Positions 1 through 64,000 of a stretch of DNA of 64,000 nucleotides are shown piece after piece; within the stretch, counting starts at the first letter, position 1, and each line of letters starts with the position of its first letter. The DNA is taken from positions 131,998,714 to 132,062,713 of the forward strand of contig NC_073691.1 of assembly GCF_029784155.1 (NCBI RefSeq), written 5' to 3'. This DNA comes from Uranotaenia lowii. Its lineage: Eukaryota; Arthropoda; Insecta; Diptera; Culicidae. The notes below the pieces were generated by a model. That model had not been told where the DNA came from. It ran no database searches and saw only the letters and a program-made list of their open reading frames with translations. The position numbers and the translations under genes are program-made.

Positions 1-552
1 ATATTGACGTTATTATACATCAGATTGAGATGAAAATTGGCGCATAGGAATTATGGAGGACAAACAATTGATTCGAATTATCAAATTTAGGGTCAGGGGT
101 CGGCCAAAAGGATCGTACATATTAACTATTCCCTTTTTTGCGATATTGACGTTATTATGCAATGGATTGGTTTGAAAATTTGCAAAAGGGAGTTATGAGG
201 AAAGGGCAATCGATTTCATATATCAAAGTTTGTAAAAGAGGCCACTGAAAGGGGTTAAATTTCTATAATTCTGTTTTTATGCAACGATTGAGTCGAAATT
301 TATACACGGGTGTTGGGGCATTCAATTGATTTCTAATTTAAAAATTTGTATCAAACGACAAAAAGGGGGTCTTCCAATTTAACTGATAAATTTGTATTTG
401 CAAAAATTACTAGAGTCTGTATTGCATCGAGACGAAAAATCAAATATCTATATCAAAATCAAAATCAAATGCTCGGCCGTTAACATACATTCAAACTGTT
501 CATAACATATTCTAAGTTGAAAGCGAAACGGAGTTCGTTTGGGATCAGCTAG
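1..552 (+). mobile_element. Non-autonomous Helitron-like element, 3' part
   Basis: The stretch holds about four diverged copies of a ~130-140-bp unit; the phrase ATATTGACGTTATTAT recurs near 1 and 143, with weaker copies near 270 and 395. It ends at 549-552 with CTAG followed by T. Just upstream lies a short hairpin, AAACG-GAGTT-CGTTT, then GGGATCAG. A hairpin a few bases before a terminal CTRR is the known 3' signature of Helitrons, and internal tandem repeats are common in insect non-autonomous forms. No Rep/helicase is present, and the 5' end lies outside the window. The family assignment is inference from the terminus. Confidence 0.5.
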
Positions 553-1914
553 TATTAAATTAAATTCGATTCAAATTAAAAACATATTATTCTATTTTTG
601 TTTTTATTCAATCGTTGTCTCATTCATTTTCCCAGACCTCCGGCATTATTGCACTTCTGTTTCAAATTTCGAAGTTTGCTGAAAAGTTTCCAATGCTTTT
701 AAGATACCTATACAATTTGTGGATGTTAGTTTTACAATTATGCAACTCAGTGCTGAAAAGTGAACACTGTTCAACACTGGAAACAGTTTTATATTGTATG
801 TTGTCTTTGTAAAAGTGCAGTCCACAAACTAATTGATCATAAATTTCCAGGATAATGTCATGGTTGTCGACATGCAGTTATTTGTTAGAATGGGCTTCTG
901 GTATGTTTATTAATGGATTTTCAAAAGAACTTGCTTAAAATTTTAAATGCACCTCGCTGAAAAAACTTGATTAATTTTCGAAAATATTCACTTTTTTCAA
1001 CTTTTTCCATCAATAACTTTTGCCAGGCCATGTCATTGCAATGCATTGTCCTGAAAATTTCTGATCGAGTAGAGTACTTTTACACGGCGTTTTTTATAGC
1101 AATATCAAGAAAAAAATATAGGAGGGTCAAGAACATTTTTTTTTGGTTGAACACATGAGCAAGTTTTATAAATTTTCGCAACTAATAGTTTCTTTACTTA
1201 AAATTTTCCATTTTTAAACTCAGGTGTTTTAAAGTTCTTTCCATAACTGAAAACTGTAAAATTTTGTTGAAAATGATTTTCGCCATAAATTTCGGCCAGA
1301 GACTATAAATTTTGTAGGAAATTTTAAAATTATCAATAAAAATTTCCTAGACTTAGCTGTAAAAATAACTGACATCGCTGTAGAAAATTTTCAAAAATAC
1401 TGTTATAAACGTTTATTCTTCATGATCATTTTTCCTGGTGGAAAGAAAATTACAATTTAATAATTCATCATCACGTTGTTTCTCTCTCAATATAAATTTG
1501 TACTAACATACTGTTTTGATTGTTTTTGAGTGTTATTATCTATGTGAAGAGTTTCTCAAAAAAAACTTTTATTATGAAATAAAGTTGTTGATCAACTTTA
1601 TTATTGAACAAATGTGAATAAAAAACACTTGCATAAAATCGGACATCTTTTCTATGTGTCATTCATAAGTCATCTTTAATATTGCTATCGATATTATCAT
1701 GTCGTATTACAATGTTGTTAAGTGATGCGAAATCAATTAATAATTATCCCAAATCGAAAAGGTTTAAATCTGTGTACTTTTCCATGTTATCAAATATAAT
1801 GACAAAATCGGGTCAAAAATTGACAAAATCACCAAATTTTGCACTACAGTTAGCGCTTTTGATAATCGATCGCTAATTTTGACCTAGTTAGTTAGTAGTG
1901 TGTTATACCCCGGA
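553..1914. other. AT-rich DNA, no gene seen
   Basis: This is AT-rich sequence with only short open frames of no recognisable composition. I see no splice-bounded exon, RNA gene or terminal repeats. Confidence 0.5.
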
Positions 1915-4075
1915 TTTTCCGACCAGGAATACCCGGAAATAAAAAAATTCTGGAATTTCCGAATCCCGGGAAACGCTCAAAATCCCAGTAATTCCCGAAC
2001 CCAATAAAAAGTGCCAAATTACAAAAATTTTACACGACCTTCTTTGGAAACATGGATCAAATTGAGGAAGGAAAATGAAAGTTTTTCCTTGTTATATGGC
2101 TTAGATAAACTTTTTTTTTCCAAAAAGCAGTTAATACATTGAATTTTATAAACGATTTTTTGTTCATCAGCTTAGTGAAAAATGGCAAGGGATTTGCATA
2201 TAAAACCAAACAATTTCAAGAAAAAAAAAACGCTACGATAAGAACTTGAATGTTCTTTTTTGCAAATCTCATCGTTTGAAGCTTCCGTTTTGCAAACTGT
2301 AGACAGTAGCAAAATCATCGGCAAAGAAAAGTTATATATTTTGAAATAGAGGGATAGTTATCTGGAATTCTGGAAATTCATGAGATATGATGAATATCCT
2401 GAAGTATGGCTAACAAACTTCTATCGATAGTGAAATATTTTTCTAAATTATTCCAAATTTTTGCAGCAAGTATCAGTCAAGTTTGTCAGCTGAAGTTCTT
2501 AGTTAATTTTTTTGGGTCTTGGGTTTTATTATAGCTTATTGAATTTGAACTCAAAATTTAGCCAAAAATAATTACAATACCAAAAATACACGATTAAAAA
2601 GGTAATTGATTTCAAAACAATGTCTTACTTATGATTGACCCACAAACTTAAAAAATAATAATTTTTACTGATAAAATAAATCATTATTTTCAATACAAAT
2701 CAGAATGAATGTTTCAAATCAATGCTGTTTCCAGTAAGTCAAAATGATGTTCCTGATTCAGAACTAGAAATTTGCTTGAAAATAAATTCGATAATCAAAG
2801 TTTCGACTCAAGCTTCAGGCACAAGAATTAATGCACATAAATAGAATACATAAAAGGCACTCATGATACATGGCTGTTAATGTATAAAATTAGCATTCGG
2901 TGAATCAATTTTGATGTTAAAATGGTTGGTTTCAAACTCCTAATTTATTTCGTTACACTTCTCAATAAAAACTCATTCTAAACACAAGGTAGTGTTTTTG
3001 AATGTCAAGTTTAGATTTTCCATACAAAATGTTGATTGAATTTCAAATCGAAATTTACAATAAAAAATTAGTTTAAATTCGTTAACGGCATATATGTATG
3101 TAATTCCGTTAATTGAAATGTCTGAAGTCTAGAGTGAGTTTAGACTAATTTCCGCCGGAGGCGAGATAAATTTCTGACTTTCTTGTTAACACTTATTTAA
3201 CACCTTTTGAGATCAAGTAATTTCCCTTTACTACGTTGAAAATTGTACATGAAAAAAAATTTCATTGAGGGGGTTAAACCCCAAAACCACTTCCCCCTCC
3301 GTTCGCACGGCCTTGAACTGAATAATAGAGCTACAGCTTGACTTGTTTCATCTGACGATTTGGCCTATTGGTAAGGTGTCGGAGAAGTAATCAGTAGACT
3401 CGAGTTCGATTCCTGTTCGAGGGGATCACTGAAGAAGGTAGTAAGTTACTATCGAAATACCGGTATATGAACTTTTCATTTACCGTGGTTGAATTAAAAG
3501 GAATCTTTCGATTGCTTTGATTCAGTTGAATCATTCAATCAAGGAGGCTCACAACACAAAAGATTGTTTGCTGGGTTTGGGATAGTGGACAAACTTTTAG
3601 AATTCTTTCTGTTTTACACATATAAACTGTGAATTGAAAACTAATATGGCCAAAAAAGTCAATGATACTTGTATATTTAGATTTTGCACGATTTTTGCCA
3701 AAGCTTAGGGTCCTGATTAAAGGATCAAGTCTCCTTTAATAAAGGATCATGTCTCCTTTAACTTTCACAATTTTTTTAGTCCCACGAAAACGCTTCTAGT
3801 TCACTTTTACAGCATATAAACTTTATATTACATGCTGTCAGAAAATGCAAAAGGCGGCTATCTACAATTTTGCCCCAAAAAGATATGATGAAAATAAAAA
3901 AATTGATCAAATATCCGCATTCTCCCCTAAAGATAAGGTGTCGTATGCAGTAGAGTATTGATAACTTTTTTTTATTTTTCCAGGGATCCCGAGAATTTCC
4001 AGGAAATGCATCGTCAGATTTCCCGATTCCCGGGAACGCTAAAATGACCGAGGAATGGACCTCTACTAGTAATCG
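1915..4075. repeat. Region bounded by CCCGGGAA-type direct repeats
   Basis: Two G+C-rich islands in otherwise AT-rich DNA resemble each other. Near 1955-1982 there is TTTCCGAATCCCGGGAAACG and near 4017-4046 TTTCCCGATTCCCGGGAACG, in the same orientation, each followed by a CTAAAAT-like run. They may be the edges of one ~2.1-kb dispersed repeat or two separate short repeats. No coding region is visible between them apart from the tRNA-like block at 3361-3413. Confidence 0.3.
3361..3413 (+). other. tRNA-like Pol III promoter remnant (SINE-type)
   Basis: TGGCCTATTGGTAAGG at 3361-3376 resembles an A box, and GAGTTCGATTCC at 3402-3413 is a near-consensus B box; the spacing of about 40 nt suits a tRNA. 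I could not draw a full acceptor stem, so this is more likely a tRNA-derived SINE head or tRNA relic than a working tRNA. The flanking sequence down to ~3480 may be the SINE body. Confidence 0.4.
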
Positions 4076-5282
4076 AATAAATTTGCTATACCCAACACTG
4101 TTGGGTAAACTTTGCGGCTGCTAATTGCTTAGGGTTTTACTAAACTACTTCGTTTATTTTTTTCTAATTTATAGTTCAAATGCGATTAACATACTTAAAC
4201 TAGACACTTTAATTTTTGAAATAAAGTTAAGTGATAGGCAATATATAACTGTTCCAATGTCATCAACCAACTTTTTACTAATTACTTTTAGGATTCATTT
4301 TGGCATATTTTTCAAATGATCTGAATGACGAATCAGATTGATGGATTCAAATATGGAAGATTTCTTAAAATGTAATTTATAGTTGAAACAAAGCTTCCGT
4401 AATTAACAATATATTTTCTGGAGTCTAACATTTCCTGTTTTACCCATAAATAAAGTATAAAACTTTTGCAAAAATATTCCGATTTACGGAATAATTACAC
4501 AACAAGTGACGCAGTTTATTGAATTTCACTATCTAAAAAGTTTAATTTATCAGAATCTTTCTTATTTTGATCAAAGTTTCATAAATTACACCCATACTTT
4601 TGTTTGTTTATTCTCTAAGAGGATTACTCGAAGCTTTCGAAATGTTCTTGAACAACATTGATACCACCACTTCTTCGGCATCAATCATCCTCCAACAAAA
4701 AAACGCCAAAACGAAACATACCGCAACTCAAATGATCTTAAGCGTTCGGTAAACAGATTTAATTCTCGGTAAACATGAAGCCTTTGTAGTTTACATGTGT
4801 AGATACAAGACTTTGGTTGCCTCCGGGTGCCTCCGTTCTACATACTTTGGTTATGTGGGCACCTAATTTGTTTCGTAATCCTGCTTTATAGCGAGCAAGC
4901 AAGAAGAGAGGTTAGGTACTTTTGATTGAAGTTTGATTGGAGGATGGCAAACGAAATTATCTAACCCCTAATGAAATCGACTTTGCTCGGAGCGTTTCGA
5001 TGAAAGTAGTCTCGGAGAATGTTCGATTCCAGGAAGTAGAAATAAATGCCAAAATTAATCGTGTATTCGATTCTATACGAAAGCATTGAGTTGAATTGAA
5101 GTTGAATGATTTCAGACAGTATGACAATTGTTATTTTCAGTTATTTAATAGTTCGTTTGACTTTTCTTGTTACTTTCAAAATCAAGTGCGTTGGTAGATT
5201 TATTAAGTTTAAATATAAATTAACATACATGGATGAGTTTTTAGATACGTATTAAAAGAATATTTTTTCTTCTCTTTTAAAG
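4076..5282. other. AT-rich DNA, no gene seen
   Basis: No supported coding region or repeat with defined ends is visible. The stretch near 4780-4870 is less AT-rich but has no readable feature. Confidence 0.4.
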
Positions 5283-5335
5283 GTATGGATCCAATCACTG
5301 CTGAAACAACCTGTTCCTGAGAACGGCAACTTGCG
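5283..5335 (+). other. Candidate host exon, 53 nt
   Basis: A pyrimidine-rich tract ending TTTTAAAG precedes the block and GTAAGC follows it, so both splice sites are canonical. One frame is open through the block, giving about 17 residues that begin VWIQSLLKQPVPENG, ending in phase 2. I do not recognise the peptide. A block this short can have good splice sites by chance. If real, it would place the surrounding transposons in introns of a host gene on the plus strand. Confidence 0.25.
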
Positions 5336-5796
5336 GTAAGCTCAGCTGCAATATTTGAAGCGGAAGGTATTTAAATGATTGAATTTATTATTCGCTGAGG
5401 ATTCACTCTTTGGGTAAAAATGTTTGACATGTGCAAATGAAATGGGAGAATGAGCCAATAATAAAATAAAAATGATCCCTCTGGTTTACATCATAACGTT
5501 TTTGGACATACACTCACAACAATTTCGATACACAGAATTTTGATGTGCATGCTGTAAATTATGAGCGTCAAATTGTTCAGGCAATGTTCGAAACATTGTT
5601 GACAGAATGTAAAAATGATTTTTTTTGTCTCATTGAACAGAAGACTGAGTCGATTTGGAGACAATTTTGAATTTCTCAAACCCCGGGATTCTAAAAAGCT
5701 TCATTTTTGTTCAAAACTCCCACATGATTTTTCGCAGAATTTTTAACTATCGTTTACATGAGTAAATTTGGACTTATATGTTTGTATGCGAAAACT

Positions 5797-6294
5797 GAAT
5801 AATTTGCACTGAAAAATCAACATCAGTTTTATTTCTTCTGTGGAACCAAGCCTGCTAACGAGTTTTGTGCCAATTCATAAATTCACAAAAGAAAATTTTC
5901 CGCTGCACAACTTTGTCAAAGACTGTAACTTCGTATCTAATTAGGCAAAAAAGTTATTAGCTGTTTTATAGGGGTATGTCTTTTGGCAACAAACAATAAA
6001 GTGAATTGACATCACTGCTAAGCTAAGTATTGCATGAAAAGTAGTCATTCAATACCTCGCTAGGCCCCAGCAGTGATGTCAATTTAATTTATGTTTTATC
6101 AATGCCAAAAGACATGCCCCCATTCAACACCTAATAACTTTTTTGTCTAATAAGATACGAAGTAACGGTCTCCGACAAAGTTGTTCAGCGGAAAATTTTC
6201 ATTAGAACACTTATAAATAGGCACAAAACCCATTAGCAGGCTCGGTTTCACAAAAGAAATAAAAATGATGTTGATTTTTTAGCACAAAATATTC
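5797..6294. repeat. Long foldback (hairpin) MITE-like element, 498 bp
   Basis: The left arm, from GAATAATTTGCACTGAAAAATC, matches the reverse complement of the right arm, which ends GATTTTTTAGCACAAAATATTC. Similarity runs almost to the centre, where a loop of a few dozen bases lies around 6030-6050. Each arm is about 230 bp, with scattered mismatches. No protein is encoded. I could not settle a target-site duplication. It may be a foldback MITE, or two inverted copies of one repeat. Confidence 0.7.
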
Positions 6295-6429
6295 AATCCC
6301 TATATAATCATAGAAGTATAAACATTAAATCTTACAGTGATATTTTTATTATGATATTTTAATTGAAACTAACAGTCTATAGGTATGACACATTTTTGTC
6401 TTAAATAAAAAATTGGACTTGACTTGCAT

Positions 6430-6915
6430 ATGCACCGTTGAGCCGTCAAAACGTACGCCGGAGCATCGTATCGTAGCTGCTTCATTCGATGTCCTTCTTA
6501 ACATCGGTGATGAAAAAATATTCATATTTAATTCTGATAAGAGTACTAAGAAAACTTCTTCTTCTTATACTCTAAAAAATTAAAAGGTTCCACCAATTAT
6601 GGTCACGATTCCTGACTTCAATGCCTTTCGGAAAGAAATCGTCATTTGCGTCAAGGATGTGTAGATTTCTTTTCAAATCGGTTGAAGAGGAACTGGTCGC
6701 ATATTGGCGGAATCTTTTGATGATTTAAAAAAAAAAAATATTTTAATAATAAAAAAACATCAATTTTTTACCTTTGACACAAAAAATGATCGTCCTTTCA
6801 AAGTGTACTTCGTGGTCTCACCGGCGATCAAACACCTGAATTAAATTCTTTGTTAGGTTTTTCTTCGATTCAAGTAATTCAAATGAGGAATAGAACCAAC
6901 ACGAATAATACCAGT
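6430..6915 (+). pseudogene. Juan/Jockey-like LINE ORF1, N-terminal part
   Basis: Translated with frameshifts, this stretch reads like Jockey-clade ORF1 nucleic-acid-binding protein: PPIMVTIPDFNAFRKEIV near 6590, ILAESFDDL near 6705, then KKHQFFT and NDRPFKV near 6755-6800, and RGLTGDQTPELNSLLGF near 6815-6860. The reading frame runs straight to the BEL-1 insertion point and resumes at 13587. The 5' limit is uncertain. At least one stop and frameshifts show it is dead. Clade is from memory of Jockey/Juan ORF1 motifs. Confidence 0.65.
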
Positions 6916-7315
6916 TGTTGCAGAACTCAATAGTAGAATAAGAATATTGAACATCCCTAAACCAAAAATTTAAACTGTTCAAATAGTCAAGAAACGCTAA
7001 GTCTCAGCTCAATTATAATTGCTCTCACACCTCATTGTTTAACTCAATCAATGATCATCATCATCAAATTGGGCGCTTCCCGCCACAAGCTAGGGCAATG
7101 ATTGTGCAGAAGTTAGTCTTGGTCAGCACTTGAACCAATAAACGTCTCATCAGACAAATTATCGACTTTCACTACCAAAACCACATTTTTTATTTCGAGT
7201 GAAAGTATTACATCTTAGCACAAGTTATCGTGCAAGTTTTTTCATAATTCTAAGATCCTGTAAAGTTAATTGGATCCATCGACGTCCCTGCAGCTGCTAG
7301 TCCGGTTTGGCTACA
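6916..7315 (+). repeat. BEL-1 5' LTR
   Basis: The 400-bp repeat begins TG and ends CA. A polyadenylation hexamer AATAAA lies at 7137-7142. No strong TATA box is obvious. It matches the 3' LTR at 13182-13581 along its whole length. Confidence 0.95.
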
Positions 7316-7320
7316 TTTTT

Positions 7321-7340
7321 TGGTGCCGAAACCCGGGATT
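7321..7340 (+). promoter_or_regulatory. BEL-1 primer binding site, tRNA-Phe type
   Basis: Five bases after the LTR comes TGGTGCCGAAACCCGGGATT, which is complementary to the 3' end of metazoan tRNA-Phe including CCA (tRNA sequence from memory; about 20 matching bases). It primes minus-strand cDNA synthesis. Confidence 0.85.
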
Positions 7341-7672
7341 CGCCAGGTCCCCATTGTTCTCGACCAGTTTGGAGAGGTTACCTCATCGTCATCGGATAGC
7401 TGCGTTCGGAGGTTCCTATCGCATCGGCTGGACCCTCAACCGGATATCATCGCCCCCGCAACATCTACAGACTGGATATCGTCATTTTTGGAGGATTTTC
7501 GACCGAATTACGGCAGCAACGGAGGAAGTTAGTCGCACCACGTGGACACGGAACGCAGGTTTGGTAAAGTGAGCCCAGGTTTTAACCACTACAATAGACA
7601 GGTGAGTCAATCGAACCAATAAAGAAAGATTTTCGAGCGTTCATGTTAATTGGCCCAGCAAAAAGCTCAAAA

Positions 7673-10600
7673 ATGAACCATGATGAGCGTAAAGTAAAAC
7701 GATTGATTGTGCGTCGGAACACTATCACTGGTTCCATCAATTTGGTTAAAACCTTTTATGAAAATTTCAATTCTGAGCGGGATTTTCCTCAACTGAGATT
7801 CCGCCTAGAAAAACTAGACGAGCTTTATCGGGAATTTAATGAAATTCAAAGTGAGATCGAGGCCGAAGAAGAATTGCCTGAGGAATTTTCAGAAACACGT
7901 GCCAATGTCGAAAATGATTATTTCATGCTTAAAGGTAATTTGGCGGCAAAATTAGACGCCATTGCTCCCAACAATTCATCTCAATCCCCCTTAGCTCCAC
8001 CTGCACATGTTCCCTCTGTCCGTCTCCCTGAGATTAAAATTCCGGAATTTAGTGGAAATTTCGATGAGTGGATGAATTTTCACGATTTGTTCACCACCCT
8101 CATCCATGTGAACCTGCAACTTTCGTCCATACAAAAATTCCAATATTTGAAGGCGGTTCTTAAGGGAGAAGCTCTCAGGCTTATCGAATCGTTGGAAGTT
8201 TCTGCGACTAACTACACTATCGCGTGGGATCTGTTAAATAAACGGTACGATAATAGAAATCTGCAAATTAAGCAACATTTTTCGGCACTTTTATCCACAC
8301 CTTCTGTTCGGAAAGAATCTTCATCAGCCCTCGCCAATTTGGTTGATGAATTCGGAAAACACGTGAGCGTTCTTAACAAATTAGAAGATCCGAAGGATCA
8401 TTGGAATTCTTTCCTTGTCGAAACTCTGAGCAGCAAGTTAGATCCAGTTTCACAGAAGGAGTGGGAAAATCAATTGTGTGACGACATTCGACCAACTTAC
8501 GAATCGTTAGTCACTTTTATACAAAAGCGTTCTCGAATTTTGCAATCACTAATGCTCTCCCAACCTTCGCTACCTAGTGCAAAATTCGAATCCAAAATCG
8601 AATCAAAATCTTCTCGAAACAAAATATCGATTTATCACTCAGCCAATAGTGATCTGCCGAAATGCATCTTATGCAAACAAGCGCACCTTTTGATGCAGTG
8701 CGACGAGTTCAAAAGGCAAACACCTCAAAAACGTTTCGAAATCGCCAAAAGACATGGTCTTTGCCTCAATTGCCTAAAATCGTCGCATTTGATGAAAAAT
8801 TGTACTTCCGGATCGTGTCGAACATGCAACAGGAAACATCACACCTTGTTGCACCTGAACTCATTCAAACCATCGTCCATTCACGATGATGAGCAAAATA
8901 CTATCGCTGCACAAATTGCGCAATCTTATTCACACTCACAATCGGCACCGTTCGTCGATCCTTCGTCGTCGGTTACGTGCATTGCCGATCAATGTCACGT
9001 GCTCCCTCGGGTACAGGGAGTGCCCTCGTCGTCGGTTGGGCCTAGTAAACAATCGTCGTCTTTCGTTCCCTCGTCGGATGGGCATCCGTCAGGTTCGGCT
9101 CAAAACACTACACATGTGACGAATTGCCATACACAATCATTTTTCTCGAAACCATCCCAATCAGCTGTTTTCATGCTGACTGCATACGTTAAGGTCAAGG
9201 ACCTCGCAGGCAACTTTTTACACGCTCGTGCCTTGCTTGACTGTGCTTCCGAAGCCAACTTCGTTTCCGAACATTTAGCACAACAGCTTCGCTTAAAACG
9301 TACACCAGCAAACGTCGATGTGTATGGTATCAGCCAGTCAGTCCAAAGAGTAAAAGATCAAGTGCCGATCACCATTGCCTCTCGATCCGGCAACTTTGTC
9401 ACAAGCATGGAATTTTTCGTGTTGCCTGCCTTGACCAGAGTTCTTCCATCTACAAATGTAGACATTTCGAAGTGGGTAATTCCTCGCAACCTTCCCCTTG
9501 CAGACCCCAAGTTCAATATTGCTCACGACGTTGACCTTATCATTGGAATCAAATCATTTTTCTCCATCTTAGAGAATGATCAAATATCGCTTGGCCAAGG
9601 TTTTCCCATACTAAGAAAAACTGTCTTTGGGTACGTCGTCGCGGGTGAAACAAACGCACAACCAAAAAGTCCCGCCGTGGTCTGCAATGTTTCGTCCATA
9701 GACAATCTGGACGCCACAATTCGTAAATTTTGGGAAGTGGAAAGTTTCGAGAAAGGCAAATCTTTAAGTTTGGAAGAACAATATTGCGAGACGCACTTTT
9801 TGAAAACCCACTTCAGAGCACCTGACGGACGGTACGTGGTTCGTTTGCCGATTCGTGAGGAAATGTTGCATGCCTTGGGAGAATCATTTCCGATAGCAAA
9901 TCGCAGATTTCTTAGTACCGAGAGGAAGTTGGGCTCAAATGATAATCTTCGAGCGGATTATTTTGAATTCATGACTGAATATGAAAATCTCGGTCATATG
10001 GAACCTGTCAAGCCCGATCTCACAAAGCCCCACTACTACCTTCCTCACCACGCCATCCAACGTCCCGAAAGCACAACAACAAAAACTCGCGTCGTGTTCG
10101 ATGCGTCTTGCCGAGCAGCAAACAACATTTCGCTGAACGACATCTGCTACATCGATCCCACCGTCCAACCTTCGTTGATTTCCACACTCATCAACTTTCG
10201 TTTACCAAAATACGCCGTAACAGCTGATGTGGAAAAAATGTACCGGCAGATCGTCGTCCATCCAGCTGATCGTCCTCTGCAGCAGATACTGTGGCGAAAG
10301 AATTCCGAAGCACCACTACAAACCTTTCGTTTGAACACAGTAACATATGGTACAGCCCCTGCTCCGTACCTGGCTACTCGCGTCCTCAACCAACTTGCCC
10401 ACGATGAAGCCGAAAACTTTCCTCTCGCTGCCCCACTCGTACCCAACCGTTTCTACGTGGATGATTATCTTTCGGGCAATGATGATAAACAGCTGTTGAT
10501 CGCCGAAAACCACCAGATGATTGAGTTATTGAAATCTGGGGGGTTTACTCTTCGCAAATGGTGCAGCAATTGCAACGAAGTCCTCTCGCAGATTCCAGAA

Positions 10601-13144
10601 GCACTCAGAGACTCTCGATCCGAACTCGATATTGGCCAATCAGGATCGATCAAAACATTGGGACTTCGTTGGCATCCACAACCCGATCATTTCACTTTCA
10701 ATGTTCCTGATCTCGAAACGTCGGCTCCAATAACAAAACGAGTCATACTCTCGGAAATGTCTCGTCTCTTCGATCCGATGGGTTTACTCGGTGCCTCCGT
10801 CGTAAGCGCAAAAATATTCCTACAGTCGCTTTGGTCCGAAAAGTTTTCGTGGAATGATCCGTTGCCAGTACATCACCAAACCTGGTGGCAGCAATACCGA
10901 CAGGAGATGGAAAGCTTTCGTTCGTTAGCCATTCCCAGACACGTTTTTATGAATGACTACGAAAATTTCGAACTGCACTGCTTCTCGGACGCTTCCGATA
11001 GTGCATATGGTTGTTGCATTTATGTACTTTCCTCGAAAGCAGAAAACAAACCAATTTGTAATCTCCTGGCTTCAAAATCGCGAGTTAGCCCTCTCAACAA
11101 GCTATCAACCCCTCGGCTAGAGCTTTGTGCTGCTCTCCTTGCTGCCCAGCTACAAGACTCTATCGTGGAATACACCGGATGGAATTGCCCGGTGACATTT
11201 TGGACGGATTCCACCATAGTGCTGCACTGGTTGGCTTCGTCGTCGTCCGTTTGGAAGGTGTTTGTATCGAACAGAATTGCTGAGATCCACCGCATCACCA
11301 GAGGCAGTCCATGGCGTCATATTCCGACTGACCTCAATCCAGCTGATCGAATCTCCCGCGGTGTCAGCCCATCAGCACTCATAGCAGACAATCTTTGGTG
11401 GCATGGACCCAACTTTCTTTGTACCGACAAATCGAACTGGCCACCTAATGATATCTCACTATCGCCTCTCCACATGCAAGCTAGAGGAATTGAAAGCAAA
11501 CAATCGACGGTTTCTCTAGTTGCTGTAACAGAATCTCCCTTTTTTCACCCCATCACAGATCATTCTCGTCTCTCCCCCCTTCAGCGAAAAGTTGCATGGG
11601 GTTATCGCTTTATACAAAATTGTCGAACAAAACCTGATAAACGAAATTTTGGCTCACTGAACGTTCACGAATTAAATGCATCACTGAATATCCTAATTCG
11701 ACACGATCAGAAAACGCATTATAATAAGGAAATTCAGTTTTTGAAAAACGCATCTGAGCCAATAATCAAAAACATTGGCACCACATCGAAACTTAAGTCG
11801 CTCAACATATTTTTGGACGAAAGTGGTCTGCTCCGCCTTCAAGGCAGACTCCAGCACCTTGACGCACCGTTCGACACCAGGTTCCCAATAATCTTGGCAC
11901 ACAAATCGCACTTGGCTTACCTTTTGGCCAAATCAATCCACCTGAACACCCTTCATGCTGGCCCTCAAATGCTTTTGGCAACAATTCGACAACGATTCTG
12001 GCCGATTCGGGGGAGAGATCTGGTGAAAAAAGTGGTCAAAGAGTGCCTAATCTGCTTTCGCTGCAAGCCAACCAGTGCCTCCCAGATTATGGGACCCTTA
12101 CCAAGTGTTCGGCTCACACCCACGCGCGCGTTTGTGAGCTGCGGAGTAGATTATTGCGGCCCGTTTTTCGTTCGTATCCCAAATCGTCGGTCCGCGCCGT
12201 TAAAAATTTTCGTTGCGATCTTCGTATGTATGTGGTCGAAGGCTGTCCACATCGACATGGTCTACAGCCTCACTTCTGAGTCCTTCATCAACGCCCTGAA
12301 ACGCATCGTTGGCCGACGAGGTCGGGTGGCCGACATCTACTGCGACAACGCTCTGACTTTTGTTGGGGCCAACCGACTTCTGCAAGAATCGAAACAAGAC
12401 TTCGATAAGATGCACAGCTCCGATGAAATTGGCACTCACTGTGCTGATAATGGGATCGTATTCCATTTCAACCCCGCTCGATCCCCACACTTCGGTGGCC
12501 TCTGGGAGGCCGCTGTCAAATCGTTTAAGCATCATTTGTATCGGGTGATGCAAACAACAGTTCTTAACATCGATGATTTCAACACTCTCCTGATCCAGGT
12601 CGAGGCCGTCATGAATTCACGGCCCTTGACCCCCCGCTCATCCGAGCCTGATGACGTCGTCGCTCTGACCCCAGGGCATTTTATCGTTGGAGAGCCTCTA
12701 GTTTTTCTCCCCGAGGTGGACATCAGTGAACTCCCAATAAATCGTCTTAATTCTTTCCAACAGATGCAACAGCGAGTGCAGCACTTCTGGCAGGCTTGGT
12801 CGAGAGATTATATCGGCCAGCTCCAAAACCGCAAGAAGTGGCCTGTGGTTCGCCCCAATATTTCGGAGGGCACATTGGTCCTCATGAAGCAAGACAACGC
12901 ACCCCCGCTGAGCTGGAAGCTCGGCCGAATCGAGAAGGTTTTCCCCGGAGACGATGGTCGAGTACGTGTGGTCACGGTCAAAACAGCCAAGAACTCCTAT
13001 CGCAGAGGTGTGACGGAAATCTGTCCGTTACCGATTGAAGAACCTACAACTTTGGCTCCGAAGGAAGGCATCTCGGATCCGACGACCCAGTTGGTGGCGA
13101 CAGACGAATCGGTACCGAAGAAGACGACTGGAAGCTCGGATTAA
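7673..13144 (+). CDS. BEL/Pao Gag-Pol polyprotein (intact)
   Basis: The ATG at 7673 (AAAAATGAAC) is chosen over the in-frame ATG at 7643 for its context. Residues below count from 7643, which opens 1,833 codons. In order: a DUF1759-type Gag region (~110-300); knuckles CX2CX3HX4C at ~341, then CX2CX4HX4C and CX2CX4H; a Ser-rich linker (~430-500); a DUF1758-type aspartic protease with LLDCASE at ~530-536; RT with YVDDYL at ~938; RNase H with the first Asp of SDASDSAYG at 1116; integrase H2C2 zinc domain from ~1433 and catalytic D1503, D1568, E1622; and a C-terminal DUF5641-like domain. Products replicate and integrate the element from cytoplasmic particles (family knowledge). The protease DCA in place of DSG is unusual. 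Confidence 0.95.
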   Translation: MNHDERKVKRLIVRRNTITGSINLVKTFYENFNSERDFPQLRFRLEKLDELYREFNEIQSEIEAEEELPEEFSETRANVENDYFMLKGNLAAKLDAIAPNNSSQSPLAPPAHVPSVRLPEIKIPEFSGNFDEWMNFHDLFTTLIHVNLQLSSIQKFQYLKAVLKGEALRLIESLEVSATNYTIAWDLLNKRYDNRNLQIKQHFSALLSTPSVRKESSSALANLVDEFGKHVSVLNKLEDPKDHWNSFLVETLSSKLDPVSQKEWENQLCDDIRPTYESLVTFIQKRSRILQSLMLSQPSLPSAKFESKIESKSSRNKISIYHSANSDLPKCILCKQAHLLMQCDEFKRQTPQKRFEIAKRHGLCLNCLKSSHLMKNCTSGSCRTCNRKHHTLLHLNSFKPSSIHDDEQNTIAAQIAQSYSHSQSAPFVDPSSSVTCIADQCHVLPRVQGVPSSSVGPSKQSSSFVPSSDGHPSGSAQNTTHVTNCHTQSFFSKPSQSAVFMLTAYVKVKDLAGNFLHARALLDCASEANFVSEHLAQQLRLKRTPANVDVYGISQSVQRVKDQVPITIASRSGNFVTSMEFFVLPALTRVLPSTNVDISKWVIPRNLPLADPKFNIAHDVDLIIGIKSFFSILENDQISLGQGFPILRKTVFGYVVAGETNAQPKSPAVVCNVSSIDNLDATIRKFWEVESFEKGKSLSLEEQYCETHFLKTHFRAPDGRYVVRLPIREEMLHALGESFPIANRRFLSTERKLGSNDNLRADYFEFMTEYENLGHMEPVKPDLTKPHYYLPHHAIQRPESTTTKTRVVFDASCRAANNISLNDICYIDPTVQPSLISTLINFRLPKYAVTADVEKMYRQIVVHPADRPLQQILWRKNSEAPLQTFRLNTVTYGTAPAPYLATRVLNQLAHDEAENFPLAAPLVPNRFYVDDYLSGNDDKQLLIAENHQMIELLKSGGFTLRKWCSNCNEVLSQIPEALRDSRSELDIGQSGSIKTLGLRWHPQPDHFTFNVPDLETSAPITKRVILSEMSRLFDPMGLLGASVVSAKIFLQSLWSEKFSWNDPLPVHHQTWWQQYRQEMESFRSLAIPRHVFMNDYENFELHCFSDASDSAYGCCIYVLSSKAENKPICNLLASKSRVSPLNKLSTPRLELCAALLAAQLQDSIVEYTGWNCPVTFWTDSTIVLHWLASSSSVWKVFVSNRIAEIHRITRGSPWRHIPTDLNPADRISRGVSPSALIADNLWWHGPNFLCTDKSNWPPNDISLSPLHMQARGIESKQSTVSLVAVTESPFFHPITDHSRLSPLQRKVAWGYRFIQNCRTKPDKRNFGSLNVHELNASLNILIRHDQKTHYNKEIQFLKNASEPIIKNIGTTSKLKSLNIFLDESGLLRLQGRLQHLDAPFDTRFPIILAHKSHLAYLLAKSIHLNTLHAGPQMLLATIRQRFWPIRGRDLVKKVVKECLICFRCKPTSASQIMGPLPSVRLTPTRAFVSCGVDYCGPFFVRIPNRRSAPLKIFVAIFVCMWSKAVHIDMVYSLTSESFINALKRIVGRRGRVADIYCDNALTFVGANRLLQESKQDFDKMHSSDEIGTHCADNGIVFHFNPARSPHFGGLWEAAVKSFKHHLYRVMQTTVLNIDDFNTLLIQVEAVMNSRPLTPRSSEPDDVVALTPGHFIVGEPLVFLPEVDISELPINRLNSFQQMQQRVQHFWQAWSRDYIGQLQNRKKWPVVRPNISEGTLVLMKQDNAPPLSWKLGRIEKVFPGDDGRVRVVTVKTAKNSYRRGVTEICPLPIEEPTTLAPKEGISDPTTQLVATDESVPKKTTGSSD

Positions 13145-13151
13145 TGGTTCT

Positions 13152-13170
13152 GTTGAAAGTTCCTTTCAAC
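13152..13170 (+). other. BEL-1 hairpin between stop codon and 3' LTR
   Basis: GTTGAAAG-TTC-CTTTCAAC is a perfect 8-bp stem with a 3-nt loop, 8 bases after the stop codon. It precedes CGGGGCGCGCCA and the 3' LTR, where a polypurine tract is expected; the purine run here is short and interrupted. Whether it aids plus-strand priming is unknown. Confidence 0.6.
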
Positions 13171-13181
13171 GGGGCGCGCCA

Positions 13182-13581
13182 TGTTGCAGAACTCAATAGT
13201 AGAATAAGAATATTGAACATCCCTAAACCAAAAATTTAAACTGTTCAAATAGTCAAGAAACGCTAAGTCTCAGCTCAATTATAATTGCTCTCACACCTCA
13301 TTGTTTAACTCAATCAATGATCATCATCATCAAATTGGGCGCTTCCCGCCACAAGCTAGGGCAATGATTGTGCAGAAGTTAGTCTTGGTCAGCACTTGAA
13401 CCAATAAACGTCTCATCAGACAAATTATCGACTTTCACTACCAAAACCACATTTTTTATTTCGAGTGAAAGTATTACATCTTAGCACAAGTTATCGTGCA
13501 AGTTTTTTCATAATTCTAAGATCCTGTAAAGTTAATTGGATCCATCGACGTCCCTGCAGCTGCTAGTCCGGTTTGGCTACA
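13182..13581 (+). repeat. BEL-1 3' LTR
   Basis: This is the same 400-bp repeat as 6916-7315, followed by the second CCAGT duplication at 13582-13586. Confidence 0.95.
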
Positions 13582-13586
13582 CCAGT

Positions 13587-14335
13587 AGTGTTAGTTTGGC
13601 TCCTGAGTTTTATTTGATCTATTTTAAAAAGTATTAGGTTAATAATTTGAAAATTCTTAAGGTTCGTCTTATGTTTCATTGTCGAGCCAAATTTGAACCT
13701 TTTCGAAAATCTTCTACCAATTTTCTTCAAAATATTACGCAATGTCGTCGTTGTCAAGTTTTTTGTCACGGCACTAAAAATTGTAGAATGAATGCAAGAT
13801 GCATGCTTTGCGGCTCATTCGATCATGAAAAATCTAAATGCCTTTTTGGTGGTGATATACTACAAATATAATTCTTCAAGTGTGCGAATTGCGCAGGTGA
13901 TCATTCCTTGAATTCCATAGACAGTCCCGTTAGGGTAAAAATTATTGCTTCTAGGAAAAATCCCAAAGTTTCCAGAAAAGTTTCTTCTCATCCTTCCTCT
14001 TTTCGTCTTCAAACGTCAGGCCGGCAAACAATCTGCCTGTTCGCGGTCAGCCTCGGCCTGCATTGGAATCACGTCTTGGTAATGCTCGTAGATTTTAATG
14101 TTACCTGTGCTGATTCTGCGCCACAGGCTCGTTGTTTAACGTTCTCAGAGATGGTTGAAAATGGGTTGCCCTCTTCAGGCATAACTAATAAAAATGGGAA
14201 AAAAACAAGTCTCAACGTTCATGCGAGGGCTTGGGAAAGTCCCCGAAATTCAAATACCTTTTCTTCTCCTTCATTTTCGGATCCTTACAATTTTGTTGAT
14301 TTGGGTGAGATAAATGAGGAAAAATGGAAATGATG
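13587..14335 (+). pseudogene. Juan/Jockey-like LINE ORF1, C-terminal part
   Basis: The frame interrupted at 6915 continues here (SVSLAPEFYLIYF near 13587-13625). Zinc knuckles follow at ~13740-13850: CRRCQVFCHGTKNC, CMLCGSFDHEKSKC, then CANCAGDHS after a stop near 13870. This C2HC series is the hallmark of Jockey-type ORF1 proteins, which package LINE RNA. Ser/Pro-rich sequence follows to ~14330. One knuckle has C where G is usual (FCHG), and stops and frameshifts break the frame. Confidence 0.75.
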
Positions 14336-14451
14336 CAATTTATGTTCAAAGCAAATTCAATGTTTGAAGCTTTCCAAACTTCTTTTAATTATGCTAACAA
14401 AATTTTTATGACTTTACGATTCCCTCATGGATCCAAATAGGTGTTTAAATG

Positions 14452-16360
14452 TTATGAATTAGAACGCCTGATCTTTGCTGGCTTACCAAGATGAGTTCTT
14501 TTTATTTTCGAAAACCCAAAACATTCATATTGCTGCCATCACTGAAACTTTTTTAAAGCCAGACAATAACTTGAAAAGCAATGCTATCTTTAAAATTTTG
14601 CGAAATGATCGACTTGATCGACAAGGTGGGGGTGTAGCTATTGTCATCAATAGTCGTCTAAAATTTAGACTTCTTCCTTCTTTTAATACAAAAGTCTTAG
14701 AAACAATTGGAGTTGAATCAGAAACGTCTATTGGGAAAATTATAATTATTACCGCATATTTGCCTTTTCAATGTAGCGGTGAACAGAAAAATTTTTTGAA
14801 GGAAGATTTACAAAAACTCACCAGAAATAAATCTAATTTTTTTTAATTATTGGTGACTTTAATGCAAAACACCGATCTTGGAATAATATTTCATCAAATT
14901 CTAATGGGAATATTTTATTTAATGACTGCTCTGCTGGTTATTATACTGTTGAATATCCTAATAGGCATACTTGTTTCTGTTCAACTAGAAATCTTTCCAC
15001 AATTGATTTGGTTCTAACGAATTTAGGCGAGCATTGTAGTCAATTAGTTACTCATGCGGACCTCGATTCAGACCACCTTCCAGTAACTTTTTCTTTATCC
15101 CAAGGTCCCATTGAAAACCCTTTAAAATGAACTTTTAACTTTCAAAAAGCTGACTGGGAGCGATATAGGAATTTTATTGAACGTAATTTAGATGTTAACG
15201 TTCCACTGAATTCAATAGAAGATATTGATTTGGCTGTAGAAAATTTGACACCTTAATAATCAATGCTGAAGCCGCTTCAATACCTAAAGTTAAACATAAA
15301 TTTAACCAACCTTTGATCGATGATGATCTTCAGTGTTTGATACGACTGAAAAACATTCGTCGACGCCAATATCAACGTACTAGGAATCCCTATTTGAAAT
15401 TTATTTATTGCGACCTTCAAAAAGAAATCAAACGTCGTTTAAACTTAATTCGTAATGAAAATTTTGCAAAAGCAGTAGAGGACATAAAACCCTACTCAAA
15501 CCCATTTTGGAAATTAACTAAAATTCTGAAAAAACCCCAGAAGCCAATTCCTACTTTGAAAGATGGAGATAAACTTCTTTTAACTAACGCAGAAAAAATT
15601 AAAAAGATTAGCCCAACAATTTGAGTCTGCTCATGATTTTAATTTAAACGTTGTTTGTAAGTCCGATTGATGCTCAAATTTCCCTTGAATTTGATGATAT
15701 TCTTTCTAAACAAAATGTATTTGAAAGTTCTTGTGTGACAAATATTGATGAACTTAAATTGATTTTCAAAAAATTGAAAAAAATGAAAGTACCGGGGGAA
15801 GATGGGATTTGCTACATTCTTATTTAAAAATTGCCTGAAACACTTTAATTTTTTTAGTTAAAATCTTCAATAAATGCTTTCACTTGGCTTATTTTCCCAA
15901 TAAATGGAAAAATGCCAAAGTAACTCCAATTTTGAAATCTGGAAAAAGTGGTTCAGAGCTTTCAAGTTATCGACCAATTAGTTTGCTTCCTTCTTTAAGT
16001 AAACTATTTGAGAGAGTTATTTTGAACAGAATGATGATTCACATTAATCAGAATTCTATTTTCCCTGATGAACAATTCGGTTTTCTTCATGGACATTCTT
16101 CTACATATCAACTTTTGAGTGTAACCAATATGATTAACACTAGCAAATCTGAAGGTTATTCAACTGGTGTTGCTCTTCTAGATATTGAGGTTTAGTAGCT
16201 AAATTAGCTCGATTTGATTTTCCTGTATATCTCACCAAAATTATACAAAATTATTTGACTAGCCGAACCTTACAAGTAAGCTATCAAAATTCATGCTCTG
16301 CAAGGACACCCATTAGAACTGGTGTCCCTCAGGGCAGTATACTTGGGCCAATTTAATATT
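14452..16360 (+). pseudogene. Juan/Jockey-like LINE ORF2 (endonuclease-RT), 3'-truncated
   Basis: The AP-type endonuclease starts near 14452 and shows IAAITETFLKP at ~14535, RLDRQGGGVAIVI at ~14610, then GDFNAKH (~14850) and DSDHLPVTF (~15065). The connector (KNIRRRQYQRTRNP, ~15350) and RT follow: PNKWKNAKVTPILKSG (~15895), SYRPISLLPSLSKLFERVI (~15965), FPDEQFGF (~16060), and the GVPQGSILGP motif at ~16320-16355. The sequence stops there, before the catalytic FADD box, thumb and 3' UTR. Several frameshifts and stops occur (near 14846, 15128, 15257, 15620 and 16193). This pseudogene is older than the BEL-1 insertion. Confidence 0.8.
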
Positions 16361-16785
16361 TTTTTATTTCTGAAGAATACAATTTAAATATCAGATCACA
16401 CTAGTCAAAAGTGTCTCCTGGTCGTATCCTGACACCCACATCTCCAAACCAAAATTGATTTGCTAGGATGCAGAGGTGACCTCCGTCCTAAAGCATTATT
16501 TGCTTTTCTGTCATCATTTTTCTATCATTTCACTCTATCAATTAACTACTGAGACTACTAGGACGCCGTTATTGACGGTTCAAAGAGAGAGCATCAGTTT
16601 GGTTAAGTGAGAACGAGCTGCTAATCCCAAGTACCATTCTTTTGACCTCTGAGCAAAATTGATGGTCTCGGTCAATCACGGAGTAGCAACCATTGGCGAT
16701 TTGGAAACTGTTCTAGTGAGCCACACCAGCGATCATAGAATTCTAAATGCAATGAAAATAAGAATGAGATCTTAGTAATCAATTC
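16361..16785. other. Spacer between two LINE remnants
   Basis: I see no coding region, terminal repeat or RNA gene here. Confidence 0.4.
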
Positions 16786-18072
16786 ATACCACAAATTGGA
16801 CTGTGAGAACTACCGAGCGATCACTGTCCTCTATGCCGCCTACAAAGTGTTGTCCCGAATCCTACTCCGCACATACGGCACATCCTCCAAAAATGCCGGG
16901 AACACCAAGTCCCTAGGCACCATCTATTCATCGACTTCAAAGCCGCATACGACACGATTGACCGTAACGAGCTATGGAAAATCATGAACGAGAACGGCTT
17001 TTCCGGGAAGCTGATCAGACTGATCAAGGCGACGATGGATGGAACGCAGTGCTGTATGCGGACTTCGGGTGAATTGCCGAGTTCATTCGAATCGCGCTGG
17101 GGGCTTCGACAAGGTGATGGTCTATCCTGCATGATGTTCAACGTGGCATATCCTGCATGATGTTCAAGAAGGTGATATTCGACGAGCGGTGGGCGAAATG
17201 CGGGGCACGATTTTCAACAGATCCAGTCAACTTATTTGCTTTCCCGATGACATTGATATAGTCGGAAGATCATCTGCGGCGGTGGAGGAGATCTACCGCA
17301 AACTGAAACGCGAAGCAGGAAGGATTGGGTTCATGATTAATACGTCCAAGACGAAGTACATGCTGGCCTGCGGATCCGAGACCGACCGAACCTGCTTGTC
17401 CAGTAGTAACAAGGTCACGATCGACGGTGACGAGCTGGAAATAGTCGAAGACTTTGTCTATCTTGACTCACTGGTGACCGCAGACAATGACACCAGCCGT
17501 GAGATCCGGAGGCGAATTATCAGCGGAAGTCGTGCCTACTATGGACTCCACAAGCAACTGCGGTCGAGAAGACTTAGCCCTCGCACGAAGTGTAACCTGT
17601 ATATGACCCTCATTAGACCGGTTGTTCTCTACGGGCACGAGACATGAATATTGCTCGAAGAGGACCTGTGTACACTCGGAGTATTCGAGCGACGAGTGTT
17701 AAGAACCATCTTTGGCGGCGTACAGGAGAACGGAGTGTGGAGGCGAAGGATGAACCACGAGCTCGCGCTACTCTATGGCGAACCCAGTATTCAGAAGGTG
17801 GTTATGGCTGGCCGGATACGCTGGACGGGACATGTTGCGAGAATGCCGGACGACTGTCCTGCAAAACAGGTGTTCGCTACGAATCCGGTAGGAACGAGAC
17901 GAGCAGGGGCGCAACGAGCGAGGTGGTTAGACCAAGTGGAGCGTGATCTGGCGAACGTGGGGTATCCGAGAAATCGCAGAATGGTCGCCATGGACCGAGT
18001 GAATTTTAGGAATTATGTTCATCAAGTTATGCCGTAAGACGGTATACTATGTAAATAAAAATAAAAATAATA
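16786..18072 (+). pseudogene. RTE-like LINE copy A, 5'-truncated RT domain
   Basis: The fragment opens at LDCENYRAITVLYAAYKVLSRIL, an RT motif. A short internal deletion follows, then broken pieces of the finger/palm (FIDFKAAYD, ESRWGLRQGDGLSCMMFN). The palm box reads CFPDDIDIVG at ~17235, where the usual FADD has become FPDD. The C-terminal part is well kept: EDFVYLDSLVTADNDTSREI, SRAYYGLHKQLRSRRLS, GVQENGVWRRRMNHEL, WTGHVARMPDDCP. It ends in an A-rich AAATAAAAATAA tail at ~18050-18072. A 17-bp direct duplication lies at ~17125-17165. RTE-clade assignment is from memory. Confidence 0.75.
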
Positions 18073-19280
18073 AAAATAACCACAGTTTATTTGAAACAAA
18101 AAGTAACTTATACTGTTCTAGAGAATAAAATTTTGTCAAAATTAGTGATAGATCATATCGGGTTCAATGATTCAAGGTGGATGTGAGTAGTCAATCATGC
18201 AAAGCTAATCGCTGTTATTTCTTCAGATTTGCAAATTCTAACAAATTTTAAATCACAATCAATCACAAGCACCCTCCTGCACCTAATTAACAAGGTTTGG
18301 AACAATAATGTAAAATCGTATCAAAATTACTTGAAAGTTTTTTAAAATTTGATGGGGAATAACTCTCAAAGTACTCAAAACAATGACTTCAAACCTGTTA
18401 AGTTGTGTTATTTGAATTAAAATGTTATTATTTCACTCAATAAATAAGTGCTATTCTCATAAAAAAAAAGTCATGCATTAAAGAGTTAAGTTCGTTAACA
18501 GCTAACACAGACAACCACTGTTATCAGCATTTGACAAAAAATTCAAAATCAGAGATCGGTGCAGCGGCAGCTGATGACTGAAATCACACCCACCGAGAGA
18601 AACAAGGGAGGTTTGGATTTAGGTTTAAAAAAAAATACAATTAAAATATGAATTTAAATCCCAATAATAATCGACAATTGTTATTTGGAACCAATTAACA
18701 AATTCTCCCACTTTGAAAACTTTTTCTTTAAATGCCCGACATTTTCGTTTTCAGTCGAAAGTAGGAATAAGACCGAAAAGAGAAGTGAATGCTGAGTTTC
18801 TGGCGACTCAGACAGCAATAATGTCAGCTACAGCAAAACCATAAAGGAAGCTGGAGGCCGAATATATTGAATCATTCCTTTACCGGGAAAGAGTCTGTTC
18901 TGCTTATGCTGAAGAAATTCTCCCCGTGAGGAGGAGGGAAAGGTAGAAAACAATGATTCAGATATGAATTTGTATTTTGAAAACTAATTGTTATTTTGTT
19001 CTTGAAATTTTGTTATTTTGATGCATTCTATGAAATCTGAAATCATTTTTATACTTTCTGATCATAATGGGCATCCCGGAACATTCAATTTCACTAAGAC
19101 TTAAAACTTAAAACGGCAGAGTTTGAAATCATTCTCAATTATAATATGAGAAAGTTAAATAAAATATGACATTTCAATTTCAAGTGAAATCATTTTCAAA
19201 TCACAACGTTCTTTAATTTTTCCTTAAATTTAAGGATTTTTTTTTCTGAAACCACCATTTTGGTTAGATGACACTTTGAA
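18073..19280. other. AT-rich DNA, no gene seen
   Basis: No reading frame, terminal repeat or RNA gene can be supported. The less AT-rich segment 18490-18950 is single-copy within this window. Confidence 0.4.
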
Positions 19281-19660
19281 AAAAAAAAATAAATGTTTAC
19301 ACAAAAAAAATTAAACTAGAAAAATAAAAAAAATGAAAAAAACCATAACACTAAAAAAAATTTAAATAGTTAACTAGAAAAATTAAAATAAATAAATTAA
19401 AACTACAACTTAACGAAATTCTAATGATAAAAAAATTCAAAATTTAAATACTTTACACTGTAAAAAAAATTAAGAATAAAACTACAAAAATTAAATTAAA
19501 AAAATAAAAATGAAAATTGATTAAAAAAAAATAAAATGAAAATGAATAAAAAATAAATAAAATGAAAAATGAATAAAAAAAAAAATAAAAGCACTTAAAA
19601 ATGTTAAAAATTTTTTAAAAATTGAAATGATTTTTTTTAAATAAAGAACTAAATTGAAAC
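19281..19660. repeat. A-rich low-complexity tract (AAAT/AAAAT-like)
   Basis: The segment is dominated by runs of A broken by T, with irregular AAATAAA and AAAATGAA units. It lies to the left of the truncated gypsy-like remnant and may be decayed retroposon tail or simple repeat. Confidence 0.6.
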
Positions 19661-19881
19661 CAATGCCGCTGTTAGTGGCTTTTAAATGTTGAACTGGTAC
19701 CAAATCAGATTTAAAAAAAAAAAATTGAACCTTTTTACCCAAAAATGGTTTTTTGTTTGAGGGGACTCTCTTCGTAAATTTTGTTAAAAAAAATTATCAT
19801 AGCTGTTAAATAAAATATTGACGTATTTTGAGAAGAAAAACTTGAAATAAAAAAAAAATATGAACTTTTACAAAATTGCTA

Positions 19882-20223
19882 CTAAATCAAAAAATATCGT
19901 CCTTTATCCTTTTGGGGAACATTTAATTGACCTAAACATTTGTACTCTGTACCATCTGCGGTACTTACTCGAACGGCTGCTGGTTGAATTTTAAGACCGT
20001 ACTTGTCAACGAGATCTAACGAGTTAATAACACTAATTCCTGCACCTGAATCAAGCAGTGCTTCTACTTCAGTTTCAAAAATTTTAACTTTTATATGTGG
20101 ACATTTGCTAGCATTAATTTTAATATGATAAACTTTAGTTAAGGGATCATGAAATTCTGTACATTTTTTCTGGGAATCTTTATTTTTGATCTGGATGTTC
20201 GGGTTCCCTATCCGACATCCCAA
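19882..20223 (-). pseudogene. Gypsy-like pol start: aspartic protease fragment
   Basis: The frame contains ALLDSGAGISVINS with the DSG catalytic triad of retropepsins, followed by AAVRVSTADGTEY, as in gypsy-type proteases. It lies in a different frame from gag and begins 2 bases after its end, as expected for a frameshifted pol or a decayed junction. The frame stops soon after GQLNVPQK and no RT follows. Confidence 0.75.
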
Positions 20224-20225
20224 TT

Positions 20226-21060
20226 TTAGTTTCCCTGATTATGTGGGTGGTGATTTTGATTTGTGCAGCGTTCACATGATCGAATGGTTCTCCCTAAGTT
20301 ACCACAACCGTAACAAAAGATGAGTCTGGGTTTCCTACAATCTCTCCACATATGATCTGTCTGTTTACAGTTCCAACAGACAACTTGGCCGGTTGGTTCT
20401 TCTACTTTCAATGGCTCAGGCGATCGTTCTGTAGGTGGCATTTTGTTTTGTTCAAACCTATTATTATGAAACTCTTTTCTCGCGTTTTGTTTCCTGTCAT
20501 AGAACTCTTTAGTTCTTATGGCATTTATACCCACTGAACTATGGTTATCGTATTCGTCCTCTTCAACCTCAATATTGTTTATATTCCTACGGTGAGAACC
20601 GTCCCAATTCGCTTGTAGGTATACATCATTCGCATCAATCCTATAGTTATACCCGAGTAATTCTTTAAGATCGTGGATTTCTACCAACGACGTCTTGTCC
20701 TTGTAATGCGGTCTCATGTTATCCCATATGACTTCAAACATTCTTTCTTTTGATAATGGTCTCGATAACAGTTTGCTCATTCTTTCTATTTCGGCAACGA
20801 ATGCTACAAAAGTTTCACCCCTAAATTGTTTTCTCTCGTGAATTTTTTGTTTTATACCTGGGTCTTGGTTGGGGTTTCCAAACCGTTGTTTGAATAATCT
20901 TTCAAAGGTCCACCAATCCGTGAAATCATCTACGAATGTGAAAAACCAATCAGAGGCCGAACCCTCCAGAAGCATATGAATGTCTTTAAGAAGTCGAGAA
21001 TATGAAACGCCTTCTAGCTCTGCAATTTTTTTAAGTTTATACAAAAATTCTCGACACTCA
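20226..21060 (-). pseudogene. Gypsy-like gag, C-terminal half with zinc knuckle
   Basis: A Retrotrans_gag-type core (LLEGSASDWFFTFVDDF, then FKQRFGNPNQDPGIKQKI) is followed by an acidic linker and a knuckle CWNCKQTDHMWRDC (CX2CX4HX4C). A second, CYGCGNLGRTIRSC, has R at the histidine position. Relatives that I recall also lack His here, so it may not be damage. The frame joins the N-terminal half through a frameshift near 21050. Confidence 0.75.
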
Positions 21061-21843
21061 TCGCTTTAGAATCTCCTGTAAAACGCAGTTTCCATTTTTC
21101 AACTCTGTAGTTGTCTCTGCGTTCATATCTCGATCGGCGATAATTCAAATTTTCCGATCTTGATAAGTTCTCCTCTGACCTATCATCTATTTCTACATTA
21201 TGTGAAAAATGTTGTGGAAAAATTGGTTGATCTGTTTGAGAATTATGAGTTGGATTCATGTAATCCATTTTTGGCAAATATTCTCTTTGCACTGGTGCCT
21301 TTACTGTTGTGGAGTTAAATTGAAAATTTGGTTCTAGGAAAGGTTTATTTAATTGACTATTATTTTGAAATTCTGGATTGCATCTATCAATTTGATTAAC
21401 TGGCTGTTCCAATAGATGTCTCATCATTCTTTCTAATCTTGCAACTTTTTGTTTAAGTTCTTCGTTTTCTAACCTGTACCTCTCATTTTCCGTTTGTCCT
21501 TGATAGAAATTCGGAAATTGTTGTGTGCTTGTAGCAAAAGTTCCTCCAACAACTGCGTTGGTATATATTCCTTCCTGATTTGCTAAATAATCAGTTCGGA
21601 TTGTTCCTGGTACAGAATAGTTAAGACCAGTAGTTTGATGCTGTTGATAATGATTTGCATTTGAAGTTTTTGGAATTGTTCCCGTGTTTCTACTGATTGG
21701 TACGGTATTTGTATTAAACGTATTGATCGGTGTTCTTGTGTACAAAGTTTCTACTTCCGCTGAGGTTGTCATCCCTGATGACAGCCCTGTGTTTGGAAGA
21801 CAAAATGAAGAATTCCTCCCTAGGAGTTGATTGCCGAAGCAGT
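21014..21843 (-). pseudogene. Gypsy-like gag, middle part, up to the BEL-2 insertion point
   Basis: This minus-strand frame continues from 29338 across the BEL-2 insertion with no frame change once one copy of the GCAGT duplication is removed. It is rich in Asn, Gln and Thr and carries a short coiled-coil-like stretch (ENEELKQKVARLERMMR). It ends after a frameshift at ~21050. Function is structural (capsid) by association with the downstream gag core. Confidence 0.65.
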
Positions 21844-22354
21844 TGTTGACGAGCCCACTGTGCCAACGTCTGCTGAGAAGTGAGTCCCGGCGACATCTGT
21901 GATCTTATCACTCACGGAGAAGAGCAGAATGATAACAAGTGATAAACGTCAATTGGAGATAAGGCTAAAACGTGCTCGCCTTCCGTTGATAGAAGTGATC
22001 CATCCGATTAATTATTTACCAATTATTCTACGCCTATGTTACACAGTTCCTCAGTGAGAGTTATCATCAGTAGGAAACCCTTATATTGTATCCTCATCTT
22101 CTCGGTAAGAACACAGACTTATCTTTATATACAACAGTAGTTTCATATTTATAATGTAGACAGGAACTGGAAAATCAGCCAAGTATTTTGAAGTCAGTGT
22201 TTGGAAATCCGTATAATCACCTATATACACTTGAATTGTAAGTTCCCTTTTTGATATTCATTCATTCCTACCTATTTAATAAACACGAAATTAATTGCAG
22301 TTTGAAGCATCTGCTATCAGAAAACAGTGTTTTCCTCCAACGGTATCGACAACA
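21844..22354 (+). repeat. BEL-2 5' LTR
   Basis: The 511-bp LTR has a TATA-like TTATATACA near 22126-22134 and a polyadenylation hexamer AATAAA at 22278-22283. It ends 23 bases before the Gag start codon. Confidence 0.9.
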
Positions 22355-22377
22355 TTTTCTTCAAAAATTCAACTACC

Positions 22378-25300
22378 ATGGCCAGCCAAAGCGTAGAGAT
22401 TACCGCTACTGAAACCCCTGTGGCATATAGCTGCTCCATGTGCAGTCGTCCGGATAGTGCTGAGAATCTCGTCGGATGCGATAATTGCGATAATTGGGCC
22501 CACTATGATTGTGCTAGGGTATCGGAATCTATTGAGGCGACAGAGAGAACCTGGAAATGCAACGCATGTACTGGTGGGATACAAGTTGTCGAGAATCCTT
22601 CGCGAGCACGTTCACGTACAAGTAAACGATCGTCACGTATTGAAACAAACCTGCAAATGTTAGAGGAACAAAGATTACTAGAGTTGCAGGAGTTACAAGA
22701 GGAGGAGGATGAAAGACGGGCATTTCGCAAGAAAAGGTTTCAGATTCAACAAGAGTATCTTAAACAGAAGTATGAAGTACAACGTGAAGAATCCACTAAC
22801 AGAAGTGATAGGAGCAACTCAAGTTGTGATAGAAGCAGACGAATCGTGGAGGGTTGGTTGACAAAGGAACCCGTGAAAGTAGCAACAGAACGAGTAGCAG
22901 CATGGGAGTTTCCACCGCAACCGAAGACCATCGAACAAAGGGCACCCGCCTCGGCAGCTCTTACGTTCTTGTCGAAAAAGAACACAGTCATTCACGATAG
23001 TAGCCCTCCTACATTAACACAAGTACCGAAATCGGCCTCCACACCATATCCCGGAACGAGCCATTCTGCTTTACCTACAGTCGTTCTACCTAGCCTGTGT
23101 GGCAGCTTGTCCGATTTACGAATAGAACCGTTGATAGCTGCAGACACTGTTGGTTCTCGCCTTGTTCCAAGGGTGAGCCTCCCCGAGACATACCGTTCCT
23201 CACAGCTGCGCACAAGTTCAAGTAGCACAACACATCTGAATGTACCGCTATCACAAAGTCTAAACATATCTACAATATATCCACTGAACGACAATCAAGT
23301 AGCTGATCATCCTGCACCTTTAGTTTCAGCATCAGGATCGTTCGGTAGTCTTTCAGACATTTCTGGAATGAGAAATCCTCTCCTCCCAATGATCGAAAGA
23401 AGGCCATTATCTGCTATCACCGAAGAACCAGGCCTTCGAACAGGATGGACCCCGGCACAGGTTCATTCGCAGGTGATCTCTATTGAGGATCCAAGGCACC
23501 AGAGACAAGCATCATTTTATCTACCCCAATCGGCAGTTTCCATTTCTAACGATAACCCTCGTGCTATGCTGGATCCCATTTCTAACAGAAGTATGCCTTT
23601 CGCTTCCGATCCATATTGTGTACCATTGAGAAACTCTTCGAATGTGACCTGGATCACTCATCCTGGATCTTCCGTGCCCACTCCGACGGTTGTGCCAACT
23701 TACGGTCAGTACGCTCCAGTTCCATTGCCTACTGAGAGATTAATTATGACTCACAATCTGAATCCACCAGAGGTGCCGCCTTCGCTCACTAATGCAAATA
23801 CTATTGAGATTGTGAAAACACCGCCCTCGAACGTTGTTCAGCGAAATTATCCAGGACCAACTAATGAACGGCCTGTGCAACATAGTCTGACAAGTTCCCA
23901 ACTAGCTGCGCGACAATTAATGCATCGAGAACTACCCAGTTTTACAGGCGATCCGCAGGATTGGCCTTTATTCATTTGTACCTTCAAAGACAGCACCGAA
24001 TCGTGTGGCCTAACCAATGCTGAAAACTTGGCTAGGCTGCAGCGATGTCTCAAAGGCCAGGCTTTAGAAGCAGTAAAGAGCAAGTTACACATTCCCGACT
24101 CGGTACCACATATCCTCGATACACTCCAGATGCTGCTTGGGCGCCCGGAAATTTTGCTTTATTCAGTGGTACAACAACTGCAAAATATACAACCACCGAA
24201 ACCGGACAATTTGCAGTCTATAATAACTTTTGGACTCGCTGTAAAGAACGCGATTGAGCACATGAGCGTAGCGAATTTGAATGAACACCTGTCGAACCCA
24301 ATGTTATTGCGCGAGCTCGTAGCAAAGCTGCCCTCACAATTAAAGATGGATTGGTCTCGCTTTAAGCGGCAACAAATTACAGTTAATCTGTCGACATTCT
24401 GCGAATTTATTTCCGAGCAAGTGTCAGTGGCAGCCGATGTAGTGATTCCAAACAGTTTGCAACTTTGCACCGAAAGGTCGGGTAAATCCGGACGAGAAAA
24501 GCAAAAACTTAATGTCCATATCGAAAACCAAGAACTAGAACCCGAATCAGAAATTGATCCAACACCCCCTAAGCGCTGTGTTTATTGTTTGGATCCACAC
24601 CACGAAATTGTCAACTGTAGACAATTTCAGGCCCTCGACGTGAATGGTAGATGGAATGCGGTAAAACGAAAAAGAATGTGCCAAACCTGCTTAATACCCC
24701 ACAAAAATGGACCGTGCCGCTCAAGAAGAGAGTGTGGCGTTGATGGTTGCCGGGCGCGACACCATGCCTTGCTGCACTCAAGTACCACCAACGGATTTAA
24801 TCGCAACACTGCTGAACCATCCAGACAACAGGAAGAAGTTTCTCATCAAAACCATCATTTCGTTACCTCTTATGCACTGTTCCGATATCTTCCTATTGAT
24901 TTACACTATGAGGGGAGGAGCTTGGAAACCTATGCATTCCTTGACGATGGGTCCTCATCAACGCTGATGGACGCATCAATTGCGGCGGAGCTGGGAGTTA
25001 CTGGAATTGCGGATTCATTTTGGTTGACATGGACGAGCGATATTTCTCGTGAAGAAAAAGGTTCTCAGCGAGTTTCTGTCCAAATCTCCGGGCGAAACTC
25101 CGCAAAAAAGTACTCGATGAATAACGTCCGAACAGTCGAGCAGTTGAAGCTGCCGAAACAGTCATTTGATTACACAGCCATGCAGCAGGTTTATCCCCAC
25201 CTTAAAGGTCTTCCGCTAAATAGCTATACCGACGTCAGGCCGGCCTTAATTATCGGAATCGAACATGTTCGTTTGTTGACATCTCTGGACACTAGAGAAA

Positions 25301-28300
25301 GTCGGCATGATGACTTAGTGGCGACCAAGACACGACTGGGGTGGTGTGTATATGGCAAGCAGAAGAAAACGTCAACCAACGAAGTGGGCTTGCATATACA
25401 CTCAGCGCAACAATTTGAAAATCAAGATCTGCACGATTCGATCGGTCGTTTCTTTAAGATGGAAAAAACCCTGGTGACCAAAGAACTGGATTCGAACTTA
25501 GATAAGGGGGCCTTGGAAATCCTTCAGCGAACGACCCGACGAATTGGCAACCGTTTCGAAACTGGACTACTCTGGAAATACAAGTACCGTTGCTTTCCAG
25601 ACACTTTTCCAACAGCAGCACGTCGTGAATCCAGTCTGAATAAACGTTTCATCAAAGATCCCCCTTTGCAGCAAATTGTAAGAGACCAAATTGCAAGCTA
25701 TTTAGAAAAAGGCTACGCGCATAAAATCACTGATCGAGAGCTGGCAAAGTCAGACCCGAATCAAGTCTGGTACCTACCCCTCGGAGTCGTGCGCAACCCG
25801 AAGAAACCGGAAAAAGTCCGACTGATCTGGGACGCGGCAGCCAAAACTAATGGAATATCACTCAACGACCTGCTAATGAAGGGCCCCGATATGGTGACAT
25901 CACTCCCGGCCGTTCTGTTGCGATTTCGCCAAAGAAGTGTAGCCATATGTGGGGATATTAAAGAAATGTTCCACCAGGTGAACATACGAGACGAAGACAA
26001 ACAGGCGCAGCGGTTTCTATTTCGCAGCTCACCCGAAGAAACGCCCCAGATCTACGTGATGGATGTTGCCACATTCGGAGCCTCTTGCTCTCCGTGTATC
26101 GCCCAATACATCAAAAACAGAAACGCTCAAGAACATGCTGCACAATTTCCTCGTGCTGTTGATGCTATTGTGAACGGGCACTATGTCGACGACTATCTGG
26201 CGAGTGTGGACACAAGCTACGAAGCGGTACAATAAATCCTGGAAGTCAGACACGTACATTCACTTGGAGGCTTTGAAATACGAAACTTTCTGTCGAACTC
26301 CTCAGAAGTGCTGAAGAGAATAGGAGTCACTTGCCTGGATAGTAATAAGCATCTCAATTTGGAACCAGGTTTGGAGTATCCGGAAAAAGCTGAAAGAGTT
26401 TTGGGAATGATGTGGAAGCCCCGGCCAGATCTGTTCACTTTTAGCGCAAATATGCAGCCAGCCATCGAGCGGATCCTGAACAGTGAACGCACACCAACCA
26501 AACGAGAAGTGCTCCGTATGGTTATGAGCATTTTTGATCCACTCGGCTTAATAGCACACTACGTAGTGCACGGTAAGGTGTTAATGCAAGAGGTGTGGAA
26601 ATACGGCTCGGGTTGGGATGATATCCTGCCCGAAGAATTGCGAGCTGATTGGCACCGCTGGAGTCGACTGTTAGCTCAGTTAAATCAAGTTTCTGTTCCT
26701 CGTTATTTTTTCCCTGGAATTCCTAGTTCTAATCTCAGCGGTCTTCAACTACATGTGTTCGTTGACGCAAGCGAATCTGCCTTTGCCTGCGTAGCCTATT
26801 TACGCATGGTGTACCGTGAAAATGCACACTGTGCCTTGCTCTCTGCGAAGACCAAGGTAGCACCCTTGAAGCCAATATCGATGCCCAGGTCTGAATTGCA
26901 AGCTGCTTTGATGGGGGCTCGTTTGGTAGAGACACTGTCGGAAATATTAGAACTCTCTATTGAACGAAAATATCTGTGGACGGACTCTCTTACGGTTCTC
27001 TCATGGCTGCGGTCAGACAGTCGACGTTACCATCAATTTGTCACTTACCGTATCGGAGAAATTTTATCCAAAACATCGATTTCTGAATGGCACTATGTGC
27101 CCTCTAAACTGAACGTGGCTGACGATGCTACTAAATGGGGAAATGGACCTAGTCTGGATTCGTCTAGTCGTTGGTTTACTGGACCTGATTTCCTTAAAAA
27201 GTCAGAAGAATTTTGGCCTGCAGCTCGAAAAATTGGATCCTTACCTGAAGAAGAACTCAGGTCCGCATTCCTGCATCATCATGAATATCAGCCGGCCCTC
27301 ATCGACGTAACACGATTCCCTCGCTGGACCAAATTATTACGAGCTACAACGTATGTCCTTCGAGCGGTTAAAAAGTTTAAGAAAGAAGTTGTTTCCGGCC
27401 CACTAAGTTCAGTCGAGCTTTCAGAAGCCGAGACATTTCTATGGAGACAAACTCAAATCGAAGTTTATCAGGACGAGTACTATCTGTTGGCAAGTAACTT
27501 GAATCGAACAGAATGCGAAACAGTTCCTAAATCTAGTTCGCTTTATCACCTATCCCCCTTCATGGACAGTGCGGGAATTATTAGGATGGACAGTCGATTA
27601 GGAGCAGCTCCGAACACTTCATTCGAAGCAAAGTACCCAATCATTTTACCAAAAAACCATCCCCTCACTGAGCTGTTGATTCTAAAATACCATCATCAAC
27701 TCTTGCATCAAAATAATGAAACGGTTTGTAATGAAATCCATCAAAGGTTTCGCATCCCAAACCTGCGTGTAGTAGTTAGAAGAGTTGCAAAAAATTGTAT
27801 GCTTTGTAGGATCCGCAAGGCACGCCCACAACCGCCTAGAATGGCTCCTTTACCAGCAGTACGCTTGACTCCCCACATCAAACCGTTTTCCCACACAGGA
27901 GTTGACTATTTTGGACCGCTTATGGTCAAGCAGGGTCGAAGCCTAGTAAAACGATGGGTGTGTCTCTTCACGTGTTTAACGATCCGAGCCGTGCACGTGG
28001 AAATTGTCTATAGCCTCTCCACAAGTTCTTGCATACTAGCGATACGAAGGTTCATAGCACGCCGTGGCTCACCTGCTTCCTTCCATTCCGACAACGGAAC
28101 TAACTTTCGGGGTGCCTGTAACGTCCTGCGGGAAACAATCCAAAACATCAACGAAGAATGCGCAGCAACCTTCACGAACACCGACACCCAATGGCATTTT
28201 AATCCGCCGCTCTCTCCTCACATGGGAGGTGTGTGGGAGCGGATGGTCCGGTCTATAAAGACAGCAATGGAAGCGATAGGTAATCATCCGCAGCACCCGA

Positions 28301-28866
28301 ATGACGAAGTCTTGGAAACAGTTGCACTGGAGGCAGAGGCAATCGTCAATTCTCGTCCCTTGACTTATGTTCCACTAGACCACACTGATGCGGAAGCCCT
28401 GACACCCAACCACTTTCTATTATATGGGGAAAAGGGCATCACCCAGCCTTCCAGCATCATCGAATCTAATCCACGAGTGCTACGCGACAGTTGGCGCTTG
28501 ACACGGACATTAACCGATCTATTCTGGACCAGATGGATCAAAGAATACTTGCCAACGATAGCGCGCAGAACAAAATGGTTTGAAACAGTAAAACCACTGG
28601 AAGCCGGAGATTTGGTAATCTTGGTCAACAAAAGCAATCGCAATGGATGGGAACGTGGACGTATTTTGGAGGTCTTCAAGGGTACCGATGGCCAAGTACG
28701 GCAGGCGTTAGTGCGTACAAAAAACGGGATCGTTCGACGCCCAGCAACCGTTTTAGCTTTGCTCGACATTCAGACATCAACTGCCGAAAAAGACCGGATT
28801 TCTCCGAGACTACACGAAGGGGGGGATGTTGACGAGCCCACTGTGCCAACGTCTGCTGAGAAGTGA
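22378..28866 (+). pseudogene. BEL-2 Gag-Pol polyprotein with PHD finger, interrupted by TAA
   Basis: The start at 22378 has context ACCATGG. In order: a PHD-type finger (residues ~19-66: CSMC, CDNC, WAHYDC, CNAC); a predicted coiled coil (~91-138); a long Ser/Pro-rich linker; DUF1759-type Gag (~515-690); knuckle CVYCLDPHHEIVNC (~734); protease LDDGSS (~855); RT with YVDDYL at 1269; TAA at codon 1286; then in the same frame the RT remainder, RNase H (FVDASESAF), integrase H2C2 and catalytic D1843, D1905, E1954, and a DUF5641-like end. The stop at 28864-28866 lies inside the 3' LTR. The only lesion I see is the TAA, so this copy cannot make RT without suppression. Spliced or readthrough expression is not evident. 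Confidence 0.9.
28816..28826 (+). promoter_or_regulatory. BEL-2 polypurine tract
   Basis: GAAGGGGGGGA directly abuts the 3' LTR at 28827, the expected place and composition for the plus-strand primer. It also codes for part of the polyprotein C-terminus. Confidence 0.8.
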
Positions 28867-29337
28867 GTCCCGGCGACATCTGTGATCTTATCACTCACGG
28901 AGAAGAACAGAATAATAACAAGTGATAAACGTCAATTGGAGATAAGGCTAAAACGTGCTCGCCTTCCGTTGATAGAAGTGATCCATCCGATTAATTATTT
29001 ACCAATTATTCTACGCCTATGTTACACAGTTCCTCAGTGAGAGTTATCATCAGTAGGAAACCCTTATATTGTATCCTCATCTTCTCGGTAAGAACACAGA
29101 CTTATCTTTATATACAACAGTAGTTTCATATTTATAATGTAGACAGGAACTGGAAAATCAGCCAAGTATTTTGAAGTCAGTGTTTGGAAATCCGTATAAT
29201 CACCTATATACACTTGAATTGTAAGTTCCCTTTTTGATATTCATTCATTCCTACCTATTTAATAAACACGAAATTAATTGCAGTTTGAAGCATCTGCTAT
29301 CAGAAAACAGTGTTTTCCTCCAACGGTATCGACAACA
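28827..29337 (+). repeat. BEL-2 3' LTR
   Basis: The 511-bp LTR is followed by GCAGT. Its first 40 bases also encode the last residues of the polyprotein. Confidence 0.9.
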
Positions 29338-29973
29338 GCAGTCGTTACTCGGTTGCGTTCGAGGGATTGCTGGTTGTAAATTTTCTTCTAGTATCCTTTC
29401 CTGAGTGTCTACTCTTCCCAATGAAGATTCCCTAACCCGCGCAGTGTTTTCGATAACATTGGAAGCTGTTTGTGCAGCTGAGCGAGAAAGACTTCCCAGA
29501 GGGTCTTGGCATTGTGGTTCTTGCTCGGAGCTTAGAATATTGTTTATTTGCTGTTTTGCCGGTGTGGCGGGAGGACCTATTTTGTAAAGAGCAATTAAAT
29601 CTGAAATATCACGAATCAAAGTTCGTCTTTCCATCTTTTCTTCTTCATTACTAAAACTACATCTTTTTGTACGAAAATAATAGTGAATAAGTCTCGACTT
29701 AATTTTTCCATCCATTTTCCGAGTTCTACCTAACTCCTTCTTAATCTCGTTAATTTTTGTGAAAATTATTAAATCTTCATCCCTGGTATTGAATGATGAT
29801 GCATAATTTCGGTTTTCTCTTGCATCGATTTTTAGTAAATTCTGTAAATATCTTTGTTTGCCTACCAAATCCAAATGTGCAGTTTGCTCAAGCTTATTTC
29901 TGATACGTAACTCGTAAACTGTTTCCTCCTCATCCAAATGTTCGGCAAAAGGAAAATTTTCCATTTTTAGCAA
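29338..29973 (-). pseudogene. Gypsy-like gag, N-terminal part
   Basis: The minus-strand frame starts at 29973 (MLKMENFPF; the second Met is also possible) and stays open to the BEL-2 boundary, continuing at 21843. The protein is charged, with no recognised motif in this part. Gag identity rests on continuity with the knuckle-bearing part at 20226-21060. Confidence 0.65.
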
Positions 29974-30348
29974 CTTTACGTTTGCAAATATAAAAAGAAA
30001 AAATGTAGAATTAAATCTTAACTTCTAACTAAAATGTTATTATGTAGGCTAAAGTTAAAAGAAAAATGAAGAAATATTTAAACTAAGTTACCCAACAAAA
30101 TAAGAAATAAAAAATTATTAATTTCGAGCGAGAGATTATATAAAGAAGTATTTAAAACCAGAAAAATGCTCGAAAAATGCCAAAAATCTTAGTCTAACTT
30201 AAAGCGAAATTCCTTAATAATAATAATAAAAAATTTCGAGTTTAACTTAAACTATATCTTAGCAACTACAAAATGTTCCGTGAACGGCAGAAAAAATAAC
30301 TAAAAAAGACAATTTAAAATTTCTTCAAAATATCTCGAGCCTCTAAAA

Positions 30349-30361
30349 CGTTGGGCGCCAT
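30349..30361 (-). promoter_or_regulatory. Gypsy-like primer binding site, tRNA-Lys type
   Basis: On the minus strand TGGCGCCCAACGT matches the complement of the 3' end of tRNA-Lys(CUU) over 13 bases (tRNA from memory). Gypsy itself uses tRNA-Lys. The LTR should begin directly to its right on the plus strand, at 30362 (TGTAAGG on plus, i.e. ...CCTTACA on minus). Confidence 0.75.
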
Positions 30362-31000
30362 GTAAGGCGAGACCTATCCTCGGAAGATTGTGCAGGTTTT
30401 GCTAACGGCTTAATGCGCCACTCCCTGAGGAGACCGTTAGCCTGGTTATGGTTTGCCCGGCCAATGAGACCCACCAAAGGGCGAGTTTTTCCTTCTTCTG
30501 CTATACTTCTCCTGAAATGACCGTTCTCCAAAAAGTTAGAAAGTACTCCGCCAAAGGCGTCAAGTGCTTCAAAAAAATCCAAAATATTAGAAAAATTTAA
30601 TTGATCAACCAAAATAGATCAGGTCGGCAAAAAAGATCTGACATCGCCGCTTAGCATCAGCAGTTGAGCGTCTGCCGACCACCAATCTTAGTCGCTTTTC
30701 AAGCCAGATGTGAGTTGGAAACAACTGGAGTCCAACGCTCTCCTTAAAAAAAACCGCTGCAAAACGTGAAATGCCTTAAACAGGAAAGTTCTCAAAAAAA
30801 GATAAGGCTTCGATTTTAGGGCATTCCACCGTTTATTAAAACAAAAAATCTTCCAAAAAAAATTTTCCTCGACAAAAACTTTATTCCATTCGAGACTAGA
30901 ACTCATGTTCTCTGGGGTGTTGGAGATTTTTAGGTTGCCACTCTAACCGCTCGATCACATTAGCTGGTGGTGCTGCGGGCTGCTAGCAATCGTTCGGGTT
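30362..31000 (-). repeat. Probable 5' LTR of the gypsy-like element, outer end undefined
   Basis: The sequence to the right of the primer site must contain the LTR. It begins TG on the plus strand. No second copy exists in the window, so the far end cannot be set; 31000 is a placeholder. A TATA-like run on the minus strand lies near 31107-31122. A tRNA-like block at 30891-30960 falls inside the placeholder range. Confidence 0.4.
30891..30960 (-). other. tRNA-like Pol III promoter remnant
   Basis: On the minus strand GATCGAGCGGTTAGAGTGGC resembles a Leu/Ser-type A box, and GAGTTCTAGTCTCG some 35 nt downstream resembles a B box. The acceptor stem does not pair well. It is a tRNA pseudogene or SINE head. 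Confidence 0.4.
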
Positions 31001-33046
31001 TGGTGGACGGGCAAAAGTGTAGTGGTCGTGCATATCCCTTACGGCATTAGTTTCACGATAGGGTCAACGACCCGAAAAACTGGACACCATTCAGTACCCA
31101 CCCAAATTTATGCGCATAAATATATTAAGGGAAGGGTACTTACGGCAGTTGGATGTGTTGTTGATGCAGGCTGTTTCGGTGTCGTTTTCTATCGGCTCAT
31201 CGGGAAATCAGGCTCAATTCGGAGATGTTTTGGGCGACTTGGTGTTTTTGTTGCTTCCGCTCTAGCGGAACCTAGTGGTGCTGTCGCTCGATGTCGAACC
31301 CAGATGTTGTTGTGCTGGCCTTCTGCATTGAGTTTCGCGACGATGGTGGGAAACTTACTTTACGGGCGTTTCCGTTCAATTTCGAATCCCGTGGTTGTTG
31401 TGGGGGAATTCGAAATTGTGTTGGGGGTTCCGGACTATGTTGACGGAGTCCGGATTTCCGGCGGGGTTTGCTCCGGAAAAAGTTGGTCCGTGTGGTGAAT
31501 TTCGTTGTTTCGTGAGCCAGGGGAAAGTGTTGTTGGTGCGTACGTCGGGTGCTTGTCGCCTCCTTCTCGCAGGTAAACCTTTTAACGAAACCGTAAGGGA
31601 TTATTGCGTGCACGTTTCCCTCCCACAAAACTTTTAACTTTTCCGCAAATCGGTTTTTGTGAACGGTTTGCGCCGGTTTATTTTCCACAGCCTGTCGTAT
31701 GACCCTAAAATCTAGGCCAGAACCAGTTAGTGATCCCTTTCCCATGAAAAACACCTCACGTTTTACCTTCTACTAATCGAAACTCTAGCCACACACCTGA
31801 CTCAATCCACGATTTCAGACCAAATGATCGAACTGCTCCAGGTCTTCAGAAAATTGCAGCCGTCTATTCATTCTTTAACCGGAACTGCGTAAAGCGAATA
31901 TTTTACGAAGTTCCCCGACCTATTCTCTTAACCAATTCTTATTTTCCTGATAGTTCGGCTTTCTCCCGAAACTCTCTCTTCCCTTTTAACAATTCAAGTC
32001 CCGATTGTTCAAAGGGAAAGCTCGCTGCGAAGTAGAGAAAACTTGCGCTCTGATGTTTTCATCGGCGATGCAATTCCACCCAGGTGGGAGGTGGTTTGTC
32101 AGATAGTGGCAATTAAGGCGTTATAAACCTGCACTCTAAATATTTGGTGTACTGCTCGAGTGAAATGTTGGGTAGCTAATTCTAAATAACTGTAGCTTGC
32201 TACAAACAGCAAAATCTTTAAGATCCTATCCTTTCTTCCATTTTTTCACAACAACAGATTATTCATTCATTGTATTTTCACCCAACCATTCGCGAAGTTT
32301 TTCGCTTTGACTTTCTTTGAATCTGTTTGAATATTGTATCAGCAAACACCAGTGCTGTTCAGTTTTGGCAACTTATAAACTTCACCCCCGCTTTGTCAGT
32401 ATTAAATAGTTGGAAGTTTTGTGAACGCAAACAAAATAAAAGTTAAGGTTGTTGTACTTAATTGAACGGGTGAAGTGATTTATTGAAATTAATTTGGAAA
32501 ACAGTAAATTTAATGCAGTTTGAAAAAAAACCTTTAATAAAAAAAAGTCGGTTTAAAACAAACTGGCGATTATTGGCCCCTTACCCTACTTTTGGTGGCA
32601 CGGGTCACGTCAATCGTCTGGGAACGATCTTTAAAGAGAAACTTTGCTGCATCTACAAACGGTGTCTGTCACTCAGGCGGGTTTTGAAAATGCAGCTTTT
32701 TTTTTAAGTTAGTTTGCTCATAGAACAGCGATACACTCTTCCTACATCTGTTGCAGTTTGGGTCATTGGTGACGGTAAATCTCACATAATCTCAGTTTCA
32801 ACCGCAATATGTCGGAAAGGTAAACGACATTTTTTTAAGGTCTGCGTTCAGTTGAAACTCGGATTTTCAATGAATGGTGTAGATTTTTTTTAATTTTCAA
32901 AATAATCGACCTACGGACTAGTTTTGTGTTTAAATCGGAACCATCTACCCTAGAGCTGGTGGCAAAAAAGTACGAGCAACAATCTGTTACTCTGCCAGTA
33001 GTAAGACAAAATAGTTATTCACGAGTAGTGATCAGACAATTTACAA
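31001..33046. other. No supported gene; mixed composition
   Basis: Overlapping open frames of ~160 codons on both strands near 31022-31754 have no recognisable domain and oppose each other, so neither is called. A GTAAGT donor-like site on the minus strand lies near 31130. The rest is AT-rich and unremarkable. Confidence 0.35.
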
Positions 33047-33271
33047 ATGGCAACAGCTGCGGGTAAAAGGGCGTTGAACGGTGGAAAATTGCTAACCCAA
33101 AATACAACCGCTGCAATTGCTGATGCTGCCCGATTCGTTGCTCCTAATGAGCAACGACAGATGGCGTTTGTCTTTATTAGAATTGTGAACTTAAGTGATG
33201 AAACCATGGCAGCACATCATTATTGCAGGAATTGGTCGGTTCATTTGAAGCTCGTTTTTAAAACGAGTTGA
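33047..33271 (+). CDS. Short unrecognised frame, 74 codons
   Basis: The frame begins MATAAGKRALNGGKLLTQN after TTACAAATGG and has a fairly protein-like composition over ~60 residues. I recognise no family, and there are no splice sites or homologous copies nearby. It could be a remnant exon or chance. Confidence 0.15.
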   Translation: MATAAGKRALNGGKLLTQNTTAAIADAARFVAPNEQRQMAFVFIRIVNLSDETMAAHHYCRNWSVHLKLVFKTS

Positions 33272-33505
33272 ACTGAACTGATTCAGGTTATAGATAGAGG
33301 GAATTTCAAATTTTGAAGTTGATAGTTCGATTATTTGTTGCAATTATTTGATGTGAGAAGGAATAAGAGATTGGGGCAAATTTCTATATTTAAATTTTAT
33401 TCTTTGCATTTAATAAAAAATATATTTAAGTTCATGTCTGTCAATTATTAATTTTTCGTAAGTTTTGTTAGTTTTTTTTTTCATTCTAGTCTTTGTTGAA
33501 ATTAT

Positions 33506-33865
33506 TGTCATTTTTTTGTCATTTTTGTCATTTTTGTCATTTTTGTCATTTTTGTTATTTTTGTCATTTTTGTCATTTTTTGTCATTTTTGTCATTTTTG
33601 TCATTTTTGTCATTTTTGTCATTTTTGTCATTTTTGTCATTTTTGTCATTTTTGTCATTTTTGTCATTTTTGTCATTTTTGTCATTTTTGTCATTTTTGT
33701 CATTTTTGTCATTTTTGTCATTTTTGTCATTTTTGTCATTTTTGTCATTTTTGTCATTTTTGTCATTTTTGTCATTTTTGTCATTTTTGTCATTTTTGTC
33801 ATTTTTGTCATTTTTGTCATTTTTGTCATTTTTGTCATTTTTGTCATTTTTGTCATTTTTGTCAT
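33506..33865. repeat. 9-bp satellite (TTTTTGTCA)n, left block
   Basis: About 40 near-perfect copies of TTTTTGTCA run to the left end of BEL-3. Long open frames through it are artefacts of a period divisible by three. The right block is at 41898-42950; the two were one array before BEL-3 inserted. Confidence 0.95.
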
Positions 33866-34632
33866 TGTGGCCACCGTGGCCAAAATGTTCCCTCTTGGCC
33901 GAAAGCTAAGCTGGTCCTCGGTCCTTTGCGTATCCAGTGGACTGTAGGCTGGATAGGGTACCCAATTGACCTCCTTGGTCGTTCGATATAACGGCGATTT
34001 CGGGTAAGTTTTCTCGATCGATCTTGGCAATAATAATAGCACGAATTTGATTTACACACCGATTTATTAGTTAACAAAAACTCATTTTATTATGGGCTAG
34101 CAACTAAACTATATTGAGAATTATTCTCTAAAATTTACAACTAATTATTAAGCAAAGTTTGCCATCGATCTGTTTTCGTTCGAGCACAGCAGAATTCTGA
34201 TCTTGCTCAAGCCTAGCCAAAATTTGTTCTTCTAATAATGCCTTCTTTGGCGCATTTTTCAAAATCATTTAGAATGACAAAAAAGTAATAATAAAAAGTA
34301 ACTAGCTTAATCTATTATTATTTTCTGGTTGTTGAACTCTCTTCTGGTTGGGTGGATTCTGGGCTATCACCCCACCTCCCCCTCATGTGTTGATCGTTTC
34401 TCGCCTCCCCCTCGGATGATGATCATTCTCGGTCGCACTCTGTTGGGAGCGATTGGGATGATAATGATGATGTTGTGTTGCTCTCGTAGAGTAGAAAAAT
34501 AGGGATGCTGTAGCCACTCTCAAGGGATCTTTCGGTTCTCTCTCTTGGTTTGCCTCAGTTGTGGATCGCAGTTTGGTAATTTGATGACGTCATAAACCAG
34601 TGGCTCGCAACCACCGATTGCGTTCCGCAACA
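33866..34632 (-). repeat. BEL-3 3' LTR
   Basis: The repeat matches 41132-41897 throughout except at its outer (minus 3') tip. There the plus strand reads TGTGGCCACCGTGG against TGTTCCTCCGTGG in the other LTR. The sequence GGGCGAGAA on the minus strand just before the LTR (34633-34641) is the probable polypurine tract. Confidence 0.9.
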
Positions 34633-34709
34633 TTCTCGCCCACACTGAAATTCTGGGGATTTCTGAAATAAAAGAACAGAACTCTCGAACAAGGTATGTG
34701 TGGAGCCAA

Positions 34710-37700
34710 CTAATTTTGATCAGGAGATACCAAATCTTCCTCCTTGGAATCGACAGATGGAAGTATGCAAATTTTCTCCACCGGTCGCGTAGTGGAACCC
34801 TTCGCAGTTTTTAATGTAACCACGCGGACGACTCTGTCGTCCCCGGGGTGTAGTTGGAGTATGCGTGCCAATTTCCACCGGGCTGGCGGTAGACCTTCTT
34901 CACGCATAACGACGAGCTGACCTTCAGTAATTTTGATTGGCGGTTGCCAACGTTTCGCTCGTCCCTGTAGCTGTGTCAAATACTCCGTACGCCATCTCTT
35001 CCAGAATTCTCGTAATTGCTTTTGAACTGCCTGCCAGTAGTGAAGTCGGTTCATGGGAATATTTGAGAAATCTGGATCTGGTAGTTGCTGTATTGGTTTG
35101 CCAATTATGAAGTGTCCGGGAGTCAGAGGTTCCAGGTCGTTGGGATCTTCTGACTGCGATGTAATTGGTCGTGAGTTCAAGCAGGCCTCTACTTGAACCA
35201 ACAATGTGGTGAAGTCTTCAGGGTTAACTGGATTGTCCCCCAAGACGCGTATTAAATGGTGTTTCGCCGATCGTACCGCCGCCTCCCATAATCCTCCAAA
35301 GTGCGGCGCGCCGGCCGGGTTGAAATGCCACTTGATTCCATCTCCTGCGTATTCTCGTGCCATTTTCTCCTTGTGAGCTTCGCTGGTTAGTAGTTTACGA
35401 AGCTGGTTGTCGGCGCCTACAAAATTCGTCCCATTATCCGAGTAAATGTCTGAACATTTTCCTCGCCTTGCGGTGAATCTCCTTAGCGCTTGAATGAACC
35501 GTTCCGTCGACAAATCAGACACCAGCTCAAGGTGTACGGCCTTCGTAGTCATGCAGACAAAAAGGGCGACATAACCCTTAGAAACTGGTCTGCGGGGAGC
35601 AAGACGTAGATAAACCGGACCAAAGTAATCTACACCAGTGCGACTAAAGGGTGCCGCGATGGTGACTCGGGCTGCTGGAAGTTCGCCCATGAACTGCTGG
35701 ATGGCTCTTGGTTTTACTCGGAAACAACGCTGACACTGATGTACCACAATTCGGGTGATATTCCGACCTCCAAGTGGCCAGTACTTGAGCCGCACTGTTG
35801 CGAGTAGAAGTTGCGGGCTGGCGTGGAGCAAACGCTTGTGGTAGTGCTCTATAATCATTCTGGTTATCGGGTGTTTTGCAGGAAGGACTATCGGATGCTT
35901 CGTATTCTCTGCTTCGCTAGAATGTCTGAGTCGACCACCAACTCGGATAAGATTGTCTTCTGAAAGCATCGGGTTGAAAAACCGTAACTGCGAGCTTCGG
36001 GGAACAGGCTGCTGCCTTTTGAGTGCTTTCCATTCTTCGCTAAGGTCTTCTTGCTGTGCGTGGCGAATGATGATGAATTCAGATTCTTGCAACTCTTCTG
36101 TAGTCAGAAAACCTTCTGTTTGCTTTCGTTTCTGAGTTGGCTTCAAATACCGACGCAAATACGCCGTCCTCCTAACCATGTCGCTAAATGTTGAAAACTG
36201 CTTAACGTACCACCTTCCAAATGCTTCCCTTTCGACCGCCGAACACTGAACCGCCTCACGTCGAAATTCTTTAGCTACTTCGTCTTCATTGAACGTTACC
36301 GGTGCGTTAGGCCAAGTGCTGTGGTCGTTTTTCAGCCATTGAGGGCCTTCCCACCATAGTTCGTTGTACAGAATATCTCCAGGTGATAAACCTCTCGATA
36401 TGAGATCCGCTGGATTACAGGTTCCTGGTACATGATTCCATACATGCTGCTCCGTAATTTGTTGAATCTTGGAAACTCTGTTCCCGACGAATACCGTAAG
36501 CGTGCTGGGGATTGCCTTCAGCCATTGCAGCACGCACGATGAATCAGACCAGAAGAATACCTTGGGATTGAATTTGACTGCCTTGATGACCATTTCTGAA
36601 AGCTGTGCTCCGTGCAAAGCTCCGCATAGTTCCAATCGAGGGATTGACTGCGTTTTCAAAGGGGCTATTTTCGATTTGGATGTAAGCAGCGATACCTTTA
36701 CTCTGCCGTCTGTATCAACGCTCCTAAAATACGCGCAGGCACCATATGCGCGTTCTGAGGCATCTGTGAACACATGCAACTGAATTTCCGTAGCATTCGG
36801 TATTACCACACAGCGTGAAATCGTCAACTTATTCAGGAGTGGAAGTTTTTCTTGGAAATTACGCCAGTCTTCTGCCATCTCGTGTGGCAAAGGTTGATCC
36901 CAATCTACGCTCTTACCGTCGGCACCCTGGAGGCACCAAATCTTCTGCATGAATATCTTTGCCGACGTCACTACAGCTCCGATGAAGCCTAGAGGATCGA
37001 ATAGAGCAGCGATGAACGACAACACCTTCCGCTTGGTTAAATTTTTAACGCCTTCCAAATCCGCTATGTTGAAGTGAAATTTGAGAACATCCCTTCCTGG
37101 TAACCACGTCAACCCTAGCGTGCGAACTGCAGGATCTGGATCTAGATCAACACCAATCTCTCCTTTCAATGCCAAATTTTCTGGAGAAACATCTAGGAGA
37201 ACCTCCGGAGAATTTGAAGCCCATTTTCTGAAGCAGAACCCGCCACTAATTGCGCACAGCTCAAGTTGTCTACGAAGTTCAGCAACTTCCGAAACATCTG
37301 CACCTCCAGTTAAAACATCGTCCATGTAAACGTCATCCATCAACGATATTGCCGCTTGAGGAAAACGTTCTCTTTCATCCGTCGCCAGTTGCTTTAGAGT
37401 TCTGGTAGCCAAAAATGGGGCAGGTTTGGTCCCATACGTAACCGTTGCCAATTCATAAGTTTCCACCTCCTCGTCTGGTGAATTACGCCACAAAATACTT
37501 TGAAACGGCATGTCGTTTGGATGAACCTTGATTTGCCGGAACATTTTTTCGATGTCGGCTACCAACATAATATGTCTCGTTCTGCTGCGAAGTATAAGTG
37601 ATCGGAGATCGTCTTGGATGACCGGTCCACAAAGTAATGCGTCGTTCAGCGACCTTCCTGTGCTTGTTCGACACGACGCATCGAAAACCACGCGTACCTT

Positions 37701-39980
37701 GGTGGTTGTGCTGGATTGTTTCACCACTGGATGATGCGGAAGATAACACCTCTTTTTATCGTCGGCTGGATTGATGTGTACCTTATGCATGTGTCCCAAT
37801 TCTCGGTATTCCTGCATAAACTTGTTGTATTCCTGACGCAACTCTGGTTCCCTCAGAAGTCTACGTTCAATACTTTGCAGTCGCCGCATGGCGATGTCCC
37901 TTGACTCGCCTACCGTTTCAAACCCGTTCTCATTTTGAGGAAGTGATACCGTGTATCGACCGTCGTTGCCTCTTTTCACCGTTCGCACATAGTGCTCCTC
38001 GCATCGTTACTCTTCCGGAGAATAAATCACTGCCGATTCTATTTCATCGCAAGCCCAAAACTGTGCCATCAACTGCTCCAGACCACCCGTTGCTACCACA
38101 TTACAAGAAATCCTCGTCGCTTGATCGTACATGTTGACGGCGCCTGTCGCAATCCAACCAAATACCGTCTCGGTGAATGTGGGAAGTCCATTTCCCAATT
38201 GTATCCTTTTTCCGGCCTTGAAGAATGAGAAGAAGTGTTCAATTCCAAGCACCATGTCGACCGACCTGGTTTCGAAGAATGCTGGATCGGCTAGCTCGAC
38301 GTCTGGCAATTTCCATCCATTAACGTCAACGCTCGAAGTTGGTAAATCCGCTGTGACTGTTGGAAGCACCAAGAAATCCATCCTGTATCGAGAGTTCGAA
38401 ATCCTCGATTTGACGAGAAGATTGGCCTTGTGCTTCACTCTTGCTACTGCTTGCCCAATGCCTTGAACTGAGACGTCTGCCTGCCTGCGCTGAACCTGTA
38501 ACAGCTGTATGAGGCTTTCCGATACGAAGTTCGATTCTGATCCCGAATCCAGCAGTGCCCGCGCTGGATGGGAAACGCCGTTGTCGTCCTCCACTAGAAC
38601 GACCGCTGTAGCAAGTAGAACGGAAGATGTGCGATGCCCCGAAAGATTAGCCGATGTAGTCTCCCTGATTCTAGTACCTTCTCCAGACCCATTTGGATTT
38701 CCGCCTTGTGAATTAGAGCCCTTGCTCTCAGCGTTGGATTCCGATCGATAACAAACCATGGTGTGGTGCTTGCCCTTGCAGCCTCGACAGAGAAAACGTG
38801 AAGTACAATCCGCAGCCAAATGTCCGTGCCTAAGACAGTTCCTGCACAACGAGTTGTTCCGAACTAGCTTGTCCCTGGAAGCTATCGACATTTTCCTGAA
38901 TGTAGCGCATTCGTGAAGCATATGTGTACCCGAGCATGCAGCACATCGTCCCCCTGACTGATGTGATTGAGAAGAGTTGAAGTTTATCTTGGTTGGTACT
39001 TGTCGTCTCCTTGACGACTGCGGGAAATCAGCCTTCGATTCCGGCTTGACCGGAAGTGAACCCAAAACTCGAACGCGCCTTTGGATAAACTCCGTCAGAT
39101 CCTTAAGTGTATCCTTTTCCTTGGACGACGACTGCTCCTCCCAGCCTCGGCGTGTTGTTGCATCTAATCGTGAACTCAAGATGTACAGAAGAAGTAAGTC
39201 CCTATAATCGACTCGCGTTACCAGTTGGTCGAGTGTATTCACTGCTCTTTCAAAGCTCTCTAGCAATGATTGCAGCTCCGCTCCAGATTCCTTCGCAAGG
39301 GGGGTTGGTAGATTGAAAAGAGTTTGCACCTGTCGACGTCGAAGCAGCTTACTATCGTTATAGTGTTTTGTCATCGTGTCCCACGCAATTTGATAGTTGG
39401 CCCTGGTGATAGGAAAGGGGTCGACTAAAGCCTTTGCTTCACCTGCCAAACATCCCTTTAAGTAGTGGAATTTTTCGATTTCAGGTAGATCAGGTTTGCA
39501 GTGTATCAGCGAGGTGTACAAATCACGGAAGCTCAGCCATTCGTCGACATTCCCATCGAAAGTCTGCAACTTGATCTGCGGCAAACGAACATGCTCCACG
39601 GTAGGGTGCTGCGAAGTTTCCAATCCAACAATCGTAGAGTTCAGAAAAATTCCGTCTTCCAACTGTCTCGCCTTATCCATCAACCTGGCCTTCGCGGTGT
39701 AGTAGCGGTCAGCAAACGTTGCTCGATCCTGGGCGTAGTCGTACTCGGCAGCATCATAGTCGTCATGAACCTCCAACTCCATAATGGCACTATTTACATT
39801 TTCCCATGATTCATCAATTCTTTCTAAACGCACTTTCACATCACTGGCAGACACAGTAGCTGAATGCAGCGATTCCACGAACTTGAAAATATTGTCGAAA
39901 ATATCCTGCAGGCCTTTAAGTTTGACTTGCAGAATCTTGAACGTCACCGACTTCTTGGTACCTTGTGATGGCCCGGGCAT
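34710..39980 (-). pseudogene. BEL-3 Gag-Pol polyprotein, one in-frame TAA
   Basis: The start is ATG at 39980 (MPGPSQGTKK); the frame is 1,757 codons including TAA at codon 658 (38007-38009). In order: DUF1759-type Gag (~130-330), knuckles CAACSGTHMLHEC, CRNCLRHGHLAADC and CRGCKGKHH, protease RALLDSGSE (Asp 478), TAA, RT with YMDD at 885, RNase H (FTDASERAYG), integrase H2C2 domain, catalytic D1451, D1515, E1566, and DUF5641-like C-terminus. The TAA aligns with the Gln codon in BEL-1 (EEQYCE against EE-stop-RCEE), so C-to-T change of CAA is the simplest cause. Otherwise no lesion is seen. Readthrough at this Gag-Pro/RT border cannot be excluded. Confidence 0.9.
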
Positions 39981-41110
39981 GATGAATCGTTAAACTCCCT
40001 CGCAGTTGACAGAAATTGAATGAGAGCGTAAGTATTTGAATCTTTATGCCTAGCTTCGTGAAGGACATATACTGTAGTGCTACTAACCTACCGGAACAAC
40101 CGGTGCGACTCCACTACAGGTAAATGTCTGTCGACTGCTATCGAGCTTAATTTATTGATATTATTTGCTCGCGGTCCAGGGCACCAATGTTCATGAGAGG
40201 CAATCGAAATAGTAGATGTAGTATGCAGAATATTTCAAACTTCGACTAAACACATACTGTTCTAACTAACCTGAACAAAAAAATATGTTGAGCGGCAGGT
40301 TAAGAAGAACAATTGCCGAATCTCCAATTCCAAAATTAAAATCCTCGGAAAATACGATAAAATAATTTTCCAAATCGATGCGCTGTTTATGGATGTTTCC
40401 TTTTGGTTCAATAAGTTCCACAGATGTTGCTCACAGATTCATACATATGATTGTTGTTCGAGAATTCATAAAGGGTTGGATGTAGTATCGATCAAGGCCT
40501 TGCTTCGGCTAGACATATACGAGGTGTAGTTTTTTTTTTATTTACCTTAACGGAAAACTCGTGCGGTGTCCTCGTCTCGTCTCAACCGGTCGTCGGGCTC
40601 GTGAACGTGCGTAAAAAGGTCTCCAGAGTTGTGAATTCCGTGAATCCGAATTCCGCGAATTTCCGAAAATCACAAATCGATGTTGTGATGAATGTTGTGA
40701 TGAATGGCGGTTTGCAGCAATTAAATGCTACTCTCAATTTGGGGCTTCCAATGACGTCGTCGTCGATGACGATGATGACGGTAAGTTTAGTGATGATGTG
40801 TGGCAGGAAAAATAGAAGTGGTGTAGTAACCGAAAAGAGTCCAAGCAACGGCTGGACATATATTTGTGTGTATTTTACCTGTGAAACCAGGAATTCCGCC
40901 TGGAATTGTCCTCCGTTGCAAGGCGATGAATTGTGCGTGAAAATCCGATCCAAATTCGTGCTAACCAGAGTGCATATGGTGTGGTGATGATGTGGTGAGA
41001 TGATGATCCCAACTTGTTGGTGAGATATCACTGAGTGAGTTGATGAGATCACGACCACAATGCGACAGCGAGCCTAACGATTCCTCGGTGGAATCGTTTC
41101 AACGTTGTTT
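39981..41110 (-). other. BEL-3 long 5' leader
   Basis: There are 1.13 kb between the primer site and the Gag ATG, against about 330 bp in BEL-1 and 23 bp in BEL-2. Frames of ~128-158 codons occur on both strands with no recognisable domain, and I treat them as chance. The leader may hold packaging signals. Confidence 0.6.
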
Positions 41111-41128
41111 ATCCGGCTCGAAGGACCA
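41111..41128 (-). promoter_or_regulatory. BEL-3 primer binding site, tRNA-Tyr type
   Basis: The plus strand reads ATCCGGCTCGAAGGACCA, identical to the 3' end of metazoan tRNA-Tyr with CCA (from memory). It lies 3 bases from the LTR edge at 41132. Confidence 0.85.
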
Positions 41129-41131
41129 AAA

Positions 41132-41897
41132 TGTTCCTCCGTGGCCAAAATGTTCCCTCTTGGCCGAAAGCTAAGCTGGTCCTCGGTCCTTTGCGTATCC
41201 AGTGGACTGTAGGCTGGATAGGGTACCCAATTGACCTCCTTGGTCGTTCGATATAACGGCGATTTCGGGTAAGTTTTCTCGATCGATCTTGGCAATAATA
41301 ATAGCACGAATTTGATTTACACACCGATTTATTAGTTAACAAAAACTCATTTTATTATGGGCTAGCAACTAAACTATATTGAGAATTATTCTCTAAAATT
41401 TACAACTAATTATTAAGCAAAGTTTGCCATCGATCTGTTTTCGTTCGAGCACAGCAGAATTCTGATCTTGCTCAAGCCTAGCCAAAATTTGTTCTTCTAA
41501 TAATGCCTTCTTTGGCGCATTTTTCAAAATCATTTAGAATGACAAAAAAGTAATAATAAAAAGTAACTAGCTTAATCTATTATTATTTTCTGGTTGTTGA
41601 ACTCTCTTCTGGTTGGGTGGATTCTGGGCTATCACCCCACCTCCCCCTCATGTGTTGATCGTTTCTCGCCTCCCCCTCGGATGATGATCATTCTCGGTCG
41701 CACTCTGTTGGGAGCGATTGGGATGATAATGATGATGTTGTGTTGCTCTCGTAGAGTAGAAAAATAGGGATGCTGTAGCCACTCTCAAGGGATCTTTCGG
41801 TTCTCTCTCTTGGTTTGCCTCAGTTGTGGATCGCAGTTTGGTAATTTGATGACGTCATAAACCAGTGGCTCGCAACCACCGATTGCGTTCCGCAACA
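41132..41897 (-). repeat. BEL-3 5' LTR
   Basis: The 766-bp LTR carries a minus-strand polyadenylation hexamer AATAAA near 41325-41332. Both LTRs contain the same CCACCTCCCCCTCATG and TGATGACGTCATAAACC segments; the second includes a CRE-like TGACGTCA palindrome. Confidence 0.9.
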
Positions 41898-42950
41898 GTC
41901 ATTTTTGTCATTTTTGTCATTTTTGTCATTTTTGTCATTTTTGTCATTTTTATCATTTTTGTCATTTTTGTCATTTTTGTCATTTTTGTCATTTTTGTCA
42001 TTTTTGTCATTTTTGTCATTTTTGTCATTTTTGTCATTTTTGTCATTTTTGTCATTTTTGTCATTTTTGTCATTTTTGTCATTTTTGTCATTTTTGTCAT
42101 TTTTGTCATTTTTGTCATTTTTGTCATTTTTGTCATTTTTGTCATTTTTGTCATTTTTGTCATTTTTGTCATTTTTGACATTTTTGACATTTTTGTCATT
42201 TTTGTCATTTTTGTCATTTTTGTCATTTTTGTCATTTTTGTCATTTTTGTCATTTTTGTCATTTTTGTCATTTTTGTCATTTTTGTCATTTTTGTCATTT
42301 TTGTCATTTTTGTCATTTTTGTCATTTTTGTCATTTTTGTCATTTTTGTCATTTTTGTCATTTTTGTCATTTTTGTCATTTTTGTCATTTTTGTCATTTT
42401 TGTCATTTTTGTCATTTTTGTCATTTTTGTCATTTTTGTCATTTTTGTCATTTTTGTCATTTTTGTCATTTTTGTCATTTTTGTCATTTTTGTCATTTTT
42501 GTCATTTTTGTCATTTTTGTCATTTTTGTCATTTTTGTCATTTTTGTCATTTTTGTCATTTTTGTCATTTTTGTCATTTTTGTCATTTTTGTCATTTTTG
42601 TCATTTTTGTCATTTTTGTCATTTTTGTCATTTTTGTCATTTTTGTCATTTTTTTAATTTTTGTCATTTTTGTCATTTTTGTCATTTTTGTCATTTTTGT
42701 CATTTTTGTAATTTTTGTAATTTTTGTCATTTTTGTCATTTTTGTCATTTTTGTCATTTTTGTCATTTTTGTCATTTTTGTCATTTTTGTCATTTTTGTC
42801 ATTTTTGTCATTTTTGTCATTTTTGTCATTTTTGTCATTTTTGTCATTTTTGTCATTTTTGCCATTTTTGTCATATTTGTCATTTTTGTCATTTTTGTCA
42901 TTTTTGTCATTTTTTTTTTCATCTTACGCCATTTTTGTCATTTTTTTAAT
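41898..42950. repeat. 9-bp satellite (TTTTTGTCA)n, right block
   Basis: About 115 copies with rare variants (TTTTTATCA near 41946, TTTTTGACA near 42177, TTTTTGTAA near 42708). The right edge degrades into T-rich sequence near 42905-42950. Confidence 0.95.
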
Positions 42951-44328
42951 TTGAATCAAATTAGTAGCAAGTGGTAGATAAAAAAATATTTTAGAATTAT
43001 TTGAATGTCATTCAAATTCAGTTCCTAAATAAAGATTTTCTACAATATTTCGTTCTCATTCCTCTCTACGCTTCAGAATCATTCCAATAGGATAGTTCAT
43101 TGTTCTTGTTGTCGAAATTACTTTTCTTGGGTCTTACTTTTGTGGAGTATCTCAATTTGTTGCTGTCTCGATAACTTAGTAATTTTTATGAAATTGTTGT
43201 TTTATACTAATACGGAATGAATCTTCTTATCATTTTATATGATGTGGAATAATTCGAATGATTCTGCTTCAACCAAACGCAAGCCATCCACGAAGAAGCG
43301 TCGCGTCGCGTCAGCGTTTCACTTAAATCCGCACGCATAATGCGTAGGAGTGCGTCGATCCACGGGAATCCGTTTTCCCGGGCAATTCAGCAATATTCCA
43401 CAGGCTTCATCAGCAAAATGGGGTCTGGGAGATGAATTTTCCAACATCGTCAACCGGGGGTGGAAATTTATGCCCGCTCCGCCCCATCCATAATCGTCTC
43501 AGTTGTTGTTTGTTGGATGTCGAAATAATTCATGTGCCTTGTTGTGCCGCGGCTCCGTACGATTGAATTGATTTTCATTTTGTTTCCACTTCTCACATCC
43601 GAATCGGAATTGATACAGCATTTTTGTACCACGTACATATTATCCGTTTACTTGTGTACCAATAAATCTTCATCCACTTGACACATGACACAAGGCTTAA
43701 ACTTTGGTACCTCTTGTAATTTTTACGGAAGAAATTTGTTTTTGATTCACGAATTGCTCCCGGCCACCATCAGGATGAGTTGCTTAAGGAGGGGTGTGAA
43801 TAGGGTAAGGATAACAAGAATCCTAAGAACTGAGATTTTTTTACAAGTAACTGGAAACTGTGAAATTTATCAAAATTATCATGCATAACAGATTTATCCT
43901 CCATTTTTGTTTAACAATTTGTATAGAATACGACAATCGAATCGTTTGACTCTATAAAACAATAATAATTATATGAATTCATGAAATTGTCCTTATAAAA
44001 AAGTATTCAAGTTTAAACCACCACACGCGTCACGTTCAACTGCTCAGGAGTATTGCTTTTGGATATCATTCCATCCACACTTGAAATCCATACTGGTTTC
44101 CAAATTTTAATACCTACATATAGGTATTTTTCGACTAAGAGGATTGTATTCTCCGAAGAGTGGATAACCCAGAGTAACCGGTGCGGCAACGTGGAAAACT
44201 CATGACCGAGAATCGGTAGCAGTGATGGCTTATTTATTTTCCGATTTCCAATTTTCAACAAACGACTTACGATTTCACGCTCTGGATTCGGAAATGAATG
44301 AGTAGGCTCACTTAGCGTGAGTGTGTGT
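42951..44328. other. No supported gene; a G+C-richer island at 43265-43560
   Basis: The island near 43265-43560 contrasts with AT-rich surroundings but has no open frame or repeat that I can name. It may be conserved non-coding or intronic DNA. Confidence 0.35.
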
Positions 44329-44330
44329 AA

Positions 44331-45527
44331 AAGGTGATACGGTCAAAATTTGGTCAATATCAACTTGACGTATTTCTTTCAATTTTGCAATTAAAAAACC
44401 TGAACACCCCTCATTTTGAAGGTGTGTGTGTAGAATGTTGCTCCTATTTTGATTTTGGAATTCACTCTTCAGTTGTCAAAATGCCGTCCAAGGAAGAAGA
44501 GCAGCATATTTTGCTCGCGCATCGAGAAAATCCGAGCTACTCGCAGGCAAAGCTGGCAAAATCGCTAAAAGTTGCCAAATCAACCGTTACAAATTTAATT
44601 AAAGTCGACAGCCAGGAAGTCTGGATTGGGGGGAAATCGAAAACCGGAAGCCGCTGAGACGACAAAGAAAGTTGCCGGTAGTTTCAAGCGAAACCCTAAA
44701 CTCTCTCTCCGAGATGCCGCAAATAAGCTGGGTGTATCGTCTACAACCGTGCATCGAGCCAAAAAACGAGCCGGACTATCGACTTACACGAACGTAGTGA
44801 CGGCCAAAGCGATCCCGGAGGTTGTACACGACGATGCTGACGAAATTTGACTGCGTAGTAATGGACGACGAAACCTACGTCAAAGCCGACTACAAGCAGC
44901 TTCCGGGACAGGAGTTTTAAACGGCAAAAGGAAGGGGAAAGGTAGCAGATATTTTCAAGCCCATGAAACTGTCAAAGTTCGCGAAGAAATATCTGGTTTG
45001 GCAAGCCATCTGTACCTGTGGCTTGAAAAGCAGCATTTTCATAGCTTCCGGGACTGTCAACCAAGAAATTTACGTGGAAGAGTGTTTGAATAAACGTCTG
45101 CTGCCTTCCCTGCCATTACGGTAAAAAGGCCATGGAGTGGTACGCCGCCAACAACGTGCAGGTGGTTCCCAAGGACAAGAACCCTCCCAACACGCCAGAG
45201 CTCCGCCCAATTGAGAAATACTGGACTTTTGTCAAGCGGAACCTAAAGAAGACCAAAAACCTGCTAAGGACGAGCAGCAGTTCAAGGCAAACTAGCTTTC
45301 TGCGGCGAAGAAGGTGGACAAGATGGCTGAACAAAATCTGATGGCAGGGGTTAAGCGTAAGGTCCGGCAATTCGGATTAGGAAAAGCGGAAGCCTAACTG
45401 AATTTTTTCCTGAATTTTATACTTATTAAACTTGAAAAAGCAATTTAATTTGTTTTTTTTTTTAAATAAACGATTTCACCAATTTACACGCCTTTTCCCA
45501 TGACCAAATTTTGACCGTATCACCCTT
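44331..45527 (+). mobile_element. DD37E Tc1/mariner element, copy 1 (dead)
   Basis: The 1,197-bp element has ~28-bp inverted ends (AAAGGTGATACGGTC left; reverse complement of GACCGTATCACCCTT right) flanked by TA (44329-44330, 45528-45529), the Tc1/mariner target. It encodes a broken transposase. Copy 2, at 55012-57019, is inverted relative to it. Confidence 0.9.
44481..45397 (+). pseudogene. DD37E mariner transposase, copy 1
   Basis: The N-terminal HTH reads MPSKEEEQHILLAHRENPSYSQAKLAKSLKV. After frameshifts come TVHRAKKRAGLSTYTN, a first catalytic region VVMDDETYVKADYKQLPG, FAKKYLVWQAIC, and PPNTPELRPIEKYW with the terminal E. The block around the second Asp (WPDMASCHYGKK in copy 2) is missing because of a deletion near 45110. 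In copy 2 the spacing from that Asp to the E of RPIE is 37 residues, matching the mosquito ITmD37E family. Several frameshifts and stops disable it. Confidence 0.85.
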
Positions 45528-45529
45528 TA

Positions 45530-45929
45530 CGATTTCAGACGGGGGGTTTAATAATGGAATGTTTTGGGTTTTTTTTTTTGATATTTTCATCACGATTATT
45601 CATCGATTGTGATGTCAAAAAAGCTTTTGTTTTGCCTGAGCTAAGATTGGATGATGAATGGTGGAGAGTGTGCCGAACGCGGTGCTCCATATTGGGCACA
45701 TCAGCTCTGATCCACAACTCCGAATCTCAACTTGCTAACGTGTTTGGCTTGTAAGTCAAAAGTCTAGGGATGGAATCCCGAGAAAGGGTGTCCACGATGA
45801 AATTGCCACATTACTCTAACTTTTCCACTTTTGGGTACAAATTAATGAAAATTTGGGTGGATTTAGTTCATAGTGCATTGTTTACATACCATGTTTTCAT
45901 GGTTCAGTCGGTCTAATGCTTTTTCGAAA
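45530..45929. other. Spacer with a weak tRNA-like block
   Basis: GCTTGTAAGTC and GGGATGGAATCCCGAG near 45748-45785 faintly resemble an anticodon arm and a T arm. The B box departs from consensus, so this is only a hint of a tRNA relic. Confidence 0.2.
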
Positions 45930-46241
45930 TCACGAACACCAACAGAAGAGAGTTCTGGAATTTGTTGATTTGTTCCAAATTCCAATAATTCGTAGCGTTG
46001 TGATGTGGTCTACACACGATCGTCCGGATCGGAATCCCGTCGGAGTGTAGCGTCGATTTTCTCCTGGATCCTGTTTAGGATCACCTTGAAGAGTTATTTG
46101 AAGGTTGTACAGATCAACGCCTCGCCAGTTACCGCACTCTGTCAGGTCTCCTTTCTTCGAGACCTCTACTAGGATACTCTCCATCCAGTCGGCTGGGAAT
46201 ATTGCAGTATCCCAGATGTCAGCGGAAAGACGGTTTAACAT
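45930..46241 (-). pseudogene. LINE reverse transcriptase fragment
   Basis: The minus-strand frame reads IFPADWMESILVEVSKKGDLTECGNWRGV, then TGFRSGRSCVDHITTLRII, two consecutive RT motifs as in RTE/CR1-type LINEs. It lies head to head with the plus-strand LINE copy that begins at ~46245 and differs from it in sequence, so it is a separate family. Confidence 0.7.
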
Positions 46242-46571
46242 TTATGCTGACAGGCTATCGAACGGTAGACAATGTGCAACTCGAGACCCCATACACCCAG
46301 CCTTTGGGTAGTGGTCATACCACCTCTTGTCTGCAACTCCGATTCTGTATTTCCCTGTGGAGCTAGCTGGGGTGCGAGCAACCTTAGCGGAGATCGTGTA
46401 CCGAATCCCAGTGGATGTTTTGGTCGCATGCAGACTGATCTGGTGGTGTTCGGGACCCAAAACAGCAACATCACGACGGTCCTCCTGCGAGATAGTGGGA
46501 TTAGCTGCGGGCCTTGAGAGCCCGTGACTGCAAAATACATAATCAACGATCAACAAACAACATATTTCGGA

Positions 46572-47290
46572 TGAAAATCGGCAAAGACCCACGCGAAAAA
46601 AGGGAATGGCGATTGGAAACTTGGAACTGCCGATCTCTAAATTCTGTGGGCAGTATCCACGTGCTCTCCAACGAATAGAAGAGACAAAAATTAGACATCG
46701 TAGTGCTGCAGGATGTATGTATGCTGGAAGGGCTCCACGGTACGAACTTACCCAAATGGTCGTGCCATCTACCAGAGTTGCAGCAACACACACGAGCTTG
46801 AAACAGCTTTTATAGTGATGGGAAAGATGCAAAAGCGCGTGATCGGGTGGTGGCCGATCAACTCACGAATGTGCCGGTTGAGAATCAAGGGCCGGTTCTT
46901 CAACGTGCACAGCCCTCACCTCGGAAGTACCGGTGACAACAAAGACGAATTTTACGCTCAGCTGGAGCGTGAATACGACCGTTGCCCAAAACATGATATC
47001 AAGATCGTCATCGGGGATTTTAACGCTCAGGTCGGCCAGGAGGAGGAATTCAAACCGACAATTGGAAGGTTCAGTGCGCACCAGCTGACCAACGAAAACG
47101 GCCTCAGACTGATAGATTTCGCCGCCTCCAAACAAATGGCGTAGTACCTTTTTCCAGCACAGCCTCCCACACAAGTACACCTGGAGATTATCGTACCAAA
47201 CGCAATCAGAGATCGTCCACGTTTTGATAGACAGCCGGCACTTCTCGGACATCATCGACGTCTGATCCTGTCGAGGCGCCAACATCGAGT
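46572..47290 (+). pseudogene. LINE copy B endonuclease domain
   Basis: With frameshifts it shows WRLETWNCRSLNSVGSIHVL (the N motif) at ~46607, AFIVMGKMQKRVIGWWP at ~46805, GRFFNVHSPHLGSTGDNKDEF at ~46890, IVIGDFNAQVGQEEEF (GDFN motif) at ~47005, and DSRHFSDIIDV near 47230 before SDH-like sequence. This is an exonuclease/endonuclease/phosphatase fold that nicks target DNA. Frameshifts lie near 46680 and 47145. Confidence 0.75.
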
Positions 47291-47519
47291 CAGACCATTG
47301 TCGACCATGGGCGAAGATGCGTTCAAAACTTTCCGTAGTGAACAACACACGAAACCGGCGCCCACCTCGGTTAACACGTTCGTCGCCACGCTCATTTTGG
47401 TAGTTTTGCTAGCCGGGCCCAAAGAAATTTTCAGAGAGAGAAGGCAAAGAGGGAGAACTCCCATATTTGAAACGTGTGGCGAAGCTGAGCGGTAAACTCC
47501 AGTAAGAGAGCGTCACCTG

Positions 47520-49535
47520 CTTTTTGATGTGACGGGGCCCCCCAGGAAATACACCCGTCTGCCGAATATGGGTGACGTGGTGACGAACGTGTTAAATATC
47601 GCTCGACTGAAGCAACCTGAGGTCGCGGCAGACAACGCGCAATCGGTCGAAGCAGCGCTGCCGGCAGAGGGCGAGCTTGACGAAGCTTCCCTCGAGGACT
47701 GTTGGGATACCATCAAGACAGCCATCAACAGTGCTGCGGAGAACGTCATCGGTTATGTGGAGCGAACTCGAGGGAACGACAGGTTCGACGAGGAGTGTAG
47801 GAGGATGATGAACGAAGAAAACGCCACGCGGGCGGCAGTTGTCAAACAGGCACCCGTCGGAACGTGGAAAATCACCGACAGTGGAAGAGGCAGCGAGTCC
47901 GAATTTTCCGGGAGAAAAAGCGCCACCTGGAGGAGGAGGATCTTGAGAAGCTGAACCAGCTGCATCGTTCCCAAGGAACAAGAAAGTTCTATCAGAAACT
48001 CAACGCATCCCGCAAAGGTTTCGTACCGCAAGCCGAAATGTGCCGGGACAAGGATTGAGGCATCCTGACGGACAATCGTGAGATGATTAAAAATGTGGAA
48101 GCAGCACTTCGATGAACACCTGAACGGCGCACATGCATCAGACCGAAGCGGTGGGGGAAGCTACATCGCCGTCGTAGCCGACGACGAAGAGAAGCCACTC
48201 CCAACGATGAGTGATGTTAAGGAAGCCATTGGTCTAGGAATGATGACATCGCAGCTGAACTTGTCAGAATGAGCCCGGACAAGTTGGCCTATTTCTTACA
48301 TCGGTTGATGGTCCGGATCTGGAACACAGAACAGCTACCGGAGGAGTGGAAGGAGGGGGTAATATGCTTAAAAATAGGACTGTGAGAACTACCAAGCGAT
48401 CACTGTCCTCAGTGCCGCCTACAAAGTGCTGTTCCGAATCTTACTCCGCCGCCTAACGCCACAAGAAAATAGATTTGTGGGAAGTCATCAGGCCGGATTC
48501 ATGGAGGGACAGTCCACAAATGACCTCATCTTAACACTACGGCACATCCTTCATCGACTTCAAAGCCGCATACGACACTATCGACCGTAACGAGCTATGG
48601 AAAATCATGGACAAGAAAGGCTTTTCCGGAAAGCTGACCAAACTGATCAAGGCGACGGTGGATAGAACGCAGTGCTGTGTGCGGATTTCGGGTGAATTGT
48701 TGAATTCATTCGAATCGCACAACGGGCTTCGACAAGGCGATGATCTATCCTGCATGATGTTCAACGTGGCGCTAGAAGGTGTTATTCGACGAGCGGTGGG
48801 CGAAATGCGGGGTTCGATTTTCAACAGATCCAGTCATCTTATCTGCTTTGTCGACAACATTGATATAGTCGGCTCATCATCTGCGGCGGTGAAGGAGATC
48901 TATCGCATACTGAAACGCGAAACAAGAAGTATTGGGGTAATAATTAATACGTCCAAGACAATAACTGGCCTACGGATCCGAAACCGACCGAGCCCACTTG
49001 TCCAGTAATAACAAGGTCACGATCGACGGCGACGAGCTGGAGATAGTCGAAGACTTTGTCTATCTCGGCTGACCGCAGACAATGACACCAGCGGTGAGAT
49101 CCGGCGGTGAGTTATCAGCGGAAGTCGTGCCTACTATGGACTCTACAAGCAACTGCGATCGAGAAGGCTTAGCCCTCGCACGAAGTGCAACCTGTATATG
49201 ACGCTCATTAGACCGGTTGTTCTCTCCGGGCACGAGGCATGGATATTGCTAGAAGAGGACCTGCGTTCACTCGGAGTATTCGAGCGACGAGTGTAAAGAA
49301 CCGATCTATCTTTGGCGGCGTGCAGGAGAACCGAGTGTGAAGGCGAAGGATGAATCACGAAACCGCACGACTATAGGTGGTGAAAGCAGGAAGGAACGAG
49401 ACGAGCAGAGGCGCAACGAGCAAGGTAGTAAGATCAAGTGGAGCGTGATCTGGCGTATGTGGGATGCCTGAGAAGTTGGAGAACGGCTGCCATGGACCGA
49501 GTGAATTGGAGGAATATTGTTCATCAGGTTATGTC
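47520..49535 (+). pseudogene. LINE copy B linker and reverse transcriptase
   Basis: The linker has ALPAEGELDEASLEDCWDTIKTAINSAAENVIGYVERTR (~47660) and TRKFYQKLNASRKGFVPQAEMCRDKD before a stop at 48057. RT motifs follow: LPEEWKEGVI (~48330), YKVLFRILLRRL (~48420), GSHQAGFMEGQSTNDLI (~48480), then FIDFKAAYD in another frame, LNSFESHNGLRQGDDLSCMMFNVALEGVIRRAVGEMRGS (~48705-48820), and the palm CFVDNIDIVG, where FADD has become FVDN. The C-terminal part is fragmentary. It cannot be active. Confidence 0.8.
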
Positions 49536-49553
49536 GTGAGACCAAATAAATAA

Positions 49554-51179
49554 ATAAATAGTCCCAAGGAATTTTAAGGTTTTGGTTAAAAATAAGCACA
49601 GAAAACGGCGCGAAATAAACAAGAAAAGATAAACTGTCATAAGATGTATATTTTGCATAAAAAAACATTCCAATTTTATTCAGTATTATTTTTGGAAAAA
49701 CAAAATTTAAAGACGGCTGAAATATTAACAATTTATCATGTGCAACGATGGGGCAGAGGACAACAATTCACAAATCACTCTACCATGAATTCAAAAATAC
49801 AACTCAATAAAGTGTATCTAAAATGAAACTCCGCTGGGTAATATGATTTATGCATCACTTTCCGAACGAACGAACAGTTCGAAACCAATTTGGTTGAAAA
49901 CAAACGTCGAAGCTCACTTGCTTGGTAGGTACCTTTTTTGCCTTTCATTTAACTCGTTTTATGCTTCGATAAACTGTTCAATTGCATCATCAACGATTTA
50001 TTTTGATGTGGGAATTTTCGTGGTCAATTTCATGAATGGTTTGTTTTTAAGGTGTCTTTTATGGACACCGAAATGAACTAATGATTTGCTCACCAAGCGG
50101 ATGATCGCATCAATATCATTCATTTTGTTTGAAATTTTTGCGTGATTTCCTCATAAATTATGAAGAGCAGTTGTGAACAAGCTACTCATATTGTGTTGAA
50201 TAAATTTATTTTGGTACCCTTCAAAGAAGCTCACTGTTAGATTAGATTATTTGCACCATAAATTTAGCAGCAAGGGATGTATTTTGCTTAAATTTTGGCA
50301 TCTTTTGGGAATCTTAACGAGTGCCTTATTGAATCGGGAAAACCCAAAGCTCCCTGGAAAGGACAACAAAAACTGCTGTAAGTAGATATGGAAATGTGAA
50401 GCAAAGCGAAACCGCAACCCTGATGAAGCGTACCAGTCAGAAGTAGATAGCAACGACAAAACGCTAAAGTCTGACTGACAGAGCATGATTTTGCTGCTGC
50501 AGATGTTGGAAAAATTGCTTCTCGTCTTTTGGCTTCAGCTGTTTCCACATTATGCACAGAGAAGATTGGACGAAGGAGAAGGGAAATTGACTGTCCCAAA
50601 GCATCCCAGCGGAGTTCTGGCTTAATGATTCCTGCTCGCAATTTTCCCGGTACGTTTGAGCCAGGACTCGACGCAAGGACAATCAGCAGCAGACAAGAAG
50701 AGCAGACTAGAACTGAACTGGGCTGGCATTTCGAAATTGGGTGGATGTCGGGGAAAAACGATGGAGCCAGGCGCGGTGTGAATACAACAAAGCATGTCTC
50801 GAGTGGAACGCATCAGGGCGACTTAAATGAACAAGAATGAGAACATTTTTCCCCTCAGATAATCTTAGTCTGCCATTAGAATCTTGGCACGAGGCGAGAG
50901 ATCGAGGAAAAGAGGACTGGGAAATATATTTTAGCTTCAAATACTAACGCTGTCGTCGTCTCGTGCTGCAGCTGGCTAAGGAACATTGTCCTTAAGCATG
51001 TGCTCTCAGAATTGTTTAGCAGATTAAAATTCATGAGATTATTTATTGCGTCGATATTGGTAATTTGATGCTTCAAATTACGCTCGCTTAAAATTGGGTG
51101 AAAAATAGGATTCAACGTTCCCGTCGAATAGCTGACTTAAATTCCATTTTTGCGTACCAAATTGGCAAACAACGGTCGT
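49554..51179. other. No supported gene
   Basis: The segment 50300-50830 is less AT-rich with frames of ~100 codons on both strands, none recognised. I see no terminal repeats. Confidence 0.35.
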
Positions 51180-53731
51180 CCCAAGTAACACAGATTGTGC
51201 CAACTAGCATTAGGAAGTTTTATTATGGTTTAATTATGGCATTTTTTTGTGCAACTCGTTTTATGGCGGTTTTATTATGGTCATGCAGAATGCTTATAAT
51301 TTTTTTTCAACCATATGTCTTCAGATGGTTTTGAAAACACTAATAAAACTTTCATTAAACATGCTGTTTTAGTTATTTTGAAAGAGTTGTGCATGCTTTT
51401 TTTAAACTATAATAAAACACAAACCTAGAAGTTTGCTCCAAGCTTTCTTTTGCATGTTCTATAATAGCACTCAGTGCATGATTATTAAACCGCCATAAAA
51501 CTTATTGACAGTTCTCGATCAAGATGTCAAAACAGGACACGCTCAGATTAGATAGCACATATTTGAATTGGAACTCCCATTTTTACACATTTTTGGTAAG
51601 TTATGCGTGTTGGTTTTGAGTTAAAATTAAAAAAATACATCTTTGAAAACTTGAAATCACCGAAAGTGGTATGAATATCTTTACAATATGAGTATTGAGT
51701 GAAAGGGCCCAAATAGTAGGAAAAAAATTCAAGATCATTAATTCAAGATGGCGGCTTCCGCTTTTATTTTCAAAGCTGTAAATTACTGAAAATATCGTGA
51801 AACCTTCACAATATGGTTATTAGGTGAAAGTAATAAACGAGTAGAAGTCAAATTTCGTTGCCCGTCGCCATCTTAAATCCAAGATGGCGGCTTCCACTCA
51901 ACTTGAAAATACTGTAAATGACTGAAAATCGCATAAAACCCATATTATAGGGGTATAAGTTGAAAGAGATCAACCGGTAGAAGTTGAATTTCGCTATCTG
52001 ACGCCATCTAGAAATCCAAGATGGCGGCTTCCGCTAAACTTTAAAAATGCTCTAAATCATTGGATATCGCATGAAACCTCCAAAATATGGGTGTTTGTCA
52101 ATTGGGATAAGCTATAAAAAGTTTATTTTTGCATTCTGACGCTATCTTGAAATCCAAGATGGTGGCTTCAGCTGAACTTAAAAATACTGCCAAATATATT
52201 GTATTGGGTGCTAAGGCTAAATGATAGAAGTCAAATATCTCTTTTCGCGTTTCTCTGAAAATCTGTAAGTGACTGAAAATCCCACAAAAACCACCACAAT
52301 ACAGACCCCGCTCGTTTTTGGCAACATTCGATTTTGGCAACATCGAAATTGGCACATGTGCCTAAATCAAACGGTTAACAGAAACAACATAACCTTATAG
52401 TTTTCGCTAGAATAAGACCAATACAATTTAAACATAATAGCATGATAGGAATAATAGAATTACATAAATGGTAAAAAAAAACAAAAACTATATACAAAAC
52501 AAGAAAAGTGCTCAATGCATTTGAAACATAATGAAAAAATAATAAAAGGGATTTAAAATGATCTAAATTGTCTTAAAATAGTAGTTTAATGTAGTATTAC
52601 GTGAAAAAAGTTGTGTTCAAGCGATTTTCATTGATTAACAGTTTTTTTAATTCAGTGGAAGCTGCCATCTTGGATTTCAAGATGGCGTCGGAAAGAAAAA
52701 AATCGACTTCTAGTTTAGCCCTTTCACCCAATACCCGTATAGTGGTGGTTTAATGCGACTTTTTGTCAGCATTAAGCATTAAAAGATGAGCGGATGTCAC
52801 CATCTTGGATTTCAAGATGGCGTCTGATAGCGAAATTCAACTTCTACTCGTTTAGCCCTTTCGCCCGATACCCATTTTGTTGGGGTTTCATGCGATTTCA
52901 AGTCATTTACACCATTTTAAAGTTCAGCGGAAGCCGCCATCTTGGATTTCAAGATGGCGTCAGACAACGAAATTTGACTTCAACTCATGATTTATTCCAC
53001 GCGTCATTCAAAACCAATCCCTTTTCATTCAAAAAGTCTGTCCTCATTTACTGTACTAATGATTAACAACTCAGAAATGAGGAACTCAACCTTAGCGTGT
53101 AATTGGTTGGCTTGCGAGAGAAACGTTAAATCGTAGCTTTTTTTGGGGTCATCATTAAACCATAATAAAACTATGAATTGACTCACGCCATGTTGGTTGC
53201 AAAATCGAAGGGCACAAAATGACGCCATGTTGATGGATCCACAATGCATGCATTGGAAAATATTTTTTCAGGCCTTTTTCCATCAATTCCATCATGATTG
53301 ACCAACAGATTTGACGAGGCGCATTTATTTTAAGATACTATTTCATATACATTTTACCTAAAATCTTGACTGGCAGTAGAAAAGAAGCTCAATATATGGT
53401 TGAAACATTGGTTTTTTTAGCTATTAATTTTACCAGATCATATCTGAATAATGCAATCATCATTTATCAACCATTATGGTTGCTGGAAAAAATAAAAAAA
53501 AAACTCCGAGAACTGACAGAACCGAAAAAAAAACAAAAATGTCTAACATGTTTTATAATAGCTTTTTAAAAGCTTTGGTGACCAACAATTATATGTCTTG
53601 GTGACGTTTCTAGGGTAGGGCCAAATAGTCTGATTTTGGCTTTGTTAGAGTCCAGGTGATGTTATGAAGATTAATGCGATAGTCCAAACGATATTTTGCT
53701 GACCATAATAAAGCTAAAATAGTTACTTGGG
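51180..53731. mobile_element. Foldback-type element with inverted arrays of a 136-bp unit
   Basis: The termini are CCCAAGTAAC (51180-51189) and GTTACTTGGG (53722-53731). The left arm carries four units marked by AAGATGGCGG (or GGTGG) at 51745, 51881, 52018 and 52155, period 136-137. The right arm carries three in reverse, marked by CCATCTTGG at about 52665, 52800 and 52937. A unique ~450-bp centre lies between. Near the ends are TTTTATTATGGTTT and its complement. There is no transposase. The TSD is unclear. FB elements of Drosophila have the same plan; the superfamily is unknown. A similar end, CCAAGTAACACCGATGG, occurs at 59212. Confidence 0.75.
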
Positions 53732-54822
53732 GTGTCACTCAGCTTCCTCATTTCCCGAAAAGTGAAATTCGTAGATGGTTTTCTTCCACGGTTAATTTTT
53801 CCTCTCCTTTTCTCTCCCTACTAACTGTTCACGAATCATCGATCGATCGGGATGGCAAAATGCGAGGTTGATTGCCACACTCTTTGAATTCTAGTGAAAG
53901 GGAAACCATTTGGTATACATTTTTTTCTCACTCTGGTTTCTACCTCGATTTGTCATTTGGCAACACTTTTGGGAGTATCGATTACTATCGTTGCTTTCCT
54001 TAACAGGAGAAAATCTATCTGCTACCGTTTTATTTGAGTTTTCCTAATCGATTAAGAACCAGAAGTGAGAACGTTTTGGCACAAATTTGCCATTGAAATC
54101 AAGAGGAAACTGACGATATGGTTAAAAAAAAGTTAATTCGATTCGTTTGGATGTGATTTGATAGTTGCTTCAGTCCTTTGTTGAAAACACTTTAGACACA
54201 TTCCACCGTGATGTGAAATCGCTTTTCCGGACTTATCTGAACTGTTATCATTCTAGAAGTCAACCTGTTTACTTTAAAATGAAAAAAAAAAAATATATCA
54301 GCAAACGGTCGCAAGTTGAATTTCTTTTAAAATGAATATAATTTGGTCATTTAAAATTTTTAAGTTGTTTGTGTTTTGATCGACTTCTTTTGTGACGTAA
54401 ATTCAAAGACGGTTGAAACATAGATAGAACTGATTACTTTTGACTTCAGTACATACCACTTTGATTTCCTGTTTTCTCTGTGGAAAAAGGATATCGGTGT
54501 ATTCTTGGCTGATAAAGAGAATCAACTGCCCTAATCCCTCGAATGAACTTTATGTACTTATTAATGAACTTCAAAGTAGCAAAAGACTTTAATGTGTACG
54601 CTGTATGTGACTTATTTTGTCCAATTCCCATGAGTGAACTATATGTACTCATCAATGAACTTGAAAGTTGCAAAAGTGATTGTTAAGTACTTTTTAAGGG
54701 ATTTAAGTCACATGAAGGGCACAAAAGCGCTCAAAACGGGATTTATTAAGTCACAAAACGTGCATTGAGGTGCTTCCAAAATAACATCACCACTTTGAGT
54801 TTTAGTTTCAGATAGAAAAGCG
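53732..54822. repeat. AT-rich DNA with a 91-bp direct duplication
   Basis: Two diverged copies of GAACTTTATGTACTTATTAA start at 54545 and 54636 (GAACTATATGTACTCATCAA), each followed by TGAACTT-AAAGT-GCAAAAG. Otherwise nothing is seen. Confidence 0.5.
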
Positions 54823-54875
54823 TGGCTTGTGGTAGCGTGTTCAATTCTCACCACGAAGGTTGGGGTTCGATCTCC
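54823..54875 (+). other. tRNA-like Pol III promoter remnant
   Basis: TGGCTTGTGGTAGCG (54823-54837) is A-box-like and GGGGTTCGATCTCC (54862-54875) is B-box-like with one extra base. A T-run follows at ~54889. It is probably a SINE head or tRNA relic. Confidence 0.4.
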
Positions 54876-55018
54876 AAAGCCGGGTAATTTTTTTTCAATA
54901 AAGTAATTTGATGCTTGAGAGACCATTCTGATGGGGTATATGAAGGAAATGATGGAAAGAAGCAATGGAGCTATTTGTCGAGTTTATAATCCGGCGCGTG
55001 GCATCCATGTAAAGGGTG

Positions 55019-55892
55019 ATACGCACTATGGGGCAGTTCCATACAATGAGGCGGCAAAAAGTATGATTAGGTGTTTCGGGCTATTTTGTTAATTTTGAAA
55101 ATTTTGTATGAAAATTACTATTTTAACTAACTTAAAATAAATACTAACAAAAATTTTGTGTAAATAACTTATAAAGTACGATGCTTGGTGTTATTTTTGA
55201 CCCTACTTTTTATTTCTTTTGGAAACCGGGTTTTGGACTAATTGATAATTAAATGATTAATAAGATCAAGAAATTTCATTAAACTAAAGAGAAAAATGTG
55301 TGAAATGATTGATAAATCATGAGAAACATTTTTTTTTGACAAACCAACATCAACTTTGTTGAATTTATACTCATTAATGGGTAAAAATTACCCATTTGCA
55401 TGATATTTTCAGCTTTATTTGACTATAACTCAAAAAACGGTGCTTTAAGGTGCCTGTAATCTCTGTCATTGTATTTTTAGGACTTTAAAATAGATCTTGA
55501 TAGTGAAAAGAGCATGGGGAAATGCGGGATTTTTTTGGCTAGGTTTTAAAGTTTTTGACTTTTGAAAAAAATAATTATTGACTCATTTTTATCATAGATC
55601 AATTAAGTGTGTAAAAATTTGGAATGGTTCAAATGATAGCTTTTAATATAAGCTTTGATATGATGTACTTGGAATTGAAAAATATGATGTGATTTAATTT
55701 TTTTCTTCATCATATAAATTTTTTAATTTTTCAAAGTCTGATGACTGTGGTGCGTTCAGTATTCAAGATAATGAGTTGAAAAACTTGGAATATCTTAGTT
55801 AAATATTAAGTTATTAACTAGTAAAAATAAAAAATCGATCCGATAAAGTTCAGTTTTTGACTTTTTGCCGCCTCAAACCCCATAGTGATACG
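55019..55892. repeat. Target-site duplication ATACG flanking the RSS-ended element
   Basis: ATACG occurs at 55019-55023 and again at 55888-55892, directly abutting the terminal CACTATG heptamers. Removing the insert and one ATACG restores the mariner terminal repeat seen in copy 1, which confirms the boundaries independently. Confidence 0.95.
55024..55887. mobile_element. Transib/RAG-like non-autonomous transposon with 12/23 signals
   Basis: Left end: heptamer CACTATG (55024-55030), 23-nt spacer (55031-55053), nonamer GCAAAAAGT (55054-55062). Right end, inverted: heptamer 55881-55887, 12-nt spacer (55869-55880), nonamer 55860-55868. Both heptamers and nonamers match exactly. The six bases before each nonamer (GAGGCG) and GGG after each heptamer also match. 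The V(D)J consensus is CACAGTG and ACAAAAACC with 12- or 23-nt spacers, and Transib elements have CAC-starting heptamers and 5-bp TSDs (known). The interior is AT-rich with no transposase, so it must move in trans. Transib assignment is inference. Confidence 0.85.
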
Positions 55893-56008
55893 GTCAAAAT
55901 TTGGTCAAGGAAAAACGCGTGTAAATCGGTGAAATTATTTAAAAAAAAAAGTCAAATTAAATTTCTTTTTCAGGTTTAATTTGTATAAAATTCAGGAAAA
56001 ATATTCAG

Positions 56009-56866
56009 TTAGGCTTCCGCTTTTTCAAATCCGAATTGCCGGGCCTTACGCTTAACCCCTGCCATCAGATTTTGTACAGCCACCTTGTCCACCTTCTTCG
56101 CCGCAGAAAGCCAGTTTGCCTTGAACTGCTGCTCGTCCTTAGCATTTTTTTTGGTCTTCTTTAGGTTCCGCTTGACAATTGCTCAGTATTTCTCAATTGG
56201 GCGGAGCTCTGGCGTGTTGGGAGGGTTCTTGTCCTTGGGAACTACCTGCACGTTGTTGGCGGCGTACCACTCCATGGCCTTTTTACCGTAATGGCAAGAT
56301 GCCATATCCGGCCAAAACAGTACGGAACAAGCGTGTTTCTTCAGGAAAGGCCTCAGACGTTTATTCAAACACTCTTTCACGTAAATTTCTTGGTTGACAG
56401 TCCCGGAAGCTATGAAAATGCTGCTTTTCAAGCCACAGGTACAGATGGCTTGCCAAACCAGATATTTCTTCGCGAACTTTGACAGTTTCATGTGCTTGAA
56501 AATATCTGCTACCTTTCCCCTTCCTTTTGCCGTATAAAACTCCTGTCCCGGAAGCTGCTTGTAGTCGGCTTGACGTAAGTTTCGTCGTCCATTACCACGC
56601 AGTCAAATTTCGTCAGCATCGTCGTGTACAACCTCCGGGATCGCTTTGGCCGTCGTATTCTGTTTATCATCGCGATTTGGAGTCACTACGTTCGTGTAAG
56701 TCGATAGTCCGGCTCGTTTTTTGGCTCGATGCACGGTTGTAGACGATACACCTAGCTTATTTGCGGCATCTCGGAGAGAGGTTAGGGTTTCGCTTGAAAC
56801 TACCGGCAACTTTTCGTGATGCGCGAGCGAAATTTTGATACGCTGCTCTTCTTCCTAGGACGGCAT
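56009..56866 (-). pseudogene. DD37E mariner transposase, copy 2
   Basis: On the minus strand the start ATGCCGTCC is followed at once by a stop (MPS-stop-EEEQR). Further on are LRDAANKLGVSSTTVHRAKKRAG (second HTH), FAKKYLVWQAICTCGLKSS, WPDMASCHYGKKAMEWYAAN with the second catalytic Asp, and PELRPIEKY with the final Glu 38 residues later. A stop follows directly. The C-terminal tail GVKRKVRQFGFEKAEA lies near 56010-56060. The gene is dead; its lesions differ from those of copy 1. Confidence 0.85.
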
Positions 56867-57021
56867 TTTAACAACTGAAGAGTGAATTCCAAAATCAATA
56901 TAGGAGCAACATTCTACACACATACACCTTCAAAAAGAGGGGTGTTCAGGTTTTTTAAATGCAAAATTGAAAGAAATGCGTCAAGTTCATATTGACCAAA
57001 TTTTGAACGTATCACCCTTTA

Positions 57022-57603
57022 CTGAACATAGTAAATATTCAAGGGAAGGTGATATGAACCGATGCCAAGGGTGCATTTGAAAAAGAGACCTTTTTTGCTC
57101 ATTTTACGATTTTTTTGGAAGCTGAATTAAAAGGCCGTTCGAAGCTGAATAGAAGATCATTAAGACTTGTTTTGGAACTTGAAAGTATCAAAAAGAACAT
57201 AAATTTCGAGCTGCTTAGAACGTACTTCATATCAAAGATGGGACTGATGGGAGGATTCTTTGTACCTGTTTTATGGGACTTTTGGTTGCTTGAGAATTAT
57301 CCACAATTTGATGTGCGCAGCTTCTCGATTGAACAACAACGAATAAAGTTATGCCTCTTTGTAGTTTTGGCGTTAATTCACTCAGTTTGAACAGAACAGA
57401 GTGGTAGTGTACTGTATTCACGTCACGAAAGTTCAAAATATTTTAAATTAGAGCCTTCAAGTTTTATGTACATGCACTTCTAGAAGTGAAAATTTGTTAT
57501 TCTGACTTATACAATCATACATTTTCAGTTTCTTTTCCTAACTTTGGCTGGCACTTTAATAGCAATTTATTGAGGAATTACTACTGTTTTATGAAGTCTT
57601 TAT
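57022..57603. other. No supported gene
   Basis: One 91-codon plus-strand frame at 57115-57390 (MEAELKGRSKLNRRSL) has no recognisable domain, splice sites or copies and is not called as a gene. Confidence 0.35.
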
Positions 57604-58271
57604 TTAAAAATTCACTATTTTATCAAAATCTTTTTTTTTTTTTTTTGAGAAAAACGTTAACATGAAAAATACCGGAAAAATAATTTCAAAATTAATTTGC
57701 GTGTATATAAGCACGTTTTGCTGATTCAGTAGATAAATAATATCATTGACGTATAAGATAAATAATAAGGAACCGAGATGGGAGCCTTGAGGCACACCAG
57801 ATGTAACGAAGATGTTTTTCGAAAGTAAACCATTGAATCTAACAATTTGTAGATAATTATTTTCGACTGGTGGTGAACAAACGGGAAAACGTTACATCTG
57901 GTGTGCCTCGAGGTTCCTATCTCCAAATATAATCAGTCAAACTTGAAAACAGTAAATCGATATAGTGATTACAGGCGTTTATTACATGATTTATTTGATA
58001 ATCGCATAAGGTAGCAAGATTGTCGAAAAGAAATTGTAATGTTTCATCATCTCCAAAAATCGGTAAGATCCGGTATAAATTGCAAATTCGATTGATCAAA
58101 ATCGCCATATAGGTGAATTTGGAATTCGGGTTGGAAGCTTTTTAATAATTTTGCAATGCTCAGTACAAATTTTTGGAAATAATCTATACTGGCACATTCT
58201 GGAGGAAAGTAGATCGATCCAAATATAAGGTTTTTCCTTGAAGATTTGAGCTTTATCCCACACCTGCTCAA
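57604..58271 (-). pseudogene. Rearranged Jockey-like LINE fragments (endonuclease and RT)
   Basis: On the minus strand, 58271-57917 reads like the C-terminal half of a LINE endonuclease (LIFGSIYFPPECASIDYF, then LYGDFDQSNLQF and a decayed C-terminus). Around 57815-57730 comes the RT motif VTSGVPQGSHLGSLLFILYVNDI. Between them at ~57889-57918 a second copy of the TSGVP(Q/R)GS motif lies in the opposite orientation. The 5' RT region is missing. This is consistent with deletion plus inversion, as in twin priming. Confidence 0.65.
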
Positions 58272-59144
58272 ATTCTTTGAACGTAGTTATTTTTATAAGC
58301 TCAGAATCAATTTCAGTATTATTGATTTGGACCTATCAATTCATTGAACCGGATTTGCTTGAAGTCTCCAAGGTTAAGGGTGCCTTAGAAGCGTGGCCCA
58401 TCGAGAATGAGACCGGCCCTGCCAACATAAGCCAGAGTATGAGAGCACCCAGAGGCAGGCATTTGGCCGTGACCTCGTCCAGCTTATGATGGCCATGGAA
58501 GCGGCAGAACGGCTTCGAGGGAACTCAGCTAAGTACCTGCTCTTAAGTTTTCATCGCAGAAACAACACCGCACTCAAGAACGATTCAGTCAACAATCGAC
58601 AGCCAGCCAGCTAGCCGTGGGAATGTTTGTGTTTCCTTTTCCAGTGCTTCATATTGCCAATAAAGTCTTGAGGGCACTTGGAAGTCACATCTTGGCTCCC
58701 GACATGGGAAAGATTCCTAGAAATGGAGCAGGTTTGTGTGTATGTGTCGTTGGCTCATCGAGAGAAGGGAGAAGAAACAATCAAATGTGGAAAATATGTC
58801 TGCTACATTGAGAGCAGGAAAGCTAACTGGTCGTATTTGGTTCCTCAAGTGTGAATGAGGACAAGTGTTTGCTCAAGAAAAAGCTTTCGCGATGAAAGCA
58901 GGGCTTAAAAGTTCCGGGAAAGCGCTTCAAGAAGGATTTGGATGCTAGGTGGAATGGGTGAAAAGTGTTGAGTTTTTGATCTGGGTAAATTGATTCAAAT
59001 TGAGGAGATAAGCTGAATTATTTTTGAGCGCTCGTAAAACTTTCCTGGAATATAAAGAAAAAATAGCTTCGAATATTTGTTTTGCAGATCTGTGATCATT
59101 GATATAACCAATTCTAATATTTAAATTTGTATTTCTTTTTACAG
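58272..59144. other. No supported gene
   Basis: A G+C-richer stretch 58370-58620 has no recognised frame or repeat. The remainder is AT-rich. Confidence 0.35.
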
Positions 59145-59162
59145 GTCCATGTGGTTATAAAG
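59145..59162 (+). other. Candidate 18-nt microexon
   Basis: TATTTCTTTTTACAG precedes and GTATGT follows the block GTCCATGTGGTTATAAAG, so both splice sites are strong. At 18 nt it would keep the frame. Nothing else supports it, and chance is a fair alternative. Confidence 0.2.
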
Positions 59163-59679
59163 GTATGTATTGCAACTACTTTGAATTTGCAGTATATGTT
59201 AGTACACTATCCAAGTAACACCGATGGTTTTGTAAGACTCTCTAGAGGGGTTCTTATTTTCCAAATTTCTTGAAACAATTTTTTTTTACTTTCTTGAAGC
59301 TTAATCTTGACTTGATACAATCAATGATTAAGGATAGAATTTCGTTGTTGTGTCATTGCGGTATGTTAAATAGCCACTCTGCCAAATATTTATAAACGTT
59401 GGGCTAAGCATTTTAGAACCTTATCCGGGCATAATCAGGGTAAAGCAGTGTAAATTCCGGGATTTTTTTTAAATAGAAAAAAGTTTAAAAGATAGTAAAG
59501 AAAAAAATATTTGAAATTTTAGTTTTTATTGATAGATAGGAGGTTTCCACAAGTTATGCAAAGAATAAAAAAAACCGAGCAATCTGAAACGCTTAATTTA
59601 GACGCATACGAAAAAAGGCAACAAACAGTAAGCGCCGATGTGGTTTTGGTTTGTCAGGCGTACTGTGTTTGATTCTCGG
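59163..59679. other. AT-rich DNA with one foldback-type terminus
   Basis: CCAAGTAACACCGATGG at 59212 resembles the left end of the foldback element at 51180. No matching right end was seen. Confidence 0.3.
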
Positions 59680-60257
59680 TACCCAGCAAACATCAAATCG
59701 CATTAAAATGATAACTCAAATCATTAAAAATGTTACTACGAATCGTAATTCCAACTAACGCAAGAAAAAGGTCGTAAAAATCGTTACTCAAAGTCGGATT
59801 AAATGGTTTAAATCGGATATGATAAAAAGTCCGCCATGTTTGTAGATTTTGAAGACGATTTCGTTCCTTTGTTTCCTCCCGCGTGGGTCAAGGCTTTGTT
59901 GTTCTCTTTGCGATAGTCAGTGGAACCAGATTGCTAAAAATCAGATAATGTATTTGCAAGAATTGCCCAATGACAGAGGCAGCAAATATTGTCGCTGGCA
60001 ATGGTTCGCATGCGTTGAGAGAAAAAACTTGTGCTCTCTTGAATTCTTTCAGTATACATATATGAATATGGTGTCGTATATCGTCTAAATCGTATACTCT
60101 TATCGCTTTAGCCAGAAGTTGAAAATATGTATGTATATTGCCTCCGCTTTGGTAGATAAATGCCGTTTTTTCGAGATTCATAGATCATTCTTTAATGTAT
60201 ATGAGACGTATAACAAAGTTTTTGAGAAATTTACCTACAAAAATGTTTGCTGGGTAT
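59680..60257. mobile_element. MITE with TACCCAGCAAACAT ends
   Basis: The 578-bp element has perfect 14-bp inverted ends TACCCAGCAAACAT and ATGTTTGCTGGGTA, flanked by the duplication TCGG (59676-59679, 60258-60261). It has no coding capacity. A perfect B box GGGTTCGAATCCC follows at 60275-60287 and GTGTTTGATTCTCGG precedes it, so the target may have been a tRNA-derived sequence. Confidence 0.75.
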
Positions 60258-60691
60258 CGGCAAAAAAACTTTTGGGTTCGAATCCCATAAGTGGCCGACA
60301 GGTGACATGTGTTTAAGAATGTTCAATCAGTTGCCAGCTGGCCAGGTATATACACGGATGCCGGAATACCTGTGAGTAAACTAGCCCACCAGATTGACTC
60401 GTTCTTCCAAAATATACCTTTGTTGAAACTCACCGGTTCGGTTTCGGATGATTTTGAGCCACAAGTTTTGCGGATCGGAACGATCCGATTGCGGAAGGTT
60501 TCTGGAACACCGTGCATGATCAAAACAAGGTTTGTATTGGTTCTCCACTTTCTTTGTGTTCAATTCGCAATAGAAGAACAATGGATCAATGATTGCTGAT
60601 GACAGGTGATGATGATAAACGCGGTACAAATGTTTATCTCATCACACGGTTAGGCGTGAATACTCAAATTGGGTTTGTGGTAACACAATAG

Positions 60692-60894
60692 TGTTGCCAG
60701 ATATTCTGGGTAAGAGTGTCAAAGTACTCATTGAGAAATGAGTACATTCCTGATTATGGAATATGATAAGTGGAGAGTCGACAATAGCAATGGCTAATGA
60801 ATTGTTTAGTTATGTAACGAATAGACTGACGAAACATGAATAAAAATAGCTCTATTCCACCACTTAAACCTGCGTTGAGTTACTCATTTTAACA
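60692..60894 (+). repeat. Copia-like 5' LTR
   Basis: The sequence starts TGTTGCCAGATATTCTGGG and ends CATTTTAACA, with AATAAA at ~60840-60845. Its last ~50 bases match 63447-63495 with substitutions (CCACCACTTAAACCTGCG against CTACCACTGAAACCTGCA). Confidence 0.8.
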
Positions 60895-60907
60895 GGTTAT
60901 GGGCCCA
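60895..60907 (+). promoter_or_regulatory. Copia-type primer binding site (internal tRNA-iMet)
   Basis: GGTTATGGGCCCA immediately follows the LTR. It is complementary to the anticodon stem-loop of initiator tRNA-Met, the site known for Drosophila copia, which primes from a cleaved half-tRNA. Confidence 0.8.
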
Positions 60908-61829
60908 AATACGTCTGGATTTTTGGAAATGCGAGTTAGTGAGAGGGGTACTCTCAAGTTTATCAGACTTGTGGTTAGCAAGTGCTCCAGCAGCCAGCGC
61001 AGAAGGACCATCCAGGGTCGAGGAGCCAGAGGGCCAGCAAGCTGTCGGAGGTCCGCCAGCGCAGACACGAGCCAGCAAGATGTCCCAGGCCAGCACGGAG
61101 GTTCCACCAGAGGTCGAGTCCGGGGAGGTTCGTGGACCGAGAGGGTACTCTCGATGCCGTCACGAGCCATGCTGCGGTTAGCATGCGTGAGCTCACGTCC
61201 GAAGGCCGGGAGCAGTCCCTGGATTCGCAACCGGGCAGCGCAATGGTCAGGAGGTCCACCCCGGATATATTGGGTGGTGCTGATAGCCAAGAAGGTTACT
61301 CTCGTGCTTTGGTTGAGCGCTATGGTCAGCAGTTATGAGCTGATCCATGCGCCGAGGATCATGCTCCAGGTCAAGCAGAAGGTGTCACTGGAGTTCGAGG
61401 CTGGAAACTCGGGTTCCGAGAGGGCTACTCTCGATGTCGACACAAGCCGCGCAGCGGTTAGCAGCGTGATTTTATTTCCAACTACCGGGAGGAGGACTCT
61501 CGGGATCTGTATTCAAGATTGGTCAGGTTCAAATGCTCCAGATGGAGTATAAGCCAGGATTGGAGGTTTTTTTTAGTTGATCACCCAGGTGGTAAATCCT
61601 TTTTACGGATTGCATTCCAAGGCACGGCGAGCGACCGAGTCCCTCCCAGTATGCTACTCTGGGTCCATGGGTGCAACTGGACGACTCATGATACATCCCC
61701 CTACGCCATAAAGCCCACCTGGGGCCGCAGACCTGGTTCCCACCTCGAACTGTTTAGTACACTATGCTTCAACAGTGGAAGGTCTATTCGCGCTAATGCG
61801 CGCCAAGGCAATACTCATTAACAAGACTA

Positions 61830-62280
61830 CTTTCAGCAAAACCTCTCCTCCTTATGACTCGACGCCAGAACTCTCCTCTAACGACTTGAGAACCGACATC
61901 TCCTCGCAATGACTCGAGTTTCCCACACAAACCTCTCCTCTTCGCGACTTGAGGCCTAATCTCTCCTCTAACGACTCGAGATCCGACCCCTCCTCGCATC
62001 GACTCGAGGCTACCACTCCTCTGCACGATTCAAGGCCCGATCTCTCCTCTAACGACTTGAAATCTGACTTCTCCTCGCAATGACCCGAGGTGACCACTTG
62101 TACCCCTCCTTTTGTTGATAAGGGGGCCTTATCCCTCCTCTTACAACTCGAGACCCGAACCCTTATCATAAAGACTCGGGGTTGACCACACAAACCTCTC
62201 CACCTGAAGGTTTGAGGCATGACCTCTCCTCTAACGACTCAAGGCCCGACCTCTTATCTTCAGGGTTCGAGGTTTGCCAC
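61830..62280. repeat. Degenerate minisatellite, CCTCTCCTCTAACGACTCGAG-type
   Basis: About a dozen copies of a ~30-38-bp unit with the core CTCTCCTCTAACGACTCGAG, variable in the middle. Units alternate between TCTAACGACT and TCGCAATGACT forms, which suggests a higher-order two-unit period. Confidence 0.7.
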
Positions 62281-62282
62281 CT

Positions 62283-62830
62283 TGCCCGTCGTGTGCCTGA
62301 TCGAGAGCAGCTTATCCTAGACTCGCGCCTGTCACGGCACACGCGCGGAACTTAACGCAACGACTCGGATGATTCCCGACTAAAACGTCATCCTACTCCG
62401 ACTCGAATGGCTCACCCGCCGTCGAGAGCCTCTCTACCCGTGGGTATTCCCCGAACGTGGAATAACCCTTTCCCAACGATTTCCACTGCCAAGAAGGTCA
62501 TATCTTATCCCCGCAGCTTCTGTCATTGAGAACCGCCCAACTCGGAGTCTCCCCGAAGGTGGAGCATCCTACGCACGAACGCGGCGCACCCACGGCTTCC
62601 GCTACGCAGAAGATGTTGCCTTATCTTTGTAACTTCAAACCGTGGGGTCGGACGCACTCTACTCGACAGCCCCCGTCGATGGGGTCAGTCTACTCCGACC
62701 GTTGTCCGGTCTTCTTTATCCCCCTTGGCTGGCAACCCAAGGATTTTTTGGCCCGCGGATTTTCCTGCTCGTTGTGTGCCAGATCGAGAGCAGCTTGTCC
62801 TGGACTCGCGCCTGTCACGGCACAGGATTG
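62283..62830. repeat. Direct duplication of a ~52-bp block
   Basis: GTGTGCCTGATCGAGAGCAG at ~62288 and GTGTGCCAGATCGAGAGCAG at ~62775 begin a block that continues CTT-TCCT-GACTCGCGCCTGTCACGGCACA in both. The spacing is about 487 bp. Confidence 0.7.
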
Positions 62831-63114
62831 GAGGTTGGAAGAAGCTGCTTGTCGAGAGGGTTACTCTCGTGATGTTGAGCTACGCTGTAGCCAGCACACG
62901 TGAGCTTATCCAAGCCTACAGTTGGATTTTGCTGTGGCTTAGGAGGAGGTATTTTGGGCAGCGGAACGAAAGTCTATGAAGCTGTTATTCGAGAAAATTG
63001 TTTTCGTGCTTTTTAGCTGCGCTGTAGTTGACGAGTTTTGCCAAAATCAATCGAAGTCTGGCTAGTTCTCGGAACTACCGCGAGAGGGCTTTGTTAGTTA
63101 CAAGAGTTTGCCAC

Positions 63115-63445
63115 ACTTTGTTCGATCGTGTGCTGAGTAGCGCACTGAGTAAATACCAGGCCAGCCCAGCTGATAGGCATTGGAAAGGCCTGAAGCGTAT
63201 TCTGCGATACCTTCGACGTATGACCGTTATGGCGTTGGTATGTCGCAGAAACTTGACACCGGAACCAGTAATCGTATTCCGATGACCGAAGATCTGTATC
63301 GAGTCACGCTTACATGATCTTCTTGAATCTAGTTTCGTGATCAACGAAACGTCAGCAGACGGTCAGTCTGTCGTCTACTGAAGCTGAGATAGAAGCCCTT
63401 TGCCATGCAGTCAAAGAAGGTTTGTGGTTAGCAAACTTGAATGAA
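63115..63445 (+). pseudogene. Copia-like RT end and RNase H fragment
   Basis: The frame has VLSSALSKYQASPADRHWKGLKRILRYL, the conserved end of copia RT, then after frameshifts QQTVSLSSTEAEIEALCHAV with the copia RNase H SSTEAE motif, then KEGLWLANL. Orientation agrees with the 5' LTR at 60692. Confidence 0.85.
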
Positions 63446-63446
63446 G

Positions 63447-63495
63447 ATAACTATATTCTACCACTGAAACCTGCATTGAGGTACTCAATTCAACA
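63447..63495 (+). repeat. Copia-like 3' LTR, terminal ~49 bp only
   Basis: The block aligns with the last part of the 5' LTR and ends CAATTCAACA. The first ~150 bases of the LTR and the polypurine tract are missing. Confidence 0.65.
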
Positions 63496-63828
63496 AACTT
63501 ACATCAACACAATTCATTTACTCCATAACTCCCTAGATTGGTGCATTTAGGTGAAAAAATGACTTTCTGAAAGTTTCAGGTCATTTGGCAGAAGCACGAG
63601 CTGGCGCAAAGGACTTAAAATTTGTATGAAGATTTTCGGCAAAATGTATGAAAAATCGACATACTTTCACTCATTGTGTTCTAAAATATGTATCCAGTAT
63701 GCTGGAAAGCTCTGAATTTCAATATTGTAGTTCAAAAAATGACAAACAAGTTTGTAGATGATTGTGACGCGATACGAGTTGACTGTGATGAGTTATTTGC
63801 AATTGAATGTGCACACCGGGTCAGCTAG
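63496..63828 (+). mobile_element. Second Helitron-like 3' end (uncertain)
   Basis: CCGGGTCAGCTAG ends at 63828 and is followed by T, sharing TCAGCTAGT with the terminus at 544-553. The upstream sequence is AT-rich and non-coding. A terminal hairpin is not clear and the 5' boundary is not visible; 63496 is the nearest possible limit. Confidence 0.35.
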
Positions 63829-64000
63829 TTTGATATATTATTTGATTAAATCAGTTTTCTGCTTAGAAGGCACATAAAGCCCGCTTATTCCCTACAAATT
63901 ATCTTTTTAATCTACTGGTTTGTTACGTTCATTTGAATCTAGTTTAATCAATACAAAAAAGTCCGAAAAGTTCAAACATTGCGAATACCAAAATATTACC
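63829..64000. other. AT-rich DNA, nothing seen
   Basis: No feature can be supported. Confidence 0.4.

Follow-up and report, generated by a model that had tools for sequence, protein, structure and literature searches.

A Transib-type non-autonomous transposon with 23- and 12-nt end spacers, and related elements, in the genome of Uranotaenia lowii

Architecture of the element

The window analysed here, a stretch of 64,000 nt from the genome of Uranotaenia lowii, contains at 55,024–55,887 an element flanked on both sides by the 5-bp target site duplication (TSD) ATACG. An earlier note, made from the letters of the window, had read its ends as CACTATG-23-GCAAAAAGT and CACTATG-12-GCAAAAAGT with CACTATG at the very tips. 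This description matches the window sequence letter by letter, and the proposed TSD is present on both flanks, at 55,019–55,023 and 55,888–55,892. The individual features are as follows:

55019–55023, no strand: left TSD ATACG, identical to 55888–55892
55024–55030, plus strand: left heptamer CACTATG, the element tip, the same in all six compared elements (A–F)
55031–55053, plus strand: left spacer of 23 nt, shared by 37 of the 39 copies whose left end could be read
55054–55062, plus strand: left nonamer-like block GCAAAAAGT, the same in A, B and C
55063–55859, no strand: A+T-rich interior, in which similarity to a transposase was not found (tblastn on the family consensus and L068–L071)
55860–55868, minus strand: right nonamer-like block GCAAAAAGT, with a better nonamer fit 8 nt further inward
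55869–55880, minus strand: right spacer of 12 nt, shared by 33 of the 36 copies whose right end could be read
55881–55887, minus strand: right heptamer CACTATG, the element tip, as read in the window sequence
55888–55892, no strand: right TSD ATACG, as read in the window sequence

The left end (55,019–55,062) consists of ATACG followed by CACTATG, GGGCAGTTCCATACAATGAGGCG (23 nt) and GCAAAAAGT, and the right end, taken as the reverse complement of 55,860–55,892, of CACTATG, GGGTTTGAGGCG (12 nt) and GCAAAAAGT, with ATACG outside. The stretch from GGGG to GAGGCG measures 14 nt on the left versus 3 nt on the right, which bears out the 11-nt difference that had been placed before GAGGCG. Both tips have the CAC...TG form of the heptamer of a recombination signal sequence (RSS), as does the tip CACAGTG of a related family described below.

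The consensus signals of V(D)J recombination carry the heptamer CACAGTG and the nonamer ACAAAAACC; CACTATG agrees with the former at 5/7 letters and GCAAAAAGT with the latter at 6/9. The boundary of the nonamer-like block was chosen by the reader who made the earlier note. On the family consensus, GCAAAAAGT at 23 is the best nonamer register of the long end when spacers of 5–35 nt are scanned. At the short end of the same consensus, TCAAAAACT at spacer 20 scores 7/9, above GCAAAAAGT at 12 (6/9), and the 12/23 reading therefore rests on the block that is common to both ends. Because this shared block is used for both, the difference of 11 nt holds wherever its boundary is drawn.

Scanning the window for CACNNTG followed after precisely 12 or 23 nt by NCAAAAA gives two matches, each at an end of this element; in 60 dinucleotide shuffles of the window the mean is 0.28 and the maximum 2. 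Convergent 12/23 ends bounded by matching 5-bp TSDs are present once in the window and in 0/60 further shuffles. The copies elsewhere in the genome establish the element as a transposon and rule out a chance arrangement. Four Transib proteins compared by tblastn with the family consensus and with the related elements L068–L071 yielded no match better than E 0.5; the interior is represented in this comparison by the consensus, from which the window copy differs by 4.8%. Elsewhere in the window, at 46,713–49,008, broken open reading frames (ORFs) resemble, by eye, the remnants of a non-LTR endonuclease and reverse transcriptase.

Genomic copies and conservation of the ends

A search of the genome (1,077,602,043 bases in 2,009 contigs) with the element returned 1,053 first-look candidates, 40 of which were scored; all 40 places were fetched and their spacers measured by script. 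The consensus of these family-A copies is 885 bp long, with a median copy divergence of 3.25%, compared with 4.8% for the window copy. Left and right spacers are 23/12 in 30 of the 40, the asymmetric pair that is known, plus or minus 1, from some Transib elements. The remaining ten divide into five in which an end was not found (four 23/not found, one not found/12) and five with an indel (three 23/11, one 30/12, one 22/12). In two of the three 23/11 copies the missing base falls within the A run of the nonamer, the spacer being intact. One copy, L044 (C1:25,045,029), has a 23-end with seven extra bases, CATGGGG, that echo its own TSD CATGG, giving a scored spacer of 30.

Identical 5-bp TSDs flank 33 of the 35 two-ended copies. 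The other two, L039 and L045, have a single TSD mismatch and, as their flanks are shared, represent one duplicated locus; another pair of copies also has common flanks, so that the 40 fetched copies correspond to 38 independent loci. A tip reading CACTA, as this one does, is characteristic of the CMC superfamily, whose TSDs measure 2–4 bp. An element of this CACTA/Chapaev type, RSS-like merely through its CACTA tip, would fit the tip lettering, but membership was rejected on the TSD length of 5 bp, seen in 33/35 two-ended copies, and related ends start with CACAGTG and flank a Transib transposase, which together make such an origin highly improbable. TSDs of a length other than 5 bp, which the earlier note had named as evidence against a Transib, were not encountered among these copies, and 5-bp TSDs are those given for RAG, Transib and RAGL elements in the accessible text of PMC7204232. 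Among the 33 identical TSDs, the first base is C in 25 and the last is G in 28, which amounts to the G+C-biased target described for Transib and RAG in the available part of PMC8289069, though the middle of the TSD is A/T-rich; base 2 is A in 23 and base 4 is T or C in 28.

The exact end signal CACTATGGGN{0,30}GGCGGCAAAAAGT matches the genome 483 times (254 + 229) and its reversed control 0 times. Among the 100 of these 483 ends that were listed, which cover C1 and the start of C2 and overlap in part with the 40 fetched copies, the spacer is 12 in 50, 23 in 43 and another length in seven (11 twice, 22 twice, 25, 30 and 31). These 100 ends form 31 convergent pairs less than 10 kb apart, of which 27 are 12/23, two 11/23, one 12/22 and one 12/30; the other 38 ends have no exactly matching partner. 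A long end is joined to a short one in 31/31 of the listed pairs, with no same-kind pair among them. Variable spacers lacking any pairing, which the earlier note had named as a refutation, are not what these copies show: the spacers are 23/12 in 30/40 fetched copies, and a long end meets a short one in 31/31 listed pairs.

The window copy belongs to subfamily A (885 bp). Four further elements were read as one copy each, namely B (L070, 1,056 bp, TSD CATTG), C (L068, 1,668 bp, TSD CGTTG) and two rearranged relatives of A, termed D (L069, 1,473 bp, TSD CATCG) and E (L071, 1,208 bp, TSD agreeing at 4/5). Subfamily A aligns with C at 67% over 543 bp and with B at 77% over 176 bp, in each case plus the other tip. 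Among these three subfamilies (A, B and C), 41 bp at the left end and 29 bp at the right are nearly invariant and the remainder aligns in part, at 67–83%. Heptamer and nonamer are identical at both ends; the 23-nt spacer keeps 20–22/23 letters and the 12-nt spacer 11–12/12. Directly inside the left nonamer, identity drops to 9–13/21. It drops less inside the right nonamer, to 21–24/32 and then 29–34/40, and at this interior edge the subfamilies are still 66–85% alike over 70 bp. Within family A, variability at the left end is 0.025 for the heptamer, 0.027 for the spacer and 0.006 for the nonamer, against 0.038 for the interior, and the corresponding right-end values are 0.044, 0.039 and 0.036. 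Since variability at the right end is about that of the interior, and identity just inside it is high, an end stands out clearly from the interior on the left only; the case for constraint is accordingly clear for the 23-end and weaker for the 12-end. Family A and its subfamilies, with their conserved spacer letters, differ in this respect from V(D)J signals, whose spacers are described as highly variable in the accessible text of PMC8355894.

Transib transposases and a second asymmetric family

The Pfam RAG1 profile PF12940 has 12 weak matches genome-wide, none of which reaches the curated cut-off. The protein of one of these matches PDB 6pqn at E 2.1e-69, an entry that we take to be the HzTransib transposase (PDB title: DNA-mediated transposase). 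When this 6pqn-like protein was itself searched in the genome, at least 103 matching stretches were obtained (94 of 395 candidates scored). The 12 PF12940 loci were rejected as a source of 12/23 ends, five of them (including L022) having TSD-flanked ends that are symmetric and the remaining loci yielding no end pair.

In the 31 CACTATG pairs obtained from the 100 of 483 ends listed, no transposase was found between the ends, and none of the 22 transposase stretches on C1 lies, by eye, within 100 kb of a CACTATG end among those listed. The sole listed pair more than 1.7 kb apart belongs to a copy into which a retrotransposon has inserted. L067 (C1:204,728,026–204,732,960, 4,935 bp) was rejected as an autonomous partner, being a family-A copy with the TSD CGTGG and a nested non-LTR retrotransposon; the latter contains endonuclease/reverse-transcriptase-like ORFs of 957 and 380 aa, their function judged by eye. 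The flanks of ten transposase loci were scanned for ends over 1.3–1.6 kb upstream and 2 kb downstream, with a gap of ~0.5 kb after the match. This placed C3:116175034 between 12/22 ends and C2:65806484 between symmetric ends; at the other eight loci, ends were not found in the flanks read.

The 12/22 ends delimit L092 (C3:116,173,936–116,176,759, 2,824 bp, TSD TGTGG), in which the transposase is preceded by CACAGTG-12-GACAAAAGT and followed by CACAGTG-22-GACAAAAGT. The reading frame of this transposase is broken into pieces, which match 6pqn at E 2e-60 (chain residues 250–468) and 2.5e-19 (residues 9–141), and no claim of activity is made for it; PF12940 has no match in the three L092 pieces. 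The N-terminal Transib piece (L092:1520–1936, minus strand) has a weak match to Pfam DUF1280 (E 0.0011, below cut-off), which perhaps reflects an unrecognised relation or chance. A second transposase-bearing copy, at C2:311,279,313–311,282,905 (TSD CGACG), has ends identical to those of L092 at 59/60 and 60/60 positions and encloses a transposase match with stops, as seen in the genome search match.

The end pattern of this second family, CACAGTGCGGTGN{0,30}GGACAAAAGT, matches the genome 127 times and the reversed control 0 times, and among the 100 of 127 ends listed all pairs (40/40) are 12/22. Of these 40 pairs, 33 measure 1,075–1,137 bp or are shorter-by-deletion forms near that size, and six exceed 2.4 kb. 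By best nonamer register (ACAAAAGTN) the ends of L092 read 13/23, the long end being tied with 10 and 32; its 12-end, like that of family A, has a second nonamer fit at spacer 20. L093 (C1:7,646,768–7,650,015), a family-2 element of 3,248 bp with the TSD CGATG, carries cargo in which no transposase is detectable. It was rejected as an autonomous element, tblastn with four Transib proteins being empty up to E 1 and no ORF exceeding 123 aa.

The 12-end of family A agrees with that of L092 at 32/46 positions and with that of L093 at 30/46, compared with 15–20/46 for four symmetric-element ends used as a control. Outside heptamer and nonamer the agreement is 20/30, where 20,000 shuffles average 7.9 and never exceed 18. 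By this comparison of sequences, the 12-ends of family A and of the L092 family are homologous. For the long ends, compared after one base of the A end, chosen for best fit, was dropped, agreement with family A is 28/45 for L092 and 24/45 for L093 (symmetric controls 17–22/46), a modest resemblance only. Of the autonomous copy that the earlier note proposed to look for, none was found between the listed CACTATG ends; a Transib transposase is present in the 12/22 family with its homologous 12-end. This enzyme is RAG1-like and not, as might have argued against the proposed kinship, an unrelated transposase.

Where the ends of Transib transposase loci are readable they are mostly symmetric, and they fall into four sets. 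In L029 and L031 (TSD CAGTG in both) the nonamer fits best at 23, tied with 7, whilst L023 and L026 (TSDs CATTG and CAATG) have no clear nonamer, the best being at 25 in 3/4 ends; the tips of these two sets are related. L022 (TSD CGTCG) has a nonamer at 22, with an equal fit at 11 on the left end that makes an asymmetric reading possible, and C2:65806484 (TSD TGTCA) a weak one at 23. The inverted ends of L029 and L031 are very long, with 89–90 of the first 90 bp identical.

Class, proposed mechanism and pairing of the ends

The 5-bp TSDs (33/35), the constant long/short pairing and the kindred transposase-bearing 12/22 family uphold the original suggestion of a Transib-type non-autonomous element. 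With a probability of roughly 0.9, we assign the window element to the RAG1-related Transib superfamily, as a non-autonomous cut-and-paste transposon presumably served in trans by a RAG1-like DDE transposase; it would thus be kin to the transposons from which the antibody-gene recombinase arose. Its binding, synapsis and cleavage chemistry, and the enzyme that moves family A, we infer by analogy with HzTransib, which cuts by a hairpin mechanism (accessible text of PMC6941560), and with the RAG literature. A transposase supplied in trans would bind each end through its CACTATG heptamer and its A-rich nonamer-like block and pair the short end with the long one. It would then nick 5′ of CAC, cut each end via a hairpin on the flank, and join the resulting blunt ends to CANYG-like targets with a stagger of 5 bp, the source of the 5-bp duplications. 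The inner block would sit about one helical turn closer to the tip at one end (12 versus 23 nt), and as the difference in length approximates one turn, both blocks would, relative to the cut site, face the same side of the helix. The short end is perhaps a usual 22–23 end shortened by one turn. That two families with homologous 12-ends both keep a long/short pair suggests that this enzyme lineage uses or tolerates the asymmetry. Several observations weigh against the overall reading: the lack of a transposase in the listed CACTATG pairs, RAG1 profile matches that fall below cut-off in the genome and are absent from the L092 pieces, a right end as variable as the interior, the better nonamer fit at spacer 20 of the 12-end, the modest agreement of the long ends, the presence of symmetric-ended elements, and a second family whose 12/22 spacers become 13/23 in the best nonamer register.

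Descent alone predicts a constant arrangement, since end pairing is inherited within a family. The asymmetry could accordingly be a neutral quirk, in which a Transib transposase able to use any end founded families with one shortened end and no 12/23-type rule applies. Such an origin has close to an even chance of being correct. Symmetric-ended Transib elements live in the same genome, most Transib families have symmetric terminal inverted repeats (TIRs) according to the available part of PMC8289069, and the right end of family A is as variable as its interior; moreover, the homology of the 12-ends means that one founder may explain both families. A neutral origin is less readily reconciled with the retention of both spacer lengths across subfamilies with diverged interiors, or with the recurrence of a long/short pair in two families that are unlike in heptamer and spacer sequence. 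The length differences in these families, 11 and 10, are both near one helical turn, and there are 0 same-kind pairs among the 71 pairs listed (31 + 40).

Alternatively, the enzyme may obey a 12/23-type, or one-turn, rule by which only or mainly long/short pairs would be synapsed, without RAG2. Constant long/short pairing in two families and the conservation of the ends, including their spacers, across subfamilies are consistent with such a rule, and the amphioxus ProtoRAG favours its asymmetric 27/31 pair in the accessible text of PMC8289069. A pairing rule is nevertheless a tentative proposal with the odds somewhat against it. Few founders may account for the pairing, a founder with one shortened end leaving the same picture as a rule. 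In RAG the restriction depends on RAG2 (available text of PMC8355894), and Transib elements hold just a single RAG1-like gene (available text of PMC7204232). Furthermore, the nonamer of the 12-end at spacer 12 is not its best fit.

The stronger statement, that a RAG2-less Transib lineage in this genome follows a pairing rule of one helical turn (12/23 or 12/22), is rather unlikely. It draws on two families that are unlike in heptamer and spacers and have remained long/short through hundreds of insertions. If true, a 12/23-type rule could exist in a transposase before or without RAG2; the source of the 12/23 rule is still an open question in work on how V(D)J recombination originated. The genome offers a numerous 12/23 family, a kindred 12/22 family with two transposase-bearing copies and symmetric elements alongside, a set on which a preference of a RAG2-less transposase for asymmetric ends could be tested directly.

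The list of 12/23-asymmetric Transib elements, taken by PMC8355894 from its reference 8, presumably goes back to Kapitonov and Jurka in 2005. A figure legend in PMC8355894, in the part of that paper available, names five with 12/23-asymmetric TIRs, plus or minus 1, namely Drosophila Transib5 and Anopheles gambiae Transib2, N1, N2 and N3, in agreement with the statement in the earlier note that at least one such pair was known. These 12/23 Transibs being already in print, family A adds to a known kind and is not the first. The same text ties the 12/23 rule to RAG2 and notes a few 12/23-ended Transibs. The An. gambiae elements and D. melanogaster Transib5, as described, resemble family A in being Transibs with a heptamer-like tip, a nonamer-like block and spacers of ~12 and ~23; An. 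gambiae TransibN1–N3 are presumably non-autonomous like family A, to judge from the letter N. Family A itself is not shown in the accessible parts of PMC8355894, PMC11844651, PMC7204232, PMC4411706, PMC8289069 and PMC6941560, and a repeat-library entry for it is possible. The family numbers, the kindred 12/22 family with transposase copies and the symmetric elements as natural controls are useful additions.

HzTransib of Helicoverpa zea (PDB 6pqn and five further entries) is matched by the L092 transposase at E 2e-60 and shares the CAC tip and the 5-bp TSD of the superfamily. Unlike the long/short ends of family A, its TIRs form a symmetric pair that bears little or no resemblance to the nonamer in the accessible account of PMC8289069. 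The 12-RSS and 23-RSS of V(D)J recombination are alike in having a heptamer-like tip and an A-rich block at 12 and 23 in nonamer register; family A differs from them in consisting of transposon ends, with conserved spacer letters, the heptamer CACTATG and the nonamer-like GCAAAAAGT. Amphioxus ProtoRAG shares the RAG1-like enzyme class, a 5-bp TSD, asymmetric ends and a preferred pairing (available parts of PMC8289069 and PMC7204232). Its 27/31 ends differ by 4 nt rather than by one helical turn, it carries RAG2L, and it has no distinctive nonamer according to the accessible text of PMC8355894.

A further observation concerns L022, one of the symmetric elements. Its left end (L022:2982–3019), which begins with CACATAG, contains two equal A-rich nonamer fits, at spacers of 11 and 22 and so one helical turn apart, and this double block is perhaps a trace of how short and long registers arise.
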